DNA of 64,000 nt, taken from assembly GCF_017377745.1 (NCBI RefSeq), contig NZ_JAFVMG010000001.1, forward strand, positions 558,001-622,000, read 5' to 3'. This DNA comes from Acetobacter suratthaniensis. GTDB taxonomy: Bacteria; Pseudomonadota; Alphaproteobacteria; Acetobacterales; Acetobacteraceae. The stretch's first letter is position 1, and each line of letters starts with the position of its first letter. The notes beneath the pieces are model-generated. The model saw only the letters and a program-made list of their open reading frames with translations. It made no database searches and was not told where the DNA came from. Below, piece by piece: positions 1 through 64,000 of this stretch. The position numbers and the translations under genes were made by a program.

Positions 1-1
1 A

Positions 2-151
2 CTGGCCGTGGCGTTCGCGCTGGTGGCCCTGTGCGAGCGTACGGCCTGGCGGCGTGGCTGGCTTCCGCCGGGTTATATGGGTGTTCGCTGGATTGTGACT
101 GCGGTGACAGAGTGTTGCCTGCTCACGGTTCTGCTCATGCGTGGCCTCTAA
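2..151 (+). CDS. C-terminal end of an integral membrane protein (5' end outside window)
   Basis: An open frame enters from the left edge and ends at the TAA at 149-151, giving 49 visible residues. They form two hydrophobic stretches separated by a short basic, Trp/Arg-rich loop, and the protein ends in a short hydrophobic tail (VLLMRGL). This fits the last membrane segments of a polytopic protein. Nothing in the fragment identifies a family. It reads in the same direction as the thiamine genes, but about 130 bases separate them, so shared function is not implied. Confidence covers its being coding, not its function. Confidence 0.5.
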   Translation: MAVAFALVALCERTAWRRGWLPPGYMGVRWIVTAVTECCLLTVLLMRGL

Positions 152-221
152 TCTGCCTGCGTGCATGGTGGCATGTCTGGGCCAAGGTGTTATGACAACG
201 CGTGAGCACGCCGTGGCATGG

Positions 222-237
222 ACCTGTCTGAACAGGT
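222..237. repeat. Perfect inverted repeat upstream of thiO
   Basis: ACCTGT and ACAGGT are separated by four bases, 44 bases before the chosen thiO start. It could be an operator half-site pair or a small hairpin. No TPP riboswitch core (CUGAGA or the GAUAAUGCCAGC-like segment) is visible between 152 and 280. The 10-mer at 223-232 (CCTGTCTGAA) recurs in inverse orientation at 3001-3010, beyond the end of the thiamine genes. Confidence 0.3.
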
Positions 238-280
238 GGCACAATCGCTGGACGGCGGAAACTGATGGAGCATGCAAGGC

Positions 281-1258
281 ATGAACAGGAGTAAACCGCG
301 TATTCTGGTAAAAGGCGCAGGTGTTGCGGGTATGACAGCCTGTGTTGCGCTGGCGGAACGGGGCGGAGATGTCACGCTGTATGATGAGGCAGGCCGGGTT
401 GGGGCCGGGGCTTCGTGGTTTGCAGGTGGTATGCTGGCACCATGGTGCGAGGCTGAATCAGCCCCCGAGGAGGTTACAGCCCAGTCTATCGGGGCGGTGG
501 ACTGGTGGGCGCGGCACGTGCCGCAGGTGATAAGGCAGGGCAGTCTGGTGCTGGCGCCTGCGCGGGATGTGGGTGAAATTGCGCGTTTTGCACGCCGGAC
601 ATCGCATTACACACAGGTAAATGGTGCCGAAATTGCAAGCCTTGAGCCGGATCTGGACGGACGTTTTCAAAAAGGTCTGTTTTTTGCTCAGGAAGGCCAT
701 GTGGACCCGCGCGTAGCCCTACAGGCACTGTTTGATCGTCTGCTGTCATTGGGGGGGCATGCGCTGTTGGCGGGTGCGCCCGCCCCGGACGAGGCCGCGT
801 TTGACTGGGTGGTGGACTGCACGGGCCTGGTGGCGCGCGACAGGCTGGACACGCTGCGGGGTGTGCGGGGTGAAATGCTGCTGCTGCGTTGCCGCGATGT
901 CAGCCTGCACCGGCCTGTGCGGATGCTGCATCCGCGTATTCCTGTCTATATCGTGCCAAGAGCCAATCACCTGTTCATGGTCGGTGCAACGATGGTGGAA
1001 AGTGAGGATACCGGCGGGATGACCGTGCGTTCCATGCTGGAGCTGCTCAACGCGGCGTATACCTTGCACCCCGGTTTTGCCGAGGCCGAAATTCTGGAAA
1101 CGGGTATCGGGCTCAGGCCCTCTTACCCGGACAACATGCCGCGCGTGACGCAGGATGGAAAATACTTGTTTATCAATGGTATGTACCGGCATGGCTTTTT
1201 GCTGTCTCCCGCAAGGGCGGAAGAGGCCGCAGACAGGATTTTTGGTCAGGCGGCCTGA
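281..1258 (+). CDS. thiO: FAD-dependent glycine oxidase ThiO
   Basis: ThiO oxidises glycine to the imine (dehydroglycine) that supplies the C2-N3 unit of the thiamine thiazole. The 325-residue protein opens with an FAD-binding beta-alpha-beta fold (GAGVAG at about residues 12-17). An acidic residue follows near the second strand (VTLYDEAG), then ASWFAGGMLAP, and the GIGLRPSYPDNMP-type C-terminal FAD contact seen in the glycine/D-amino-acid oxidase family. An ATG at 272 is also in frame, but the GGAG at 267-270 lies 1 base from it and 10 bases from the ATG at 281, so the latter is preferred. It heads the cluster thiO-thiS-thiG-thiE. The family is clear; assignment as ThiO rather than another D-amino-acid oxidase rests mainly on the neighbours. 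Confidence 0.9.
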   Translation: MNRSKPRILVKGAGVAGMTACVALAERGGDVTLYDEAGRVGAGASWFAGGMLAPWCEAESAPEEVTAQSIGAVDWWARHVPQVIRQGSLVLAPARDVGEIARFARRTSHYTQVNGAEIASLEPDLDGRFQKGLFFAQEGHVDPRVALQALFDRLLSLGGHALLAGAPAPDEAAFDWVVDCTGLVARDRLDTLRGVRGEMLLLRCRDVSLHRPVRMLHPRIPVYIVPRANHLFMVGATMVESEDTGGMTVRSMLELLNAAYTLHPGFAEAEILETGIGLRPSYPDNMPRVTQDGKYLFINGMYRHGFLLSPARAEEAADRIFGQAA

Positions 1259-1327
1259 GCGCTATAAAAACAGGTGCAGCAGGCCCGAATACCGTGGGCC
1301 ACCGCTGCTTTTGAGGAAAACGACCCG

Positions 1328-1525
1328 ATGCTGATCATGGTGAACGACGAAACGCACGATGTTACGGCCACAACGCTGGCGGATCTGCTGGAGGAGTTAG
1401 GCTACCGGGGTGCGCGTATTGCCACGGCGCTGAACGGGCATTTTGTACCGGCGTTGCAGCGGGCCGTAACGCCTCTTGCAGACGGGATGCGGGTTGAAGT
1501 CGTTGCTCCCATGCAGGGGGGCTGA
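1328..1525 (+). CDS. thiS: Sulfur carrier protein ThiS
   Basis: A 65-residue beta-grasp protein ending in Gly-Gly, the tail that is adenylated and thiocarboxylated to deliver sulfur to ThiG. The sequence has the TTLADLLEELGY and ATALNGHFVP pattern of the family. The start at 1328 has GAGGA at 1313-1317, 10 bases upstream; a longer in-frame extension to 1274 has no such site. It lies between thiO and thiG. No thiF adenylyltransferase is in the window, so it must be supplied from elsewhere, possibly by MoeB. Confidence 0.93.
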   Translation: MLIMVNDETHDVTATTLADLLEELGYRGARIATALNGHFVPALQRAVTPLADGMRVEVVAPMQGG

Positions 1526-1585
1526 GGGCACGTGCGGATAACGGACATGACGGATCGGATACAAGACAACCGCGAGGATAACCGC

Positions 1586-2362
1586 ATGGATGTGCTGTTT
1601 TACGGGCAGGCACTGTCTTTCCCCCTGATGCTGGGAACGGCCCAGTATCCTTCGCCCGAAATCCTGCGCGAAGCCGTTCTGGCCGCGCGGCCGGGCGTGG
1701 TGACGGTGTCGCTCCGGCGCGAAGCCGCGCGTGAAAAGACGGGGCAGGCTTTCTGGTCGCTTATTCAGGAACTGGGCGTGCCTGTTCTGCCCAATACGGC
1801 GGGCTGCCACACGGTCAAGGAAGCGGTCACAACCGCTCATATGGCGCGCGAGGTTTTTGGCACGGACTGGGTAAAGCTGGAAGTAATCGGCGAACAGGAT
1901 ACGCTGCAACCCGATGTATTCGGACTGGTGGAAGCGGCCCGCATCCTGTCAGAAGAAGGTTTTAAGGTTTTTCCTTACACGACCGAAGATCTGGTGGTGG
2001 CGGAACGGCTGCTCGCCTGCGGGTGCGAGGTGCTTATGCCGTGGGGCGCGCCGATTGGTTCTGGCCGGGGGCTGAACAACGTCTTTGGTCTGCGTGCCCT
2101 GCGTGCGCATTTTCCCGGTGTGCCGCTGGTGGTGGATGCGGGGCTGGGTGTACCCTCCCATGCGGCACAGGCGCTGGAACTCGGGTATGACGCGGTGCTG
2201 ATCAATACCGCCGTTGCCCGTGCGGGCGACCCCGCGCAGATGGCGCGCGCTTTCCGGCTGGCCGTGGAAGCGGGGCAACTCGGGCGTAAGGCAGACCCAA
2301 TGGAGGAGCGCGACATGGCTGCGCCCTCAACCCCCGTGGCGGGAAAGGCATTTTTGGGATGA
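1586..2362 (+). CDS. thiG: Thiazole synthase ThiG
   Basis: ThiG condenses 1-deoxy-D-xylulose 5-phosphate, dehydroglycine from ThiO and sulfur from ThiS thiocarboxylate into the thiazole phosphate. The 258-residue TIM barrel shows the Schiff-base lysine in VKLEVIG (about K97), the [10 protein letters not shown] loop and the [21 protein letters not shown] phosphate site. Upstream in-frame starts exist at 1532 and 1547. The ATG at 1586 has GAGG at 1574-1577 with 8-base spacing and gives the usual family length. The last codons overlap the thiE start (ATGA, 2359-2362), implying translational coupling. Confidence 0.94.
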
Positions 2363-2964
2363 ACACGCTACCACAACCGATCTACCCTGTTGTTGATTCC
2401 GCGCAGTGGGTTAAGCGTCTTGGGCAAGCCGGGGCGCGTTTTATCCAGCTTCGTGTAAAAGATAAGCCGCAAGCCGAACTGTTGGAGGAAGTCCGCTCCG
2501 CACGTACGATTGCCGAGACGCTGGGTGTCTGCCTTGTGCTGAATGATTACTGGCAGGCCGCGCTGGATGAAGGCATTTCTTATATCCATCTGGGGCAGGA
2601 AGATCTGGATACGGCGGATCTGGCTGCTATCCGCCGAGGCGGGCTGAAGCTGGGTGTGAGCACCCACTGCCCGGAGGAGCTTGACCGCGCTCTGTCCTAT
2701 GCGCCGGATTATGTCGCGCTGGGGCCGATCTGGGAAACGAAGCTCAAAAAAATGGCGTTCGGCCCGCAGGGAGTGGAAAAACTCACTGTGTGGAAAAAAC
2801 AGGTGGGGGACACGCCTGTTGTGGCCATTGGCGGTATTACGCTTGAGCGGGTCAAACCCTGCCTGAATGCCGGAGCCGACTGTGTTTCCGCCGTATCAGC
2901 CTTTACCGGGCATGCCGACCCGGAAGGGCAGGTAAAAGCATGGCTGGCAGCCGCAGGCTGCTGA
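2359..2964 (+). CDS. thiE: Thiamine-phosphate synthase ThiE
   Basis: ThiE joins the thiazole phosphate to 4-amino-5-hydroxymethyl-2-methylpyrimidine diphosphate, giving thiamine monophosphate. The 201-residue TIM barrel has the phosphate-binding LRVKDK, the LNDYW position that is LNDR in many orthologues, GVSTH, the [13 protein letters not shown] substrate loop, and AIGGIT near the C-terminus. The variant loop residues suggest the sub-branch of ThiE found with this thiO-S-G order rather than loss of function. It is coupled to thiG by a 4-base overlap and converges on recG. Confidence 0.92.
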
Positions 2965-2979
2965 AGCATGATTCGCGCG

Positions 2980-3010
2980 CCTGTCTGAGTTTTTAAAACG
3001 TTCAGACAGG
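2980..3010. terminator. Candidate bidirectional terminator between thiE and recG
   Basis: CCTGTCTGA (2980-2988) pairs with TCAGACAGG (3002-3010) around a 13-base AT-rich loop, in the 60 bases between two convergent genes. There is no clear run of T after either arm, so intrinsic termination is plausible rather than certain. Confidence 0.45.
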
Positions 3011-3024
3011 TTGCCCTTGCGCCT

Positions 3025-5226
3025 TTAGCCTCTGAAAATTCGCGCGGCGTCTGCCTTGCCGAACAGGTGTAGCAGGGCGCGTGCCGCGTCGCTCAGGTGC
3101 TGGGCAAGGGGGGCGGGTGGCCCTTTATCTGATGGGGCGATGCTCTCTTCAGGGAGGATGCTCAGGGCTTCGCGTCGGGCGGTTTCAAGCAGGCTGTCCA
3201 CCAGTGTATCGGACGCCAGCCGGTATTCCGGCAGGCCGGACTGGCGGCGGCCTGTAGCCTCACCCCCGCCGCGCAGGCGGAAGTCTTCATCCGCAATCAG
3301 AAAGCCATCTTCTGTTTCGCGCAGGCACCCCAGACGGCGGCGGGCGGTGTGGCCGGGGTCGTCATCATGCAGCATGAGACAAAAGGATTCGGTGCTGCCG
3401 CGTCCAACCCGGCCTCGTAACTGATGTAACTGCGCCAGCCCGAAACGCTCGGCGTGTTCGATCACCATAATACTGGCCCCCGGCACGTCCACTCCCACTT
3501 CAATGACCGTGGTGGCGACAAGAAGCCGCGTGTGGCCTGCAGCAAACTCCGCCAGAGCCTGCTCACGCACGGCACTATCCTGCTGGCCATGCGCCAGCCC
3601 GATGACAGGTGTTTTGCCGCCAGCAGGCAGGGGCGCGCCAAAATACGAGACCAGTGTGGCATGACGGGCCTCGGCAGCGGCGATGTCGAGTGTTTCACTT
3701 TCCGAGACAAGAGGGCAGACCCAGAACACCTGTTTGCCATCGCGCAAGGCGCGGCCTATGCCCGCCAGCACCTCATCCATCGCACCAAGCCCGTGCAAAG
3801 ATGTGCGGATGGGTTTGCGCCCGGCGGGTTTGCCTTCCAGTCGGCTGATCCGCATGTCGCCAAAGCGGGTCAGCAGCAGGGTGCGGGGGATGGGGGTTGC
3901 GGTCATGGTCAGCATGTCCGCGTTATGGCCTTTATCCGCCAGTGCCAGACGTTGCTCCACGCCAAAACGGTGCTGCTCGTCAATAACCGCCAGCCCAAGA
4001 TCGGCAAAGTGTACGGCGTCCTGCACCAGAGCATGGGTGCCGACTGCCAGCCGTGCCGTGCCATCCGCCATGTCCGCCAATGCTTTTTTGCGTGCTTTGC
4101 CTTTGACTGAACTGCACAGGAACGCCACTGGCACGGGAGAGAGCCGGGCAAAGGTGGCGGCGTGCTGCCGAGCAAGAATTTCCGTAGGCGCCATGATGGC
4201 CGCCTGTGCGCCAGATTCAACCGCGCGTAGCATGGCCAGCAGGGCCACCAGTGTTTTGCCTGCTCCGACATCGCCCTGCACCAGGCGGTTCATGCGGGTG
4301 GAGGCGGCCATATCGGTTTCGATTTCGTGCAGCACATGCCGCTGTCCGGGGGTTAATGTGTGCCCGAAGGTTGCCAGAGCCTGCTGTTGCAGGGGGCCGC
4401 TGGTATGGATTGCCTCTGGCGTTGCACCCGGCATGGCCCGGCCGGGGCGGGCACGGGCAGCGGCATGGGCCAGACGGATGGCCAACTGATCTGCCAGAAG
4501 TTCATCACAGGCAAGGCGAGCCTGAGCACGGGCCTGCGCTTTACGCCAGCCGTCTCCCGTTTCGCTACCTGCAATGCTGTCGGGGCGGTGCATCCATGTC
4601 AGGGCCGTGGCGAAATCTGGCCAGTCGTGATGGGTGATAAGTGCTTGGGCGTGCCATTCCGGCAAGGGGGGAGAGGGCAGGCGGGCGAGGGCCGCTGCCA
4701 TAGCCTGACGCACATGCCCGGCAAACAAGCCCGCTGTCAGTGGCCAGACCGGGTCGAGCAAAGGAATGCGCGCAAGGGCAGAGGCCGGGAGCAGGTAGTC
4801 CGGCGAGGTGATGACCATTCTATCGTGAAAGCGTTCCGCCCGGCCTGATACGGCAAGCGGCTCTCCGCTTTTGACCTGTTTGGCCTGCCAGGGTGAAAAA
4901 AAGGCCAGTTCAATCAGGCCGCTCTCATCTGTCAGGGTAACACGCCAGGGCTGGCGGCTGCGGGGGGTGGGCGGGCGTATATCGCTGACAGTGCCTGTGA
5001 CGGTCACGATGGTATCAGACTGGACATGCGCCAGCAGTGGGCGCAGCCTGCGGTCAGTCACGCTCTCGGGTAGGCGGAACAGCAGGTCAGCAACCCTGTT
5101 GCCGCCCGCTATGCGGGCCAGAAGGCGCGCGCGCGCGGTGTTGACGCCCGGTAGGGTTTCAAGCGGTGCGAGCAGGGGAGAAAGAATGCTCACCAGAGAG
5201 GATGTGATGGGCGAAGGACTGGACAC
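3025..5226 (-). CDS. recG: ATP-dependent DNA helicase RecG
   Basis: RecG remodels stalled replication forks and branch-migrates Holliday junctions. The order is N-terminal wedge/OB domain (VTVTGTVSDI, about residues 70-85), helicase motif I GDVGAGKT near residue 320, motif II DEQHRFG near 416, motif III TATPIPRT, then motif VI QLRGRVGRG and the C-terminal TRG-like segment. The frame stays open to 5613, but that part runs antisense through sdhE. The GTG at 5226 gives 733 residues, with GAGGCG about 12 bases upstream; a GTG at 5193 is also possible. Typical RecG is near 700 residues. It diverges from sdhE. Confidence 0.95.
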   Translation of the reverse strand: MSSPSPITSSLVSILSPLLAPLETLPGVNTARARLLARIAGGNRVADLLFRLPESVTDRRLRPLLAHVQSDTIVTVTGTVSDIRPPTPRSRQPWRVTLTDESGLIELAFFSPWQAKQVKSGEPLAVSGRAERFHDRMVITSPDYLLPASALARIPLLDPVWPLTAGLFAGHVRQAMAAALARLPSPPLPEWHAQALITHHDWPDFATALTWMHRPDSIAGSETGDGWRKAQARAQARLACDELLADQLAIRLAHAAARARPGRAMPGATPEAIHTSGPLQQQALATFGHTLTPGQRHVLHEIETDMAASTRMNRLVQGDVGAGKTLVALLAMLRAVESGAQAAIMAPTEILARQHAATFARLSPVPVAFLCSSVKGKARKKALADMADGTARLAVGTHALVQDAVHFADLGLAVIDEQHRFGVEQRLALADKGHNADMLTMTATPIPRTLLLTRFGDMRISRLEGKPAGRKPIRTSLHGLGAMDEVLAGIGRALRDGKQVFWVCPLVSESETLDIAAAEARHATLVSYFGAPLPAGGKTPVIGLAHGQQDSAVREQALAEFAAGHTRLLVATTVIEVGVDVPGASIMVIEHAERFGLAQLHQLRGRVGRGSTESFCLMLHDDDPGHTARRRLGCLRETEDGFLIADEDFRLRGGGEATGRRQSGLPEYRLASDTLVDSLLETARREALSILPEESIAPSDKGPPAPLAQHLSDAARALLHLFGKADAARIFRG

Positions 5227-5295
5227 CGGCGGTACATGCGCCTCTGTTTGACAGGCTGACAGACAAAAACAGCAAGGGTATAGGACAGTAGAGCC

Positions 5296-5604
5296 ATGAG
5301 TGACAATTTGACAGAGACGCGCGACGCGCAAAGTGCAGCAGAGCTGGACGCCCGACGTCGGCGGCTGAAGTTCCGCGCCAATCATCGTGGCACGTTTGAA
5401 ACCGATATTCTTATCGGTGGCTATGTGCAGGATGTGGCCGATACGCTTGGCGCTGCGGAACTGACGGATATGGAAGCCATCCTTGAAATGCCCGACCCGG
5501 ATCTGACGGACTGGCTGTTCGGCCGCCTGCCGTTGCCTGAGGAAAAAGCCACCCCCATGCTCCGCCGCATGGTCGCGGCCTGCCGTGCCCGGTGCGGCCA
5601 TTAG
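5296..5604 (+). CDS. sdhE: FAD assembly factor SdhE (succinate dehydrogenase assembly factor 2)
   Basis: SdhE helps insert covalent FAD into the flavoprotein subunit of succinate dehydrogenase and fumarate reductase. The 102-residue protein has the signature RGTFE-x-D-x-x-x-G (about residues 31-41), followed by the five-helix pattern with the L(T/S)DMEAILEMPDPDLTDWL stretch. It sits divergently from recG and just ahead of mfd, a common alphaproteobacterial arrangement. An AGGA at 5282-5285 lies 10 bases before the ATG. Confidence 0.92.
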   Translation: MSDNLTETRDAQSAAELDARRRRLKFRANHRGTFETDILIGGYVQDVADTLGAAELTDMEAILEMPDPDLTDWLFGRLPLPEEKATPMLRRMVAACRARCGH

Positions 5605-5615
5605 GCACAGCATGG

Positions 5616-5644
5616 TTCACAGGGGGCGGTCAGGGGATTATACC
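5616..5644 (+). promoter_or_regulatory. Candidate promoter for mfd
   Basis: TTCACA at 5616-5621 and TATACC at 5639-5644 are separated by 17 bases, about 40 bases before the mfd ATG. Each matches most of the sigma-70 consensus. It is supported only by pattern and position. Confidence 0.35.
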
Positions 5645-5682
5645 CGGCGCAAGTCGAGCAGAAAGACAGATACGGATAGCGC

Positions 5683-8600
5683 ATGACGGTACAGACAGGC
5701 AGCCCGCACACGATCGCCACTATCTGGGGCGTGCCCGAAGGGTATGATGCCTTGCTGCTGGCCCGCCGTGCGCGTGAGCATAAGGGGCCGGTGCTGCATA
5801 TTGCCCGCAGCGATGCGAGCATGGCGCGACTGGCCGATATGCTGGGCTTTGTGGCCACCGACATTGAGGTGCTGCGCTTTCCCGCATGGGACTGCCTGCC
5901 GTATGACCGGGTTTCGCCCAATCCTGCTCTTGTGGCCGAGCGGGTCGCAACCCTCTCGCGGCTGCTGGAGCCTGCCCGTGGCCCGCGTCTGGTGCTGACA
6001 ACGGTCAACGCCGCCGTGCAGCGTGTCGCGCCGCGCAAGACGTTTGAAGGCCAGTCCCTCAGTATCCGTGAGGGAGAAAGCCTTGATCAGACCTTCCTGA
6101 TCGACCTGCTGATCGCCAATGGCTACACCCGTACCGATACGGTGATGGAAGCTGGCGAGTTTTCAACCCGTGGCGGTATTTTCGATTTGTATCCGGCAGG
6201 GGCGGTTGAACCGCTCCGGCTGGACCTGTTTGGGGATGAAGTCGAGAACATCCGCGCTTTTGACCCCGGCACCCAGCGTTCGACCGACCGGCGCGAAGGG
6301 CTGGTGCTGTGCCCGGTGTCGGAGTTTTCGCTCGATGCGGAAAAAATCTCGCGTTTCAGAACTGGCTGGCGCGATGCTTTCGGGCCGGGGGCTGCGGCTG
6401 ATCCGATTTACGAGCATGTTTCCGATGGCAGGCGTTATCCGGGGCTGGAGCACTGGTTGCCTCTGTTCCACGATCATCTCGAAACGCTGTTCGATTACCT
6501 GCCGGGGGTGGCGGTTTCTCTTGAACAGCAGGTAGATGAAGGCCTGAGTGCGCGGCTGGACATGATAGAAGATCACTATCAGGCCCGCAGACAGCCCGCG
6601 CGCGAGGGTGAAACGCCGTATCGTCCGTTGCTGCCGCACCTGCTCTATCTTGACCGCAAGGGCTGGGATGCCGCCATTGCGCGCCTGCCCGTAGTGGCGT
6701 TCAGCCCCTATGCCCAGCCTGAAGGGGCGCCGGGCGTGGATGTGGGGGGGCGTTTTGGCAAGATGTTCGCCAAGATCGTACCCGGTGCCCAGCGTGAGCA
6801 GGTGTTTACCCTGCTGGGCGATGCCGCGCGTGAATGGGCGCAGGTTGGGCGGCGTACTTTTGTGGCGGCATGGACGCGCGGCTCACGCGAGCGCATTGGC
6901 GTCCTGCTGCGCGAGCATGGTCTGGCTACGGAAACCTTCGACAGTTGGGAACAGGCCAAAAAGGCCAAGCCCGGCCCGGTGGGGCTGGTGGCGTTTGAAC
7001 TCGAACGCGGTTTTGTGGGCGATGATCTGGCCTTCGTTTCCGAGCAGGATTTGCTGGGTGAACGTATAGGCCGTCCCCCGCGCCGCCGCCGCCGGGCTGA
7101 TGAGCTGATTGCCGAAGCCAGCGAGCTTTCCGCGGGTGATCTGGTGGTGCATCAGGATTACGGTATAGGCCGGTATGACGGGCTTGAAACGGTGAGCGTG
7201 GGTGTTGCCCCGCATGACTGTTTGCGGCTGTTGTACGATGGCGGAGAAAAACTCTATCTGCCGGTAGAGAACATCGAACTGCTCAGCCGCTTCGGCTCCG
7301 ATCAGGCCGGGGTGGCGCTGGACAAGCTTGGCGGTGTCGCGTGGCAGAACCGCAAGGCGCAGATGAAGCGGCGCATCCGCGATATGGCGGGCGAACTGAT
7401 CCGCACCGCTGCGGCCCGCGCCCTGCTGGTAGCGCCCGAGTTTGCTCCGCCAGAAGGCTTGTGGGATGAGTTCTGTGCGCGTTTCCCGTTTGTGGAAACA
7501 GATGACCAGTCACGCGCCATTGCTGATGTGCTGGATGATATGGGGTCTGGCAGGCCGATGGATCGTCTGGTCTGCGGTGATGTCGGGTTTGGCAAGACCG
7601 AGGTAGCTCTGCGCGCAGCGTTTGTCGCGGCGATGTCGGGTGGGCAGGTGGCGGTGGTGGTGCCCACCACACTGCTGGCGCGCCAGCATTATCGTACCTT
7701 CGCGACCCGTTTTGAGGGCTTTCCCATCAAGGTTGCGCAGCTTTCGCGTATGGTTACAGGCAAGGACGCCACAGCCGTACGCAAGGGGCTGGCGGATGGC
7801 AGCATCAATGTCGTGATCGGCACCCACGCCCTGCTGGCCAAAACGGTTCAGTTTGCCTCGCTGGAACTGCTCATTATTGATGAAGAGCAGCATTTCGGCG
7901 TGGCGCATAAAGAAAAGCTCAAGGCCCTGCGCGAAGGCGTGCATGTGCTCACCCTGTCTGCCACACCGCTACCGCGTACGCTCCAGCTTTCGCTCTCGGG
8001 TGTGCGCGAAATGAGCCTGATCGCCACCCCGCCCACAGACAGGCTGGCGGTGCGCACCTTTATCATGCCGTTTGACAGTGTGGTGATTCGCGAGGCGATC
8101 CAGCGTGAACGCTTCAGGGGTGGGCAGATATTCTGTGTTGCTCCGCGTGTGGAAGACCTCGACCGTCTGGCCGAACGTCTGGCCGCTATCGTGCCGGATG
8201 CGCGGCTGGTGCAGGCGCATGGTCGTCTGACTCCCACCGAGCTTGAGCGGGTCATGACCGAGTTTTCGGATGGCAAATACGATATTCTGCTCTCCACCAA
8301 TATTGTGGAAAGCGGGCTGGATATGCCTGCGGTCAATACGCTGATCATCCATCGGGCCGATATGTTCGGCCTTGGGCAGCTTTACCAGTTGCGCGGGCGC
8401 GTAGGGCGCGGCAAGCAGCGCGGCTACGCCTATCTGACGTGGCCTCAGACCCATGCGCTGGCGGAATCGGCGCAAAAGCGGCTTGAGGTGATGCAGACCC
8501 TCGACACGCTGGGAGCGGGCTTTACCTTGGCCTCGCACGATCTGGACCTGCGCGGGGCGGGCAATCTGCTGGGTGATCAGCAATCCGGCCATGTGCGCGA

Positions 8601-9150
8601 GGTGGGGATCGAGCTTTACCAGCAGATGCTGGAGGATGCCGTGGCCGACCTGCGGGCGGAGCAGGGCCGCCGTAAGCCTGAGGATCGTGAATGGACACCG
8701 GGCATCGTCATGGGGCTGCCGGTTCTGATCCCTGATAGTTACGTGCCTGATCTGCCCGTGCGTCTTGGGCTTTACCGGCGTATCAGTGGTCTATCTTCCG
8801 ATGCCGAGACGGAGGCTATGGAAGCCGAACTGATCGACCGGTTTGGTGCGTTGCCTGAAGAAGTTAAAAACCTGCTGGATGTGGTTGATCTTAAAAGACT
8901 GTGCAGGCAGTCGGGTGTTGAAAAGGTAGAAGCCGGGCCGAAGGGGATGGTGCTTCAGTTCCGCAATAACAGCTTCCATGACCCGGCAGGGCTGGTGCAG
9001 TGGATGGCGGGCTGGAAAGATGGCGCTGTGCGCCTGCGGCCTGATCACAAGCTGGCGGTTGTGCGGGAGCTGACAAACGTGCAGCGTGTGGGGCTGGCCC
9101 GTAAGGTGCTGGGTAGCCTTGCTAAAATCCGTGCAAAAGCCATGGCCTGA
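5683..9150 (+). CDS. mfd: Transcription-repair coupling factor Mfd
   Basis: Mfd pushes RNA polymerase stalled at DNA lesions off the template and recruits UvrA. The protein has 1155 residues, the full family length. In order it shows the UvrB-homology N-terminal region (FPAWDCLPYDR, RGGIFDLYP), the RNA polymerase interaction domain (GDLVVHQDYGIGRYDGLE, about residues 485-505), motif I GDVGFGKTE near 637, DEEQHFG near 732, TATPLPRTL and QLRGRVGRG. A C-terminal TRCF domain follows. It is RecG-like in its motor domain. A strong terminator follows directly. Confidence 0.97.
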   Translation: MTVQTGSPHTIATIWGVPEGYDALLLARRAREHKGPVLHIARSDASMARLADMLGFVATDIEVLRFPAWDCLPYDRVSPNPALVAERVATLSRLLEPARGPRLVLTTVNAAVQRVAPRKTFEGQSLSIREGESLDQTFLIDLLIANGYTRTDTVMEAGEFSTRGGIFDLYPAGAVEPLRLDLFGDEVENIRAFDPGTQRSTDRREGLVLCPVSEFSLDAEKISRFRTGWRDAFGPGAAADPIYEHVSDGRRYPGLEHWLPLFHDHLETLFDYLPGVAVSLEQQVDEGLSARLDMIEDHYQARRQPAREGETPYRPLLPHLLYLDRKGWDAAIARLPVVAFSPYAQPEGAPGVDVGGRFGKMFAKIVPGAQREQVFTLLGDAAREWAQVGRRTFVAAWTRGSRERIGVLLREHGLATETFDSWEQAKKAKPGPVGLVAFELERGFVGDDLAFVSEQDLLGERIGRPPRRRRRADELIAEASELSAGDLVVHQDYGIGRYDGLETVSVGVAPHDCLRLLYDGGEKLYLPVENIELLSRFGSDQAGVALDKLGGVAWQNRKAQMKRRIRDMAGELIRTAAARALLVAPEFAPPEGLWDEFCARFPFVETDDQSRAIADVLDDMGSGRPMDRLVCGDVGFGKTEVALRAAFVAAMSGGQVAVVVPTTLLARQHYRTFATRFEGFPIKVAQLSRMVTGKDATAVRKGLADGSINVVIGTHALLAKTVQFASLELLIIDEEQHFGVAHKEKLKALREGVHVLTLSATPLPRTLQLSLSGVREMSLIATPPTDRLAVRTFIMPFDSVVIREAIQRERFRGGQIFCVAPRVEDLDRLAERLAAIVPDARLVQAHGRLTPTELERVMTEFSDGKYDILLSTNIVESGLDMPAVNTLIIHRADMFGLGQLYQLRGRVGRGKQRGYAYLTWPQTHALAESAQKRLEVMQTLDTLGAGFTLASHDLDLRGAGNLLGDQQSGHVREVGIELYQQMLEDAVADLRAEQGRRKPEDREWTPGIVMGLPVLIPDSYVPDLPVRLGLYRRISGLSSDAETEAMEAELIDRFGALPEEVKNLLDVVDLKRLCRQSGVEKVEAGPKGMVLQFRNNSFHDPAGLVQWMAGWKDGAVRLRPDHKLAVVRELTNVQRVGLARKVLGSLAKIRAKAMA

Positions 9151-9153
9151 AAA

Positions 9154-9184
9154 AAAAGCCCCGGCTGCGAAGGCCGGGGCTTTT
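9154..9184 (+). terminator. Rho-independent terminator after mfd
   Basis: AAAAGCCCCGGC (9154-9165) pairs perfectly with GCCGGGGCTTTT (9173-9184) around a 7-base loop, starting 4 bases after the mfd stop. The A-tract/T-tract flanks mean it can also work for the converging transcript from the gene at 9220-10140. Confidence 0.88.
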
Positions 9185-9219
9185 CTGTATATGGCTCTAC
9201 GTTCAGCCGCTCAGCCTGG

Positions 9220-10140
9220 TTATTTGAGGGGCAGCGGAAAGCCGTTGACCGTCAGCACACCGCTTTCCCATGTTGTATCCCATGTATTGCGCTCACCCTC
9301 GCGGTGGCTGACAAGCCGGGCCAGCGCCAGCCCTGCGGCCAGTTTCATCTGCTGCTCTTCCCGCGCATGCTGGATCAGCTCGGGCAGGTTGGTGATTTCC
9401 AGATGCCCAAGTGCTGAGGTGGTGTTGACGTTGCCTGTCAGGGTTGCGCTGCCGTGACCTTCCATGCGGATGTCGCCCTGTGTGGCGGTAAAAGCCGAAA
9501 GTGTGGTGTGCACGGCGGGCGAGGCCGTGCTGCGACCGCCGATGGCGTCCATCAGCCCAGCCAGTTCGCGCGCGGGTAGGGTAAAGTGGGCCTGCGCATT
9601 CGAGGGCAGCAGGCTCTGGTTGGCGACATTATGATAGCTGATGCCAGACAGGGCCAGAGCGGCACTGGCCAGTGATGTGCCGCCCTGTATCTGAAAACGC
9701 AGGGAGCCTAGCGCCACCTTGGCGGTGCGGTGTGTGATGGCCGCCCCCTGCCATGTCAGATCAAGCGTTTTGCCCGCCCGCAATGCGTTTTCGGCTGTCT
9801 GGCCCTGCTGCGATAGCCATGCCGAGCAGCCGGATGTGTGGGTATTGGTCATGGCGGCCAGCACAAGTAGCGAGGCGGCTGAGGCCAGATCATCCGTAGC
9901 GGCGGAGTCCGCAGGTTTGCCGTTCAGGGTCAGGTGTCGCGCACTCAGGGTGCTTTGTCCGTCCGGGGTGTGCAACTGAACGGCGTCATAGGTTACGCCC
10001 TGTGGGGTTTCATGCGTGGCTCCATGCGTGAGTGTTACGCATTCAGGCGGAGGGGCCGCGTGGGCGATTTGTCCCGTGGTGGCGGCGCACGCGCTCACGA
10101 CACCGAGAAAAAAGCGGGAAAAGAGGGGGGCGTACTTCAT
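9220..10140 (-). CDS. Secreted protein of unknown function, possibly DUF2125-like
   Basis: A 306-residue protein that starts MKYAPLFSRFF and has an Ala-rich hydrophobic segment ending in AHA-A, a normal Sec signal peptide. The mature part is rich in beta-type alternation (LSARHLTLNG, GSLRFQIQGG, GDIRMEGHGSATLTG) and ends with WESGVLTVNGFPLPL, reminiscent of DUF2125 proteins. That match is from memory of the pattern only. The frame extends upstream to 10308, but the sequence before the signal peptide looks non-coding and runs antisense to the next gene. It converges on mfd and diverges from the transporter at 10162. Confidence 0.7.
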   Translation of the reverse strand: MKYAPLFSRFFLGVVSACAATTGQIAHAAPPPECVTLTHGATHETPQGVTYDAVQLHTPDGQSTLSARHLTLNGKPADSAATDDLASAASLLVLAAMTNTHTSGCSAWLSQQGQTAENALRAGKTLDLTWQGAAITHRTAKVALGSLRFQIQGGTSLASAALALSGISYHNVANQSLLPSNAQAHFTLPARELAGLMDAIGGRSTASPAVHTTLSAFTATQGDIRMEGHGSATLTGNVNTTSALGHLEITNLPELIQHAREEQQMKLAAGLALARLVSHREGERNTWDTTWESGVLTVNGFPLPLK

Positions 10141-10161
10141 TTCATGCCAAGGGTGCCGTAA

Positions 10162-11196
10162 GTGGAAACAGCAAGCAACCCTTGGGAACGAATGGGAGCA
10201 GCCGCAGTGCGTTTCTTGAAAATGGATCCTTTTCTGGTCGGCTTGCTCTGCGCCATTTTTCTGGCGTCTGTGCTGCCTTGCCACGGAGCGGCGGTGCCGG
10301 TCTTTCACTGGCTGTCAGTGGGGCTGATCGCGCTCATGTTTTTTTTGCAGGGTGCGCGGCTTTCTCGCAAAGCGGTGGTGGATGGCATGGTGGCATGGCG
10401 ACTGCACCTGCTGATCCTGTGCTGTACCTTTGTTATTTTTCCCCTGTTGGGGCTGGCGGCTCATGCGTTGCTGCCGGGGCTGCTATTGCCTGAATTGTGG
10501 CTCGGTATCCTGTTTCTGTGTTGTCTGCCGTCCACGGTGCAGTCTTCCATCGCGTTTACGTCCATCGCGGGGGGGAATGTGCCTGCCGCCGTGTGTGCGG
10601 CCACGGCGTCGAATGTGCTGGGTATTTTTATCACGCCTGTTCTGGTCGGGCTGGTGCTGAGCCAGCATGGGCAGCTTTCAGGCAACCCGCTTGATATTGT
10701 TTTTCAGCTTTTGCTGCCCTTCATTGCCGGGCAGGTGTTGCAGCCCTGGCTGGGGGCATGGGCGCACCGGAACAAGACGCTATTGTCTTTCTCTGACCGG
10801 GGATCGATTCTGGTTGTTGTGTACGCGGCGTTCAGCGATGCGGTCATGCAGGGGCTGTGGCACAAGCTGCCGTTGGCAGATCTGGGCATGGTTGCGCTGG
10901 CGGATACGGTGCTGCTCGGGCTGGTGCTGGTTTCTACCACTCTGCTCAGTCGCTTTATGGGGCTGAGCAGGGCGGATGAGATAACCGTTATTTTCTGTGG
11001 TTCCAAAAAGACGCTGGCTTCGGGTGTGCCGATGGCCAATGTACTGTTTCCTGCGGCTTCCGTCGGGCTGATCGTGCTGCCGCTCATGCTGTATCATCAG
11101 ATCCAGCTTTTTATATGCGCTGTGCTGGCACGCAGGCTTGCGCAATGGAAAAAGAGCGAAGAAGCCCCACCCGCCGCGGCCGGGCAGGATGCCTGA
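10162..11196 (+). CDS. SBF-like (bile acid:sodium symporter superfamily) transporter
   Basis: A polytopic protein of up to 344 residues with about ten hydrophobic segments. The motifs FFLQGARLSRKAV, LCCLPSTVQSSIAFTS and FCGSKKTLASGVPMAN mark the SBF-like branch (SLC10A7 / YfeH type). These conserved serine/asparagine/glycine patches form the crossing region of the transporter fold. The substrate is unknown. The GTG at 10162 has AAGGG 9 bases upstream but leaves only 21 bases to the divergent gene; ATG at 10192 or 10222 are alternatives. The C-terminus is basic and proline-rich. Confidence 0.88.
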   Translation: METASNPWERMGAAAVRFLKMDPFLVGLLCAIFLASVLPCHGAAVPVFHWLSVGLIALMFFLQGARLSRKAVVDGMVAWRLHLLILCCTFVIFPLLGLAAHALLPGLLLPELWLGILFLCCLPSTVQSSIAFTSIAGGNVPAAVCAATASNVLGIFITPVLVGLVLSQHGQLSGNPLDIVFQLLLPFIAGQVLQPWLGAWAHRNKTLLSFSDRGSILVVVYAAFSDAVMQGLWHKLPLADLGMVALADTVLLGLVLVSTTLLSRFMGLSRADEITVIFCGSKKTLASGVPMANVLFPAASVGLIVLPLMLYHQIQLFICAVLARRLAQWKKSEEAPPAAAGQDA

Positions 11197-11229
11197 TTAC
11201 GCAGGCTGAATACGGGCAGGAAGAAGAAC

Positions 11230-12666
11230 ATGGCAGGTCTGGACCCCGCTCAGTGGGATGAAATGCGCGCCCTCGGCCATAGCATGCTTGATGAGATGTT
11301 CGATAATATCAGCACCATTGCACAGGAGCCGGTCTGGCAACCGCCACCCGATGCGGTGCGCCAGCGTTTTACCCAAGCGCCCTTGCCGCAGGAGGGGCGC
11401 CCGCTGGAGGCGCTTTATGCGGATTTTGCCCAGTCCGTCCGCCCGTATGCTGTGGGGAACCGGCACCCGCGCTTTATGGGGTGGGTGCATGGAGGCGGCA
11501 CGGCACAAGGTATGCTGGCAGACATGCTGGCGGCTGGGCTCAATGCCAATCTGGGTGGGCGCAACCATGTGCCTGTTGATGTCGAGCGTATGGTCATACG
11601 CTGGGCGGCGGAGATGTTCGGCTTCCCGTCCGATGCCAGCGGAGTGCTGGTTACTGGCTCATCCATGGCGAATTTTATCGCAATCCTGACAGCCAGCCGC
11701 ACCATGGTCGGCCGGAGTATCCGTAGTGAAGGCGTTGCGGGGCAGGGGCTGGTGGGATACGCCGCCCAGACTGCTCATGGCTGCATCGCGCGGGCATTCG
11801 ATATGGCAGGGCTTGGTACGCAGGCGCTACGCCGGGTGCCAGTGGACGCGCATTACCGTATGGATCTATCAGCCCTGCGCGTCATGCTGGCGGCTGATCG
11901 GGCGGCGGGGTTGAAGCCCTTTGTGGTGGTTGGTACGGCAGGCACGGTAGATACCGGTAGCTCAGACCCGCTGGACGCGCTGGCCGATCTGGCTCTGGCG
12001 GAAGAGCTGTGGTTTCATGTTGATGGTGCTTTCGGTGCACTGGCCCGTCTTTCGCCCGAGCATGCGCCAGCCCTGCGGGGGATGGAGCGGGCGGACAGTC
12101 TGGCGTTTGATTTCCATAAATGGGCGCAGGTGCCTTATGATGCCGGGTGCGTGCTGGTGCGTAATCCCGAGCTTCAGGCCGCGACTTTCGCGCAGACGCT
12201 CGATTATCTGTCGCGCGAGGACAGGGGGCTGGCAGCCTCAGCCCCGTGGTTTTGCGATCTGGGCCCGGATCTGTCGCGTGGGTTCCGTGCTCTCAAGGTC
12301 TGGTTTGCGCTTGAAGGATTTGGCACGCAGGGGCTGGGGCAGGTTGTGGCCCGCTGTTGTGGGGTGGCTCAGCATCTGGCGGAGCGTATTCGCAATACGC
12401 CCTCTTTGCGCCTGATGGCTCCGGTGGCGCTGAATATCGTCTGTTTTCGGGTGGATGTGCCGGGGGTGGATGATCTTGATCACCTGAATGCGGAACTGGT
12501 CAAAGACTTACAGGAAAGCGGCATTGCGGCTCCCTCCACAACACGGCTGGGGGGCAGGCTGGTTATCCGTGCGGCAATCGTTAATCATCGGACTACGGAG
12601 CAGGATGCGGACATCATGCTTGATGCCTTGATGCTCTTGGCGGAACGGCGTCTTGTGTTGCCCTGA
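11230..12666 (+). CDS. PLP-dependent group II amino-acid decarboxylase
   Basis: A 478-residue fold-type I PLP enzyme of the aromatic-amino-acid/glutamate decarboxylase superfamily. It has the HPRFMGWVHGGG substrate-side loop, VLVTGSSMANF cofactor phosphate loop, VVGTAGTVDTGS, the aspartate/histidine pair HVDGAFGAL, and the Schiff-base lysine in DFHKWAQVPYD (K297). The substrate cannot be told; aromatic amino acids or diaminobutyrate are possible. It follows the transporter by 33 bases in the same direction, and both could be on one transcript. A further 65 bases separate it from the sugar aminotransferase, so its membership in that locus is doubtful. Confidence 0.88.
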   Translation: MAGLDPAQWDEMRALGHSMLDEMFDNISTIAQEPVWQPPPDAVRQRFTQAPLPQEGRPLEALYADFAQSVRPYAVGNRHPRFMGWVHGGGTAQGMLADMLAAGLNANLGGRNHVPVDVERMVIRWAAEMFGFPSDASGVLVTGSSMANFIAILTASRTMVGRSIRSEGVAGQGLVGYAAQTAHGCIARAFDMAGLGTQALRRVPVDAHYRMDLSALRVMLAADRAAGLKPFVVVGTAGTVDTGSSDPLDALADLALAEELWFHVDGAFGALARLSPEHAPALRGMERADSLAFDFHKWAQVPYDAGCVLVRNPELQAATFAQTLDYLSREDRGLAASAPWFCDLGPDLSRGFRALKVWFALEGFGTQGLGQVVARCCGVAQHLAERIRNTPSLRLMAPVALNIVCFRVDVPGVDDLDHLNAELVKDLQESGIAAPSTTRLGGRLVIRAAIVNHRTTEQDADIMLDALMLLAERRLVLP

Positions 12667-12731
12667 TGCAGGGTGATAGTATTAAAAACCAGCCAGTTAA
12701 TAAGGGTTGATCGGTCGACGAGGTGTCAGGC

Positions 12732-13901
12732 ATGGCGACAGGCCGATGCCCCCTGTCGCGCCTCATCATGGTGGAGGGGTATGTGTCTGCGGTAATCGAT
12801 CTGCCTTTCGCCCGGTCCAAGCTGGTTTCGGCTGATCGTATTATTCCCTATCTGCGCCGGATTGATGCCAGCCGCTGGTACAGCAATAACGGCCCGCTCT
12901 GTGTCAGCTTTCAGGAAAGACTGGCCACATTCTGGGGGCTCAAGGCTGAATCTGTCGCCCTGACAACCAATGCTACAGTAGGGATTACGCTTGCCCTTAA
13001 TGCGCATGGCATTAAGCCCGGCCTGCGCTGTCTCATGCCATCATGGACATTTGTAGCGAGTGCCGCAGCGGTCACAGCCGCCCATCTGCTTCCCAGTTTT
13101 GTTGATGTGCTGCCCGACACATGGTGCCCGGACCCGGATCATCTGGAGCAGCTTGCCAAAGAGCCGGATGTCGGGGCGATCCTGATTGTCGTGCCATTTG
13201 GCGCACCTGTTGACCTGAGTGTATGGGATGCGCTGGCTGCGCGTGTGGGCAAGCCAGTCATTATTGATGCGGCGGCGGCATTTGACACATTGCGTCATGA
13301 TGGCCCGATGCCTGTGCCTGCCTGCACCACGGTTGTCAGCCTCCATGCCACGAAGGTTTTTGGTGTTGGGGAAGGTGGCGTGGTTCTGTCGCGCGATACA
13401 GAGCTGGCCGAGCGTGTGCGCCTGCTAACCCGTTTCGGGTTCAACGGTGGGCGTGAGGCGATGTGCCCCGGCGGGAATGCAAAACTATCCGAATATACTG
13501 CCGCCGTGGGGCTGGCGGGGCTGGATGAGTGGTCTGATACCCGCGCGGATTGGCTGAATACGGGCGCACTCTACCATCAGGCTCTGCCGCAGCCCATACG
13601 GGACACCTTGTGGATGGGGCCGTCGTGGGCGACATCGACCCTGAGCCTGCGCTGGCCGGGGAGGGCTTCCACGCTGGCCAGTGCACTGGCCAGCAAGGGT
13701 ATAGGCAGCGTTGCTTGGTGGGGGCAGGGATGTCATGCGCAAAAAGCCTACGCTGGTAGCCGGGCAGAACCGTTACCTGTGACCACACAACTGGGGCAGT
13801 CCGTGCTGGGATTGCCTTTTATGCGGGATATGAGCACGCAGGATGTGGAGCGGGTCAGTGCAGTGCTGATCGAGGAATGGGCCAAAACCTGCACGGACTG
13901 A
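12732..13901 (+). CDS. DegT/DnrJ/EryC1/StrS sugar aminotransferase, VioA-like
   Basis: A 389-residue PLP aminotransferase of the nucleotide-sugar family. Near the N-terminus is WYSNNGPL, then ALTTNATVGITLAL. The cofactor aspartate lies in IIDAAAAFD, and the Schiff-base lysine is K208 in SLHATKVFGVGEGG. HATKVF followed by EGG is the pattern I associate with VioA, which makes dTDP-4-amino-4,6-dideoxyglucose, rather than with the PTKNLG form of FdtB or DesV. That fits a dTDP-4-keto-6-deoxyglucose substrate from RfbA/RfbB at 19-21 kb. GAGG at 12720-12723 sits 8 bases before the chosen ATG; ATG at 12768 is possible. The exact amino position (C4 or C3) is inferred. Confidence 0.85.
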   Translation: MATGRCPLSRLIMVEGYVSAVIDLPFARSKLVSADRIIPYLRRIDASRWYSNNGPLCVSFQERLATFWGLKAESVALTTNATVGITLALNAHGIKPGLRCLMPSWTFVASAAAVTAAHLLPSFVDVLPDTWCPDPDHLEQLAKEPDVGAILIVVPFGAPVDLSVWDALAARVGKPVIIDAAAAFDTLRHDGPMPVPACTTVVSLHATKVFGVGEGGVVLSRDTELAERVRLLTRFGFNGGREAMCPGGNAKLSEYTAAVGLAGLDEWSDTRADWLNTGALYHQALPQPIRDTLWMGPSWATSTLSLRWPGRASTLASALASKGIGSVAWWGQGCHAQKAYAGSRAEPLPVTTQLGQSVLGLPFMRDMSTQDVERVSAVLIEEWAKTCTD

Positions 13902-13935
13902 AATGCCGCCGGGTTGGGGTATTGAGCAAGTTTTG

Positions 13936-13959
13936 GGCGGCTCTGGGTAGAAAGCCGCC
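13936..13959. other. Short hairpin between aminotransferase and glycosyltransferase genes
   Basis: GGCGGCT (13936-13942) pairs with AGCCGCC (13953-13959) around a 10-base loop, about 20 bases before the GTG at 13981. There is no T-run, so it is more likely an mRNA stem or attenuating structure than a terminator. Function is unproven. Confidence 0.3.
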
Positions 13960-13980
13960 GTCAACGCGAAGGGGATCTGT

Positions 13981-15165
13981 GTGACTGCGCATAAAACAAT
14001 TGTTTCGTTTGTAGGGGAAAACGAAAACGGTATTCTGCGGCAGTTAAGTCATGATCTGATGAAGCAGCTCGAACCTGCAGGTTTCTCCGGGCATGTGATT
14101 GATCTGGGTAACCCGGACTGGATTCAGCAGTTCAGCCCCCTGTTGCAGAAAGGCATTTACGTTGCTTTGGGGCATGCAGGCATTGGCGCCGGACTTGAAA
14201 TTAACGGTCAGTCATTGTGGGATGCCGTAAAGGTGCCTTTTGTGTCTATCATGGCAGACCCGCCGAGTGCTGTGCCGCAAAATCATTCCGTAAAATCGCG
14301 CTATGTTGCCAATGCCTATATTTTTGAGGAGTGGCTGCGGTTTCAGCAACGTTTTATCCGTTCGACACAGTTTTCCACGTTGGTTGGGTGTCCCGGTGTC
14401 GTGTCTAACCCGCTGTGTGACCAGACCGCATGGCGCGACCGGTCACAGCGGATGGTTTTTGTAAAAACCGGAGATGACCCGGAGCGCAGGCGCACGAAAT
14501 GGCAAGATCTTCCCCCCCGTTGGCGGCGGGTTCTGGAGGATGCCAGCGCCAGTGCGGTTACGCGGCAGACTGGCGATATCACCGATATTTTTGTTGCGGC
14601 ATGTGATGCCCATCATGTGCAAACGCAGAGCCGGCAAGAGATTTTTTATTTTCTATTTCAGGAATGCGACTTATACGTCCGCAGCTACCGCGCCAATGAA
14701 CTGGTGAAGGCGCTTCTTGCTCTGCCGGTGGATATTTATGGACGCGGCTGGGATCATTTGCGAGATCAGGCTACAAAAGCACGCTTTCACACTGCGATTG
14801 ATGCAGCGCGGCTTGACGCACTCTACGCTGATACACAGTTTTTGCTGAATACCAGCCCGAATGTTGCTTCAGGTATTCACGAGCGTGTTGCCTGTGGGTT
14901 GGCCGCACGTTGCTGTGTTGTCTCGGATAGAAATGAATTTTCAGAGAACAACCTGAAAGAACTGCCAGTTTTTCATGGGTTTGATAGTTTTGATGTCAAT
15001 CTGCCCGCTTATATGAGCGATCTGTACTATTCAAAAATAGATTATACAGACCAGACACTAGCCGGGCTGGATTATGTGCGCGAGCATCTGAGCGCGCAGA
15101 AAATGATGTACGCATTTCTTGAAATTGCTGACGAACTCAGGTTTGCGGAGGCTCTGGTACGCTGA
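13981..15165 (+). CDS. CgeB-like glycosyltransferase (putative)
   Basis: A 394-residue soluble protein starting at GTG with AAGGGGA shortly upstream. The N-terminal half has alternating strand/helix segments (IVSFVGENENGI, YVALGHAGIG, PFVSIMADPPS). The C-terminal half contains PVDIYGRGWDHL and LNTSPNVASGIHERVACGLAARCCVVSD. That resembles the CgeB / GT-B family block in which a glutamate before an (A/V)CG motif contacts the nucleotide sugar. There is no membrane segment or signal peptide. Next to the aminotransferase it is the likely enzyme that transfers the finished sugar to protein or glycan. Target and donor are inferred, and the family call is moderate. Confidence 0.65.
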   Translation: MTAHKTIVSFVGENENGILRQLSHDLMKQLEPAGFSGHVIDLGNPDWIQQFSPLLQKGIYVALGHAGIGAGLEINGQSLWDAVKVPFVSIMADPPSAVPQNHSVKSRYVANAYIFEEWLRFQQRFIRSTQFSTLVGCPGVVSNPLCDQTAWRDRSQRMVFVKTGDDPERRRTKWQDLPPRWRRVLEDASASAVTRQTGDITDIFVAACDAHHVQTQSRQEIFYFLFQECDLYVRSYRANELVKALLALPVDIYGRGWDHLRDQATKARFHTAIDAARLDALYADTQFLLNTSPNVASGIHERVACGLAARCCVVSDRNEFSENNLKELPVFHGFDSFDVNLPAYMSDLYYSKIDYTDQTLAGLDYVREHLSAQKMMYAFLEIADELRFAEALVR

Positions 15166-15184
15166 GTGCTGCAAACCTGTCCAT

Positions 15185-16219
15185 TTATGGAAGGGACAGC
15201 TTGGCGGACTCATTTTCAATGTTCTGGCGGAAGTGAATGATCTTCTCTTCCGAGCTTGACAGAACATTGTCTGTCGCATCCATAGGGAAATCAGGCGAAA
15301 TACGTTTGCAGATTTCGTAATCTTCCTGAAAAACCTGCCTGTTCACGCTGTCTATCGAGTTCAGAAATGAACTGATGACAGCCTCGTTCCTGTCCGGGTT
15401 GTGGAGCTTTGAGCGAAACGTACGGGTTGTGAAATGTGTGCGATTTGCCTCCCGGGATGGGAAGAAATTCTGCAATGAGTATGTATAGCCGAACGTGCTG
15501 GAAATGAACGAAAACGGGAAAATGAAGATTGCCGTATAGTTCTTCCTGTTGTGCTGCACGTCAAAAAAGCGGGCAGTGCGGTTTAGGCCTCGCGTAATGT
15601 GTTCATTGCCGATTGGGGCGCTGAGCACGGAATTGGCAGCATAATAATGGTTCTGCCCGGCCCCGAGCTGGAGCGAGGCCAGCGTCTGGGCATGCACGAA
15701 AGGCACATGATCCGGTTCCAGAGCGTTTTCTACGGCAATACGCCAAGGGCACTCGTAAAAATACCCCTCACGGGAGTGGCGGCGCTCAATATCAGAAGAC
15801 ATTCCGATAAGCACATCCGCCAGATCACCAAGCTGGGTTAACAGATCCATCTGCGGTTTGACGGCAATAAAAAGAAAATCTCCGCACCATGCAGTGTGGA
15901 AAGTGGATAGGCGGGCTTTTTCGAGGGCGCAGGGATTATAGGTTTCCGGCTTGGGAACACGCAGCTTACCACCGCGATACCCCCACCCATGATAGCGGCA
16001 TGAGAGAGGGGCATTGCCTTCATCATCGGTCAGAAATCGTGCGCCCCTGTGGGGGCAGACATTATCAAAGGCCAGAATGGTGCCTTTGTCATTGTAAATG
16101 ACAATATCGCCCAGCATCCATTCAAAACGCATGTAATCACGGTCGTTAGGCAACTCGCTCCGATGACCGATACAGTGCCAGAAGGTCTGGATAAGGTGGG
16201 GATCAAGGCGCAGGGACAT
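15185..16219 (-). CDS. Rieske non-haem iron oxygenase, ring-hydroxylase alpha-subunit type
   Basis: A 344-residue protein with an N-terminal Rieske [2Fe-2S] domain: C55 and H57 in CPHRGA, C74 and H77 in CRYHGWGY. The catalytic domain has a mononuclear iron site: H171 and H176 in EPDHVPFVH, and probably D300 in VFQEDYEIC. All ligands needed for activity are visible. It is the last gene of the ACP-KAS III-SDR-acyltransferase operon and starts 3 bases after the preceding gene. Substrate is unknown; the acyl side chain or the sugar is likely from context. No dedicated reductase or ferredoxin is nearby. Its 3' part is AT-rich compared with flanking genes. Confidence 0.9.
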   Translation of the reverse strand: MSLRLDPHLIQTFWHCIGHRSELPNDRDYMRFEWMLGDIVIYNDKGTILAFDNVCPHRGARFLTDDEGNAPLSCRYHGWGYRGGKLRVPKPETYNPCALEKARLSTFHTAWCGDFLFIAVKPQMDLLTQLGDLADVLIGMSSDIERRHSREGYFYECPWRIAVENALEPDHVPFVHAQTLASLQLGAGQNHYYAANSVLSAPIGNEHITRGLNRTARFFDVQHNRKNYTAIFIFPFSFISSTFGYTYSLQNFFPSREANRTHFTTRTFRSKLHNPDRNEAVISSFLNSIDSVNRQVFQEDYEICKRISPDFPMDATDNVLSSSEEKIIHFRQNIENESAKLSLP

Positions 16220-16222
16220 GGC

Positions 16223-16843
16223 TTATAGCCTGCGTGCTGGAGGCGTATACAGGGTTATGTCGTCGGGCGTGGAGCGTACCACAACCGCGCCGGCACCAAT
16301 CATGCAGCGTTCGCCAACCTGCACATGCGGTAACAGACGCGAACCTGAGCCCATATAGGACGCTGTGCCCAGCTTGGCATTGCCCGTCAGGTCAACATAG
16401 CCTGAAAGTGTTGCATAGGCACCCAACTCCGCATCATGTCCGACGCTGCTGTAACCATTGATGGTTGCAAAAGCCCGCACCGTCGCATTGGCTGAAATAT
16501 CGCAGAACACGCCAACGATAACGCCGGTCTCGATCCGGGCGGAAGCCGAAACCCATGAAGACGGATGAATGAGGGTAGCAAAATGCTCTGTTCCCAGTAG
16601 GGCAGCCAGTTTCTGTTTTGCAGCAGGTGCTCCCACAGCCATTACCAGCTTGTGGTCAGGCCGGGGTGTGTAGTCGATAATACGACCGAGTTGGGGCAGG
16701 GGGTGCTGGTAAGCGCTCATAGGGGCCTCACCATCATCCAGATAGCCTATGAACTGGTCTCCGGCTGCCGTGAGCGAAGGTGTAAACCAGTCATATAGCT
16801 CACGGGCAAACCCGCCTCCACCGACCAGAACATAATCCGTCAT
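16223..16843 (-). CDS. NeuD/PglD/VioB-type sugar N-acyltransferase
   Basis: A 206-residue protein with the two-part structure of the NeuD family. It has an N-terminal Rossmann-like sugar-nucleotide domain (LVGGGGFARELYDW, residues 6-19), then a left-handed beta-helix of hexapeptide repeats. The catalytic base would be H136 in SSVGHDAELG, matching the PglD histidine. PglD and VioB acetylate a UDP- or dTDP-4-amino sugar using acetyl-CoA. Here, beside an ACP and a KAS III, the acyl donor may instead be a 3-hydroxyacyl-ACP or its CoA ester. It starts 9 bases after the SDR stop and precedes the Rieske gene by 3 bases. Confidence 0.87.
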   Translation of the reverse strand: MTDYVLVGGGGFARELYDWFTPSLTAAGDQFIGYLDDGEAPMSAYQHPLPQLGRIIDYTPRPDHKLVMAVGAPAAKQKLAALLGTEHFATLIHPSSWVSASARIETGVIVGVFCDISANATVRAFATINGYSSVGHDAELGAYATLSGYVDLTGNAKLGTASYMGSGSRLLPHVQVGERCMIGAGAVVVRSTPDDITLYTPPARRL

Positions 16844-16852
16844 TGTATCCGC

Positions 16853-17608
16853 CTACCCAGCCGTATAGCCGCCATCAACCGTCCATGAGGCACCAGTGAC
16901 CCACCCCGCTGCGGATGAGAGCAGAAAGACAGCCGTGGCGGCAACATCTTCCGGCTTGCCAAAACCAAGAGCATGCGCGTGCTCATAGGCGCTCACGCCT
17001 TCTTCGGTCAGGCCATGAGTAAGCCGCTCGTGCATTTCTGTCCGGACGCCCCCTGCGGCAATGGCATTAACCCGGAGGGGCTTGAGTTCCCATGCGAGAG
17101 AGCGGGTCAGCCCTTCAATTCCGGCTTTGGCCGCCGAGTAGGTGCTTAAGCCCTGCTGGCCCCGATGAGCCGCAGCGGAAGACATGAAAACGATCGAACC
17201 ACCGGGGCGGAAGGTGTTGCGCTTTCCGGCAGCTGCGGCAAAACCGATTGCACCAAATAGGGCCGCGTTGAATACGTCATCAATCTGCTTTTGCTTGACC
17301 AGCCGGGCCGGGCGGCTCAACTCCAGACCGGCGGCATGGAAAAGACCATCAAGCCCTTCCGTCTGCTTTGCTGCGGCAAGCATGAGGTTGCTGGCCTCTT
17401 CCGCCGAGTTCAGGCTGGCTGCGATCATGCTGTGCCCTTCGCCAGGAAGGGTGGCGAGGGTTTCATGCAACTGCTGTTCGTTGCGCCCGCTTGCAATAAC
17501 CCGACCGCCGCATTGGGCAATCATGAGGGCCGTGGCGCGGCCCAGACCGGATGATGCGCCGGTTACCAGAATAACGCGGCCTTCAAGGGCATCGGGAGCG
17601 AAAATCAT
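16853..17608 (-). CDS. FabG-like short-chain dehydrogenase/reductase
   Basis: A 251-residue classical SDR. The cofactor motif is TGASSGLG (residues 16-23), there is a HAAG segment near 91, the catalytic serine lies in FMSSAAA (143/144), and Y157 and K161 form YSAAK. Basic R42 after the second strand suggests NADPH use. In this operon it would reduce the 3-oxoacyl product of KAS III to a 3-hydroxyacyl chain. The ATG at 17608 overlaps the KAS III stop by 4 bases (ATGA), so the two are probably translated in step; a longer frame to 17629 is unlikely. It could instead act on a keto-sugar. Confidence 0.88.
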   Translation of the reverse strand: MIFAPDALEGRVILVTGASSGLGRATALMIAQCGGRVIASGRNEQQLHETLATLPGEGHSMIAASLNSAEEASNLMLAAAKQTEGLDGLFHAAGLELSRPARLVKQKQIDDVFNAALFGAIGFAAAAGKRNTFRPGGSIVFMSSAAAHRGQQGLSTYSAAKAGIEGLTRSLAWELKPLRVNAIAAGGVRTEMHERLTHGLTEEGVSAYEHAHALGFGKPEDVAATAVFLLSSAAGWVTGASWTVDGGYTAG

Positions 17609-18624
17609 ACTTCGATGACTGACGCACACTGGAGGCGGACATCCTTGAACACGGCAGCCCCCCAGGACAGGCCAACACCAAAACCCGCCATAAGCAGGGT
17701 GGTGGGCGCACTCTTCATCTGATCCGCCGCATTGGTGCAGAAAAGCAGAGGAATTGAGGCTGAACTGGTGTTGCCAAACTGCTCGATGTTGATGGGTAGG
17801 GCATCAGCCGGGATTTTGAGCTTTTTCACAATATGCTGGAGAATGAACCTGTTCGCCTGATGCAGGGCGAAAATATTGATATCGCTTATGGTCAGGCTTG
17901 CCTGCTCCAGAACGTTCTTGATCAGGACAGGCACTGTGCTGATCGTAAAGCCAAAGACCGCGCTGCCATCCATGTGCAGCGTATTGTCACGCGGGGAAAC
18001 CGGGCCACACAGGCGATAACCACCCGCCGGGACAGTCAGCAGCTGTGCACCAGTGCCATCGGTACCCAGATCAAAATATGTCTGGGGGGCGTGTTCATCA
18101 TACTCGAATGCGGTGGCCGAGCCAGCGTCACCAAACAGCATGGCCGTGCCACGGTCATCCGGGTCGAGCATCTGAGTGCTGGTATCACCGGCCAGGAGCA
18201 GTACACGCTTCAGACCGGCAGCCATGAGGGCCGCCACCAGCCATGTGCCGTAAACGTAACCAGAACAGCCCAAGCCTACGTCAAAAGCCTGACACTGGGG
18301 GGAAAGACCGAGGCGACCATGCAGGATGCAGGCCGTGGCGGGCATGCGCTGATCGGGTGTCTGAGAGACAAAAATCAGCGCATCAACACTTTCTGGTGCC
18401 CATTGCAGGTCAGCCAGAAGCTTTTCCGCCGCAGCGAAGCACAAATCCCCCGCTGTTTGCCCCGGTTCAGCCACGTGCCGGCTCAATACACCCGTGAGTT
18501 TTGCAACATCCGCGATGGTTTTTTCATCAAAGCGATCAAGAAAGCTTTGATTGTCTAATTGCTTTCTGGGAACGGCGCAGGTCACGCCTTGAATCGTAAC
18601 GCCTTTAACCGAGCTTTTAGACAT
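17605..18624 (-). CDS. 3-oxoacyl-ACP synthase III (FabH-like)
   Basis: A 339-residue thiolase-fold condensing enzyme with a complete Cys-His-Asn triad: C120 in GLGCSGYVYG, H255 in ALHQANRF, N285 in QFGNTSSAS. KAS III enzymes join an acyl-CoA starter with malonyl-ACP. This copy is not in a plsX-fabH cluster but between an ACP and a ketoreductase-type SDR, so a dedicated pathway role is likely, for example making acetoacetyl-ACP. It begins 17 bases after the ACP gene and is coupled by ATGA to the SDR. Housekeeping FabH would be expected elsewhere in the genome. Confidence 0.93.
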   Translation of the reverse strand: MSKSSVKGVTIQGVTCAVPRKQLDNQSFLDRFDEKTIADVAKLTGVLSRHVAEPGQTAGDLCFAAAEKLLADLQWAPESVDALIFVSQTPDQRMPATACILHGRLGLSPQCQAFDVGLGCSGYVYGTWLVAALMAAGLKRVLLLAGDTSTQMLDPDDRGTAMLFGDAGSATAFEYDEHAPQTYFDLGTDGTGAQLLTVPAGGYRLCGPVSPRDNTLHMDGSAVFGFTISTVPVLIKNVLEQASLTISDINIFALHQANRFILQHIVKKLKIPADALPINIEQFGNTSSASIPLLFCTNAADQMKSAPTTLLMAGFGVGLSWGAAVFKDVRLQCASVIEV

Positions 18625-18641
18625 GGATGCTGCTCTTTACT

Positions 18642-18860
18642 TTAGGCCGATTTGGAAACGAGGTTTTGGATATCTGCTACTATTTTACATTCAACCAGTG
18701 CACTGCCGGAAACAAGCTGGCCATACACTTCATCAATCAAGGCAACGCAGGAAATGATCGCCATTGAATCCCACTGTTCTTCATCAAGTTTGAAGTCGGG
18801 TGTAATGGTTTCGGGTTCAACTTCCAGAATTTCGGCAAGACCTGAATAAAATTCCTGCAT
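18642..18860 (-). CDS. Dedicated acyl carrier protein
   Basis: A 72-residue acidic protein with the carrier fold. The phosphopantetheine serine is S32 in QWDSMAII, where housekeeping ACPs normally have DSL. It is the first gene of a five-gene leftward operon and follows a well-formed promoter (18907-18936). By hand count 95 of 219 bases are G or C (43%), far lower than most of the window. Such stand-alone carriers occur in sugar N-acylation and flagellin-glycan clusters; the partner here is most likely the adjacent KAS III. Confidence 0.9.
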   Translation of the reverse strand: MQEFYSGLAEILEVEPETITPDFKLDEEQWDSMAIISCVALIDEVYGQLVSGSALVECKIVADIQNLVSKSA

Positions 18861-18906
18861 TGTTTTTGCCTTTGTGTACGTGTCTGTTTTTTAAAAAGTT
18901 AGGTTA

Positions 18907-18936
18907 ATTGTATTGAAATGCCTGTATCGTTGTCAA
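18907..18936 (-). promoter_or_regulatory. Promoter for the ACP-KAS III-SDR-acyltransferase-Rieske operon
   Basis: Read on the minus strand: TTGACA (18936-18931), an 18-base spacer, then TACAAT (18912-18907), about 47 bases before the ACP start codon. The -35 is perfect and the -10 has one mismatch. Confidence 0.7.
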
Positions 18937-18998
18937 TGGCGGCGGGGGCGGCCGCCCGGGGCGGATGCACGTGACTGTTTCTACTTACCTCACTGCTT

Positions 18999-19027
18999 TT
19001 GGTATGTTAGGGAGGCCAGAGTATAAT
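18999..19027 (+). promoter_or_regulatory. Promoter for rfbB-rfbA
   Basis: TTGGTA (18999-19004), a 17-base spacer, and a perfect TATAAT (19022-19027), 31 bases before the rfbB ATG. It diverges from the ACP operon promoter; the two -35 boxes are about 60 bases apart, with a very GC-rich tract between them (about 18937-18966). A shared regulator could bind in this gap, but no clear operator is seen. Confidence 0.7.
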
Positions 19028-19058
19028 TTAAAAAACAGTTTTCTCTGCGAGATATAAA

Positions 19059-20114
19059 ATGAAAATCCTGTTGACCGGCGGTTGTGGCTTCATTGGCTCA
19101 GCAGTGATCAGGCAGGCCATCCGGGACGCAGGGCATAGCATTATCAATATCGACAGGATGACTTACGCGGCATCGGAAGCGGCGTTGGAGGATATGCTCC
19201 TCCATCCTGACCATACGCTGCTGCGGCTTGATATTTGCGATGCGCAAAGTATCCGCGATGTTTTTGTGCGGTATCAGCCGGATGCGGTTATGCATCTGGC
19301 AGCAGAAAGTCATGTGGACCGCTCGATTGAAGGGTCAGCGGCTTTTATTCAGACGAATATTGTTGGAACCTCCGTTATGCTGGAAGCCGCGCGGGAGTAT
19401 TTCAACGGGTTGAGCAGCGAGCGGAAAGAAAAATTCCGTTTCATGCATATTTCAACAGATGAGGTCTTCGGGGCTCTGTCTGATAGGGCGCCTGCGTTTA
19501 ACGAGACAACGCCTTATGACCCCCGCAGTCCGTATTCGGCCTCCAAGGCGGCATCCGATCATCTGGCGCGGGCATGGATGCACACTTATGGGTTGCCAGT
19601 GATTGTTTCTAATACGACCAATAATTACGGCCCGTGGCAATTTCCGGAAAAGCTGATCCCTCTTGTTCTAATCAATGCGATTGAAGAACGGCCTCTGCCG
19701 GTTTACGGCGATGGCAGAAATATTCGTGACTGGCTGTTTGTGGAAGACCATGCGCAAGCCCTGCTCAAGGTGCTTACACACGGTGTGCCGGGGCAGACTT
19801 ACTGTATAGGAGCGCGGCAGCCGCGCCGGAATATTGATGTTGTAAAAGCCATCTGTGCCTTGGTTGATCAGACAATGCCTAGCCCGCACGGTGCGCGTGA
19901 ACGGCTGATTACCCATGTGCCGGATCGGCCGGGACATGATCATCGCTATGAAATTGATCCATCCTTTGCCGAGCAGGCGCTGAACTGGAAAGCCGCGCAC
20001 GATTTCGAGCATGGGCTGGCGGCAACCTTATCGTGGTATCTTGAGCACCGTTCGTGGTGGGAGGATATTCGCCGGGAAAAATACTCAGGGCACCGTCTGG
20101 GAGTTATGTCATGA
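19059..20114 (+). CDS. rfbB: dTDP-glucose 4,6-dehydratase RfbB
   Basis: RfbB (RmlB) turns dTDP-glucose into dTDP-4-keto-6-deoxyglucose. The 351-residue extended SDR has TGGCGFIG (residues 6-13) for NAD, HLAAESHVDRSI, the catalytic Thr-Asp-Glu in HISTDEVFG (near 133-135), and YSASK with the catalytic Tyr/Lys near 159-163. NNYGPWQFPEKLIPL follows. In pathways to rhamnose it is followed by rmlC and rmlD; neither is present here. Together with the aminotransferase at 12.7 kb this points to an amino-deoxy sugar. It overlaps rfbA by ATGA. Confidence 0.96.
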   Translation: MKILLTGGCGFIGSAVIRQAIRDAGHSIINIDRMTYAASEAALEDMLLHPDHTLLRLDICDAQSIRDVFVRYQPDAVMHLAAESHVDRSIEGSAAFIQTNIVGTSVMLEAAREYFNGLSSERKEKFRFMHISTDEVFGALSDRAPAFNETTPYDPRSPYSASKAASDHLARAWMHTYGLPVIVSNTTNNYGPWQFPEKLIPLVLINAIEERPLPVYGDGRNIRDWLFVEDHAQALLKVLTHGVPGQTYCIGARQPRRNIDVVKAICALVDQTMPSPHGARERLITHVPDRPGHDHRYEIDPSFAEQALNWKAAHDFEHGLAATLSWYLEHRSWWEDIRREKYSGHRLGVMS

Positions 20115-21022
20115 TCAGGAAAGGTATCATCCTCGCAGGTGGTTCTGGCACGCGGCTTTATCCTGTTACCCAGATTATTTCCAAACAGCTTCTGCCGATA
20201 TTCGACAAGCCAATGATTTACTATCCGCTATGCACGCTGATGCTCGCGGGTATTCGGGATATCCTGATCATTGCCACCCCGCATGACCTGCCGCAGTTTC
20301 GGGCGCTCCTGCGTGATGGTGCGCATCTGGGTGTAAGGATTTCTTATGCGGAGCAGCCAAAGCCGGAAGGGCTGGCGCAGGCATTCCTGATTGGTGAAAA
20401 ATGGATTGATGGAGAAGGCTGCGCCCTGATTCTGGGGGATAACCTCATTCATGGCAGCTATCTGTCCATTATGCTGCGCAAGGCCAGTGCGCGCACCGAG
20501 GGTGCGACAATTTTTGCCTATCAGGTCAGAGACCCCGAGCGGTATGGCATTCTGGCCTTCGATCAGGCGGGCAAGCCTGCGGATATAGTGGAAAAGCCGG
20601 TGACACCCCCATCGAACTGGGCGGTGACCGGACTATATTTTTATGACCGGCATGTGACCGATTATGCGCGGCGTATCAAACCGTCTTTGCGTAATGAACT
20701 CGAAATTACCGATCTGAATAATATCTACCTGCACAAGAACGCCATGCGGGTAGAACGGCTGGGCCGGGGCGTTGCCTGGCTGGATGCGGGAACGCCGCAG
20801 TCTTTGCTACAGGCCGCGACCTTTGTGCAGACCATTCAGGACAGGCAGGGCAACCTTGTGGGCTGTCCTGAGGAAGTGGCCTTCCACATGAGCTTCATTG
20901 ACGCAGACCAACTGCGTGAGCAGGCACGGGCGATCGAGAAAACCGAACTGGGCAGCATTCTCATGAAAATCGCTGATAGGGAAATCTGTAGTTACGAGCC
21001 CGGTAACGAGCCTATCATCTGA
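20111..21022 (+). CDS. rfbA: Glucose-1-phosphate thymidylyltransferase RfbA
   Basis: RfbA (RmlA) makes dTDP-glucose from glucose 1-phosphate and dTTP. The 303-residue protein begins MIRKGIILAGGSGTRLYP, the nucleotidyltransferase signature, followed by KQLLPIFDKPMIYYP, ILGDNLIHG and VVEKP-type (IVEKP) sugar contacts, then ELEITDLN. It is translationally coupled to rfbB by a 4-base overlap; an in-frame extension upstream to 20054 lies inside rfbB and is rejected. The product feeds RfbB directly, the first step of the putative amino-sugar pathway. Confidence 0.96.
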   Translation: MIRKGIILAGGSGTRLYPVTQIISKQLLPIFDKPMIYYPLCTLMLAGIRDILIIATPHDLPQFRALLRDGAHLGVRISYAEQPKPEGLAQAFLIGEKWIDGEGCALILGDNLIHGSYLSIMLRKASARTEGATIFAYQVRDPERYGILAFDQAGKPADIVEKPVTPPSNWAVTGLYFYDRHVTDYARRIKPSLRNELEITDLNNIYLHKNAMRVERLGRGVAWLDAGTPQSLLQAATFVQTIQDRQGNLVGCPEEVAFHMSFIDADQLREQARAIEKTELGSILMKIADREICSYEPGNEPII

Positions 21023-21028
21023 AAGCAT

Positions 21029-21066
21029 CTCCACGGTGGGGCTTGCGATTAATCCCTGCCGTGGAG
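21029..21066. terminator. Candidate terminator between rfbA and cobT
   Basis: CTCCACGG (21029-21036) pairs with CCGTGGAG (21059-21066) across a 22-base loop that contains further GGGG/CCC pairing. It fills the gap between convergent genes. No T-run follows. Confidence 0.3.
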
Positions 21067-21074
21067 GATGAGGT

Positions 21075-22994
21075 TCAGGCTCTTCCGGTGGGGGCGGTAA
21101 ACAGGCTCGATAGGGCCTGTAGCATGGTACCGCCGAGTTCTTCTGCGTCGGTTATGGTGACGGCTTTCTGGTAATAGCGGGTAACATCGTGGCCAATGCC
21201 TATTGCGGTCAGTTCCACCGGGCTGCGGTTTTCTATCAGGGCGATTACTTCGCGCAGGTGGTCTTCCAGATAAGAGGCGGGATTGACCGATAATGTGCTG
21301 TCATCCACCGGTGCGCCATCTGAGATAACCATCAGGATCTTGCGGGCTTCAGGACGGTTTTTCAGGCGTTTCCATGCCCAGAGCAGGGCTTCGCCGTCGA
21401 TATTTTCTTTCAGCAGCCCTTCGCGTAGCATCAGGCCCAGATTGGTGCGTGTACGCCGCCATGGGGTATCTGCTGCTTTGTAGATGATGTGCCGCAGGTC
21501 ATTGAGCCTGCCGGGGTTGGCGGGCTTATGGTCTGTCAGCCATTGTTCGCGGCTTTGCCCGCCTTTCCATGCGCGGGTGGTAAAGCCGAGAATTTCCACC
21601 TTTACGTTGCAGCGCTCAAGCGTGCGGGCCAGAATATCGCCACAGGCTGCGGCGACAGAAATGGGCCGCCCCCGCATGGAGCCGGAATTATCCAGCAGCA
21701 GGGTTACAACCGTATCGCGGAACTCCGTCTCCCGTTCCTGTTTGTAGGAAAGCGAGAGAGACGGATTGGCCACAATGCGTGACAGCCTGCCCGCATCCAG
21801 CATGCCCTCTTCCAGATCGAATGACCATGAACGGGTCTGCTGCGCCATCAGGCGCCGTTGCAGGCGGTTGGCAAGGCGCGAGACAACACCGTGCAAAGTC
21901 GCCAGTTGCAGGTCAAGCTGGTGGCGTAGGCGGGAGAGTTCTTCCGGGTCGCACAGGTCTTCAGCCGGCACTTCCTCATCGAAACGTGTGGTGTAGGCAT
22001 GGTAGCCGCGGGCTGTATCGCCGGGGTCTATCTCCGCCCGGCTACCGGGGCCAGCAGCTTCGCCCGTGCCTTCTGCCGAGCCTGCATCCTGCTCGTCTTC
22101 TCCGGTATCGGGGGCACTGTCGCCACTGCCTGCCATAAGTTGCGGCTGGCTTACGGCGTCTTCAAGGTCTGGCTCCTGCTCCGGGCCTTGTTCCTGCTGG
22201 TCGGCCGGGGGCTGTTCGGCAGCGCCTTCGGGCATATCCGACGTATCGCCGCCCGGTTCTTCGCTGGTGTCGTCGTTTTCCTGTGCCGTGTCGTCTTCTG
22301 CCAAGGCGCAGGCGGCCAGTAGCCGTCGGGTGGCGCGGGCGTAGGCTGTCTGGCTTTCCTGATCGCGCGCCAGTGTATCGAGCACATTCAGAGCTTGCGG
22401 GGGCAGGGTAGCTTTCCATTTTTCCACAATGGCGCGTGCGGCCTGTGGCATGGGCTCGCCGGTCAGCTTTTCACGCGCCAGCAGTTCAAGTCCGACAACG
22501 GGAGAAAGCTGAGTGGGGTCTGTCAGGCGTTCCAGCCCGGCAGCCTGTACGTCCTGCTCAAGGCGTTGGCGCAAATTGGCAGCGACCCCGCGCATATGGC
22601 GAGAGCCAAGCGATTCGATACGGGCCTGCTCCAGTGCATCATACACTTCGCGCGCCGTGGTTTCTGCGGGCTGGCGCGCAGCGTGCAGGGCAAAGTCATG
22701 ATGTTTCAGGCGCAGGGCCTGTGCATCGGCTACGCCACGCAGGCGCTGTTTTTCTTCCTCGTTCAGGGAGAGCGAGGGGTTTTGCAGGCGTACTTTGCCG
22801 CCAAGGCTGAGCGGAGCCAGAGGCATGTTGCCGCTATGGAACGACACATCCGCTTCCTGCCCGCCGCCCATGGCGCGCAGGGTGGCGGCGGTGGCCTGCC
22901 GAAAGGCATCGGCGCGTTTTTCCGCCTCCTCCCGTGAGAGGCGGGGTAAAAGCGCCGCCGGGTTTTTTGGCGGGTCTTGTGTTGTGTCAGCCAT
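21075..22994 (-). CDS. cobT: Aerobic cobaltochelatase subunit CobT
   Basis: CobT acts with CobS and CobN to insert cobalt into hydrogenobyrinate a,c-diamide. The 639-residue protein has an N-terminal helical region, a long acidic low-complexity linker (about residues 225-330, rich in D, E, G and P), and a C-terminal von Willebrand A domain. The MIDAS site appears as [11 protein letters not shown] (D-x-S-x-S). It follows cobS by 27 bases. CobN is not in the window. The tract is intact and of usual length. Confidence 0.93.
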
Positions 22995-23021
22995 GAACCA
23001 GCCCTGCTCCGGTGTGGGGTA

Positions 23022-24029
23022 TTATGCCGTGCGGGCAGGCAGCGGGCTGCTATTGAAGCAGCGCTGGTAATATTCTGCCACCATGGCGCGCTCGGCCTCG
23101 TCGCATTTGTTCAGGAACGTTACACGGAAGGCAAAGGCCGTATCTTTGAAAATCTGATCGTTCTCGGCCCAGGCTATGACAGAGCGGGGCGACATGACGG
23201 TAGAAAGATCGCCTGCCATGAAACCCGCGCGCGTGAGTGCGGCAAGGGCCACCATCTGGTCGATTTTGGCGCGGGCCTGCGTGTCGTTTTCCGCAATGCC
23301 CATGCGTGAGCAGACAATGCCGACCTCCTGCTTGTGGGGCAGGTAGTTGAGCGAGGTGACGATGTTCCAGCGATCCATCTGGCCCTGATTGATCTGCTGC
23401 GTGCCGTGATACAGGCCGGTGGTGTCGCCCAGTCCGACGGTATTGGCCGTTGCGAACAGGCGGAACCATGGGTTGGGCGTAATGACGCGGTTCTGATCCA
23501 GCAGGGTCAGTTTGCCTTCCACTTCCAGCACGCGCTGGATGACAAACATCACATCGGGCCGACCGGCATCGTATTCATCAAACACGAGCGCACAGGGGCG
23601 TTGCAGGCACCACGGCAGCAGGCCTTCCTGAAACTCGGTAATCTGCTGGCCATCGCGTACCACGATGGCGTCCTTGCCAACGAGGTCGATGCGCGAGACA
23701 TGGCTGTCGAGGTTGATGCGAATGCACGGCCAGTTCAGTCGGGCGGCGATTTGTTCCACATGCGAGGATTTGCCGGTGCCGTGGAAGCCCTGCACCATAA
23801 CGCGGCGGTTGAAGGCAAACCCGGCCAGAATGGCCAGCGTGGTGTCGTGGTCGAACAGATAGGCCGGATCGATCGGCGGTACATGATCCGTGCGGATTGA
23901 AAAGGCCGGAACGGTCATGTCGGTATCAAGGCCGAAGACCTCACGGACAGACACGTTCAGGTCGGGAACGGAAATGGCCGAGATGGGGGGCATGTCGCCT
24001 GATGAGGGCTGGGTGGAAATGTCCGTCAT
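23022..24029 (-). CDS. cobS: Aerobic cobaltochelatase subunit CobS (AAA+ ATPase)
   Basis: CobS is the MoxR-type AAA+ motor that forms a ring with CobT to drive cobalt chelation by CobN. In 335 residues it shows GFHGTGKSSH (Walker A), ALVFDEYDA (Walker B), the sensor region FRLFATANTVGLGDTTGLYHG, and an NxxP-type tail with MSPRSVIAWAEN. The N-terminus begins with a disordered Ser/Pro stretch before VREVFGLDTDM. It is downstream of a J-domain gene and upstream of cobT, a standard alphaproteobacterial order. Confidence 0.95.
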   Translation of the reverse strand: MTDISTQPSSGDMPPISAISVPDLNVSVREVFGLDTDMTVPAFSIRTDHVPPIDPAYLFDHDTTLAILAGFAFNRRVMVQGFHGTGKSSHVEQIAARLNWPCIRINLDSHVSRIDLVGKDAIVVRDGQQITEFQEGLLPWCLQRPCALVFDEYDAGRPDVMFVIQRVLEVEGKLTLLDQNRVITPNPWFRLFATANTVGLGDTTGLYHGTQQINQGQMDRWNIVTSLNYLPHKQEVGIVCSRMGIAENDTQARAKIDQMVALAALTRAGFMAGDLSTVMSPRSVIAWAENDQIFKDTAFAFRVTFLNKCDEAERAMVAEYYQRCFNSSPLPARTA

Positions 24030-24099
24030 GATGATCCGTCTGGTCGTAAGGTGAAACGCCCTGCGGGCCTGCCGGGTCTGGCAGGTGCAGGATACATGA

Positions 24100-24708
24100 T
24101 CAGTCTGTTTTTTCGAGGTCTTCTGACATCAGATGTGTGCGAAGCATGGTAAAGGCTACATTGATCTGTTTAAGCCGCTCTTCCGCCTTGCGGTCGCCAT
24201 TGTTGGTATCGGGGTGGTGGCGGCGTGCCAGCGTGCGATACTGTATTTTGGCGTCTTCCATGGAAACGGGCCAGGGCAGGCCAAGCACCGCCAGCGCTTC
24301 ACGTAGGGGCGGAGGGGCCGCGGGGGTTGTGCGCGCACGCGCCTGCTCCGCCCGGCTGCGGCGGCTGCGGCCCAGAATGTCCAGCGGGTCGAGTATGTCT
24401 TCTTCCGTAGTGTTGTGGTTTTTGGGTGAGCCTGCCTGACCAAAGGTCCATGTCGGGCGGTCCCACCGGGCATCGGCCCGCAGATGCGCTTCTATCTGGC
24501 CCGGGCTCATGCCTTTGTAGTAATCCCATCGCGCGTTATACTCACGCACATGTTCGAGGCAGAACCAGTAATACTGGTTCAGCGTCTCGCGTGAGCGGGG
24601 TGCGCGGTAGCCTGCCGCGTTTGAGCAGTTCGGCATGTCGCAGCAACGCTGCGGCGCGTCGGGGTCCGGGTCAAACGCGCGGGTGCGGGTGTTCCTTGGC
24701 TTGGTCAT
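24100..24708 (-). CDS. J-domain (DnaJ-like) co-chaperone next to cobS
   Basis: A 202-residue protein with an unusual layout. There is an N-terminal Cys-containing module (CCDMPNCSNAAGYRAPRSRE, WFCLEHVREYN), a basic Arg/Ala linker, and a C-terminal J domain with the HPD motif in RRHHPDTN near residue 170. J domains stimulate Hsp70 ATPase. Such proteins commonly precede cobS in Alphaproteobacteria, so a role in cobaltochelatase assembly is a reasonable inference. It diverges from bolA with a 51-base gap. Confidence 0.88.
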   Translation of the reverse strand: MTKPRNTRTRAFDPDPDAPQRCCDMPNCSNAAGYRAPRSRETLNQYYWFCLEHVREYNARWDYYKGMSPGQIEAHLRADARWDRPTWTFGQAGSPKNHNTTEEDILDPLDILGRSRRSRAEQARARTTPAAPPPLREALAVLGLPWPVSMEDAKIQYRTLARRHHPDTNNGDRKAEERLKQINVAFTMLRTHLMSEDLEKTD

Positions 24709-24759
24709 TTCCTGTTATTTGCGTTGCAAACGCATCAGTCGCAAGAGGTTAATGCCGAT

Positions 24760-25101
24760 ATGAGCAGTCTTTCGGATTCTGCCACGGGTTCTGTTCCCTC
24801 CAAAGCACGCGCCGAGCGCATGCGCCAGAAACTGGATGCGGCCTTTAAGCCTGAGCGGCTTGAAATGCTCGATGAAAGCAGCCGCCATGCGCATCATGTT
24901 TCCATGGTGCGTGGGCCGGAGGCTGGGGCCAGTGAGACGCATTTCCGCATGCTGATTGTCTCTGGCGCGTTTGATGGCGTCAGCCGGGTCAATCGTTCGC
25001 GCATGGTGCATGAGGTGCTGGCTGATGAACTGGGCAGCGGCTTGCACGCACTGGCTCTGACCCTGCGCACCCCGCAGGAAGAAGAAAGCCACGTGGCATG
25101 A
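24760..25101 (+). CDS. bolA: BolA family protein
   Basis: BolA proteins work with monothiol glutaredoxins in iron-sulfur cluster trafficking and stress responses. The 113-residue protein has the family core: ESSRHAHH with the conserved histidines, ETHFRMLIVSGAFDG, and SRVNRSRMVHEVLADELGSGLHALAL with the RHRxVxxxL-type helix. ATG 24760 has AGAGG at 24744-24748; an upstream frame from 24724 lacks one. It overlaps the lipoprotein gene by 4 bases. Confidence 0.9.
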   Translation: MSSLSDSATGSVPSKARAERMRQKLDAAFKPERLEMLDESSRHAHHVSMVRGPEAGASETHFRMLIVSGAFDGVSRVNRSRMVHEVLADELGSGLHALALTLRTPQEEESHVA

Positions 25102-25658
25102 CCTTGTGGCGCATGATCAGGCGCGGCGCACTGCTGCTGCCCCTGCTGCTGGCCGCATGTGCGGGGCAGGAGGCAAGGAATGCCTCGTCAGAACACGACA
25201 TCGCGCGGGTCGAGGCATATTTTCACACGGTTGACCTCAAGGCCGCCCCGTTTTCGCAGGTCTGGCCTGATGGCGCGGAGGGAAGCGGCGCTCTGGCCTA
25301 TCACCCCGGCTATCTGGATATGCGCTTTACCGCGCCGCACCTTATGACGCTGCATGCCGAAGGGCGACATGCCGTGTTTACGGATAGCGCGACCGGGGCT
25401 GAAACCCGTATCGGGCTTGCACGTAACCCTCTTGGGTTGCTGCTGGATAATCCGGTGCGTCTGGGCGGAGCGGTCATGGTAACCGACATCCGCCATGCTC
25501 CCGGTGTGCTCCAGCTTTCTCTCGCCCGGACGGATAATCCCTCGCAGGGGCTGGTGACCCTGCGCTTTCACGATTCTGCCGGGCGTCTGTCATTATACCA
25601 ACTACAGATTGTTGATGAACGACGCCGTGTAACCCTGATCACGCTGGGATCAGGCTAG
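25098..25658 (+). CDS. LolA-like lipoprotein
   Basis: A 186-residue protein with a lipoprotein signal: basic N-terminus, hydrophobic core, lipobox LLAAC with Ala at +2 (outer-membrane type). The mature region, with [34 protein letters not shown] and [11 protein letters not shown], follows the pattern of the periplasmic lipoprotein carrier LolA. Classical LolA is soluble and not lipidated, so this may be a tethered paralogue. It is coupled to bolA by ATGA, and its last 20 bases overlap the 3' end of lipB on the other strand. Confidence 0.8.
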
Positions 25659-26340
25659 GCTCCACAGTCTGCAAGGCGGAGGGCTGGCTGCCAAAAATGG
25701 CGGGCCAGCACTCCGCCAGCGCCATATCCAGCGCGGCCATATCCGTATCAAGCCCAAGGCGGCGAAAGCTGGTAACGCCAAACTCCCGGATGCCGCAGGG
25801 CACGATTCCGTCAAAATCCTCCAGTCTGGGGGCAACGTTGATGGCGATGCCGTGCCAACTCACCCAGCGCGAAACCCTGACACCAATCGCAGCGATTTTT
25901 TCTTCCATCCCGCTGACCGGGTCGCGCACCCAGACTCCAACACGTCCTTCGCGCACTTCGCCTGCAATACCAAAGCGTGCCAGAGCAGTAATGATCCAGC
26001 GCTCAAGAGCTTGGACATAGGCGCGCAGATCGCGGGCCGGGCTAATCCCATGCGCACGTTGCAGATCCAGCATGACGTAAGCGATACGCTGGCCCGGCCC
26101 GTGATACGTCCACTGGCCACCACGGCCTGCAGGGTAGGTGGGGTAGCCAGAGGGATTGAACAGGTCTTCCGCTTTGGCGGAGGTGCCCGCTGTGTAAAGG
26201 GGGGGGTGCTCAAGCAGCCAGACGCGTTCGGGAGCCTCCTCAGCCCTGATGTCGCGCGCGATTTGCTCCATACGCGACAGGGCCTGTGGGTAAGGAACTG
26301 TTTTTTTACTGATTTCCCACAAAATATGTTCTTTGGTCAT
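25639..26340 (-). CDS. lipB: Octanoyl-[acyl-carrier-protein]:protein transferase LipB
   Basis: LipB moves octanoate from ACP onto the lipoyl domains of 2-oxoacid dehydrogenases and the glycine cleavage H protein. The 233-residue sequence contains [12 protein letters not shown] (about 73-84), the catalytic lysine K148 in EEKIAAIGV, and the acyl-accepting C182 in IVPCGI. All are intact. Its stop lies inside the convergent LolA-like gene. The start region faces the tRNA-Leu gene on the other strand. Confidence 0.96.
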
Positions 26341-26368
26341 TGCCGCGTGTCCATGGTTCGGTTATATG
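26340..26368 (+). promoter_or_regulatory. Candidate promoter for tRNA-Leu
   Basis: TTGCCG (26340-26345), 17-base spacer, TATATG (26363-26368), about 45 bases before the tRNA. Each box matches four of six consensus bases, so this is tentative. Confidence 0.3.
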
Positions 26369-26412
26369 CCTCTCACCACACGGTATCGCCTTTTCGGTGC
26401 CGGTTGTCACGG

Positions 26413-26498
26413 GCGGTCGTGGCGGAATGGTAGACGCGCAAGCTTGAGGTGCTTGTGGGGGAAACCCCGTGGAAGTTCGAGTCTTCTCGACCGCACCA
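26413..26498 (+). tRNA. tRNA-Leu (anticodon GAG)
   Basis: The acceptor arm GCGGTCG pairs with CGACCGC; the D-arm reads GGCGGAATGGTAGACGC; the anticodon arm CAAGC-TTGAGGT-GCTTG carries GAG. A long variable arm (GGGGGAAACCCC) marks it as class II leucine. The TTCGAGT T-loop and an encoded CCA (26496-26498) complete it, 86 bases in total. Confidence 0.96.
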
Positions 26499-26529
26499 TT
26501 TTTCTCCAGAAAAATGACAAATTCAGAAT

Positions 26530-26559
26530 CCCTCCCTGTTAAGGGGAGGGCCTGTTTTT
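26530..26559 (+). terminator. Terminator downstream of tRNA-Leu
   Basis: CCCTCCC (26530-26536) pairs with GGGAGGG (26544-26550) around a 7-base loop, with TTTTT at 26555-26559. It lies 32 bases after the tRNA. The remaining spacer to galU (26560-26822) holds a small CCTGC...GCAGG inverted repeat near 26702-26718 but no further gene that I can support. Confidence 0.65.
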
Positions 26560-26822
26560 GTGTCTTCAGATTAAGCACCAATCCGATTTTAGCCTCTGGC
26601 CTGTCATATTCACGCCGTTCTTTTCCTATCTATGGGAATGGCCGCGCGAGCGGAGATATGTAACAAGAGACGCTATTAGCTGGCGGAGTGGACAGGGGTT
26701 GCCTGCAACTATAGCAGGTGGCAGCGTGTTCCGGTCTGGTGGCGCGGAGCAGTCAGCGGCGACCTGTCGTGCGGCTGGTCTGAATGGTTGAGACTTAACG
26801 TGATTTTCTAAGGTGTGCATTC

Positions 26823-27707
26823 GTGTCCAAACCCAAGCCTTTACGTAAAGCAGTTCTGCCGGTTGCAGGGCTGGGAACGCGCTTTCTGCCGGCCACCAAG
26901 GCCATGCCCAAAGAAATGCTGCCGGTTGTTGACAAGCCCCTTATCCAGTATGCGATCGACGAAGCGCGCGCGGCGGGTATCGAGGAGTTCTGTCTGATCA
27001 CAGGGCGCGGCAAGGATTCCCTGATTGATTATTTCGATATTGCCTATGAGCTTGAAACCACGCTGAAAGAACGCAACAAGCTGGATTGTCTGGAGGCGCT
27101 TGGCCCCAGCTCCATTCAGGCCGGTTCGCTCATGGCCGTACGCCAGCAGGAGCCGCTGGGTCTGGGTCACGCCATCTGGTGTGCACGTTCCTTTATTGGC
27201 GATGATCCCTTTGCCATTCTGCTTCCCGATGACCTTGTGCAGTCTGAAAAGGGCTGCCTCAAACAACTGGCCGAAGCCTATAACGAGACTGGCGGCAGTG
27301 TTGTTGCCGTGTCCGAAGTGCCGCGTGAGCACACAAATCGTTATGGTATTCTGGATATTGGCAAGGATGACGGGCGTCTGGTCGAAGTGCGTGGGCTGGT
27401 TGAAAAGCCCAAGCCGGAAGATGCGCCCTCCAACCTGTCCATTATCGGGCGTTACGTGCTGACCCCGCATGTCATGCAGCATCTGGCCAAGCTGGAACGC
27501 GGTGCAGGCGGCGAAGTGCAGTTGACGGACGCCATGGCTAAAACCATTGGCGAAGTTCCCTTCTACGGCCTGCGCTATGAAGGCACGCGTTACGACTGCG
27601 GCAACAAGCTGGGCTTCCTTGAGGCACAGATTGCTTTTGCCTTGCAGCGCCCTGAACTGGCTGAGGGTGTGCGCGCCTTCCTGCCCAAGTATGAGGGGCA
27701 GAAATAA
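26823..27707 (+). CDS. galU: UTP-glucose-1-phosphate uridylyltransferase GalU
   Basis: GalU makes UDP-glucose for glycans and, in acetic acid bacteria, for cellulose and exopolysaccharide. The 294-residue protein starts at GTG and has VLPVAGLGTRFLPATK, KEMLPVVDKPLIQY, LPDDLV and the VEKPKPEDAPSNLSIIGRY product-binding segment. TEGGEVQLTDAM-like (GAGGEVQLTDAM) is also present. The stop TAA overlaps the next ATG by one base, so it forms a unit with the phosphohexomutase that supplies its glucose 1-phosphate. Confidence 0.96.
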   Translation: MSKPKPLRKAVLPVAGLGTRFLPATKAMPKEMLPVVDKPLIQYAIDEARAAGIEEFCLITGRGKDSLIDYFDIAYELETTLKERNKLDCLEALGPSSIQAGSLMAVRQQEPLGLGHAIWCARSFIGDDPFAILLPDDLVQSEKGCLKQLAEAYNETGGSVVAVSEVPREHTNRYGILDIGKDDGRLVEVRGLVEKPKPEDAPSNLSIIGRYVLTPHVMQHLAKLERGAGGEVQLTDAMAKTIGEVPFYGLRYEGTRYDCGNKLGFLEAQIAFALQRPELAEGVRAFLPKYEGQK

Positions 27708-29116
27708 TGACGTTTTCCCACAATTTCGACGCGACCAGTCTGCGTGAGTACGATATTCGCGGGATTGTCGGAAAAACCCTGAGTGCTGAAGATGCCTTCG
27801 CTATCGGGCGCACATTCGGCAGCATGGTTCGTCGTAATGGCGGGCGTACGCTCGTGGTCGGTTATGATGGTCGCCTGTCATCCCCCATGCTGGAAGAAGC
27901 ACTGGTGCAGGGCGCGGTCGAGTGCGGTCTGGAAGTAACCCGCGTGGGCCGTGGCCCTACCCCGATGCTGTATTACGCATCAGCGATCTTTGAGGCTGAT
28001 GGCGCGATCATGGTGACGGGTAGCCATAACCCGCCGGACTATAACGGCTTCAAGATGATGCTGGCTGGCAAGCCGTTCTTTGGCGCTCAGATCAAGGAAC
28101 TGGGTGAGCTTGCCGCGCAGGGCAATGTTGTCGCGCGTGAAGAAGGCAGCGTGCGCGAAGCAGATGTGCGCGATGACTATGTTGCCCGTCTGGCCAAGGA
28201 CTATGTCGGCGGTGAGCGTAAGCTGAAGATTGTCTGGGATAACGGCAACAGCTCGGCAGGCGAAATTCTGGAAAAGCTGGTGGCAGCACTCCCGGGTGAG
28301 CATATCGTGCTCAATGCCGCTATTGATGGGACTTTCCCCGCTCATCATCCCGACCCGACGGTTGCCAAAAACCTCCAGCAACTGATCAGCGTTGTGCGCG
28401 ATAACAATGCCGATGTGGGGATTGCCTTTGATGGCGATGCCGACCGGATCGGTCTGGTGGACAACAAGGGCGAAATTCTGTGGGGTGACCAGACCCTTAT
28501 CCTTCTGGCGCGTGATGTGCTCAAGACCCATCCGGGTGCCACCATCATTGCGGATGTGAAGGCCAGTCAGGTGCTGTTTGACGAGGTTGCACGCGCGGGC
28601 GGCAAGCCGTTGATGTGGCGCACCGGCCATTCGCTGATCAAGTCCAAGATGGCTGAAACCGGCTCGCCGCTGGCGGGTGAAATGTCGGGCCATATCTTCT
28701 TTGCCGATAAATGGTACGGCTTTGATGATGCCCTGTACGGCGGTGTGCGTGCGCTGGATATTCTGGCCCGTATGGATGAACCGCTTTCGGTTTTCCGCGA
28801 GTCTCTGCCTGAGACCATTTCCACCCCGGAAGTGCGCTTTGATTGCGATGACCATCGCAAGTTCAAGGTGATTGAGGAAGTTGCCGAGCGCCTGCGTAAA
28901 GCCGGGGCTGATGTGTCTGAAATTGATGGCGTGCGGGTGAACACGCCCGATGGCTGGTGGCTGCTGCGTGCCTCCAACACGCAGGCGGTGCTGGTCGCGC
29001 GGGCAGAAGGGCTTGATACAGCAGGTCTGGAACGGCTGAAGGCGGCTCTGGTGGAGCAGCTTGAGCAGTCTGGCCTGTCCAGTCCTGATTTCTCGGGTGA
29101 TAACGCAGGGCACTAA
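27707..29116 (+). CDS. Phosphomannomutase / phosphoglucomutase (AlgC/ManB type)
   Basis: This enzyme interconverts the 6- and 1-phosphates of glucose and mannose. In 469 residues the four domains of the family are visible. REYDIRG lies at the N-terminus, the phosphoserine loop is VTGSHNPPDYNG (S106), the metal loop DGDADRIG, the sugar-specific loop GEMSGHIFF, and the phosphate loop RASNTQAVLV at the C-terminus. GEMSGH is typical of dual-specificity PMM/PGM. It is coupled to galU and would supply both GalU and RfbA with glucose 1-phosphate. Confidence 0.94.
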   Translation: MTFSHNFDATSLREYDIRGIVGKTLSAEDAFAIGRTFGSMVRRNGGRTLVVGYDGRLSSPMLEEALVQGAVECGLEVTRVGRGPTPMLYYASAIFEADGAIMVTGSHNPPDYNGFKMMLAGKPFFGAQIKELGELAAQGNVVAREEGSVREADVRDDYVARLAKDYVGGERKLKIVWDNGNSSAGEILEKLVAALPGEHIVLNAAIDGTFPAHHPDPTVAKNLQQLISVVRDNNADVGIAFDGDADRIGLVDNKGEILWGDQTLILLARDVLKTHPGATIIADVKASQVLFDEVARAGGKPLMWRTGHSLIKSKMAETGSPLAGEMSGHIFFADKWYGFDDALYGGVRALDILARMDEPLSVFRESLPETISTPEVRFDCDDHRKFKVIEEVAERLRKAGADVSEIDGVRVNTPDGWWLLRASNTQAVLVARAEGLDTAGLERLKAALVEQLEQSGLSSPDFSGDNAGH

Positions 29117-29137
29117 ACCTGTCGTTGCGTATGGTTG

Positions 29138-29168
29138 CGGGCGGTCTGGCTGTGTGTCAGGCCGCCCG
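29138..29168 (+). terminator. Candidate terminator after galU-phosphohexomutase
   Basis: CGGGCGGTCTG (29138-29148) pairs with CAGGCCGCCCG (29158-29168) with one G-T pair, loop of 9 bases, 21 bases after the stop. Only two T residues follow. Confidence 0.5.
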
Positions 29169-29278
29169 TTGCGCTTGGAGCCACCGTTCGCGATCGGGCC
29201 TGTACCTTCAGGTTTGAATATGTGTCTTACGGGGAATATATGTTTCAGTTCCTCTCCAGTTACTGATATAGAGGACAA

Positions 29279-30295
29279 ATGTTGTCCCCTTTCATGGACC
29301 CCGCCGGACGGCGGATTTCCTACTTGCGCCTGTCCGTAACAGACAGGTGCGACATGCGGTGCTTGTACTGCATGTCGGAAAGCATGACCTTTCTGCCACG
29401 GGACGATGTTCTGGATTATGACGAGCTGGTGCGTCTGGCCCGCGTTTTTGTGCGGCAGGGAGTAAGGCGGCTACGTATCACCGGTGGCGAACCGCTGGTG
29501 CGCAAGGACATCGGGCATTTTCTGCTCGCTCTTCAGCCGCTTCTGGGGCGGGGTGATGAGCCTGAGCGGCTGGACGAAATCACGCTGACAACCAATGGAA
29601 GCAGGCTGGGTGAATTTGCCGAGCTTCTCGTGCGCGCAGGTGTAAAGCGCGTGAATGTCAGCCTTGATACCCTTGATGCGGCGCGTTTTGCGCAAATTAC
29701 CCGGCGCGGCAGGCTGGCAACCACCCTCGATGGTATCCGTGCCGCGCGTGAGGCCGGGCTTGCTGTGCGGATCAATACAGTGGCTATGGCCGGGACGAAT
29801 GACGATGAGTTTGATGCCCTGCTGGCATGGTGTGGCGAAATCGGCGCGGATCTGTGCCTGATTGAAACCATGCCCATGGGTGAGACCGGAGATAGCCGGA
29901 TTGCGCGTTATCTGCCGCTGTCCGAGGTCAGGGCTGATCTGGCCAAGCGCTGGACATTGGAGGACATCCCCCACAGAACCGGCGGGCCTGCGCGGTATAT
30001 GCGGGTGGGTGAGACCGGGCAGCGCCTTGGTTTTATTACACCGCTGAGCCATAATTTCTGCTCGACCTGCAACCGGGTGCGTCTGTCATGCACTGGCAGG
30101 CTTTATACCTGTCTGGGGCAGGAGGACGGCGCAGACCTGCGTGGGCTGTTGAGGGCCGGGGGAGATGATGCAGCTCTGGCCCGGATGATTGATCAGGCCA
30201 TAGGCCGCAAGCCAGCCCGGCACGATTTCATGCTTGAACCTTCTCTGGGGCAGGTGGTCGGGCCAGCCCGGCATATGAGTGTCACCGGGGGTTAA
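29279..30295 (+). CDS. moaA: GTP 3',8-cyclase MoaA (molybdenum cofactor)
   Basis: MoaA is the radical-SAM enzyme that begins molybdopterin synthesis by cyclising GTP. The 338-residue protein has the N-terminal cluster C24-x3-C28-x2-C31 (CDMRCLYC), SAM contacts TGGEPL, and the C-terminal cluster [11 protein letters not shown] that binds GTP. It ends in Gly-Gly, which is important in the family. No other moa/mog genes are adjacent. Its TAA stop interlocks with the TAA of the convergent methyltransferase gene over GTTAAC. Confidence 0.96.
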
Positions 30296-31194
30296 CTCAC
30301 CCCTTTTGTCTCAGACAGGACGTCACGCAGGTCGTGCTGGAACTGACCGGGTTGCAGGGCCTGGGGTTGTGTTGGCGCAGGTGCCCAGCCGGAGAGCACC
30401 GCCATGTGCAGTGGCATGGAAAATCCGTCAGAACTGTTTTTATAAGAGGCTGCTGTGTCGGTATTTTCAGGCCCGGTCTCAAGTTCTGCCGCCGCTGCGG
30501 CGAATAGCGCGCGGGACGTAAAACGGCGCGGGCGTTGCACCAGAGCGCTGGTTTCGCCTGCCGCACGCAGGTCGGTTAGTAGTGCCAGAGTAGAGCGGTA
30601 ACGCAGGTCTAATCGCTCACTATCCACCACAGGCAGGGCAAAGCCCGCGCGTTGCAGCAACTGTACGCAGCCCTGCTGGGTTGGTAGGGGGGAAACGCGG
30701 GGCGAAACCCCATCGCTTAACGCCAGTTCAGCCCGCTCAAGGGCTGTGCGTAGCGGGCGCAGGGTGGGCAGGATAGGCATACAGGCCAGAAACAGCCCAT
30801 CAGGTTTGAGGCTCTGTCTGATCTGGAGGAACGCGCCGGGCAGGTCATTGACCCAATGCAGGGACAGGCAGGCTACAACAAGATCGAAGCTGGCGGGGGC
30901 AAAGGGCAGATATTCCGGGCTGGCGCACAGGCCATGGGGGGCCGACAGGGCTGCCAGCCGGGGTGAAATATCCATGGATAGTGCGGGAATGCGCCGCTCG
31001 GCCAACATTGGCCCGACCAGTCCGCGCCCGCCTATGTCCAGTGCAGCGGTAAAGGGCCGGGCAACGTCATCCAGCCGGTCTGCAAGAATTGCCGTTGCAG
31101 CCTCCAGAATAGGCCCGACCAGAGCCAGCCTGCTGGCGGCGCGATCTCTGCGGAGCCTGATGGCGTGGTGGTCAAAGATGGCAGGCGTGTTCAT
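30292..31194 (-). CDS. SAM-dependent methyltransferase, NDUFAF5/BioC-like
   Basis: A 300-residue class I methyltransferase. It begins [20 protein letters not shown], the start I associate with the alphaproteobacterial relatives of NDUFAF5. Motif I is [13 protein letters not shown], followed by SMDISPRL and [25 protein letters not shown], the typical region after motif II. The frame extends to 31308, but that part overlaps the comF 5' region and lacks family likeness. It diverges from comF, a common alphaproteobacterial neighbour. The substrate is not known; BioC activity is possible. Confidence 0.85.
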
Positions 31195-31284
31195 AAAGCT
31201 GGTGTGCGCGTTTGCATCCGTTTTGCCAAGTCCGGCTGTATCGCTATCGAGGGCAGGCTGGGGGATAGAGGGGAGGGCAAGGAC

Positions 31285-32061
31285 TTGGTTGTGCGTCTGC
31301 TGCGGCATGCGGGCCGGTTTGTGCTGGACAGGCTGTACCCGCCTTCCTGTCTGCTCTGCGGGGCGGATACCATGCAGGCCGGACTGGTTTGTAGCACATG
31401 CTTTGTGCGTCTGCCGCTTCTGGGGCCACCCTGCTGTGCGGCTTGCGCGCAGCCTCAGGCTTCCAGTGCGCTTCTGGGGCGCGATGGTTTATGCGCGACC
31501 TGCGAGAGGCGGCACCCGGCATGGGAGCAGGGGCGGGCTGCCTTCATCTACGATGCTGGCGCACGGGACATGATCCTGCGGCTGAAATACGCGGATCAGC
31601 TTGATTATGCGGCCTTTCTGGCGGGCCATATGGCCCGGGCCGGGCAGGATATTCTGGGGCCGGGTGTTCTGGTGGTGCCTGTGCCGGTGCATCGTTGGCG
31701 GCTGCTCTCGCGCCGTTATAATCAGGCCGCTTTGCTGGGCCGGTCTATCGCACGGGGGCTTGGGTTGGACTATGGGCCAGATGTGTTGGAGCGGTTGCGT
31801 GCTACGGTGCGGCTGGCACGTTTTTCTCGCGGGGCGCGGCAGCGCGAAATGCAAGGAGTCATGCGGGTAAGGGCGGGCAGGCGCACCCTGCTGCGCGGGC
31901 GCACGGTGGTGCTGGTGGATGATATGCTGACAACCGGCGCAACAGCGACAGCCTGTGTCACGGCCTTGCGCGAGGCAGGTGCCCAAAAGGTACATCTGCT
32001 GGTGGCGGGAGTGGTTCCCGAGCGGCCCGGACTTGATATAGATTTGCAGGAAATGCTGTAA
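31285..32061 (+). CDS. comF: ComF family phosphoribosyltransferase
   Basis: About 258 residues with an N-terminal double zinc ribbon (CLLCG, CSTC, CCAAC, LCATC) and a C-terminal type I phosphoribosyltransferase fold with VVLVDDMLTTGATATA, the PRPP loop. ComF proteins are linked to DNA uptake in competent bacteria; in this group the role is unproven. The start is uncertain: no ATG fits. TTG at 31285 is preferred because GGGAGGG at 31271-31277 lies 7 bases upstream; GTG at 31291 is the alternative. The longer frame from 31165 overlaps the divergent methyltransferase gene. Confidence 0.88.
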   Translation: MVVRLLRHAGRFVLDRLYPPSCLLCGADTMQAGLVCSTCFVRLPLLGPPCCAACAQPQASSALLGRDGLCATCERRHPAWEQGRAAFIYDAGARDMILRLKYADQLDYAAFLAGHMARAGQDILGPGVLVVPVPVHRWRLLSRRYNQAALLGRSIARGLGLDYGPDVLERLRATVRLARFSRGARQREMQGVMRVRAGRRTLLRGRTVVLVDDMLTTGATATACVTALREAGAQKVHLLVAGVVPERPGLDIDLQEML

Positions 32062-32140
32062 CACTCTGTCAGACCCTGCCTGCCGTCACTATGTGTGAGG
32101 AAAGGCCCAAGGGCGTTAGAGAAAGAGCAAGAGAGAGTTT

Positions 32141-32401
32141 ATGCCAGAGATCGTCATTTATACGCAGCCCGGTTGCCCATATTGCCGCCGCGCCGTGTCC
32201 CTGCTGCAAAGCAAGAACGTGCCGTTCAGGGAAATCAACGCGCCGCACGGAACGCCTGAGCGTGAAGAGTCCATTCGTCGTTCGGGTGGGCGCACTACAG
32301 TGCCGCAGACTTTTGTCGGGGATACTGCGCTAGGCGGATGTGATGACCTGATGGCGCTGGAGCGTACGGGCAAGCTGGATGCCAGCCTTGGCATTGCCTG
32401 A
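32141..32401 (+). CDS. grxC: Glutaredoxin 3 (GrxC)
   Basis: An 86-residue dithiol glutaredoxin with the active site CPYC (C12, C15) after IVIYTQPG, then TVPQTFVG with the cis-proline and GGCDDLMAL for glutathione binding. It reduces disulfides using glutathione. It sits between comF and a DUF1178 gene, all in one direction, as in many Alphaproteobacteria. Confidence 0.95.
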   Translation: MPEIVIYTQPGCPYCRRAVSLLQSKNVPFREINAPHGTPEREESIRRSGGRTTVPQTFVGDTALGGCDDLMALERTGKLDASLGIA

Positions 32402-32445
32402 ACAGGGTAGCCGGTAAGCCTGCTGGAAGGGAGAGTGCGCAAAAG

Positions 32446-32961
32446 ATGATCTGCTATCGCCTGCGCTGTGCCGATGGTCATCTGTTTGAAGGATGGTACA
32501 GGGACAGCGCGACTTTCAGCCGCTTGCGGGCGGCCGGTATGCTCTCCTGCACCGAATGCGGCACGGCTGATGTTGATCAGGCCCCCATGGCTCCGGCTAT
32601 TGTCAGTGGCGGCCGGCGGCGGCATGAGCCGGCTCCTCAGTCGCACGACGGAGCGGACACGGTGGTTGAGTCTGGTGTGCCGGAACCCGATACCCTTCCG
32701 GCCCGGCAGGGTGAGCGCGCGCCCGTGAGCCTGAGCGAGGCCGAAAAAGTCATGGGGGCCATGCGGCAGATGCGTGAAATGGTTGAAAAAAATTGCGAAA
32801 ATGTGGGTGAGCATTTCGCGCGTGAAGCGTTACGCATTCATCATGGTGAAGCGCCGGAGCGCGGCATCTATGGTGATGTGAGTGCGCGGGATCGTGAAAT
32901 GCTGCATGACGAGGGGGTGGAGTTCCATGCCATCCCGTGGGTAAGCAAGACCGATAGCTGA
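32446..32961 (+). CDS. DUF1178 family protein
   Basis: A 171-residue protein that begins MICYRLRCADGHLFEGW, with cysteines at 3 and 8 and a CTEC pair near 35-38, which may bind metal. A central Pro/Asp-rich linker leads to a helical C-terminus (MREMVEKNCENVGEHFAREA) and a final GVEFHAIPWV. This pattern identifies DUF1178, of unknown function, usually found after grxC. Confidence 0.9.
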   Translation: MICYRLRCADGHLFEGWYRDSATFSRLRAAGMLSCTECGTADVDQAPMAPAIVSGGRRRHEPAPQSHDGADTVVESGVPEPDTLPARQGERAPVSLSEAEKVMGAMRQMREMVEKNCENVGEHFAREALRIHHGEAPERGIYGDVSARDREMLHDEGVEFHAIPWVSKTDS

Positions 32962-33034
32962 CAGGAAACCGGATAGGGATGTAGCACCTGCCCAAGGTGC
33001 CCGCGTTTCTGGCTTGCGGCAAGGAGTAGAGCAC

Positions 33035-33541
33035 ATGAATGGACAGGGCATGGTGGTGCGTTCAGGCCGGCGGTTGGGGAGCATTGCTCGGGGCTGGATG
33101 GCCATATTCGTGTTCTGCGCGCTTGTGCTCGGCGTTAGCTTGCAACCGGCCTCGGCGGCAACGGACGAGAAGCTCATGGGCTACTGGCTCAGTCAGGATC
33201 ATGATGGTGTTTTTCTGATCCAGCAATGTGGTGATGTCGTGTGCGGGCGTCTTGTAGGCATGCGTTACGATGGTACCGATGTGCCGCGTGGGCATGATGG
33301 CAAGGTGGAATGCAACCTGATGATGCTTACGGGTTTTCGTACCATGCAGGACAACGCCCGGAAAATGCAGGGGCATATTCTCGACCCCGACACAGGGCAT
33401 GTATATGATGCCCAGATCTGGAATGATGGGCCAGACGTGCTCAAGCTGCGCGGCTATCTGGGCCTGCCATTGTTTGGCCAGACCCAGACATGGACGCGCT
33501 ATACAGGCCCCGGCATGGGGCCAATGTGCAAAATGCCCTGA
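33035..33541 (+). CDS. Secreted DUF2147 family protein
   Basis: A 168-residue protein with a long N-terminal signal region (basic stretch, then MAIFVFCALVLGVSLQP, cleavage likely after ASA). The mature part, starting GYWLSQDHDGVFLIQQCGD and including GRLVGM, ILDPDTGHVYDAQI and LKLRGYLGLPLFGQTQTWTR, matches DUF2147, a periplasmic family with a beta-barrel-like fold and unknown role. AAGGAG at 33021-33026 lies 8 bases before the ATG at 33035. Confidence 0.9.
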   Translation: MNGQGMVVRSGRRLGSIARGWMAIFVFCALVLGVSLQPASAATDEKLMGYWLSQDHDGVFLIQQCGDVVCGRLVGMRYDGTDVPRGHDGKVECNLMMLTGFRTMQDNARKMQGHILDPDTGHVYDAQIWNDGPDVLKLRGYLGLPLFGQTQTWTRYTGPGMGPMCKMP

Positions 33542-33550
33542 GAGCGCATT

Positions 33551-33578
33551 GGCGGCGCCCCAGACCGTGGGGGCCGCC
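33551..33578. terminator. Candidate terminator between DUF2147 gene and ubiG
   Basis: GGCGGC-G-CCCC (33551-33561) pairs with GGGG-GCCGCC (33569-33578) with one bulged G and a 7-base loop. It lies between converging genes; there is no long T-run. Confidence 0.5.
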
Positions 33579-33590
33579 GGGCCTGGTGAT

Positions 33591-34391
33591 TTAGCGTTTT
33601 ATGAACGATGCGATGTAGTTCACGCCCAGATCGCGCGTTTCTTTCCAGCTATTGGCCCAGCCTGCGGGGCCGGGCGTCAGGCCGGTAATCGTCTTCATAT
33701 CCAGCCCCGCGATACGGGCCTGACGGGCGAGGTCTGACGGGCGAATGAATTTTTTCCAGTCATGAGTGCCCACGGGCAGTAGGCGCAGCAGGTATTCTGC
33801 CCCGATTTTGCCGATAGCGAACGAGCGCAGCGTGCGGTTCATGGTTGAAACAATAACCGTGCCGCCCGGCTCCACCAGTGCGCTGAGCATCTGCATGAAG
33901 GCTTCGGGGTCGGTTACGTGCTCGATGATTTCCAGCGCGATGACGGCATCAAAACGCTGCCCTTCGGCCACCAGATCTTCCGCGCTGCCATTGCGGTAGG
34001 TCAGCGGGCCGGAGCCGTCAGGCAGGGGATTGGCCTCCAGATGGGCGCGTGCGGCGGCGATTCCGTCAGCCGAGGCATCAAGCCCCAGCACGTCGTGCCC
34101 GGCCGAGGCGAGCGATTCGCTGGCCAGTCCCGCACCACAGCCAATATCGAGCAGCCGCACCCGGCGCGATGTCCGCCCGCGCAGGGGCAGGTGGCGGTTG
34201 ATCCACTCTGTCCGCACGGTGTTCATGGCGTGCAGGGGGCGCATTGGGCCGGTAGGGTCCCACCATTGCTGGGCCAGCGCGCTGAAGCGGGCAATTTCCT
34301 CGGGGCAGACAGAGGCGTTTGTCACGGGGCTGGAAGCCGCGTTCAGGGGCATGTCCTGGGGCATATCCGTTGGGGCGCTGGTGGCGGGCAT
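33591..34391 (-). CDS. ubiG: Ubiquinone biosynthesis O-methyltransferase UbiG
   Basis: UbiG carries out both O-methylations in ubiquinone synthesis. The 266-residue enzyme begins with a Pro/Ser/Thr-rich stretch, then EEIARFSALAQQWWDPTGPMRPLHAMN, which is the UbiG N-terminal signature. Motif I is LLDIGCGAGLASESLA. LEIIEHVTDPEAFM and the substrate region RTLRSFAIGKIGAEYLLRLLPVGTHDWKKFI follow. It diverges from lysC over 185 bases, in which I see no convincing promoter pair. Confidence 0.95.
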   Translation of the reverse strand: MPATSAPTDMPQDMPLNAASSPVTNASVCPEEIARFSALAQQWWDPTGPMRPLHAMNTVRTEWINRHLPLRGRTSRRVRLLDIGCGAGLASESLASAGHDVLGLDASADGIAAARAHLEANPLPDGSGPLTYRNGSAEDLVAEGQRFDAVIALEIIEHVTDPEAFMQMLSALVEPGGTVIVSTMNRTLRSFAIGKIGAEYLLRLLPVGTHDWKKFIRPSDLARQARIAGLDMKTITGLTPGPAGWANSWKETRDLGVNYIASFIKR

Positions 34392-34576
34392 GCAACAAAT
34401 TCCTTTCCTGCTGGTCTCCCCGCTGGACGAAAGGGGGCCGGGGAGGGTATGTGACGCGCCTTGTGAAGCCGCGCAACCGCCCGGAGAGCTTTATAACCTT
34501 CATGCACGGGAGGGAAAGCAGGGGCGTGGGTTTTTAGTGGCCCTTAATTCGCGGCGTGTCTGGTGGAGAAAAACGT

Positions 34577-35830
34577 ATGTCCGGTTCCGCACCCCGGATT
34601 GTCATGAAATTCGGCGGCACGTCCGTGGGCGATCTTGATCGTATCCGGGCCGTGGCCGAACGTGTCAAAAAGCAGAAAGACGCCGGCTGCGATGTTCTGG
34701 TGGTTGTTTCTGCCATGGCGGGAGAGACCAACCGGCTTGTTGGCTACTGTCAGTCCCTGTCCCCCCTGCATGACCCGAAGGAATACGACTCGATCGTGGC
34801 CACGGGCGAGCAGGTAACAAGCGGGCTGCTGGCTATTGCCCTGCAGACGCTGGGCGTGCCTGCACGCTCCTTTGCAGGCTGGCAGGTCGCGATCGAGACG
34901 GACTCTGCCCACGGCAAGGCCAGTCTGGACCGTATCGATGGCGAGCGTCTGCTGGGCTGTATGGCCGAAGGCATTGTACCGGTTGTGGCAGGCTTTCAGG
35001 GCGTAGCGCCCGATGGCCGGGTCTCTACGCTGGGGCGTGGTGGCTCTGATACATCGGCCGTGGCGCTGGCGGCGGCTATCCGGGCAGACCGGTGCGATAT
35101 CTATACCGATGTGGACGGCATTTATACGACCGACCCACGGATAGTAGCCAAGGCGCGCAAGCTCGATAAAATTACCTATGAGGAAATGCTGGAACTGGCC
35201 TCTGTAGGGGCCAAGGTACTGCAGACACGCAGCGTTGCGCTGGCCATGCGTCAGGGTGTGCGGGTGCAGGTACTGTCCAGCTTTGAAGATGGTCCGGCGG
35301 TTATGGAAGGCCAGCTTCCGGGATCTCTGGTGGTGGATGAGGACGAAATCGTGGAAAAGAAACTGGTCACCGGCATTGCCTATTCCCGTGATGAAGCCAA
35401 GCTGTCTGTCCGGCGTATCCCTGACCGGCCCGGTATTGCCGCAGCAATTTTTGGCCCGCTGAGCGAGGCCAATGTCAATGTGGACATGATTGTGCAGAGC
35501 ACCGGCGCAGACGGCACCACCAACATGACCTTCACCACCAGCAAGACCGATCTGCCGCGTGCTATCGACGTGCTGGATTCCGTGCGTGAGGCTGTGCAGT
35601 ATGAAGAACTCCAGACCGACCCGGATATCGTGAAGGTCAGCGTCGTGGGTACGGGCATGCGCTCCCACGCAGGGGTGGCCAGCATCATGTTCCGCACCCT
35701 GTCCGAACGGTCGATCAATATTCAGGCGATTTCCACCAGCGAAATCAAGGTGTCTGTGCTGGTCGCGGCAGAATATGCCGAGCTGGCCGTGCGCGCCCTG
35801 CATACCGCCTATGGGCTGGATAATGTCTGA
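34577..35830 (+). CDS. lysC: Aspartate kinase LysC
   Basis: LysC phosphorylates aspartate, the first step to lysine, threonine, methionine and diaminopimelate. In 417 residues it has KFGGTSVG (residues 11-18), VVVSAMAGETN, GRGGSDTSAVALAAA and TDVDGIYTTDPR. A tandem ACT regulatory region follows (SVRRIPDRPGIAAAIFGPL; VSVVGTGMRSHAGVASIMF). GGAG at 34565-34568 lies 8 bases before the ATG at 34577. The 3' end overlaps the next gene by 8 bases. Confidence 0.96.
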   Translation: MSGSAPRIVMKFGGTSVGDLDRIRAVAERVKKQKDAGCDVLVVVSAMAGETNRLVGYCQSLSPLHDPKEYDSIVATGEQVTSGLLAIALQTLGVPARSFAGWQVAIETDSAHGKASLDRIDGERLLGCMAEGIVPVVAGFQGVAPDGRVSTLGRGGSDTSAVALAAAIRADRCDIYTDVDGIYTTDPRIVAKARKLDKITYEEMLELASVGAKVLQTRSVALAMRQGVRVQVLSSFEDGPAVMEGQLPGSLVVDEDEIVEKKLVTGIAYSRDEAKLSVRRIPDRPGIAAAIFGPLSEANVNVDMIVQSTGADGTTNMTFTTSKTDLPRAIDVLDSVREAVQYEELQTDPDIVKVSVVGTGMRSHAGVASIMFRTLSERSINIQAISTSEIKVSVLVAAEYAELAVRALHTAYGLDNV

Positions 35831-36908
35831 GGTGCTGACCACAGACGCCGATCAGGCTCCCACACCGGCTGAACGCCAGCGCGCACACGCACGGCTGGAT
35901 CGACTGTGGCAGCGTGGCACGGATTTTCTGGGTACGCCGTACGCCATTCTGGGCGGGGCCATGTCATGGCTGAGTGAGCGCAATCTGGTTTCGGCCATTT
36001 CCAATGCTGGCGGGTTTGGGGTCATTGCATGTGGGGCGATGGAGCCTGAGCGGCTTGCGGAAGAAATCGCAGCAACCCGCGCCATGACAGACCGCCCGTT
36101 CGGGGTGAACCTCATTACCATGCACCCTCGGCTGGATGATCTGATCAAGGTCTGCCTGGATGCGGGCGTGACCCATATCGTGCTGGCGGGAGGTATTCCG
36201 CCGGGGGCTGCCATCAAGGCCATCAAGGAAGGCGGTGCGAAGGTTATCGCCTTCGCTCCGGCTCTGGTGCTGGCCAAGCGTCTGGTCAAGATGGGTGTTG
36301 ATGCGCTGGTGATCGAAGGGGCAGAGGCCGGAGGGCATGTCGGCCCGGTGTCTCTGACCGTGCTGGCACAGGAAATCCTGCCCGTTATCCATGATGTGCC
36401 GGTGTTCGTCGCCGGTGGTCTGGCGCGGGGTGATGCCCTGCTCGGATATCTGGAAATGGGGGCTGCGGGTGGGCAGTTCGGCACGCGTTTTGCCGCGGCC
36501 GAGGAAAGCATCGCCCACGAAAAGTTCAAAAAAGCCTTCCTGCGGGCCGCCGCGCGTGATGCCGTGACCTCTCCCCAGCTTGATGAGCGCTTTCCGGTTA
36601 TTCCGGTGCGGTCACTGGCTAATGAGGGGGGGCGGAAGTTTGTCGCGCATCAGGCAGATGTCATTCGCCGCTTTCAGGCCGGGGAGCTGACACGTGAGGC
36701 CGCCCAGCTTGACATCGAGCATTTCTGGGCGGGTGCCTTGCGGCGTGCCGTGATTGATGGTGATGTGGAAAATGGCTCGGTCATGGCAGGGCAGTCTGTC
36801 GGGATGGTGACATCCGTCCAGCCTGTCGCGCAAATTATTGCTGACCTGATAGAGCAGGCCGTGTTAGCTCTGGTCGGGCAACAAAGACGTATGGATGCTG
36901 ATGGCTGA
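35823..36908 (+). CDS. Nitronate monooxygenase (2-nitropropane dioxygenase family)
   Basis: A 361-residue FMN TIM barrel. The motifs are GGAMSWLSERNLVSAISNAGGFGVI at the N-terminus, PFGVNLI, EGAEAGGHVGPVS with the catalytic-site histidine, VPVFVAGGLARGDALLGYLEMGAAGGQFGTRF for FMN phosphate. These enzymes oxidise nitronates; related proteins reduce enoyl-ACP (FabK), so the natural role is open. It begins inside the end of lysC (8-base overlap) and its end overlaps the RodZ-like gene, so all three are likely co-translated. Confidence 0.9.
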   Translation: MSEVLTTDADQAPTPAERQRAHARLDRLWQRGTDFLGTPYAILGGAMSWLSERNLVSAISNAGGFGVIACGAMEPERLAEEIAATRAMTDRPFGVNLITMHPRLDDLIKVCLDAGVTHIVLAGGIPPGAAIKAIKEGGAKVIAFAPALVLAKRLVKMGVDALVIEGAEAGGHVGPVSLTVLAQEILPVIHDVPVFVAGGLARGDALLGYLEMGAAGGQFGTRFAAAEESIAHEKFKKAFLRAAARDAVTSPQLDERFPVIPVRSLANEGGRKFVAHQADVIRRFQAGELTREAAQLDIEHFWAGALRRAVIDGDVENGSVMAGQSVGMVTSVQPVAQIIADLIEQAVLALVGQQRRMDADG

Positions 36909-38082
36909 ACACACACACGGTCCCGAGCAGGGGCAGGGCAGTTCCACACCGCCCCTGCCTGATGTGGCCATGATCGGTGTGGGTGAAGCCTTGCGCCAGC
37001 GGCGCGAGCAGTTGGGGTGGTCGCTGGATGATATGTCTGGCTGGCTGCGTATCCGTCGTTCCTATCTTGAAGCGATGGAAAGCGGGCAGCCCGGCATTTT
37101 GCCCGCAGATGTCTATGCCCTTGGTTTTTTAAGAACTTACGGTCAGGCGCTGGGTTTTGACCCCGATAGCCTTGCGGCCTTTTACCGCAAAGGTGGCCGG
37201 GTGGCCGGGCAGCGGCCCGAGCTTGATTTTCCTGTTCCTATTCCTGATCGCCGCCTGCCTCCGGCGGTGGCGATTTCTATCGGGTTGGTGGTGGTCGTGC
37301 TCAGCTATGTGGGCTGGTACTGCTTTATGGGCCGTTCGGCTCCCTTGCCGGAGCCTGTCCCGCCCGTTGCCAGCCTGATGCCCGGAGAGGCGGCGCATAA
37401 TGCGCCCTCTCCGCAGGTTGCCTCCATTCTGCCCGAGAAAAGTGGCATTCCTGACGCAGGCACAGCGCAGAATGACTTAAAGGATGTCCCGGTTCCCACC
37501 TCGCTGGCTCAGGCGCCTGAAGCGGTGCAGGATTCGTCCGTTGCAGCGTTCTCGGGCGAGGGAACGGCACCGCAGGCGACAGCGGCAGAACATCCCGCAC
37601 AGCAGGCCGAAGCGATGCCTGTCCCTGACTCCGTGAAGGCGCAGGCCGGTATCACGCCTGATGGCGGGCATGCTGCCGGTTCTATGGTGGGGGATAATTC
37701 ACTTGTTATCCGGGCCGGGCAGGTGAGTTGGATTCAGGTCAGGGATGGGGCAGGCAAGGTCGTTTACGACAAAGTGCTGCAACCCGGCGAGAGCTGGAGC
37801 GTGCCTGAAGGGAATGGCCCTTATGACCTGACAGTGGGCAATGCCGGTGGTATAACTGTCAGTGCAGGGGATGTGACAACGCAGGCTCTCGGCCGCAACG
37901 GTGCCGTGCGGCGGCATCTGGTGCTGAGTGCGCAGGCGGTGCGCGATGGTTCACTGGTTGCGAGTTCTGCGCCGACTGTCGCGCCTCCCGTGCTTCCGGC
38001 AGTTCCGAAGTCTGCTCCCAACCCGGCATCGGATGCGGATAAACTGAACGCAGATCAGATCGAGGGGCAGGGCCTACGCTAA
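36895..38082 (+). CDS. RodZ-like cytoskeletal/HTH membrane protein
   Basis: A 395-residue protein with a cytoplasmic helix-turn-helix (residues about 28-90; GEALRQRREQLGWSLDDMSGWLRI) and one membrane segment (about 122-145). A long Pro/Ala-rich periplasmic linker and a DUF4115-type C-terminal domain (LVIRAGQVSWIQVRDGAGKVVYDKVL) follow. This is the layout of RodZ, which links MreB to the cell-wall machinery; acetic acid bacteria are rods. ATG at 36901 is an alternative start. Placing it just ahead of ispG is usual in the class. Confidence 0.88.
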   Translation: MLMAEHTHGPEQGQGSSTPPLPDVAMIGVGEALRQRREQLGWSLDDMSGWLRIRRSYLEAMESGQPGILPADVYALGFLRTYGQALGFDPDSLAAFYRKGGRVAGQRPELDFPVPIPDRRLPPAVAISIGLVVVVLSYVGWYCFMGRSAPLPEPVPPVASLMPGEAAHNAPSPQVASILPEKSGIPDAGTAQNDLKDVPVPTSLAQAPEAVQDSSVAAFSGEGTAPQATAAEHPAQQAEAMPVPDSVKAQAGITPDGGHAAGSMVGDNSLVIRAGQVSWIQVRDGAGKVVYDKVLQPGESWSVPEGNGPYDLTVGNAGGITVSAGDVTTQALGRNGAVRRHLVLSAQAVRDGSLVASSAPTVAPPVLPAVPKSAPNPASDADKLNADQIEGQGLR

Positions 38083-38228
38083 ACCCTGCCGTGGTCATGG
38101 AGCTGTTCCTGTTTTGTGTGTAGCCAAAAGCGTTTGTTTTTGGCAGGACAGCACCAGAATTCGCGGGCATGCCGTGGTGCCGAGCACGGGGGTGTCCGCT
38201 AACTGTCGTCTCGACAAAAGGATGTAAA

Positions 38229-39389
38229 ATGAGCGGCTACCGGCCTTACCAGCATATAGAACGGCGGAAATCCAGGCAGATCCATGTCGGCAAGGTGGCT
38301 GTCGGTGGGGACGCCCCGATTTCCATCCAGACCATGACCAACACTCTGACCAGTGACGCTCAGGCGACAATCGAGCAGATTCGTCTGGCGGAACTGGCTG
38401 GCGTGGATATCGTGCGTGTGTCCTGCCCGGACGAGGAAAGCACTGCTGCCCTTGCTGAAATCGTGCGGGAAGTGAATGTGCCGATCGTGGCCGACATCCA
38501 CTTCCACTACAAGCGCGCCATTGAAGCAGCTAAGGCCGGTGCGGCCTGTCTGCGTATTAACCCCGGTAATATCGGCAGCGCCGAGCGCGTGCGCGAAGTG
38601 GTGAAGGCCGCAAAGGACTATGGCTGCTCCATCCGTATCGGGGTGAATGCCGGGTCGCTTGAAAAGCACCTGCTGGAAAAATACGGCGAACCCAACCCCG
38701 ATGCACTGGTGGAAAGCGCTCTGGAGCACGCCAAGATCCTTGAAGATCACGATTTCCGTGAGTTCAAGATCAGCGTGAAAGCCTCTGACGTGTTTCTGGC
38801 CGTTGCAGCCTACCAGCAACTGGCCGATGCCTGTGACTACCCGCTGCATATCGGGATTACCGAAGCAGGCAGCAAGCGTGCCGGCACGGTCAAATCCTCC
38901 ATCGGGCTTGGTAATCTGCTGTGGGCGGGTGTGGGTGATACCATGCGCGTTTCCCTGTCCGCCGCCCCGGAAGAAGAAGTGCTGGTCGGGTGGGATATTC
39001 TCAAATCCCTCGGCCTGCGTCATCGCGGCGTCAAGATCATTTCCTGCCCGTCCTGTGCGCGTCAGGGCTTTAACGTGATCGAGACGGTGCAGACGCTTGA
39101 AGATCGTCTGGCTCATATCAAGACCCCGCTCACCCTGTCGATTATCGGCTGCGTGGTGAATGGTCCGGGTGAAGCCCTGATGACTGATCTGGGTGTTACG
39201 GGCGGTGGTTCTGGCCGCCACATGGTCTATTCTGCAGGCAAGCAGGATCACACGGTTCCCGCAGGCGACATGATCAGCCATGTTGTGGAACTGGTTGAGG
39301 CCCGCGTGGCCCAGATCGAGGCGGACGAAGCCAAGGCCAAGCAGGAAGGCCAGGCCGAGCCGCTACCGGATATGGCTTCGGCTAACTGA
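38229..39389 (+). CDS. ispG: 4-hydroxy-3-methylbut-2-enyl diphosphate synthase IspG
   Basis: IspG is the [4Fe-4S] enzyme that reductively opens methylerythritol cyclodiphosphate in the MEP isoprenoid pathway. The 386-residue protein has [38 protein letters not shown] and the cluster ligands C273 and C276 ([10 protein letters not shown]) and C308 (GCVVNGPGE). The start at 38229 is preceded by AAAGGATG; the frame upstream to 38169 lacks family likeness. Next genes are hisS, prfA and prmC. Confidence 0.96.
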
Positions 39390-39449
39390 GTAGGCAAGGC
39401 TCCAGACCTGTCTGTCCGGGGCCGGGCCAGAAAACTGGCGCCGAGGTGT

Positions 39450-39483
39450 GCCGCGCATGAATTTTTCCATGCGCGGCGCATGG
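39450..39483 (+). promoter_or_regulatory. Overlapping alternative hairpins in the hisS leader
   Basis: GCCGCGCATG (39450-39459) pairs perfectly with CATGCGCGGC (39468-39477) around an AT-rich 8-base loop. The second arm is itself part of CCATGC..GCATGG (39467-39472 with 39478-39483), so the two stems cannot form together. The second is followed by CGTTTTGT. The arrangement looks like an anti-terminator/terminator pair, about 80 bases before hisS. It could also be an ordinary terminator for ispG. Confidence 0.4.
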
Positions 39484-39562
39484 CGTTTTGTGGAACCATC
39501 AAAGATAACACGCAGCATTCCGGGCGTGACGCGGGATGCTGGAGCGAGAGCAGGGCAGGCCG

Positions 39563-40810
39563 GTGAGCAGCATTCAACCCGTAAGAGGAACCCACGACCT
39601 TATTGGCGAGGAACAGCGCCGCCATGCACAGGTTGTCGAAGCGGCCCGCCGGATTGCGGGGGTGTATGGCTTTGATGAGTGGTCTACACCGATCTTTGAG
39701 GAAACGCGGGTTTTTTCACGGTCTCTGGGCGATACATCGGATGTGGTGTCCAAGGAGATGTATTCGTTCAACGACCGCGATGGCGAAAGCCTGACGCTGC
39801 GCCCCGAAGGCACGGCGGCCATCTGCCGCGCACTGGTCAGTAACGCGCTGACACAATCCCTGCCGCAGAAAGTGTTTTACACCGGCCCGATGTTCCGCCA
39901 CGAGCGGCCCCAGAAAGGGCGCTACCGGCAGTTCCATCAGATTGGGGCGGAGCTGCTCGGCGCGGCGGAACCGCTGGCCGATGCGGAAGTCATCGCTATG
40001 GGGCATGCCGTGCTGTCAGCTCTTGGCGTTGCCGAGCATGTCACGCTGGAACTCAACACGCTGGGTGATGCCCAGAGCCGCGATGCGTGGCGTGCGGCAC
40101 TCGTTGCCTATTTTTCGGATTACCGCGACCGTCTTTCGGAAGACAGTCTGGTAAGGCTGGAAAAAAATCCTCTGCGTATTCTGGACAGCAAGAACGAGGG
40201 CGACCGTGCGATTGTGGCGGATGCGCCGCGTATGGCCGAGTTCCTGACACCGGAAGCACAGGATTTCTGGGATGAACTACGCGCCAAGCTGGATGTGTTC
40301 GGTATCGCGTATAAGGTTAGCCCCGGCATCGTGCGTGGGTTGGATTATTATAACCATACCACGTTTGAATTCGTGACCACGCGGCTTGGCTCTCAGGGTA
40401 CGGTGCTGGCAGGGGGCCGGTATGATGGGCTGGTGAAGCAGATGGGCGGGCCGGACGTGCCTGCCATTGGCTGGGCTGCCGGTGTCGAGCGTCTGGCTAT
40501 GCTGCTGGACGTGATGCCGCCAGCCCCCCGTTCTGTCGTGATCATCCCGGTTGGTTCGCCGGATGAGCGGGCCTTGTGCGGTATTTTGCAGGGCTTGCGT
40601 GTGCAGGGTGTGCGTACCGAAATCGGTTACAAAGGGGCTTTGCGCAAGCGCATGGAGCGGGCGGCCAAACAGAACGCCAGCCATGTTCTGTTCGTGGGTG
40701 AAGATGAACTTGCGCGCGGTCTGTTCCGGGTCAAGGACATGGAAAGCGGGCAGGAGCAGGAAGTCTCCCATCAGGCGCTTATGGCGGATGCCGGGAGCGT
40801 ATTTGCGTGA
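39563..40810 (+). CDS. hisS: Histidyl-tRNA synthetase
   Basis: Charges tRNA-His. The 415-residue class II synthetase begins with [12 protein letters not shown] and has motif 1 region ([12 protein letters not shown]), [13 protein letters not shown], motif 2 [16 protein letters not shown], the histidine-specific [13 protein letters not shown], motif 3 [11 protein letters not shown] and a C-terminal anticodon-binding fold. GTG at 39563 fits the usual N-terminus; ATG at 39536 is possible. Its stop overlaps the prfA GTG by 4 bases. Confidence 0.95.
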
Positions 40811-41868
40811 ATGCACTGGATGAACGGCTGGACAGGATCGTCAGCCGCGCACTGGAACTTGAGGCCCTTCTGGCCGGTGGGCTGGGAGGGGAGGCCTTTA
40901 CGCAGGCCTCACGCGAATATGCTGAACTTGAAGGCGTGGTAAGCCAGATCAACGCCCTGCGTGACGCCGAACAGGAAATGACGCAGGCCGAGCAGTTGCT
41001 GGCTGATCCTGAAATGCGCGAACTGGCGGCAGCGGAGCTGGATGAGCTGAAAAGCCGTCTGCCCTCATTGCATCAGGCTGTGCGTCTGGCACTGCTACCG
41101 CGTGATGTGGCGGATGAGCGTAGCGCTATTCTGGAAATCCGCCCGGCAGCCGGGGGGGATGAAGCCGCTTTGTTCGCGGCGGAGCTTTTTGATCTGTATC
41201 GCCGTTACGCAGAGCTGAGAGGCTGGCGCTTTACCCTTATGGATTACGATGAGAGCGAACTCGGTGGCCTACGGTGCGGGATTGCTGAAATCAATGGTCG
41301 TGGGGTGTTTGCCCGTTTCAAATATGAATCCGGCGTGCATCGTGTGCAGCGTGTTCCCGCCACGGAAAATCAGGGCCGTATCCATACGTCTACCGTGACG
41401 GTGGCGGTTCTGCCCGAGGCGGAAGAAGTGGACGTCAACATCAACGAAACAGACTTGCGGATTGATGTTTTCCGGGCGTCCGGCGCGGGTGGGCAGCATG
41501 TAAACAAGACCGAAAGTGCGGTGCGGATCACGCATATGCCCAGTGGCATTGTTGTTTCCATGCAGGAGGAGAAAAGCCAGCACAAGAACCGTGCCAAGGC
41601 CATGAAAATCCTGCGCGCACGGCTGTATGAGCGCGAGCGTGAGCAGGCGCATGCCAATCGTGCAGCCGACCGGCGCTCACAGGTTGGAACAGGCGATCGT
41701 TCCGAGCGGATCAGAACCTACAATTTCCCGCAAGGGCGTGTGACGGATCACCGGATCAACCTGACCGCCTATAAGATCGACCGTGTTATGCTGGGTGAGA
41801 TTGACGAATTTGTTGATGCTCTGACACAGGACGAACAGGCAGCCCTGCTGGCGGCAGAAGGGCTGTAA
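40807..41868 (+). CDS. prfA: Peptide chain release factor 1
   Basis: RF1 reads UAA and UAG stop codons and triggers release. The 353-residue protein has the [15 protein letters not shown] segment, the catalytic GGQ (G228-G229-Q230, in [15 protein letters not shown]), [15 protein letters not shown] and the C-terminal [20 protein letters not shown]. The start is GTG (GTGA overlap with hisS). The glutamine in GGQ is the usual target of PrmC, encoded two genes downstream. Confidence 0.96.
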
Positions 41869-41896
41869 CGCGCAGCTTTTTGGGCCTTTGTGCGGT

Positions 41897-42349
41897 TTAG
41901 CTGATGGGGGCCGCGCAGGCTTCGGATAGTCCGGAACGGTGTTCTGCTGTTTCGGGTGAATCCGGGTCAAGCAGGTAGAAATCTGTAAAACCGTTCGAGC
42001 CAAGGGCGTAAAAACGATGCCCATCGGGGTTGTGCAGCACGCCATCGCTGCTGACCTCATGGGTTTCTACCCGGCCTTCAGGCGTGCGGATGGTGATCTC
42101 GCCGCATAATGTATAAGAATGTTCAGTGCGGCCCGTGGACGTGGGGATGCGTACGGTCTTGGCCCGGTTCATGTCATTAAGCTTGATGGTGCTGACAAGC
42201 TGGCCATCGAGATAGATGCGCGAAACCTCGGATATTTCAGTGTCCGCTTTTTCATCGGTCACGGAAAACTCGCCTGCGTGAGCCACGGCCGGAAACAGCG
42301 CAAAGGCGGCGAACACACAGGCCGCAACCCGGACTGTAACGGTTGGCAT
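41897..42349 (-). CDS. Small secreted protein of unknown function
   Basis: A 150-residue protein with a clear signal peptide (MPTVTVRVAACVFAAFAL, cleavage after AHA). The mature part has GEFSVTDEKADTEISEVSRIYLDGQL, two cysteines far apart (LCGE near residue 84 and EACAA near the C-terminus) that could form a disulfide, and a YALGSNGFTDFYLLD stretch. I do not recognise the family. It lies antisense between prfA and prmC. The frame stays open upstream to 42484 but that portion is antisense to prmC. Confidence 0.65.
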   Translation of the reverse strand: MPTVTVRVAACVFAAFALFPAVAHAGEFSVTDEKADTEISEVSRIYLDGQLVSTIKLNDMNRAKTVRIPTSTGRTEHSYTLCGEITIRTPEGRVETHEVSSDGVLHNPDGHRFYALGSNGFTDFYLLDPDSPETAEHRSGLSEACAAPIS

Positions 42350-42387
42350 GATGGAAACAGGCCCAAGTGGGCTTGGAGTATAAGAAC

Positions 42388-43269
42388 GTGACATTTGCGG
42401 ATAATAGCCGGGGACGTGCGGCAATAGAACAGCTTTTGCGTCAGGGCACGCACATTCTGGCAGAGGCCGGGGTAGAGAGCCCACGGCGCGAAGCCCGGCT
42501 GCTTTTGCAGCATGCGCTTGGGTTTTCGGCGGAACAGATGCTGGCGCTTTCTCCGCGTAGCGAAGTTGATCAGGCGCGGTATCTCACATGGGTGGCGCGG
42601 CGCGCACGGCATGAACCATTTGCCTATATTACCGGGCAGAAAGGATTCTGGACACTGGATCTGGCTGTCTCTCCAGCCAGCCTTGTGCCGCGAGGCGATA
42701 CCGAAACGCTTATTTCCTGCGTGCTGGATCATTGTCCTGACAGGGAGGCGCCACTCTCGGTGCTGGATCTGGGTACGGGGAGCGGCTGTATCCTGCTGGC
42801 GGTGCTGAGCGAATATCCGCAGGCGCAAGGGGTGGGGGTCGATATCAGCCCACAGGCAGCGGCTCTCGCGGCCGGTAATGCCGTGCGCTGTGGGCTTGAG
42901 GCACGCGCGGCATTCATGGCGGCAAACTGGATGGATGCGCTGGCCATGGAGACGCGGTTTGATCTGATTATGAGCAATCCGCCGTATATTCCCAGCCATG
43001 ATGTCACTGAACTGATGCCAGAAGTCCGTAACCATGAGCCCGTGCGCGCGCTTGATGGCGGGCACGACGGGCTGGATGCCTATCGCCTTCTATGCGCAGG
43101 TTTGCCCTCGCGGCTTACGCCGGGCGGGCTGGGTGTGTTTGAAATCGGGATCGGGCAGGAGGCATCCCTGCGTGCGCTGGCCGTGGAAAATCATCTCGAG
43201 GTCGTTGAGGTGCGTGCTGATTTTGAGGGTATAGCCCGCGCTGTGGTCATGCGACGTCAGGCGATATGA
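42388..43269 (+). CDS. prmC: Release factor glutamine methyltransferase PrmC
   Basis: PrmC methylates the GGQ glutamine of RF1 and RF2. In 293 residues it has a helical N-terminal domain with PRREARLLLQHAL and PFAYITGQKGFW, motif I VLDLGTGSGCILLA, and the substrate-binding NPPY motif (N197) in MSNPPYIPSHD, followed by EPVRALDGGHDGLD. The GTG at 42388 has GGAG about 10 bases upstream; GTG at 42367 is also in frame. Confidence 0.94.
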   Translation: MTFADNSRGRAAIEQLLRQGTHILAEAGVESPRREARLLLQHALGFSAEQMLALSPRSEVDQARYLTWVARRARHEPFAYITGQKGFWTLDLAVSPASLVPRGDTETLISCVLDHCPDREAPLSVLDLGTGSGCILLAVLSEYPQAQGVGVDISPQAAALAAGNAVRCGLEARAAFMAANWMDALAMETRFDLIMSNPPYIPSHDVTELMPEVRNHEPVRALDGGHDGLDAYRLLCAGLPSRLTPGGLGVFEIGIGQEASLRALAVENHLEVVEVRADFEGIARAVVMRRQAI

Positions 43270-43522
43270 AAAAAGCGGTTGGCTTTAGGCTTTATGGTTG
43301 ATAATGTGAAAGAGCTTGATCACGTGGCCATTAGTGGGTTGTAGTAACCCCGTCAGGCCAAACAAGCGGTACGGGCCTTTATATCTGGCAATGACCATGT
43401 CACTGCCTATTCAAAGTGCCCCTCCAGAAAAACAATTTGGACCTTCATCAAGGAACCGGCCTCTCAGGAATGGCCCGCTCCCATGTAAAGTGCCATGAAC
43501 AGGAAAGCGCTGTGGTAAGCCC

Positions 43523-43966
43523 ATGAATGTAAAGCGGATGCGGACCAGACATCATCGTTCTGGCGGGAGCAACGGAGCGTCCAGGCAGTTGAACGGCCAG
43601 ATTCCGATGAACCGGAACCACGTTTTTGACAGCCATGGCCCGGATGTGCGGGTGAGGGGCACCGCCCAGCAGCTTTTCGAAAAATACCTCCAGCTTGGCC
43701 GCGATGCGACAGGCTCTGGCGACAGGGTGGCGGCTGAAGCCTATTTCCAGCATGCTGAGCATTATTTCCGCATCATGAACGCAATGGCGCAGGCTGCCCA
43801 GCAGAGCCAGATGGAGCGGGCAGAGCGTCAGGCCAGCCGTCAGCAGCGCGGTCAGAACAACGCAGCCGAAGAGGGTGAAGACAAAGGCCCTGACGCAGAG
43901 GCGGAAGAAGAGGCCGAAGTCAGGGATCTGGCGATGGAGCCGCAGCCCGAATTGTCTGAGGGCTAA
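43523..43966 (+). CDS. DUF4167 domain protein
   Basis: A 147-residue basic/acidic protein. The N-terminal part is Arg/Asn/His-rich (probably disordered, RNA- or DNA-binding-like). It is followed by DSHGPDVRVRGTAQQLFEKYLQLGRDA and DRVAAEAYFQHAEHYFR, the DUF4167 core, and a strongly acidic C-terminus. The family is confined largely to Alphaproteobacteria and usually follows prmC. Its function is unknown. The 253-base gap upstream (43270-43522) holds no gene I can support. Confidence 0.88.
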   Translation: MNVKRMRTRHHRSGGSNGASRQLNGQIPMNRNHVFDSHGPDVRVRGTAQQLFEKYLQLGRDATGSGDRVAAEAYFQHAEHYFRIMNAMAQAAQQSQMERAERQASRQQRGQNNAAEEGEDKGPDAEAEEEAEVRDLAMEPQPELSEG

Positions 43967-44060
43967 TACCTCCCGGCGCTCTTCCCATGTCACGGCTGTT
44001 TTGGGGCTGATGGCATGGGAAGGGCGTTGTATGCTGCCACTTTTACTGTGCAGTACATGC

Positions 44061-44092
44061 AAAGACGCACGGCGTAATGCCGTGGTGTCTTT
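44061..44092. terminator. Candidate terminator between DUF4167 gene and tRNA-Met
   Basis: AAAGAC-G-CACGGC (44061-44073) pairs with GCCGTG-GT-GTCTTT (44079-44092) with a small internal bulge. It lies between converging transcripts. Confidence 0.35.
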
Positions 44093-44120
44093 AAAAAACC
44101 AAGTTTTTATGAAGAAAAAC

Positions 44121-44195
44121 TGGTAGCGGCGGAAGGATTTGAACCTCCGACCAAGGGATTATGATTCCCCTGCTCTACCACTGAGCTACGCCGCC
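44121..44195 (-). tRNA. tRNA-Met (anticodon CAT), elongator type
   Basis: On the minus strand the acceptor GGCGGCG pairs with CGCCGCT (one G-T pair). The D-arm is GCTCAGTGGTAGAGC, the anticodon loop ATCATAA carries CAT, the T-arm GGAGG-TTCAAAT-CCTTC follows, and CCA is encoded. The paired first acceptor position argues against initiator tRNA, which has a C1-A72 mismatch. A lysidine-type tRNA-Ile is less likely from the overall match to alphaproteobacterial Met tRNAs. Confidence 0.94.
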
Positions 44196-44294
44196 ATTGT
44201 TCGTTGGCGCTGATCTACCGTGTCCCGGCATGGGCGTCAACCCGTCTTTGCAGTTTTTGTTTCTTTTTATGGATCATGCGCTTACCAGCGGGGT

Positions 44295-44753
44295 TTATGG
44301 GCCGAGGTTGCCTGAGCCGAAGATATAATTGCTGACCTGCTGCTCCAGACTTGTAGGCTCCTGCGTGTGTGTCAGCAGGGTGCCGGGGCGGGCGTAGGTG
44401 CTGTCATGACCCGGTGTGATTATGAGGGCATTTTCCGAGGCCAAAGTGGCGCTGCCAATGCTGAGCGTGCTGTCCTGCGGCAGGTGCAGGGAGGACGCCA
44501 GCCTGAAACGCACAAGCGCCATCTGGCTGGCGGGGTCGAGTGTAATGGCGGAAACCCGGCCAACCCGCACGCCTGCCAGATCAACATCTGCCCCACGGGT
44601 TAGCCCGTTGGCGGAAACAAACCGGGCGGACAGTTCGTAGCTGTCTCCGCCGGGGGCTTTTTGCGTTCCCAGTGCGTAGGAGGCAAAACCCGCTGCGGCC
44701 AGCAGAACCATCCCGCTGAAAATCCATGCGCCTGTGCGGCTCTGCCTCATCAT
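44295..44753 (-). CDS. mlaD: MlaD/MCE family lipid-transport protein
   Basis: A 152-residue protein with one N-terminal membrane anchor (WIFSGMVLLAAAGFASYALG) and a single MCE domain: YELSARFVSANGLTRGADVDLAGVRVGRVSAITLDP. MlaD is the periplasmic substrate-binding subunit of the MlaFEDB phospholipid transporter that keeps outer-membrane lipid asymmetry. The MlaF, MlaE and MlaC genes are not adjacent. M51/M52 of a longer frame is the natural start at 44753; GAAGG lies just upstream. Confidence 0.88.
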   Translation of the reverse strand: MMRQSRTGAWIFSGMVLLAAAGFASYALGTQKAPGGDSYELSARFVSANGLTRGADVDLAGVRVGRVSAITLDPASQMALVRFRLASSLHLPQDSTLSIGSATLASENALIITPGHDSTYARPGTLLTHTQEPTSLEQQVSNYIFGSGNLGP

Positions 44754-44877
44754 GTTTTTACCTTCTTTTCTGGCTACCTGTTCCCGGCATGTCGTCCGGC
44801 AGGACGAAAACCTTGCAGCCATCGGGGGCATGGTGCAAGGACATGATAAGAAAAGAGCAATGGGGATACAGGGGCAT

Positions 44878-45726
44878 ATGTCGTACGTGCAGGCTTTTAT
44901 CATGGCGTTGCTGCAAGGCGCGACAGAGCTTTTCCCGGTCAGCAGTCTGGGCCATGCCGTTATTCTGCCAGCGCTTCTGCACTGGAATTATGATCTGCAT
45001 GATGTAACATTTCTTCCCTTTCTGGTCATGCTGCATCTGGGTACATCCGTTGCTCTGCTGGTGTTCTTTTTTCGAGACTGGCGCGTGCTGGTGCGTGGTG
45101 CGATCGGTCGGGACGGGCAGCGTATCCAGCTTGAAAGCCTGCATATTTTCTGGCTGCTGATTGTCGCCACCATACCTGCCGTTGTGGTGGGGGGGCTGTT
45201 CGAGCACCTGCTGCGCTCATTTTTTGGTTCGGCCACATCGGCTGCGGTGTTTCTGTTTCTGAACGGGCTTTTGCTACTGCTGACAGAAAGACTGCGCGGC
45301 AGTGTTGTTACCCGTGAGGTGCGCTGTATCGCGGGGCTGACTTCGCGCGATGCCGTGGTGATCGGCCTTTTCCAATGTCTGGCGTTTTTTCCCGGCCTGT
45401 CCCGTTCGGGGGCGACAATCTGTGGTGGCCTGCTGCGCGGCCTGCATCATGATGCAGCGGCACGGTTTTCCTTTCTTATGGCCCAGCCGGTCATTATCGC
45501 CGCGACGGTGCGTGAGGGCTTCAAACTCTGGCATGCCCCGCCGGATGCGGCGCAGATTCATCTTGCCATGGCTGCGGCTGTGGTCTCGGGGGTAACGGCG
45601 TTGGCCAGCACGGCGTTTCTCATGCGTTATTTCCGCAGTCATGATAGCTGGGCCATGACACCTTTTGCCCTGTACTGCATGGCGATGGGCGGCGGTGCGT
45701 TTCTGGTCCTGCACTTTATCGGCTGA
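44878..45726 (+). CDS. uppP: Undecaprenyl-diphosphatase UppP (BacA)
   Basis: UppP recycles the lipid carrier for peptidoglycan and polysaccharide synthesis. The 282-residue membrane protein has QGATELFPVSSLGHAVILP near the N-terminus (glutamate and serine of the active site), and FFPGLSRSGATICGG (PGxSRSxxT). ARFSFLMAQPVI and about eight membrane segments are visible. The wording QGATELFPVSSLGH differs from the EGLTEFLPISSTGH of E. coli but keeps the key residues. Start at 44878 fits the family N-terminus; ATG at 44860 is possible. Confidence 0.93.
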   Translation: MSYVQAFIMALLQGATELFPVSSLGHAVILPALLHWNYDLHDVTFLPFLVMLHLGTSVALLVFFFRDWRVLVRGAIGRDGQRIQLESLHIFWLLIVATIPAVVVGGLFEHLLRSFFGSATSAAVFLFLNGLLLLLTERLRGSVVTREVRCIAGLTSRDAVVIGLFQCLAFFPGLSRSGATICGGLLRGLHHDAAARFSFLMAQPVIIAATVREGFKLWHAPPDAAQIHLAMAAAVVSGVTALASTAFLMRYFRSHDSWAMTPFALYCMAMGGGAFLVLHFIG

Positions 45727-45737
45727 GGCAGGCGGCC

Positions 45738-47255
45738 ATGCCGTCGTCAGGGCTCCGTCGCAAGCGGCTTGAACATGCGGCGCGCGACAGTGCCGCGCAC
45801 GCTTTGCGCAGAACACTGGGGCCTGTGCACCTTGTCCTGCTGGGTGTCGGCTCCACAGTGGGGGCCGGTATCTATGTTATGACCGGTGTGGCTGCGGCTA
45901 ACTATGCTGGGCCCGCCGTCTTGCTCTCTTTCATACTCGCCGGTGTGGCCTGTCTTTTTACCGCGCTGTCTTATGCGGAGCTGGCCTCTCTCATGCCCGT
46001 GGCGGGTTCTGCCTATACGTATGCCTATGTTTCGTTAGGCGAAGGGGCGGCTTGGGTGGTGGGCTGGCTCCTGCTGCTGGAATACGGCATTTCCTGTGCG
46101 GGGGTTGCTTCAGGGCTGTCGGGTTATCTTGTCAGTCTGTTGCATGATGGCGGTGTATTGGTACCGCAGGCGCTGAGCACAACAACCGTGCAGGTGGTGC
46201 AGGTAGCCTCGGCACAGGTTGTGCATGTCGGGCGGCGGTTTGATCTGCCGGGGGCCGTATCTATCCTGCTTGTAACCGCTGTGTTGCTGGTGGGCGTGCG
46301 GGAATCTTTTCGGATCAATGCGGCCATTGTGCTGCTCAAGGTTGGGGTGCTGCTTCTGTTTGTGGGGGTAGGGCTCTGGTGGGTTCAGCCTGCGTTATGG
46401 ACCCCCTTCATCCCGGCCTATGAGGGCGGGTTACATTATGGCGTGCCGGGTATTTTTCGTGCGGCTTCGCTGATTTTTTTTGCCTATGTGGGGTTCGAGG
46501 CAGTCTCTACCGCTGCGGGCGAGGCACGGAATCCCCGGCGTGATGTGCCGCTGGGTATCGTGGGGGCGCTGATTGTCTGCACCGTGCTGTATATGGCGGT
46601 TGCGGCCGTGCTGGTGGGGCTGGTGCCGTGGCGCGGTCTTGGTGTGGCGGACCCGCTGGCCGTGGCGGTGGGTGTCATGGGGCTGCCATGGCTTGCTTTG
46701 TGTATCAAGCTGGGGGCGGTTATCGGGCTGTGCTCGGTTCTGCTGGGACTTCTGTATGCCCAGAGCCGCATTTTTTATACGATGGCGCAAGATGGGCTGC
46801 TTTCCACCTTGTTCTGCCGCCTGCACCCGCGCTTTCTTACGCCGTGGCATGGAACGTTGGTGCTGGGGGCCGGTGTGGCGGCAGCGACTGCGGTACTGCC
46901 TGTCGAAATGATCGGTGATCTGGTGAGCCTTGGTACGGCGATGGCTTTTGGGGTCGTATGCCTGACGGTGATCTGGTTGCGAAATGTCGAGCCAGATCTG
47001 CCACGCGCGTTCCGTGTACCTTTGGGCGGCTTCCATGTGCGTGGGATATGGATCGGCTATGTGCCGCTGCTTGGTGTGCTGTTCTGTCTGGTTATGATTG
47101 CCCCTCTTGGGGTCGACATGCTGCTGGCTCTATGGGCAGGCAATCCGCTACCGGTGGCCCTGCTGGCAGGGTACGCGCTGGCGGGCTGGGTGTTTTACCA
47201 TGTTTACGGGCGGCATCATTCACGTATGGGGCAGGGATCGTCCGATCCGCGTTGA
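45738..47255 (+). CDS. APC-superfamily amino acid permease (CAT-like)
   Basis: A 505-residue protein with about 12 membrane segments. The first helix carries GVGSTVGAGIYVMTG, the broken-helix substrate motif, then ALSYAELASLMPVAGSAYTYAYVSLGEG and FFAYVGFEAVSTAAGEARNPRRDVP. These are typical of cationic amino acid transporter (CAT/YfnA) type permeases. The substrate is unknown. It starts 11 bases after uppP and converges on the ATP-grasp gene; a small GGCGG...CCGCC stem lies in the 19-base gap. Confidence 0.92.
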   Translation: MPSSGLRRKRLEHAARDSAAHALRRTLGPVHLVLLGVGSTVGAGIYVMTGVAAANYAGPAVLLSFILAGVACLFTALSYAELASLMPVAGSAYTYAYVSLGEGAAWVVGWLLLLEYGISCAGVASGLSGYLVSLLHDGGVLVPQALSTTTVQVVQVASAQVVHVGRRFDLPGAVSILLVTAVLLVGVRESFRINAAIVLLKVGVLLLFVGVGLWWVQPALWTPFIPAYEGGLHYGVPGIFRAASLIFFAYVGFEAVSTAAGEARNPRRDVPLGIVGALIVCTVLYMAVAAVLVGLVPWRGLGVADPLAVAVGVMGLPWLALCIKLGAVIGLCSVLLGLLYAQSRIFYTMAQDGLLSTLFCRLHPRFLTPWHGTLVLGAGVAAATAVLPVEMIGDLVSLGTAMAFGVVCLTVIWLRNVEPDLPRAFRVPLGGFHVRGIWIGYVPLLGVLFCLVMIAPLGVDMLLALWAGNPLPVALLAGYALAGWVFYHVYGRHHSRMGQGSSDPR

Positions 47256-47274
47256 GGCGGGGTGACCGCCTGCC

Positions 47275-48345
47275 TTAATCGTTTGGCGGGTAGGAGGCCA
47301 GAAGCCGTTTCTGCTTGCGCCACAGGCGGATACCGCGCCATAGCCCGGTGGGCCGCCAGCCTTGAGCGACCTTGCTGGCGCCGATACGGAAGCTCTCACC
47401 GTAATGGTGGAACTGCGCGGCGTATGCCTCCCTCAATGTGGTGCGGGAATCCCAGATATGGGTCGCTTCAGACCCTACGCCATTGATTTCGATGATTTCA
47501 AAATCCTGACCAGCTCGCAGGGCTTCGCGCGAGCGGTATTTCACATCAATACGCCCGAAATGAAAATCGGGAATATCCTGCATGATGGCATCAATGCGAG
47601 CGGTCAGCTCAGGGGTTATATCCTGCCCGCCATTGTGAAAAATAGCCCCTTTGCAGTGATTGCCGGTAAAGAGCAGTTCCAGCCGTTCTCCCTCTGGCAG
47701 AACCGTATGCAGGCGCTCTGCCAGACGTTTTTCATACAGATCGGGCAGGCGTGCGGCGCGGTTGTCCTGCCGCAGTAGGTCAAGCACCGTATCCCGTCCA
47801 TTTCCGGTGATGGAGGGAATGTCCTTGTAGGTGAGAGAGGAAATATGACCCTGCGGATCATCCGGGTGGCGGATATAAAATAGCCCGGCTTCATGCGGCC
47901 ATAAGATGAGACGCTGGATGACAAGATCAATCCCGCGCGGAAAGGCCGCCAGCGTTTTGTCCAGATCAGCAAGCGTGCGGACAAGGCGTACACCGGTGCC
48001 GTTGCAGCCGATATCTGGTTTGACCACCACTGGCAGGGCAAGACCCTTGGCCTTGATCGCGGCCAGTGCACGGGCCATGTCGTTTTTGCCGGTGGTCAGG
48101 GTTGTATAGGGAGCGATCCAGCCTGCCGCATATGTGCCTGCCATGTCCAGAATGCTGCTTTTACTTTCCCCGCAAAGTCCGCCGGTCACAATGCGCGGGT
48201 TAGCGGCGGTCGGCACTGTCAGGCTGCGGTAGCGGAACCCGAGCACGAACCAGTACAGCACAACCGGGGTGTAAAAGAGCCAGCCGGGCCAGAATTCGAA
48301 CAGGGAGAGCGGATTGGCCGCCTTGGCTGAAGAGGTCTCGGTCAT
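47275..48345 (-). CDS. Membrane-anchored ATP-grasp ligase of unknown substrate
   Basis: A 356-residue protein. Near the N-terminus there is one aromatic hydrophobic segment (FWPGWLFYTPVVLYWFVLGF, about residues 18-37). It then has an ATP-grasp fold: LPVVVKPDIGCNGTGVRLV (ATP lysine), DLVIQRLI, FGRIDVKYRS and FEIIEINGVG with the metal glutamate/asparagine. The fold resembles D-Ala-D-Ala ligase and glutamate ligases, which form an amide or peptide bond using ATP, but the specificity is unknown. The ATG overlaps the stop of the DedA gene by 4 bases, so both are translated together. Confidence 0.85.
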   Translation of the reverse strand: MTETSSAKAANPLSLFEFWPGWLFYTPVVLYWFVLGFRYRSLTVPTAANPRIVTGGLCGESKSSILDMAGTYAAGWIAPYTTLTTGKNDMARALAAIKAKGLALPVVVKPDIGCNGTGVRLVRTLADLDKTLAAFPRGIDLVIQRLILWPHEAGLFYIRHPDDPQGHISSLTYKDIPSITGNGRDTVLDLLRQDNRAARLPDLYEKRLAERLHTVLPEGERLELLFTGNHCKGAIFHNGGQDITPELTARIDAIMQDIPDFHFGRIDVKYRSREALRAGQDFEIIEINGVGSEATHIWDSRTTLREAYAAQFHHYGESFRIGASKVAQGWRPTGLWRGIRLWRKQKRLLASYPPND

Positions 48346-49094
48346 GATGGATGGTTTTTCCTGATGCGGGCGGCAATCCGCCCCGAAAGGATCATGAATG
48401 CGGCAAAGCCCGCAATGCCAGCCCAACGCCATACGCCCAGATGCGCGAGCAGGAACCCGCCAATTTTCAGGGAGAGCAGGAACAGCCCCGTTGTCCAGAG
48501 CAGGGTGGCGAGCACCGTAGCCAGTGTGAAGGTTTTCAGTCCTGCTCGGAAAAAGCCACAGGCGGTATAAAGGGGCAGGCGCGTGCCGGGAATGAAGCGG
48601 CTGATAAAAACAGCCCTGAACAGATTGCGCGTCAGCCATTGGCGCTGCTGGCTGATGCCCGGCATATCCACCCACCGCCGGGCGGGCGGCCAGCAGGCAG
48701 CCAGAGCGCCAAGGCCATAAAGCCCGATATCACCCAGCACGATTCCTGAATAAAGAGCCAGCAGCGCTACGGGTGGCGATACGACATGAAGCTGTACCTG
48801 TATGGCGGTAATCAGCGTTGCTGCATCTTCCAGCACAAAAGTAGCCAGAATGATGATGACAACCTGCGCAAAAGGACTTGCGGCTGTCAGGTGAAGGACA
48901 TGCTCAAGCAAGGAACCCCGGCTCTCCTCTCCCGTTGCGCGGCTTGTATCCGGCCCGAAAACAAAGCCGGACAAACCGAGAGCAGGTGGCGCCCAAGCGT
49001 GTGTCCTGTCAAGCATGGGCCGGGCTGTCCCTATGCGGGAAAAGAGAGTGGATGAACGCGCAGGCACGGTGCTAGACGGAAAGGCGTCAGTCAT
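48342..49094 (-). CDS. DedA/SNARE-associated family membrane protein
   Basis: A polytopic protein of up to 250 residues with the DedA core: LATFVLEDAATLITAI, YSGIVLGDIGLYGLGALA, and FISRFIPGTRLPLYTACGFFRAGLKTF, containing the conserved E/R motif (F-x-R-F-x-P-G-x-R). DedA proteins flip undecaprenyl phosphate or phospholipids across the membrane. The N-terminal 50 or so residues look non-conserved; ATG at 49016 could be the true start. It is coupled to the ATP-grasp gene, suggesting a joint role in lipid or glycan handling. Confidence 0.88.
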   Translation of the reverse strand: MTDAFPSSTVPARSSTLFSRIGTARPMLDRTHAWAPPALGLSGFVFGPDTSRATGEESRGSLLEHVLHLTAASPFAQVVIIILATFVLEDAATLITAIQVQLHVVSPPVALLALYSGIVLGDIGLYGLGALAACWPPARRWVDMPGISQQRQWLTRNLFRAVFISRFIPGTRLPLYTACGFFRAGLKTFTLATVLATLLWTTGLFLLSLKIGGFLLAHLGVWRWAGIAGFAAFMILSGRIAARIRKNHPS

Positions 49095-49133
49095 GGCACA
49101 GCCGGTACGTCACGTAGCCGGGACGAGGGGATA

Positions 49134-50132
49134 ATGGATAGAAGAACACTGCTTGTTCGTGGTCTGGCGGTTTCGGCTCTGACAGGCCTTTCCTCGGCCC
49201 CGATGTATCGCGCATGGGGGCGCCCGCGTGAGTATGGCGTCTTTCTGGCCGGGGTTCGGCATGAGGCATTGCAGCAGGGGATTGCTGCAGGTGTGGTTGA
49301 TCGTGCCCTGGCGCTGTGTACGGTTCCCAATGCTGCCGTTATCAAGGCGGATCAGCATCAGCCTGAAAAAGTGCTGACATGGGCGCAGTACAAAGAGCGT
49401 GTGCTGACGGAAAAAAAGCTGTCCGATGGCTTGCAGGCCATGACGGAGCAGGGGCAGCGGATTAGCCAGATTGGTGGCCAGTATCAGGTGGGCCGGGGTG
49501 TTATCGCCGGTATCTGGGGGCTGGAATCCGCTTATGGCACCCGTATGGGCAAATTTTCGGTTATCGATGCACTGGCCACGCTGGCTTATGAGGGGCGGCG
49601 GGCTGCCTTTTTCCGGGGTGAGTTGCTCAAGGCTCTGCATATTCTGGCGCAGAATGGCATGGAGCCGCGCGCCATGCTGGGCAGCTATGCCGGAGCTATG
49701 GGGCAGCCCCAGTTCATGCCCAGCGCGTATGAGCGTTTTGCTGTCAGCTACCCTGAAGGCGGGCGGGCTGATATCTGGCGGAACGAGGCGGATGTGTTTG
49801 CCTCCATTGCCAATTATCTGGCCCGGAGTGGCTGGCAGAATGGCGGGCTCTGGGGCGAGGCCGTGATTGTGCCGGAGTCCTTGCCGCAGGTGCAGCTTGG
49901 GCGCAGCCATGTGCGGCCGCTTTCATGGTGGGTTCAGCAGGGTGTGCGCCCCCGTGCCGGGCGCTTTTCGGATAGCGCCGCCGATACTACAGCTCCCGCG
50001 GCGATCATCCGCCCCGACGGGCCGGGTGGCGAGGCGTTTGTCGTTTACCATAATTTCAATGTAATACGCCGTTACAATGCTTCCGATTTTTATGCGCTGG
50101 CGGTTGGCATACTGGGTGATGCGATAACGTGA
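49134..50132 (+). CDS. Lytic murein transglycosylase, MltB type
   Basis: Cleaves peptidoglycan glycan strands with formation of anhydro-muropeptides. The 332-residue protein has an N-terminal twin-arginine-like signal (MDRRTLLVRGLAVSALTG) and the catalytic glutamate E131 in GIWGLESAYG. SYAGAMGQPQFMPSAY, IANYLARSGW and the C-terminal FNVIRRYNASDFYALAVG complete the SLT_2 domain. There is no lipobox, unlike E. coli MltB. Its stop overlaps the GTG of the RlpA gene. Confidence 0.93.
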   Translation: MDRRTLLVRGLAVSALTGLSSAPMYRAWGRPREYGVFLAGVRHEALQQGIAAGVVDRALALCTVPNAAVIKADQHQPEKVLTWAQYKERVLTEKKLSDGLQAMTEQGQRISQIGGQYQVGRGVIAGIWGLESAYGTRMGKFSVIDALATLAYEGRRAAFFRGELLKALHILAQNGMEPRAMLGSYAGAMGQPQFMPSAYERFAVSYPEGGRADIWRNEADVFASIANYLARSGWQNGGLWGEAVIVPESLPQVQLGRSHVRPLSWWVQQGVRPRAGRFSDSAADTTAPAAIIRPDGPGGEAFVVYHNFNVIRRYNASDFYALAVGILGDAIT

Positions 50133-50983
50133 AAAAAGCGGTTCTCTGCACGGCGCTGATTCTGGCAGGCTGTGGGCGCGGGCAACAGGTAACGCCTGAT
50201 CCGCATTATGTAACGGGTGCTTCATGGCAGGCCGATGGACGGTGGTTCTATCCGCGTGAGGATTTTGACTGGCAGGGCACCGGCCTTGCCATGCGCGATC
50301 AGGGGCGGAATGGCGAACTGACAGCCGATGGCGAAGTGCGTGACAGCGCTGCCATGACTGGCGCACATCAGACATTGCAACTCCCGGCTATTGTCAGCGT
50401 CATTAACCTTGAGAACGGGCGAGAGGTGGTCGTCCGTCTCAATGACCGTGGCCCGGCGCAGGCGGGGCGTATGCTGTCGCTTTCGGCACGGGCGGCGGAT
50501 CTGCTGGGTATGGGCGATGGCCCGGCCCGTGTGCGGGTTGTGGAGAATGAAGCAGAAAGCCGCAGGCTGGCGGAAACTCTGCCCGGTGCGCCCACGCTTG
50601 AAATCAACGCAGCCCCGCGTGAAGGGGTTACCCAGACAGATCTGGGTGGCAAGGGTAGTTCCACCGTTGGTGTGGCGGTGCAGGCGGGGGATACAGCAGC
50701 ACCTAAAGTGGGTGTGGCGTTGCCAGACTTGCCTGCTGAAGTGCGACAGGGCATGGCGGCACCGGGCATGCTTTGGGTGGAAATCATGGACCTGACATCG
50801 CGCTACAGCGCCATTGTTCAGGCCGCGCGCTCAGGGGCTGTGGTACGTCCCGATCTGACCGCCGGACACGGCATGATGTGGGCCGTGCGCTACGGCCCGT
50901 TTACGACTATACAGGACGCGGATTCAGCGCTGAGACGGGCACTGGCCGCCGGACTGACTGGCTCTCATATCGTCGTCGAATAG
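50129..50983 (+). CDS. rlpA: RlpA-like septal ring lipoprotein with SPOR-type C-terminus
   Basis: A 284-residue lipoprotein (signal ends LILAGC). The double-psi beta-barrel shows as WFYPREDFDWQGTGLA and, more strikingly, VVVRLNDRGPAQAGRMLSLSARAADLLGM, the RlpA signature. A low-complexity linker leads to a region with MWAVRYGPFTTIQDADSALRRAL that resembles a SPOR denuded-glycan-binding domain. RlpA cleaves naked glycan strands at the septum. It starts with GTG inside the MltB stop. Confidence 0.88.
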   Translation: MKKAVLCTALILAGCGRGQQVTPDPHYVTGASWQADGRWFYPREDFDWQGTGLAMRDQGRNGELTADGEVRDSAAMTGAHQTLQLPAIVSVINLENGREVVVRLNDRGPAQAGRMLSLSARAADLLGMGDGPARVRVVENEAESRRLAETLPGAPTLEINAAPREGVTQTDLGGKGSSTVGVAVQAGDTAAPKVGVALPDLPAEVRQGMAAPGMLWVEIMDLTSRYSAIVQAARSGAVVRPDLTAGHGMMWAVRYGPFTTIQDADSALRRALAAGLTGSHIVVE

Positions 50984-50989
50984 GAAAAC

Positions 50990-52207
50990 ATGTTGCAGAC
51001 CCGACGGTTCTTACTCACAGGGGGCGCGGCCCTTTTTTGTGGCGGTGTTTCGAGCAGCCTTGTGGCGGATGCCTGGGGCAAGACGCATGGGCGGGCGGCG
51101 GCCGCCGCAAAACAGGTGGCCGCAGATGCCCCGCCTCCCGCACCGGCGACAACGCCCATCGGCCCGGTTGAAACCTCCGCACGCTGGGCCTGCATTCTTG
51201 ATTACGGCAGTGGTGCGACCCTGCTGGAAAAAAATGCAGATGAGCGCATGCCCCCCTCATCGCTGACCAAGATGATGACGGCCTATGTCACGTTTGGTAT
51301 GCTGCGCTCAGGACGCCTCAAGCTTGACCAGACATTGCCGGTGAGCGAACGCGCATGGCGGATGCAGGGGTCACGCATGTTCGTGCCGCTGGGCCAGAGC
51401 GTGCCCGTGCAGGATCTTATACAGGGCATGGTCATCCAGTCCGGTAACGATGCGTGTATTGTGTTGGCAGAAGGGATCGCCAGTTCGGAAGAGCAGTTCG
51501 TCGCGCTGATGAACGAAACCGCTGCACGTCTGGGGCTGAGCAATACGCATTTCATGAATGCGACAGGCTGGCCTGCGGAGGGGCATTATATGTCCGCGCG
51601 TGACGTGGCTTATCTCGCGCTGCGGCTGATCCATGATTTTCCTGAATATTACCACTTCTTTTCTGAAAAAGAGTTTTTCTACAACAACATCCGTCAGGAA
51701 AACCGCAACAGCCTTGTTGTGAAAGGTCTGGCTGATGGTCTGAAGACCGGCCACACCGATGCAGGTGGTTTTGGCCTGTGCGCCTCTTCTGAACGCGAAG
51801 GGCGGCGCGTTGTCATGGCCATTAACGGGCTGACGTCTTCGGGTGAGCGTGCGCGTGAGGGCGAGCGGCTCATGGGCTGGGCTTTCGCCAATTTCGAAAC
51901 AGCATGGGTTGTCCATAAGGGCGATGTGGTGGAGCAGGCTCCAGTGTGGATGGGCGCCGAGCGCACCGTGGCGCTGGTGGCGGCGCAAGATCTTAAACTG
52001 CTGCTGCCGCATGGCTGGCGGAATGGCACGCAACTGGCGCTGGATTACAACACGCCACTGGTTGCACCGGTTACGCAGGGGCAGGTTGTGGGGCGTATTA
52101 CGGTCTCGCTACCGGGCGGCAAGCAGGTGCAGGTACCGGTTGAGGCGGCCAGTTCCGTGGCGGCTCTCGGTCTTGTCGGGCGGGCAGCCCGCAGGCTGCA
52201 TCTGTAA
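50990..52207 (+). CDS. D-alanyl-D-alanine carboxypeptidase (DacC/PBP5-6 family)
   Basis: Removes the terminal D-Ala of peptidoglycan pentapeptides. The 405-residue protein has a twin-arginine-like signal (TRRFLLTGGAAL). The active serine motif SLTK (S91, K94), SGN (in IQSGNDACIVLAEG), KTG (in GLKTGHTDAGGFG) and a C-terminal PBP5-type beta domain are all present. It follows rlpA by 6 bases and precedes tmk by 5, so the peptidoglycan genes and tmk-holB-metG probably share a transcript. Confidence 0.94.
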   Translation: MLQTRRFLLTGGAALFCGGVSSSLVADAWGKTHGRAAAAAKQVAADAPPPAPATTPIGPVETSARWACILDYGSGATLLEKNADERMPPSSLTKMMTAYVTFGMLRSGRLKLDQTLPVSERAWRMQGSRMFVPLGQSVPVQDLIQGMVIQSGNDACIVLAEGIASSEEQFVALMNETAARLGLSNTHFMNATGWPAEGHYMSARDVAYLALRLIHDFPEYYHFFSEKEFFYNNIRQENRNSLVVKGLADGLKTGHTDAGGFGLCASSEREGRRVVMAINGLTSSGERAREGERLMGWAFANFETAWVVHKGDVVEQAPVWMGAERTVALVAAQDLKLLLPHGWRNGTQLALDYNTPLVAPVTQGQVVGRITVSLPGGKQVQVPVEAASSVAALGLVGRAARRLHL

Positions 52208-52212
52208 CGGGT

Positions 52213-52851
52213 ATGTCCAAGGGTGTGTTCATAACGCTTGAGGGCGGCGAGGGGGCTGGAAAGTCCACCCAGCTACGGCTGGTGGGCGAGGCCTTGCGGG
52301 CCGGCGGGCATGATGTGCTTGTCACGCGTGAGCCGGGTGGCTCGCCCGGCGCTGAAGACCTGCGCCAGCTTCTGCTGTTCGGCAATAATCCGCTTTCCCT
52401 CCGGGCTGAAATTCTCGCACATTTCGCAGCCCGGTATGATCATGTGGATCGTGTTATCCTGCCCGCGCTGGAGGCAGGCCGCATTGTGCTGTGTGATCGC
52501 TTTACCGATTCCACGCTCGCCTATCAGGGCTATGGCCGGGCCGCTGGTGATGCCGGTATCCTGAGCCTGATCCGTGGTTTGACGGATATGCTGGCTTTAA
52601 AGCCGGATAGAACGTTTCTGCTGGATGTGCCACGTTCTGTAGCATGTGAACGGCTTGCGGCCCGTGCCGGGCAACCTGATCGCTATGAGCAGGCTGATGA
52701 AGCCTTTCATGCGCGGGTGGCAGAGGGCTTTGTGGCCGTAGCACAGGATGAGCCTGCGCGTGTCAGGCGGCTGAATACGGAGCGGGAAAAGGCCGAGCGG
52801 ATCAGTCAGCGGATTGTGGAAGATATTCTGGCTCTGGTCTGTCAGGCGTGA
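52213..52851 (+). CDS. tmk: Thymidylate kinase
   Basis: Phosphorylates dTMP to dTDP. In 212 residues it has the P-loop GGEGAGKST, the DR-x motif in VTREPGGSPGAEDLR, CDRFTDSTLAYQGYGR, and the lid region RAGQPDRYEQADEAFHARV. The order tmk-holB-metG-tatD is usual in Alphaproteobacteria. Confidence 0.96.
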   Translation: MSKGVFITLEGGEGAGKSTQLRLVGEALRAGGHDVLVTREPGGSPGAEDLRQLLLFGNNPLSLRAEILAHFAARYDHVDRVILPALEAGRIVLCDRFTDSTLAYQGYGRAAGDAGILSLIRGLTDMLALKPDRTFLLDVPRSVACERLAARAGQPDRYEQADEAFHARVAEGFVAVAQDEPARVRRLNTEREKAERISQRIVEDILALVCQA

Positions 52852-52874
52852 GGTCGGGCATGGGGGAGACTGCC

Positions 52875-53819
52875 ATGACTGGCCCGCGCCTTGCCTCGCT
52901 GGCACTACAGGGACACGAGACGGGTTTTGATGTCTTTCGTCAGGCGCTAGCGCGGGGGTGTATGCCGCATGCATGGCTGATTACTGGCCCGCCGGGTATT
53001 GGCAAGGCCACGTTTGCCTTTGCCTTGGGGCGTTTATTACTGGGGGCCACGCAGGCGGAAAGCCCGGCCGGGCGGCGTGTATCAGCCGCTACACATGCCG
53101 ATCTGCTGGTGGTTGAGCGCGGTTTTGATGAAAAACGTCAGCGCTATCGTTCGGAAATCGTGGCGGATGATGTCAGGCCCATCAACGCATTTTTGCGGCG
53201 CACGGCGGCGGAGGGTGGCTGGCGTGTGGTTATTGTCGATGGCGCGGAATGGATGAACCGCAGCGCGGCCAATGCTGTGCTGAAAATACTCGAAGAACCG
53301 CCGCCCGCGACAATCCTGCTCCTGACAAGCTCGGCCCCCGGACGGCTGCTGCCGACTATTCGTAGTCGCTGCCGCAAGCTGGCGCTAGGCACGCTTGATG
53401 CACGTGCCATGCGGGCTGTGTTGCAGCAGGTTGCCCCGGATGCCAGTCCGGCTGAACTCGAACGGGTTACGGCACTGGCTCATGGTGCGCCCGGTCGCGC
53501 GCTCGCCCTGCTGGCCGATGCACAGGGTGAGATTGCCCATTGTGTCGAGCGCGTGTGCAAAGGTGTAAGCGCGCTGGATGGTTATGAAGTCGCGGAAACG
53601 GTTCTGCGCAAGGAATATGGTTTCGATCTGTTTTTCAGCCTGTTATCAGATCGGCTTCAGGCGGTGGCCAGACAGGCCGCGCTGAGTGGAAGCGCTCATG
53701 GTCTTGCCTGTGCGCGTGCATGGGAGACCCTTGTACGCCTATATGGTGAAACAGAGCGTTTCAACCTGGATAAACAGGAAGCCCTACTCGAAGCCATGAC
53801 GATTGCGAGCCAAGCATGA
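52875..53819 (+). CDS. holB: DNA polymerase III delta' subunit
   Basis: Part of the clamp loader. The 314-residue AAA+ protein has a P-loop GPPGIGKATF, the DLLVVERGFDEK insertion common in Alphaproteobacteria, VVIVDGAEWMNRSAANAVLKILEEPP (the Walker B region of delta', with the SAANALLK-type signature), and TIRSRCRKL sensor. The GGAG at 52865-52868 supports ATG 52875 over the GTG at 52848. It overlaps metG by 4 bases. Confidence 0.92.
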   Translation: MTGPRLASLALQGHETGFDVFRQALARGCMPHAWLITGPPGIGKATFAFALGRLLLGATQAESPAGRRVSAATHADLLVVERGFDEKRQRYRSEIVADDVRPINAFLRRTAAEGGWRVVIVDGAEWMNRSAANAVLKILEEPPPATILLLTSSAPGRLLPTIRSRCRKLALGTLDARAMRAVLQQVAPDASPAELERVTALAHGAPGRALALLADAQGEIAHCVERVCKGVSALDGYEVAETVLRKEYGFDLFFSLLSDRLQAVARQAALSGSAHGLACARAWETLVRLYGETERFNLDKQEALLEAMTIASQA

Positions 53820-55357
53820 CCCGTCGTTTTTACGTTACTACTCCCATCTATTATGTGAACGGTGCGCCGCATATCGGCCACGCCTACACATCCATTGCGG
53901 CGGATGTCATGGCGCGGTTTCATCGTCTGGCCGGTCATGACGTTTTTTTTCTGACCGGCACGGATGAGCACGGCCAGAAGGTAGAGCAGGCCGCGCAGGC
54001 GGCCGGGGTTGAGCCGCAGGCCTTTGTTGACCGTATTGCTGCCGATTTCCGGGGCATGGCCGATGCCATGGCCATTTCTTACGACGATTTTATCCGCACG
54101 ACAGAACCGCGCCATGTGACCGGGGCGCAGGCCCTGTGGCAGAAGGTCGCGCAGAACGATGCCATCTATCTCGGTGCGTATGAGGGCTGGTACGCCCTGC
54201 GGGATGAATGTTTCTACGGTGAGGACGAGCTGACCACGGGAGCCGATGGCCAGAAGCTCGCCCCCACGGGCGCGCCGGTGGAGTGGGTTAAGGAGCCGTC
54301 CTATTTCTTCCGTCTTTCCGCATTTCAGGATCGGTTGCTCGAACTGTATGAGCAGTGCCCGGAGTTTCTGGGGCCACATGGCGCGCGGAATGAAATCATC
54401 AGCTTTGTGCGTCAGGGCCTGCGTGACCTGTCGATCAGCCGCACCAGCTTCAAATGGGGTATTCCCGTTCCGGGGGATGAGGCCCACGTCATGTATGTGT
54501 GGTTCGATGCGCTGGCCAATTATCTGAGCGCACTTGGCTTCCCGGATATGGACACGCCGCGTGCTGCGTTCTGGCCTGCGGATCTGCATCTGGTTGGCAA
54601 GGATATTGCGCGTTTTCATGCCATTTACTGGCCTGCCTTCCTGATGGCAGCAGGAATTGATGTACCCCGCCGGGTTTTTGCCAATGGCTGGTGGACAATC
54701 GAAGGCCAGAAAATGAGCAAGTCGATCGGTAACGTGATTGATCCGCGCGATCTGGTGAGCGAATTCGGGCTGGATGCGGTACGCTTCTTCCTGCTGCGTG
54801 AGGTGCCGTTCGGAGGGGATAGCGATCTGTCCCGCAAGGCTCTGATTACGCGGAATAATGTCGAACTGGCGAACGATCTGGGCAACCTTGCTCAGCGCAC
54901 GCTCTCGCTGGTGGCAAAAAATTGCGAAGGCATGATCCCGGAGCGGGGTGAGGCCAGTGTGGAGGACACACAGCTTCTGGCACAGGTAGCTGTGCTGCCG
55001 CAGCTTATGGCCTCGCAGATGGAACGCTGCGCCCTGACTGATGCGCTGGAGGATGTCTGGAAGGTTATTCGCGCCTGCAACGCCTATATCGACCATCAGG
55101 CTCCGTGGGCGCTGCGTAAGACCGATACCGTGCGCATGGCCAGTGTGCTGCGTGTACTGCTCGATGCCCTGCGCGGAATTGCTACGGTTCTCCAGCCCTT
55201 TATGCCCCAGACCATGGAGCGCATGCTCGACCAGCTTGCCGTGCAGCCTGATGAGCGTACTCTGGCAGCACTGGAGACGGCTCTGCCTGCCGGGCGAGCA
55301 CTCCCGGCGCCGCAGGGGCTGTTCCCGCGTTATGTCGAGCCGGAAGCCACGGCATGA
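53816..55357 (+). CDS. metG: Methionyl-tRNA synthetase
   Basis: Charges tRNA-Met. The 513-residue class I enzyme has the HIGH motif as PHIGHAYT, FLTGTDEHGQK, the KMSKS loop as QKMSKSIGN near residue 299, and a helical anticodon-binding domain. The connective peptide is short (YGEDELTTG) and lacks a zinc knuckle, and there is no C-terminal tRNA-binding EMAP domain. That is the form found in most Alphaproteobacteria. ATGA overlaps occur at both ends. Confidence 0.96.
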   Translation: MTRRFYVTTPIYYVNGAPHIGHAYTSIAADVMARFHRLAGHDVFFLTGTDEHGQKVEQAAQAAGVEPQAFVDRIAADFRGMADAMAISYDDFIRTTEPRHVTGAQALWQKVAQNDAIYLGAYEGWYALRDECFYGEDELTTGADGQKLAPTGAPVEWVKEPSYFFRLSAFQDRLLELYEQCPEFLGPHGARNEIISFVRQGLRDLSISRTSFKWGIPVPGDEAHVMYVWFDALANYLSALGFPDMDTPRAAFWPADLHLVGKDIARFHAIYWPAFLMAAGIDVPRRVFANGWWTIEGQKMSKSIGNVIDPRDLVSEFGLDAVRFFLLREVPFGGDSDLSRKALITRNNVELANDLGNLAQRTLSLVAKNCEGMIPERGEASVEDTQLLAQVAVLPQLMASQMERCALTDALEDVWKVIRACNAYIDHQAPWALRKTDTVRMASVLRVLLDALRGIATVLQPFMPQTMERMLDQLAVQPDERTLAALETALPAGRALPAPQGLFPRYVEPEATA

Positions 55358-56169
55358 GGGACACTGCGCATGGTGCCGGTACGGGTAAACTGATCGACAC
55401 CCATTGTCACCTTGATCATTTTTCTGATGAGGAACTACCCGGCCTGCTGGATGAGGCGCGTCAGAGTGGGGTGGCCGGTTTGGTAACAATCGGCACCCGG
55501 CTTTCCCGCGCGGGAGAGCAGATCGCACTGGCGGGACACGATAAACCAGACCTGCGGATGTGGTGTACGATCGGCACCCATCCTGATCACGTGGATGAAG
55601 AACATTTGCCCACCGCGGAGCAGATTGCCAGCATGGCCGACAGGCCCGAGGTAATCGGCATTGGTGAAACCGGGCTGGATTATTTCCATGGTGAAGACGC
55701 CATACGCCCCGCACAGCATGAGAGCTTCCGCCGCCATATTGCTGCCGCACGCCTGCTGGATGTACCGGTGATTATCCATGCCCGTCAGGCGGATGAGGAT
55801 GTGGCAACAGTGCTGGAAGAAGAATACGCCAAAGGCGCGTTTCCAATTCTGCTGCACTGCTTTGCCTCGGGGCCGGAACTGGCCCGGAGGGTGCTGGCGC
55901 TGGGGGGCTATGTCAGTTTTTCGGGCATTGCGACTTTTCCAAAATGTGACGAAATCCGTGCGGTAGCATTGAGTGTGCCGGATGATCGGATTGTCGTGGA
56001 AACGGACGCCCCTTATCTGGCGCCGGTGCCCAAGCGCGGCAAGCGCAACCAGCCTGCATGGGTGGCGCATACAGCCGAGCGGCTGGCGCAGGAGCGCGGC
56101 ATGGATAAGGCCGCTTTTGCAGATCTGACAACGGCCAATTTCTTTCGTCTGTTCCGCAAAGCGGTTTAG
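55354..56169 (+). CDS. tatD: TatD family metal-dependent hydrolase
   Basis: A 271-residue TIM-barrel hydrolase. The metal-binding motifs are LIDTHCHLD, GIGETGLDYF, PVIIHARQAD, LHCFASG and VETDAPYLAP. TatD proteins act as 3'-5' DNA nucleases. It is coupled to metG and followed by an MBL-fold gene, a recurring trio. Confidence 0.94.
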   Translation: MRDTAHGAGTGKLIDTHCHLDHFSDEELPGLLDEARQSGVAGLVTIGTRLSRAGEQIALAGHDKPDLRMWCTIGTHPDHVDEEHLPTAEQIASMADRPEVIGIGETGLDYFHGEDAIRPAQHESFRRHIAAARLLDVPVIIHARQADEDVATVLEEEYAKGAFPILLHCFASGPELARRVLALGGYVSFSGIATFPKCDEIRAVALSVPDDRIVVETDAPYLAPVPKRGKRNQPAWVAHTAERLAQERGMDKAAFADLTTANFFRLFRKAV

Positions 56170-56189
56170 GAAGCGGGGCAGGAGAGGGC

Positions 56190-56999
56190 ATGAAGGTTGT
56201 TGTTTTGGGGTGCGGTGGTTCAGCAGGCGTGCCCATGGTTGGTGGAGAAGGCGGCGGAGGGGACTGGGGTGACTGCGACCCCGCCGAACCACGTAATATC
56301 CGCACGCGTTCTTCCATTTTTCTGCAAATGGATAATGGCGAGGCAGTGCTGATCGACACAGGGCCAGACCTGCGCGCGCAGCTTCTGGCGCAGCGTATCA
56401 GCCGGTTTCAGTCCGTTATCTATACTCACGGCCATTCTGATCATGTGGATGGCGCGAACGAGGTGCGGGCGGTCAACCGGGTGATAGGGCAACCTATCAA
56501 GGCTTATGGTATGCCGGGGGTTCTGGCTGAAATAGAGCAGCGTTTCAGCTTCGTGTTCAAACCGTGGACACCGCCGGGGTTCTTTCGGGCTGTGCTTGAA
56601 GCCCATCCATGTGAAATCGGACAGGAAACGGCGATAGGCAGCTTTGCCTTTACGTTTTTCGAGCAGCAGCATGGGTATGCGGGTTCGACCGGCGTGCGAT
56701 GCGGCAATTTTGCCTACAGTACTGATGTGGTGGAACTGCCCGAGCAGAGTCTGTGTGCTCTTGAAGGGGTGGATACATGGATTGTGGACTGTTTTCAGCT
56801 CACGCCCCATGTGGCCCATGCCTGGCTGGATCGGGTGCTGGAGTGGCGCGAACGGATCAAACCCCGCCGCACGATCCTGACCCATATGGGGGCAGGGATG
56901 GACTGGGCAACACTCTGCGCGACCCTGCCGCAGGGGGTGGAGCCTGCTTATGACGGCCTGAGCCTTCATCTGCCCGACCCACCACGGGCCAAAGCCTAA
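56190..56999 (+). CDS. MBL-fold metallohydrolase (PhnP-like)
   Basis: A 269-residue metallo-beta-lactamase fold protein. The N-terminal GCGGSAGVP is the family start; metal ligands lie in THGHSDHVDG near residue 80-90, and further histidines follow in FEQQHGYAGS, FQLTPHVAHAW and LTHMG. PhnP hydrolyses cyclic phosphodiesters; the natural substrate here is unknown. It is the last gene of the metG-tatD unit and is followed by a terminator. Confidence 0.9.
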   Translation: MKVVVLGCGGSAGVPMVGGEGGGGDWGDCDPAEPRNIRTRSSIFLQMDNGEAVLIDTGPDLRAQLLAQRISRFQSVIYTHGHSDHVDGANEVRAVNRVIGQPIKAYGMPGVLAEIEQRFSFVFKPWTPPGFFRAVLEAHPCEIGQETAIGSFAFTFFEQQHGYAGSTGVRCGNFAYSTDVVELPEQSLCALEGVDTWIVDCFQLTPHVAHAWLDRVLEWRERIKPRRTILTHMGAGMDWATLCATLPQGVEPAYDGLSLHLPDPPRAKA

Positions 57000-57019
57000 T
57001 CCGTTTTGTGAAAGACCAG

Positions 57020-57047
57020 AAACGGGGCGGATAATCCCGCCCCGTTT
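57020..57047. terminator. Bidirectional terminator between MBL hydrolase and usp genes
   Basis: AAACGGGGCGG (57020-57030) pairs perfectly with CCGCCCCGTTT (57037-57047) across a 6-base loop. It lies in the middle of 54 bases between converging genes. T-runs are short on each strand. Confidence 0.75.
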
Positions 57048-57053
57048 GCGGGC

Positions 57054-57932
57054 TTATCGGCTCATCAGTACGGTCAGGTCGGCGTGTTCAAGCACATGGC
57101 GGGTAACACCGCCCAGAATAAGCTGGCGCAGGCGTGAGTGGGAATATGCCCCCATTGCCAGCAGATCAGCCCCAAAATCCGTACAGGCGGCCAGCAGCCC
57201 CTTGCCGACATCGCGGTCAACCGGCGGGAATTCAAGAGCATCGGCTTCAATGCCGTGCAGGCCCAGATAATCCAGCACATCCTGTGCGCTGGGGCCGCGA
57301 CGCTGATAGTCCTCGCAATGCAGGACACGCACAGCTTCGGCCTCAGCAGCCCATGCCAGTGCTCCATGCAGGGCAGCGGAGGATTCCGCCGTGCCATTCC
57401 ATGCGATACATACGCGCCTGATCAGGCCTTCAGGTGGGGTGCGCGGCGCCATGACCACAGGCCGACCACTATCGAACAGAACTGCGTGCAGGGTTTCGGA
57501 TGAGGAAACATCGCGCCCTGAATCCGGGTGCGGCACCAGCGTAAAGTCTGAAAGGCGGGCGTGGGAGGGAATGATCTCGCTCTCGACCCCCCGCAGAACG
57601 GTAAAGCTGACACTGGGAAAGGGCAGGCCATTGGCGGAGTGGCGCGAGACCAGAGGCACGTCTGGATTGGCGGCGGCAAAACGTTCGAACAGCGTATGCA
57701 CATCATGGGCGTGGCGCGAGCTTTCATGCTCGGCAGAGCGCATCAGCTCTTCCACCATCGCGCCGGACAGGCCTTCACCCGCCAGAGGGGCAATGTCACG
57801 TCCATCAGTGCGCACATGCAGGATGGCCAGATGTGCGCCGAAACGCCGTGCGAAATTATAACCTCGCGTCAGGGCCGCCTCTGCGTTGGAGACGCTGGGC
57901 AGGGGCAGCAGGATTTTTCGCACTTCTTTCAT
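57054..57932 (-). CDS. Universal stress protein with two Usp-type domains
   Basis: A 292-residue protein, about twice the single-domain length. The N-terminal half begins VRKILLPLPSVSNAEAALTRGYNFARRFGAHLAILHV. The C-terminal half repeats the fold: IRRVCIAWNGTAESSAALHGALAWA, then LLAMGAYSHSRLRQLILGGVTRHVLEHADLTVLM with the ATP-binding G-x2-G-x9-G pattern. Only the second half keeps that motif clearly. It is monocistronic and probably stress-induced; no promoter can be assigned. Confidence 0.9.
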   Translation of the reverse strand: MKEVRKILLPLPSVSNAEAALTRGYNFARRFGAHLAILHVRTDGRDIAPLAGEGLSGAMVEELMRSAEHESSRHAHDVHTLFERFAAANPDVPLVSRHSANGLPFPSVSFTVLRGVESEIIPSHARLSDFTLVPHPDSGRDVSSSETLHAVLFDSGRPVVMAPRTPPEGLIRRVCIAWNGTAESSAALHGALAWAAEAEAVRVLHCEDYQRRGPSAQDVLDYLGLHGIEADALEFPPVDRDVGKGLLAACTDFGADLLAMGAYSHSRLRQLILGGVTRHVLEHADLTVLMSR

Positions 57933-58056
57933 GGGGCTTCCTTCCTTCGGGCCGTGTTTTGCAGCTTATTACGCCCGGCGATCATCGACGTTGCGCTGGA
58001 TCAATGTCCAGCCGTGATCACACCACGGCTGGAGGTGAGCGGGCGGGTGGAGCAGA

Positions 58057-58695
58057 TCAGGGGTAAAGCCGCGTGACCTGCCAGCTTTCCCCGGCCCGTT
58101 CCCAGATGGCGCGGTCATGCAACCTGAATGGGCGTTCCTGCCAGAACTCGAAATGTTCCGGGCTGACACGGTAGCCAGACCAGTTGACCGGGCGAGGAAT
58201 GACGCCTTCGCCGTAGCGGGTCTGGGCATCATGCAGGCGTTCTTCAAATACGGCGCGTGAAGCTAGCGGGCGCGACTGGTCGGAGGCAATGGCCCCCAGT
58301 CGCGAGACACGGCTACGACTCGCAAAATATGCATCGGCCTCTTCAATACTGACCGGGCTGACACGGCCTTCGATTCGGATTTGCCGACGCAGGCCTTTCC
58401 AATGAAAGAGCAGGGCGACATGCGGGTTTGCGGCCAGTTCCTTGCCCTTGCGGCTTTCGAGGTTGGTATAGAATACGAAACCCCGACGATCAGCCCCTTT
58501 GAGCAGAACAATACGGGCCGAGGGGCGACCATCCGGTGTTGCGGTCGCGAGCACCATGGCATTGGGGTCGTTGATTTCGGTTTTTTCTGCCTCGGCCATC
58601 CAGCTTTCAAACAGGGTGAAAGGGTCGGCCTGCAGGTCGATCAGCGGCAGGTCATCGCGTGGGGGAGCGGAAAAAGGCGAGGAGGTGTCCGTCAT
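58057..58695 (-). CDS. pdxH: Pyridoxamine 5'-phosphate oxidase PdxH
   Basis: An FMN enzyme that oxidises pyridoxine or pyridoxamine 5'-phosphate to pyridoxal phosphate. The 212-residue protein has PSARIVLLKGADRRGFVFYTNLESRKGKEL, LLFHWKGLRRQIRIEGRVSPVS, YFASRSRVSRLGAIASDQSRPL and the C-terminal GYRVSPEHFEFWQERPFRLHDR. The PLP enzymes in the window depend on this cofactor. It diverges from fabI across 164 bases in which I see no convincing promoter. Confidence 0.96.
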   Translation of the reverse strand: MTDTSSPFSAPPRDDLPLIDLQADPFTLFESWMAEAEKTEINDPNAMVLATATPDGRPSARIVLLKGADRRGFVFYTNLESRKGKELAANPHVALLFHWKGLRRQIRIEGRVSPVSIEEADAYFASRSRVSRLGAIASDQSRPLASRAVFEERLHDAQTRYGEGVIPRPVNWSGYRVSPEHFEFWQERPFRLHDRAIWERAGESWQVTRLYP

Positions 58696-58859
58696 GCTAA
58701 GTACTCATCTGCTGCGGTTCGTTTCTCTTTCATACTCCCGTGAGGGGCTGGTTTGAAGTATGGGAGTGGTGTTCGGGCTTGTTTCACCGCGCGGGGTGTG
58801 CGACCAACCACGGCGTAAAAGTCCCACTGGTTTTCACTCGCATACGCTGAGGTTATCGC

Positions 58860-59699
58860 ATGTCTTCTTCCCACACCGTACCGCCAGCACAGGGCACTCT
58901 GATGAAGGGCAAGAGGGGGCTGGTGATGGGAGTTGCCAACGACAAGTCCATTGCCTGGGCCATTGCATCCGCTGTTGCGGCGCAGGGTGGAGAACTGGCG
59001 TTTACCTATCAGGGCGATGCGCTGGGCAAGCGTGTGCAGCCACTGGCCGACAGCATTGGCGCGAAGCTTGTGCTGCCTTGCGATGTGACCGACGATGCGG
59101 CGGTTGATGCCACATTCGATATTCTTGAAAAAGAATGGGGCGAACTGGATTTTGTGGTGCATGCCATAGGCTGGGCGGACAAGCAGTATCTGCGTGGCCG
59201 CTATGTGGATACCCCGCGTGATGCCTTCCTGACTGCCATGGATATTTCGTGCTTCTCTTTCACGGCGGTTGCACAGCGCGCGGCCCGTCTGATGAAAAAG
59301 GGCGGCTCGCTGCTGACGCTGAGCTACCTTGGGGCCGAACGGGTTATGCCGCATTACAACGTTATGGGTGTGGCCAAGGCCGCGCTTGAGGCTTCCGTGC
59401 GGTATATGGCGGCGGATCTGGGCCGTGATGGTATCCGGGTGAATGCCATTTCAGCCGGGCCGATCAAGACTCTCGCCGCCAGCGGCATTGGTGATTTCCG
59501 CTATATTCTCAAGTGGAACCAGTATAATGCGCCGCTTGAGCGTAATGTGACGCTGGAAGATGTGGGTGGGGCAGGGCTGTATATGCTCTCCGACCTGTCT
59601 TCGGGGGTTACGGGTGAAGTGCACCATGTCGATTGCGGGTACCATATGGTGGGTATGAAAAACCCGTCTGCCCCTGATCTTTCTGTCGCCTCTGACTGA
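58860..59699 (+). CDS. fabI: Enoyl-ACP reductase FabI
   Basis: Reduces enoyl-ACP with NADH in the last step of fatty acid elongation. The 279-residue SDR-like protein has GVANDKSIAWAIA, the atypical FabI cofactor motif, VHAIGWADK, and the active site Y-x6-K in YNVMGVAKAALEASVRY, then SAGPIKTLAASGIGDF and GYHMVGM. It is the housekeeping enzyme and is distinct from the KAS III/ACP system at 17-19 kb. Next is aroC, 9 bases away. Confidence 0.95.
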   Translation: MSSSHTVPPAQGTLMKGKRGLVMGVANDKSIAWAIASAVAAQGGELAFTYQGDALGKRVQPLADSIGAKLVLPCDVTDDAAVDATFDILEKEWGELDFVVHAIGWADKQYLRGRYVDTPRDAFLTAMDISCFSFTAVAQRAARLMKKGGSLLTLSYLGAERVMPHYNVMGVAKAALEASVRYMAADLGRDGIRVNAISAGPIKTLAASGIGDFRYILKWNQYNAPLERNVTLEDVGGAGLYMLSDLSSGVTGEVHHVDCGYHMVGMKNPSAPDLSVASD

Positions 59700-59708
59700 G
59701 GTTTCGCT

Positions 59709-60782
59709 GTGTCCTATAATACGTTCGGTCATCTGTTCCGTGTCACCACCTGGGGCGAAAGTCACGGGCCTGCCATAGGCTGTGTCATTGACGGCTGCCC
59801 GCCGCGTATTCCCCTGAGCGAGGCGGATATCCAGCCCTTTCTGGATCGGCGCAAGCCCGGCCAGTCGGCATTTACCACGCAGCGGCGTGAGGCGGATGCG
59901 GTAAAGATCCTGTCAGGGGTTTTTGAAGGGCAGACAACGGGTACCCCCATTTCGCTGCTGATTGAAAACACCGATCAGCGCTCGCGCGACTATGGTGATA
60001 TTGCCCAGACCTATCGGCCCGGCCATGCCGATCTGACCTATGACCTGAAATACGGCATTCGCGATTACAGGGGCGGGGGCCGGTCTTCCGCCCGTGAAAC
60101 CGCCTGCCGGGTCGCGGCGGGTGCCGTTGCGCGCAAAGTGCTGGGTGAGGGAGTGCAGATCCGCGCCGCCCTCGTGCAGCTTGGCCCGCATGACATCGAC
60201 CGTACCCGCTGGGATTGGGCCGAGGTTGAACGTAATCCGTTTTTCTCACCCGATGCCGGGGTTGTTGAGGCATGGGAAGCGTACCTGCATGACATCCGCA
60301 AGGCGGGGTCATCCATCGGTGCAGTGATCGAGGTTGTGGCTGAAGGCGTGCCTGCGGGTTTGGGGGCGCCGATTTACGGCAAGCTGGATGCGGATATTGC
60401 TGCGGGGCTGATGAGCATCAACGCGGTCAAGGGGGTGGAAATTGGTGATGGTTTTGCCGCGGCATCCCTGACCGGACCTGAAAATGCCGATGCCCTGTAC
60501 AGCAAGGATGGCCAGATTACTTTCGGTGCCAATCATGCCGGTGGTATTCTGGGCGGGATTTCCAGTGGTCAGCCGGTTGTGGCGCGCTTTGCGGTCAAAC
60601 CCACCAGTTCAATGCTGACACCAGTGGATTCCATTACCCGCACAGGGCAGGAAAAACAGGTGATTACCAAAGGGCGGCACGATCCGTGCGTGGGTATCCG
60701 GGCTGTGCCGGTTGGCGAAGCCATGATGGCCTGCGTTCTGGCAGACCATCTGTTGCGGCATCGGGGGCAGATGGGAGGCTAG
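59709..60782 (+). CDS. aroC: Chorismate synthase AroC
   Basis: Makes chorismate from EPSP with reduced FMN. The 357-residue protein has the three family signatures: [43 protein letters not shown] (substrate and FMN contact), and the C-terminal [21 protein letters not shown]. The start is GTG. Ends 2 bases from the convergent osmC gene. Confidence 0.96.
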
Positions 60783-60784
60783 TC

Positions 60785-61216
60785 TTAGCCTTCCAGTTCC
60801 GCTTTGAGTGTAATCTCGGCGCGGAACAGCTTGGAGACAGGGCAACCAGCCTTAGCTTTTTCAGCCAGCGCCTGAAACTGTTCGGCTGTTGCCCCCGGCA
60901 CATTGGCCTTGAGCGTCAGATCAACCTGCGTGATGCCAAATCCTCCGTCTGTCTTGTTAAGATGTACGGCGGCTTCGGTCTGGATGGATTGGGCGGTTAG
61001 CCCTGCTTCTCCCAGAATAAGCGACAGCGCCATAGAAAAGCATGCAGCATGGGCGGCCCCTAGCAGCTCTTCGGGGTTGCTGCCAGCCTTGCCCTCAAAA
61101 CGTGTGGCAAAGCCGTAAGGGACTGCCTGTAATGCACCGCTTTCAGTGCTGATTGTACCGTGGCCTTCGCGGATGGAGCCTTTCCAGTGCGCGCTGCCAT
61201 GCTTGGTGATTGTCAT
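60785..61216 (-). CDS. osmC: OsmC family peroxidase
   Basis: A thiol peroxidase acting on organic hydroperoxides. The 143-residue protein has both redox cysteines, C59 in HAACFSMAL and C125 in KAGCPVSKLF, at the same positions as in E. coli OsmC. FEGKAGSNPEELLGAAHA is also typical. It may be stress-regulated. The gap to mqo (61217-61525, 309 bases) contains a TATACT near 61388 without a good -35 and no gene I can support. Confidence 0.94.
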   Translation of the reverse strand: MTITKHGSAHWKGSIREGHGTISTESGALQAVPYGFATRFEGKAGSNPEELLGAAHAACFSMALSLILGEAGLTAQSIQTEAAVHLNKTDGGFGITQVDLTLKANVPGATAEQFQALAEKAKAGCPVSKLFRAEITLKAELEG

Positions 61217-61525
61217 ACTGGGCCTTCCGTTTTCTCTTGTTTGCCAGAACCGTGATCATGCGGGTGTGGAATGAATGACCCTGCGCGTGAATGGGTCAGA
61301 TCGCATGATAACGTGGGCAAAGGGGGAGGGTTTTCAACAAACGCTGTACTCTCGCTAAGGTGAGCAGGCGCATGATGGATATAAGCCTATACTGCGCGGA
61401 GTAATGCAGCTAGCAATAAGCCGCCGGTACCTGTGGCTGCAAGAGCAGGAACCCGTGGCAAAAATAAAAGCCGCCAGTCCGCTGAAGTTGTCCTTGCGGG
61501 GCTGAGTGGTAATGCGGAGACCATG

Positions 61526-63022
61526 ATGAGTTCCAACTCGACCGATATTGCCTCTTCTGTTGATGTTGTCCTGATTGGCGGTGGCGTCATGAGCGCCACA
61601 CTCGGGACATTGCTCCGTCAGCTTCAGCCTGACTGGAAAATCAGCATTTACGAGCGCCTTGATACTGTTGCGGAAGAAAGCTCAAACGCCTGGAATAACG
61701 CAGGTACGGGTCATTCAGCCCTGTGCGAGCTTAACTACACCCCTCAGGGTGCCGATGGAAAAGTGGATATTTCCAAGGCGGTGGCGGTTAACGAGCAGTT
61801 TCAGGTTTCGCGTCAGTTCTGGGCTTATCTGGTTGAAAACGGCGTTATTCCTTCCGCCGGTGATTTTCTGACCGCCGTACCCCATATGAGCTTTGTTTGG
61901 GGCGAGGAAAATGTCTCTTTCCTGCGCAAGCGTTACGAAGCTCTTTCCGCCCACCCGCTATTCGCCGGGATGGATTATTCCGAAGACCGCCAGCAGATTG
62001 CCCAGTGGGCTCCGCTGATCATGCAGAACCGCCCCAAGGGTGAAGCGCTTGCCGTTACCCGTAGCCTGATGGGTACGGATGTCAATTTTGGTGCGCTTAC
62101 ACGGCTTTTGTTCAGCTATCTGTCCGGTACCAAAGGCTGTGTGCTGCACACCCGGCATGATGTGCAGGATCTTCAGCGGGATGAAGATGGCCAGTGGCGC
62201 TTGAAAGTGCGCGACCTGCGTGAAAACACTGATCGTATCGTACGCTCACGCTTTGTGTTTATCGGTGCCGGTGGGGCAGCCCTGAGCCTGTTGCAGAAAA
62301 GCGGTATCCCTCAGGCGCAGGGGGTTGGTGGTTTTCCGGTCAGCGGGCAGTTCCTGCGCTGTACTAACAAGGCAGTGATAGCCCGGCACCGTGCCAAGGT
62401 TTACGGCAAGGCATCCGTTGGGGCGCCCCCCATGTCCGTGCCCCATCTTGATACCCGCATGATTGATGGCAAGCCTGCTCTGCTGTTTGGCCCTTATGCC
62501 GGGTTCTCGACCCGTTTTCTCAAGCAGGGATCTCTGATGGATCTGCCGCTCTCCGTGCGGCCGGGCAATATCGGGCCTATGCTGGCTGTGGCACGGGATA
62601 ACTGGCCGCTGACAAAATATCTGATCCAGCAGGTGATGCAGTCACAGGAAGACCGGCTCAAGGCGCTGCGTGATTTTATTCCCGATGCCAAAGCCGAGGA
62701 TTGGGAGCTGGTCGTGGCAGGCCAGCGTGTGCAGATCATCAAGCAGGACCCGCAGAAAGGTGGCGTGCTTCAGTTCGGTACGGAAGTGATCGCCAGTGAT
62801 GACGGTTCTGTTGCCGCGCTGCTTGGCGCTTCGCCGGGGGCGTCTACCGCAGCACCGATCATGCTCAATGTTCTGCAGAAATGCTTTGCGTCCAAAATGC
62901 CGGAATGGACAGACAGACTCAAAGCCATGGTGCCGTCTTTCGGGCAGAAACTCGCCAATAACCCGGCCCTGTGCCAGCAGCAGTTTGACCGGACAACCAA
63001 AATTCTGGGGCTGACGCTCTAA
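61526..63022 (+). CDS. mqo: Malate:quinone oxidoreductase
   Basis: A membrane-peripheral FAD enzyme that oxidises malate to oxaloacetate and reduces quinone. In many acetic acid bacteria it replaces NAD malate dehydrogenase. The 498-residue protein has VVLIGGGVMSATLGTLLRQL for FAD, ERLDTVAEESSNAWNNAGTGHSALCELNYTPQ, and FGPYAGFSTRFLKQGS. ATG at 61526 has GGAG 6 bases upstream; a frame to 61433 adds 31 non-conserved residues. Confidence 0.95.
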   Translation: MSSNSTDIASSVDVVLIGGGVMSATLGTLLRQLQPDWKISIYERLDTVAEESSNAWNNAGTGHSALCELNYTPQGADGKVDISKAVAVNEQFQVSRQFWAYLVENGVIPSAGDFLTAVPHMSFVWGEENVSFLRKRYEALSAHPLFAGMDYSEDRQQIAQWAPLIMQNRPKGEALAVTRSLMGTDVNFGALTRLLFSYLSGTKGCVLHTRHDVQDLQRDEDGQWRLKVRDLRENTDRIVRSRFVFIGAGGAALSLLQKSGIPQAQGVGGFPVSGQFLRCTNKAVIARHRAKVYGKASVGAPPMSVPHLDTRMIDGKPALLFGPYAGFSTRFLKQGSLMDLPLSVRPGNIGPMLAVARDNWPLTKYLIQQVMQSQEDRLKALRDFIPDAKAEDWELVVAGQRVQIIKQDPQKGGVLQFGTEVIASDDGSVAALLGASPGASTAAPIMLNVLQKCFASKMPEWTDRLKAMVPSFGQKLANNPALCQQQFDRTTKILGLTL

Positions 63023-63037
63023 AGGGTATGGATGGAC

Positions 63038-63058
63038 GCAGGCTTTTGTTAAGCCTGC
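63038..63058 (+). terminator. Candidate terminator after mqo
   Basis: GCAGGCTT (63038-63045) pairs perfectly with AAGCCTGC (63051-63058) around a 5-base T-rich loop, 15 bases after the stop; TT follows. Confidence 0.5.
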
Positions 63059-63132
63059 TTCCATTGTGGGAAACATGCGGCCCGTCTCTGCGTGGTTCAT
63101 AACGAACAGGGTAGAGGCGGGCTTATTCCGGT

Positions 63133-63663
63133 TCAGCTCAGATCCGAAATGCTCATATCGGCCCGCTGCCACCATGGTGTGCGGGAGAACGTTGTCTGAG
63201 GAATGAAGTCTTCCGGGTTGCCAGCGAAACAGACGGTATTGGTCGGCGTTTCCTGCAATGAAAGCTCCGTACAGCGCAGTATTCCGCCCTCATGGCGCAG
63301 AAAAGCGTTGATCTTGGCCATGAGCAGACACGCCATCAGCTCGGTTGTCGGATCGCCCGGAGTTACGACAATCCGCTGCGCCCGTGCGGGTTCATGGACA
63401 AGAAACCAATCCAGCAGGGGGTCGTCCTGCGCCAGTTGCAGGGCGTGATCGAGCTTTTCATCAACAAACCGATGCCACGTGCCTTTAGCCTGCTGGAACG
63501 AAATGGCCATATTGCCCAGACCATCAAGCCGGGCAGGGGTTGTCGCGTTCAGGCGGACAGTCACAAGCTCATTGTGGCCGTGGGGCAGGGCGCAGCTTTC
63601 AGAAGCACCATGGATAAGCCGGTGGCCCATGGAAAAGCGGCGGGTAAAAACAAGTTCAGGCAT
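63133..63663 (-). CDS. queD: 6-carboxy-5,6,7,8-tetrahydropterin synthase QueD
   Basis: QueD converts dihydroneopterin triphosphate to carboxytetrahydropterin on the way to queuosine. The 176-residue protein has the zinc histidines H14 in FSMGHRL and H28/H30 in LPHGHN, the catalytic cysteine C24 in [21 protein letters not shown] and [14 protein letters not shown]. It begins inside the end of queC (8-base overlap), so the two are co-translated. Confidence 0.92.
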
Positions 63664-64000
63664 GGTCTGCTTTCCGGGCCTGATAGGCCTCCCAACCGGT
63701 TTGCCTTAGGTGGCAGGCGGGGCAGGTGCCACAGCCATACCCCCACGGATGCAGCGTTTCACGCTGGCCTGTGTAGCAGGTGTGGCTCTCACGGTTGATC
63801 AGGGCAACAAGGTCTGAGCCGCCCAGTTCTTCCGCCAGCATCCACGTTTCGGCTTTGCTCAGCCACATGAGCGGCGTGTGGATGACGTAACGGCGTTCCA
63901 TCCCTAGATTGAGTGAAACCTGTAGCGATTTGATTGTATCGTCACGACAGTCTGGATAGCCCGAATAATCGGTTTCGCACACACCGGTAATAATGTGTCG
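63656..64000 (-). CDS. queC: 7-cyano-7-deazaguanine synthase QueC, C-terminal part (5' end outside window)
   Basis: The open frame runs off the right edge. The 114 or so visible residues include [36 protein letters not shown], and a four-cysteine zinc site CYTGQ and [21 protein letters not shown]. These match the second half of QueC, the ATP-dependent enzyme that makes preQ0 from carboxydeazaguanine and ammonia. It leads into queD. Confidence 0.93.

What the first reader, a model, noticed from the sequence alone, without database searches (positions are those of the whole stretch)
12732..21022. Likely pathway for an N-acylated 4-amino-4,6-dideoxy sugar with an unusual oxygenase step
Seen: VioA-like aminotransferase, CgeB-like transferase, five-gene operon (ACP, KAS III, SDR, NeuD-type acyltransferase, Rieske oxygenase) and rfbB-rfbA with no rmlC or rmlD. 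Known: RfbA and RfbB give dTDP-4-keto-6-deoxyglucose; VioA aminates it; Pseudomonas syringae flagellin carries viosamine with a 3-hydroxybutanamido group made with ACP and KAS III type genes. Inference: this locus makes an acylated aminosugar, its acyl group built on a dedicated carrier and further oxidised. I know of no described acetic acid bacterium pathway of this composition.
Basis: partly seen in the sequence, partly recalled or inferred. Interest (0 to 1): 0.85.

Follow-up and report, generated by a model that had tools for sequence, protein, structure and literature searches.

The report
Oxidised acyl-aminosugar genes, probably for flagellin
A vinegar-type bacterium carries a compact gene set that very likely builds a rare sugar with a short fatty side chain, adds one more oxygen with an unstudied oxygenase, and probably puts the sugar on its swimming filament; relatives of the oxygenase sit beside similar gene sets in other bacteria.

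Summary
In detail: nine genes at 12723-21022, with expected motifs in the seven proteins checked. Seven of them (aminotransferase, CgeB-type glycosyltransferase, ACP, KAS III, SDR, NeuD-type acyltransferase, Rieske oxygenase) stay together in five Acetobacteraceae genomes, mostly at different sites; rfbBA joins in two. The window's genome has one RfbB and no RmlC. The set resembles the Pseudomonas syringae viosamine island, plus a Rieske gene, minus vioM, with another glycosyltransferase. Flagellin as acceptor is inferred: one relative has the block 4 kb from fliC, and Burkholderia glumae has vioA, KAS III, ACP, SDR, acyltransferase and Rieske genes behind flagellin; in the window's genome the block is far from flagellin. 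Published gene lists from Xanthomonas and (partial) B. pseudomallei show similar sets without a stated sugar function. Rieske relatives found by sequence alone lie near KAS III in 6 of 7 high-scoring loci and 0 of 35 lower-scoring loci examined, while the sugar genes vary. This suggests the oxygenase acts on the acyl chain; no product was measured. New variant of a known kind, moderate interest.

The parts
12723..13901 (+). DegT/DnrJ-type sugar aminotransferase (VioA/DesI-like), likely makes dTDP-4-amino-4,6-dideoxyhexose; true start probably 12768-12783
   Evidence: 53-80% identical in four other Acetobacteraceae carriers
13981..15165 (+). CgeB-type glycosyltransferase, likely transfers the finished sugar
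   Evidence: Pfam Glyco_trans_1_2 E 2.5e-6; in all five carrier blocks; 28% identical over 310 aligned columns to a protein of a similar cluster in G562
15185..16219 (-). Rieske non-haem iron oxygenase, predicted hydroxylation step
   Evidence: tree; neighbourhood test
16223..16843 (-). NeuD/VioB/PglD-type hexapeptide N-acyltransferase
   Evidence: TIGR03570 150.1 bits; perosamine N-acetyltransferase and VioB structures lead the PDB list
16853..17629 (-). SDR ketoreductase (VioR-like)
   Evidence: 57% identical to the B. glumae cluster SDR
17605..18624 (-). KAS III (VioS-like) condensing enzyme
   Evidence: Cys/His/Asn motifs; the one other match in the genome is 31% identical
18642..18860 (-). 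dedicated acyl carrier protein
   Evidence: DSM serine; 43% identical to the B. glumae cluster ACP
18907..18936 (-). promoter-like site before the ACP-to-Rieske operon (consensus match only)
   Evidence: 4 sites in the region against 5.5 expected, so weak
18999..19027 (+). promoter-like site before rfbBA (consensus match only)
   Evidence: weak
19059..20114 (+). rfbB, dTDP-glucose 4,6-dehydratase; the only match in the genome at E <= 1e-40
20111..21022 (+). rfbA, glucose-1-phosphate thymidylyltransferase
   Evidence: its ATG overlaps the rfbB stop codon

Best explanation
The locus makes an activated, N-acylated 4-amino-4,6-dideoxyhexose and transfers it, most likely to flagellin. RfbA and RfbB make dTDP-4-keto-6-deoxyglucose; the aminotransferase aminates C4 (viosamine, Qui4N, most likely). 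KAS III condenses acetyl-CoA with malonyl on the dedicated ACP, the SDR reduces the product to 3-hydroxybutyryl-ACP, and the NeuD-type enzyme moves it to the 4-amino group. The Rieske oxygenase adds an oxygen to the acyl chain (calculated residue mass 247.106 instead of 231.111), probably with electrons from housekeeping partners, since none of the nine block genes is a ferredoxin or reductase partner (the genome was not searched for one). The CgeB-type glycosyltransferase attaches the sugar. Shown here: gene families, motifs, co-conservation, flagellar neighbourhood in some relatives, and the Rieske-KAS III association. Inferred: every reaction, the sugar configuration, the acyl length, the oxidised position and the acceptor.
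For: Family assignments and motifs. Seven-gene block in five genomes. The genome has one RfbB, in this block, and no RmlC; the three carriers without rfbBA in the block have RfbB elsewhere. Same enzyme kinds as the P. syringae viosamine island, where mutants and mass spectrometry were used. G192: block 4.4 kb from fliC, with fliL- and fliM-like ORFs (named by eye) between. B. glumae: flagellin, fliD, fliT, TPR protein, vioA, KAS III, ACP, SDR, acyltransferase, Rieske. G488: flagellin and flhA/flhB/fliRQP-like ORFs (by eye) around such a set. Rieske relatives near KAS III: 6 of 7 high-scoring loci against 0 of 35 lower-scoring loci examined.
Against: In the window's own genome flagellin is on another contig, and I saw no such genes beside it. 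Flagellin co-occurrence in the genus is not significant (4 of 4 carriers against 29 of 49 genomes; 0.11). Flagellin was seen in only four of the clusters read. The aminotransferase is 29% identical to the B. glumae VioA and far below the DesI cut-off. No vioM in the block; the glycosyltransferase is not the VioT kind. The Rieske target is not shown. P. syringae and Xanthomonas protein sequences were not compared.
Confidence: 0.6

Rival explanations
1. The same sugar is made, but for lipopolysaccharide, capsule or another surface glycan, not flagellin.
For: Own block lies between a PLP-decarboxylase-like and a cobT-like gene (named by eye), on another contig than flagellin; in G060 and G195 I recognised no flagellar genes in the flanks read; the glycosyltransferase is small and CgeB-type, and 0 of 5 carriers has a GT41 enzyme, the kind found in the B. 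glumae cluster.
Against: G192, B. glumae, G390 and G488 clusters hold flagellin within the stretch read; all five carriers have flagellin.
Confidence: 0.25
2. The Rieske enzyme oxidises the sugar ring or the 4-amino group rather than the acyl chain.
For: Rieske oxygenases act on many substrates, and amine oxidation by some members is known (recalled). In the five acetic acid bacteria, B. glumae, G390, G922, G551 and G488 a DegT-type aminotransferase gene is in the same stretch.
Against: Sugar genes differ between clusters (rfbBA here; CDP-sugar-like genes in G390, by eye; pseG/pseI in A. brasilense; nonulosonic-type genes in G410, by eye) while KAS III and SDR stay; no aminotransferase match in the stretches of A. 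brasilense, A. thermophilum and G562 C18.
Confidence: 0.25
3. The ACP/KAS III/SDR/Rieske genes make a small free metabolite and only neighbour the sugar genes.
For: Published text on B. pseudomallei puts bpsl3323-3329 under fatty acid biosynthesis, in a sentence on secondary metabolites (PMC4855414, passages).
Against: The NeuD-type acyltransferase and the aminotransferase stay with them in five genomes at mostly different sites; the P. syringae vioR mutant has only rhamnose on flagellin.
Confidence: 0.08
4. The aminotransferase gives the 4-epimer (Fuc4N-type) or a 3-amino sugar instead of viosamine.
For: All NCBIfam scores are far below the curated cut-offs.
Against: DesI is the best model for all six family members scanned; the 4-amino-4,6-dideoxygalactose model (PRK11706) scores 68.9 against 176.8 bits for the window protein.
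Confidence: 0.2

Closest known systems
Viosamine island of Pseudomonas syringae pv. tabaci 6605 (vioA, vioM, vioT, vioS, vioB, vioR, acp; PMC3927599: part 1 of 5 of the text and sections 2.3 and 2.4 read)
   Same: Aminotransferase, KAS III, ketoreductase, acyltransferase, ACP and a glycosyltransferase in one block; by analogy N-3-hydroxybutyryl viosamine
   Different: Rieske oxygenase added; no vioM in the block; glycosyltransferase is 394 aa, not the 1,173-aa VioT; rfbBA inside the block. Compared by annotation, not by sequence
Burkholderia glumae BGR1 flagellar region, record NZ_DQ996271; bpsl3323-3329 of B. pseudomallei (PMC4855414, passages)
   Same: B. glumae ACP, SDR, acyltransferase and Rieske 42-57% identical to the window's; its listed KAS III 38%, a second unlisted KAS III stretch 50% over 201 residues
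   Different: GT41-type TPR protein instead of CgeB type; VioA 29% identical; flagellin-linked. The B. pseudomallei table rows seen name a transferase, two keto/oxo acyl-ACP synthases, an SDR and the Rieske protein only
Xanthomonas flagellar cluster genes XCV2007-XCV2013 (PMC3826837, table passages)
   Same: Rieske, acetyltransferase, two SDRs, 3-oxoacyl-ACP synthase, ACP, aminotransferase in a row, next to fleQ
   Different: Gene list only; sequences not compared; the word glycosylation does not occur in that text
Rieske non-haem iron oxygenases such as glycine betaine monooxygenase and naphthalene dioxygenase alpha subunit
   Same: [2Fe-2S] and mononuclear iron motifs
   Different: Best matches to these cover mostly residues 10-184; groups with the KAS III-linked proteins, support 88/78

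Membership tests
Viosamine-type flagellin glycan island | DegT aminotransferase acting at C4 of dTDP-4-keto-6-deoxyglucose (vioA) | tested here: inconclusive
   Right family; DesI best model at 176.8 bits, cut-off 650; activity not testable
Viosamine-type flagellin glycan island | KAS III, ketoreductase and ACP genes in the block (vioS, vioR, acp) | tested here: met
   (ACP score just under the Pfam cut-off); conserved as a block
Viosamine-type flagellin glycan island | NeuD/VioB-type N-acyltransferase | tested here: met
   TIGR03570 150.1 bits, under the cut-off 160.8; perosamine N-acetyltransferase and VioB structures lead the list
Viosamine-type flagellin glycan island | Methyltransferase vioM in the block | tested here: not met
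   None of the nine genes is a methyltransferase; an FkbM methyltransferase adjoins the Rieske gene in relative G192
Viosamine-type flagellin glycan island | VioT-type large transferase | tested here: not met
   Glycosyltransferase is 394 aa with Glyco_trans_1_2 only; VioT is 1,173 aa
Viosamine-type flagellin glycan island | Sugar is attached to flagellin | not testable with these tools
   Only neighbourhood evidence, in relatives
Rieske non-haem iron oxygenase | CxH and CxxH cluster site and two-His plus carboxylate iron site | tested here: met
   C55, H57, C74, H77, H171, H176, D300 invariant in the 11 aligned sequences, the window's included; that D300 is the third ligand is by recalled analogy
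dTDP-rhamnose pathway | RmlC present | tested here: not met
   No RmlC match in the genome
dTDP-rhamnose pathway | RmlD present | not tested
   Not among the nine genes; genome-wide search not run

The most novel reading that the evidence does not exclude
These Rieske proteins form an undescribed oxygenase group that hydroxylates short acyl chains on a dedicated ACP or already on the aminosugar, as a portable add-on to KAS III-based acyl modules of flagellar and nonulosonic sugars; where an FkbM methyltransferase adjoins (G192, G390, G922) the new hydroxyl may then be methylated. In B. pseudomallei, whose published list has two KAS entries, the same logic (a trihydroxyhexanoyl chain on Qui4N, calculated 291.132) would fit the reported 291.1 Da flagellin modification. 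That last part is arithmetic only: a sialic acid residue (291.095) has the same nominal mass, and the review reports acetyl, formic acid, possibly acetamidino and ammonia losses and a role of the O-antigen cluster, which do not speak for it.
Probability: 0.4. Interest if true: 0.7.

Novelty: new variant of a known kind. Interest (0 to 1): 0.5.

Why it matters
Flagellar sugars shape motility and how hosts see bacteria, and their N-acyl groups matter: in P. syringae the terminal transfer depends on the acyl group (PMC3927599). An oxygenase that repeatedly accompanies the acyl-building genes would be a chemical step that I did not find described in the papers I could search, with a simple +16 Da test. 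It would also suggest a function for genes now listed only as Rieske protein or fatty acid biosynthesis in flagellar regions of plant-associated and pathogenic bacteria. The acetic acid bacteria offer a harmless place to test it.

Tried and rejected
Structure prediction of the Rieske protein from two sequences failed (mean pLDDT 31.7), so no fold search was made and the second job was not used. Repeats around the block looked short and chance-like; no island ends were recognised. Promoter and terminator scans were at the shuffle level. That the block follows flagellin presence within the genus was tested and is not significant. That the Rieske gene is an ordinary oxygenase beside the block by chance was judged unlikely: 0 of 17 stretches around other Rieske genes in Acetobacteraceae held KAS III, although several of these stretches are short.

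Limits of the neighbourhood test. The 17 were taken from the upper part of the long list, not all of it. From (70 of 398 genomes matched) I opened stretches for the upper part of the list only, and skipped one locus in that range (G574) and the two lower Rieske rows that share a G562 stretch were counted as one. The boundary between the 7 and the 35 loci was set after seeing the neighbourhoods, so the 1.3e-6 is descriptive. The 11 'module' loci include two Azospirillum loci opened because they were KAS III hits, so 11 of 11 is partly circular; the 7 against 35 comparison leaves these out, and leaves out the window and its four Acetobacteraceae relatives. The Rieske group has tree support 88/78, below the starred level. 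RmlD, ferredoxin partners and P. syringae or Xanthomonas sequences were not searched.

Literature: searches (open-licence library; I saw listings and starts of abstracts: 20 of 45, 25 of 77, 15 of 177, 20 of 185, the rest complete). No listing named a function for a Rieske protein in flagellin or aminosugar synthesis; passages of PMC4855414 and PMC3826837 hold such genes as list entries. The Xanthomonas oryzae ten-gene flagellin glycosylation island paper (title seen in a reference list) and the B. pseudomallei glycan paper are not held, and a B. cenocepacia flagellin glycan paper recalled by me was not held either, so prior description there is possible.
Full report
WHAT IS THERE. Nine ORFs fill 12723-21022. 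Profile searches name them DegT aminotransferase, Glyco_trans_1_2 glycosyltransferase, Rieske oxygenase, NeuD-type hexapeptide transferase, SDR, KAS III, ACP, RfbB and RfbA. Motifs looked for in seven of them are in place. RfbB and RfbA pass curated NCBIfam cut-offs; the ACP (19.9 of 20.8 bits) and the NeuD-type protein (150.1 of 160.8) fall just short; the aminotransferase scores best with DesI (176.8 bits, cut-off 650). Several genes have lower GC (ACP 0.434, glycosyltransferase 0.508, Rieske 0.513) than the window mean of 0.595, while the aminotransferase (0.603) and SDR (0.607) do not.

CO-CONSERVATION. The Rieske protein has close relatives in A. peroxydans (87%), two other genomes of the genus (66%) and one of another genus of the family (69%). 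In the family scan 94 of 150 genomes had some Rieske match, but beyond the window's genome and G060 the best was 31% identical at 1.9e-22. In the genus scan 4 of 49 genomes, own included, carry it; in the order scan 5 of 395. In all four relatives the aminotransferase, glycosyltransferase, ACP, KAS III, SDR and NeuD genes accompany it. A. peroxydans has the block at the same site as the window, but without rfbBA; the other three have other flanks; G060 has rfbBA in the block. A KAS III at E at most 1e-60 occurs in 2 of 200 family genomes sampled, the window's and G060.

SUGAR SUPPLY. The window's genome has one RfbB at E at most 1e-40, this one, and no RmlC. The other four carriers have RmlC, and the three without rfbBA in the block have RfbB elsewhere. 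The own RfbB is closest to that of A. peroxydans on another contig (75.5%), as if the pair had been kept for the aminosugar after the rhamnose branch was lost; that history is inference, and RmlD was not searched.

FLAGELLAR LINK. All five carriers have flagellin, and so do 30 of the 50 genomes over the cut-off; within the genus 4 of 4 carriers against 29 of 49 is not significant (0.11). In G192 flagellin lies at 149869-150279 and the Rieske gene at 154690-155730 of one contig, with fliM- and fliL-like ORFs (by eye) and an FkbM methyltransferase between. B. glumae record NZ_DQ996271 reads flagellin, fliD, fliT, TPR protein, vioA, KAS III, ACP, an unlisted second KAS III stretch with one stop, SDR, acetyltransferase, Rieske; identities to the window proteins are Rieske 43%, SDR 57%, ACP 43%, acyltransferase 42%, listed KAS III 38%, VioA 29%. 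In the window's genome flagellin is on another contig, and I saw no such genes in the 19.5 kb read around it. Against a simple flagellin story: of the clusters read, flagellin was seen in four (G192, B. glumae, G390, G488).

THE RIESKE GENE FOLLOWS THE ACYL MODULE. Using Rieske profiles alone, scans of 398 phylum genomes, 250 genomes of the order of G390 and again 398 with a broader profile gave new loci. G410, G390 and G922, then three of the next four stretches (G562 C18, G551, G488) have KAS III within the stretch read; the fourth (G562 C9) has its Rieske gene at a contig end and has none. None of 35 lower-scoring loci examined has it: 4 and 12, 2 and 17 from the family scan. One-sided Fisher 1.3e-6, descriptive because the boundary was set afterwards and only part of the lists was opened. 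The sugar genes differ: CDP-sugar-like genes in G390 and nonulosonic-type genes in G410 (by eye), pseG and pseI in Azospirillum brasilense. The 12 KAS III-linked Rieske proteins form one group against 23 others, support 88/78. FkbM methyltransferases adjoin the Rieske gene in G192, G390 and G922. Hence the inference that the acyl chain is the substrate.

COMPARISON WITH WHAT IS KNOWN. In P. syringae pv. tabaci 6605 the island vioA, vioM, vioT, vioS, vioB, vioR, acp makes 2-O-methyl-N-(3-hydroxybutyryl) viosamine on flagellin; mutants in vioA, vioB, vioT, vioR and vioM were analysed, while in what I read vioS and acp rest on homology (PMC3927599: part 1 of the text and sections 2.3 and 2.4). 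No Rieske gene is in its table. PMC3826837 (table passages) lists XCV2007-2013 in a Xanthomonas flagellar cluster: Rieske, acetyltransferase, two SDRs, 3-oxoacyl-ACP synthase, ACP, aminotransferase. PMC4855414 (passages) puts bpsl3323-3329 of B. pseudomallei, Rieske included, under fatty acid biosynthesis, raised in mutants that also raise many flagellar genes, though fliC itself was unchanged. A review gives the B. pseudomallei flagellin glycan as 291.1 Da (PMC3958885, section 4.5). So the composition is not new to gene lists; I found no paper assigning the oxygenase a role, within the limits of an open-licence library seen partly by listings.

VERDICT. It is a viosamine-type acyl-aminosugar locus of an Acetobacter species near A. 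peroxydans, differing from the tested island by the Rieske oxygenase, the CgeB-type transferase, the built-in rfbBA and the missing vioM. Calculated residue masses are 231.111 before and 247.106 after oxidation. All enzymatic steps are inferred.

Noticed in passing
L131 (G562 contig C18) 377-3899: One acyl-module cluster carries two Rieske oxygenase genes, each neighboured by a hexapeptide-like gene named by eye, as if two oxidation steps occurred.
   Followed up: no
L063 20494-21547: The second KAS III stretch in the B. glumae record is interrupted by a stop in the frame read and is not among the listed genes.
   Followed up: no
L048 10826-12019 (G192): A 397-aa protein without a Pfam match lies between flgB/flgC-like ORFs (by eye) and fliC near the block.
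   Followed up: no
window 18861-19058: Divergent promoter-like sites between the ACP operon and rfbB; consensus matches only.
   Followed up: partly
L065 and L066 (Azospirillum plasmids): Rieske-type (SRPBCC), KAS III, SDR and GNAT genes lie in surface-sugar regions: one with neuB, the other with acylneuraminate cytidylyltransferase and phytanoyl-CoA dioxygenase-like genes.
   Followed up: partly
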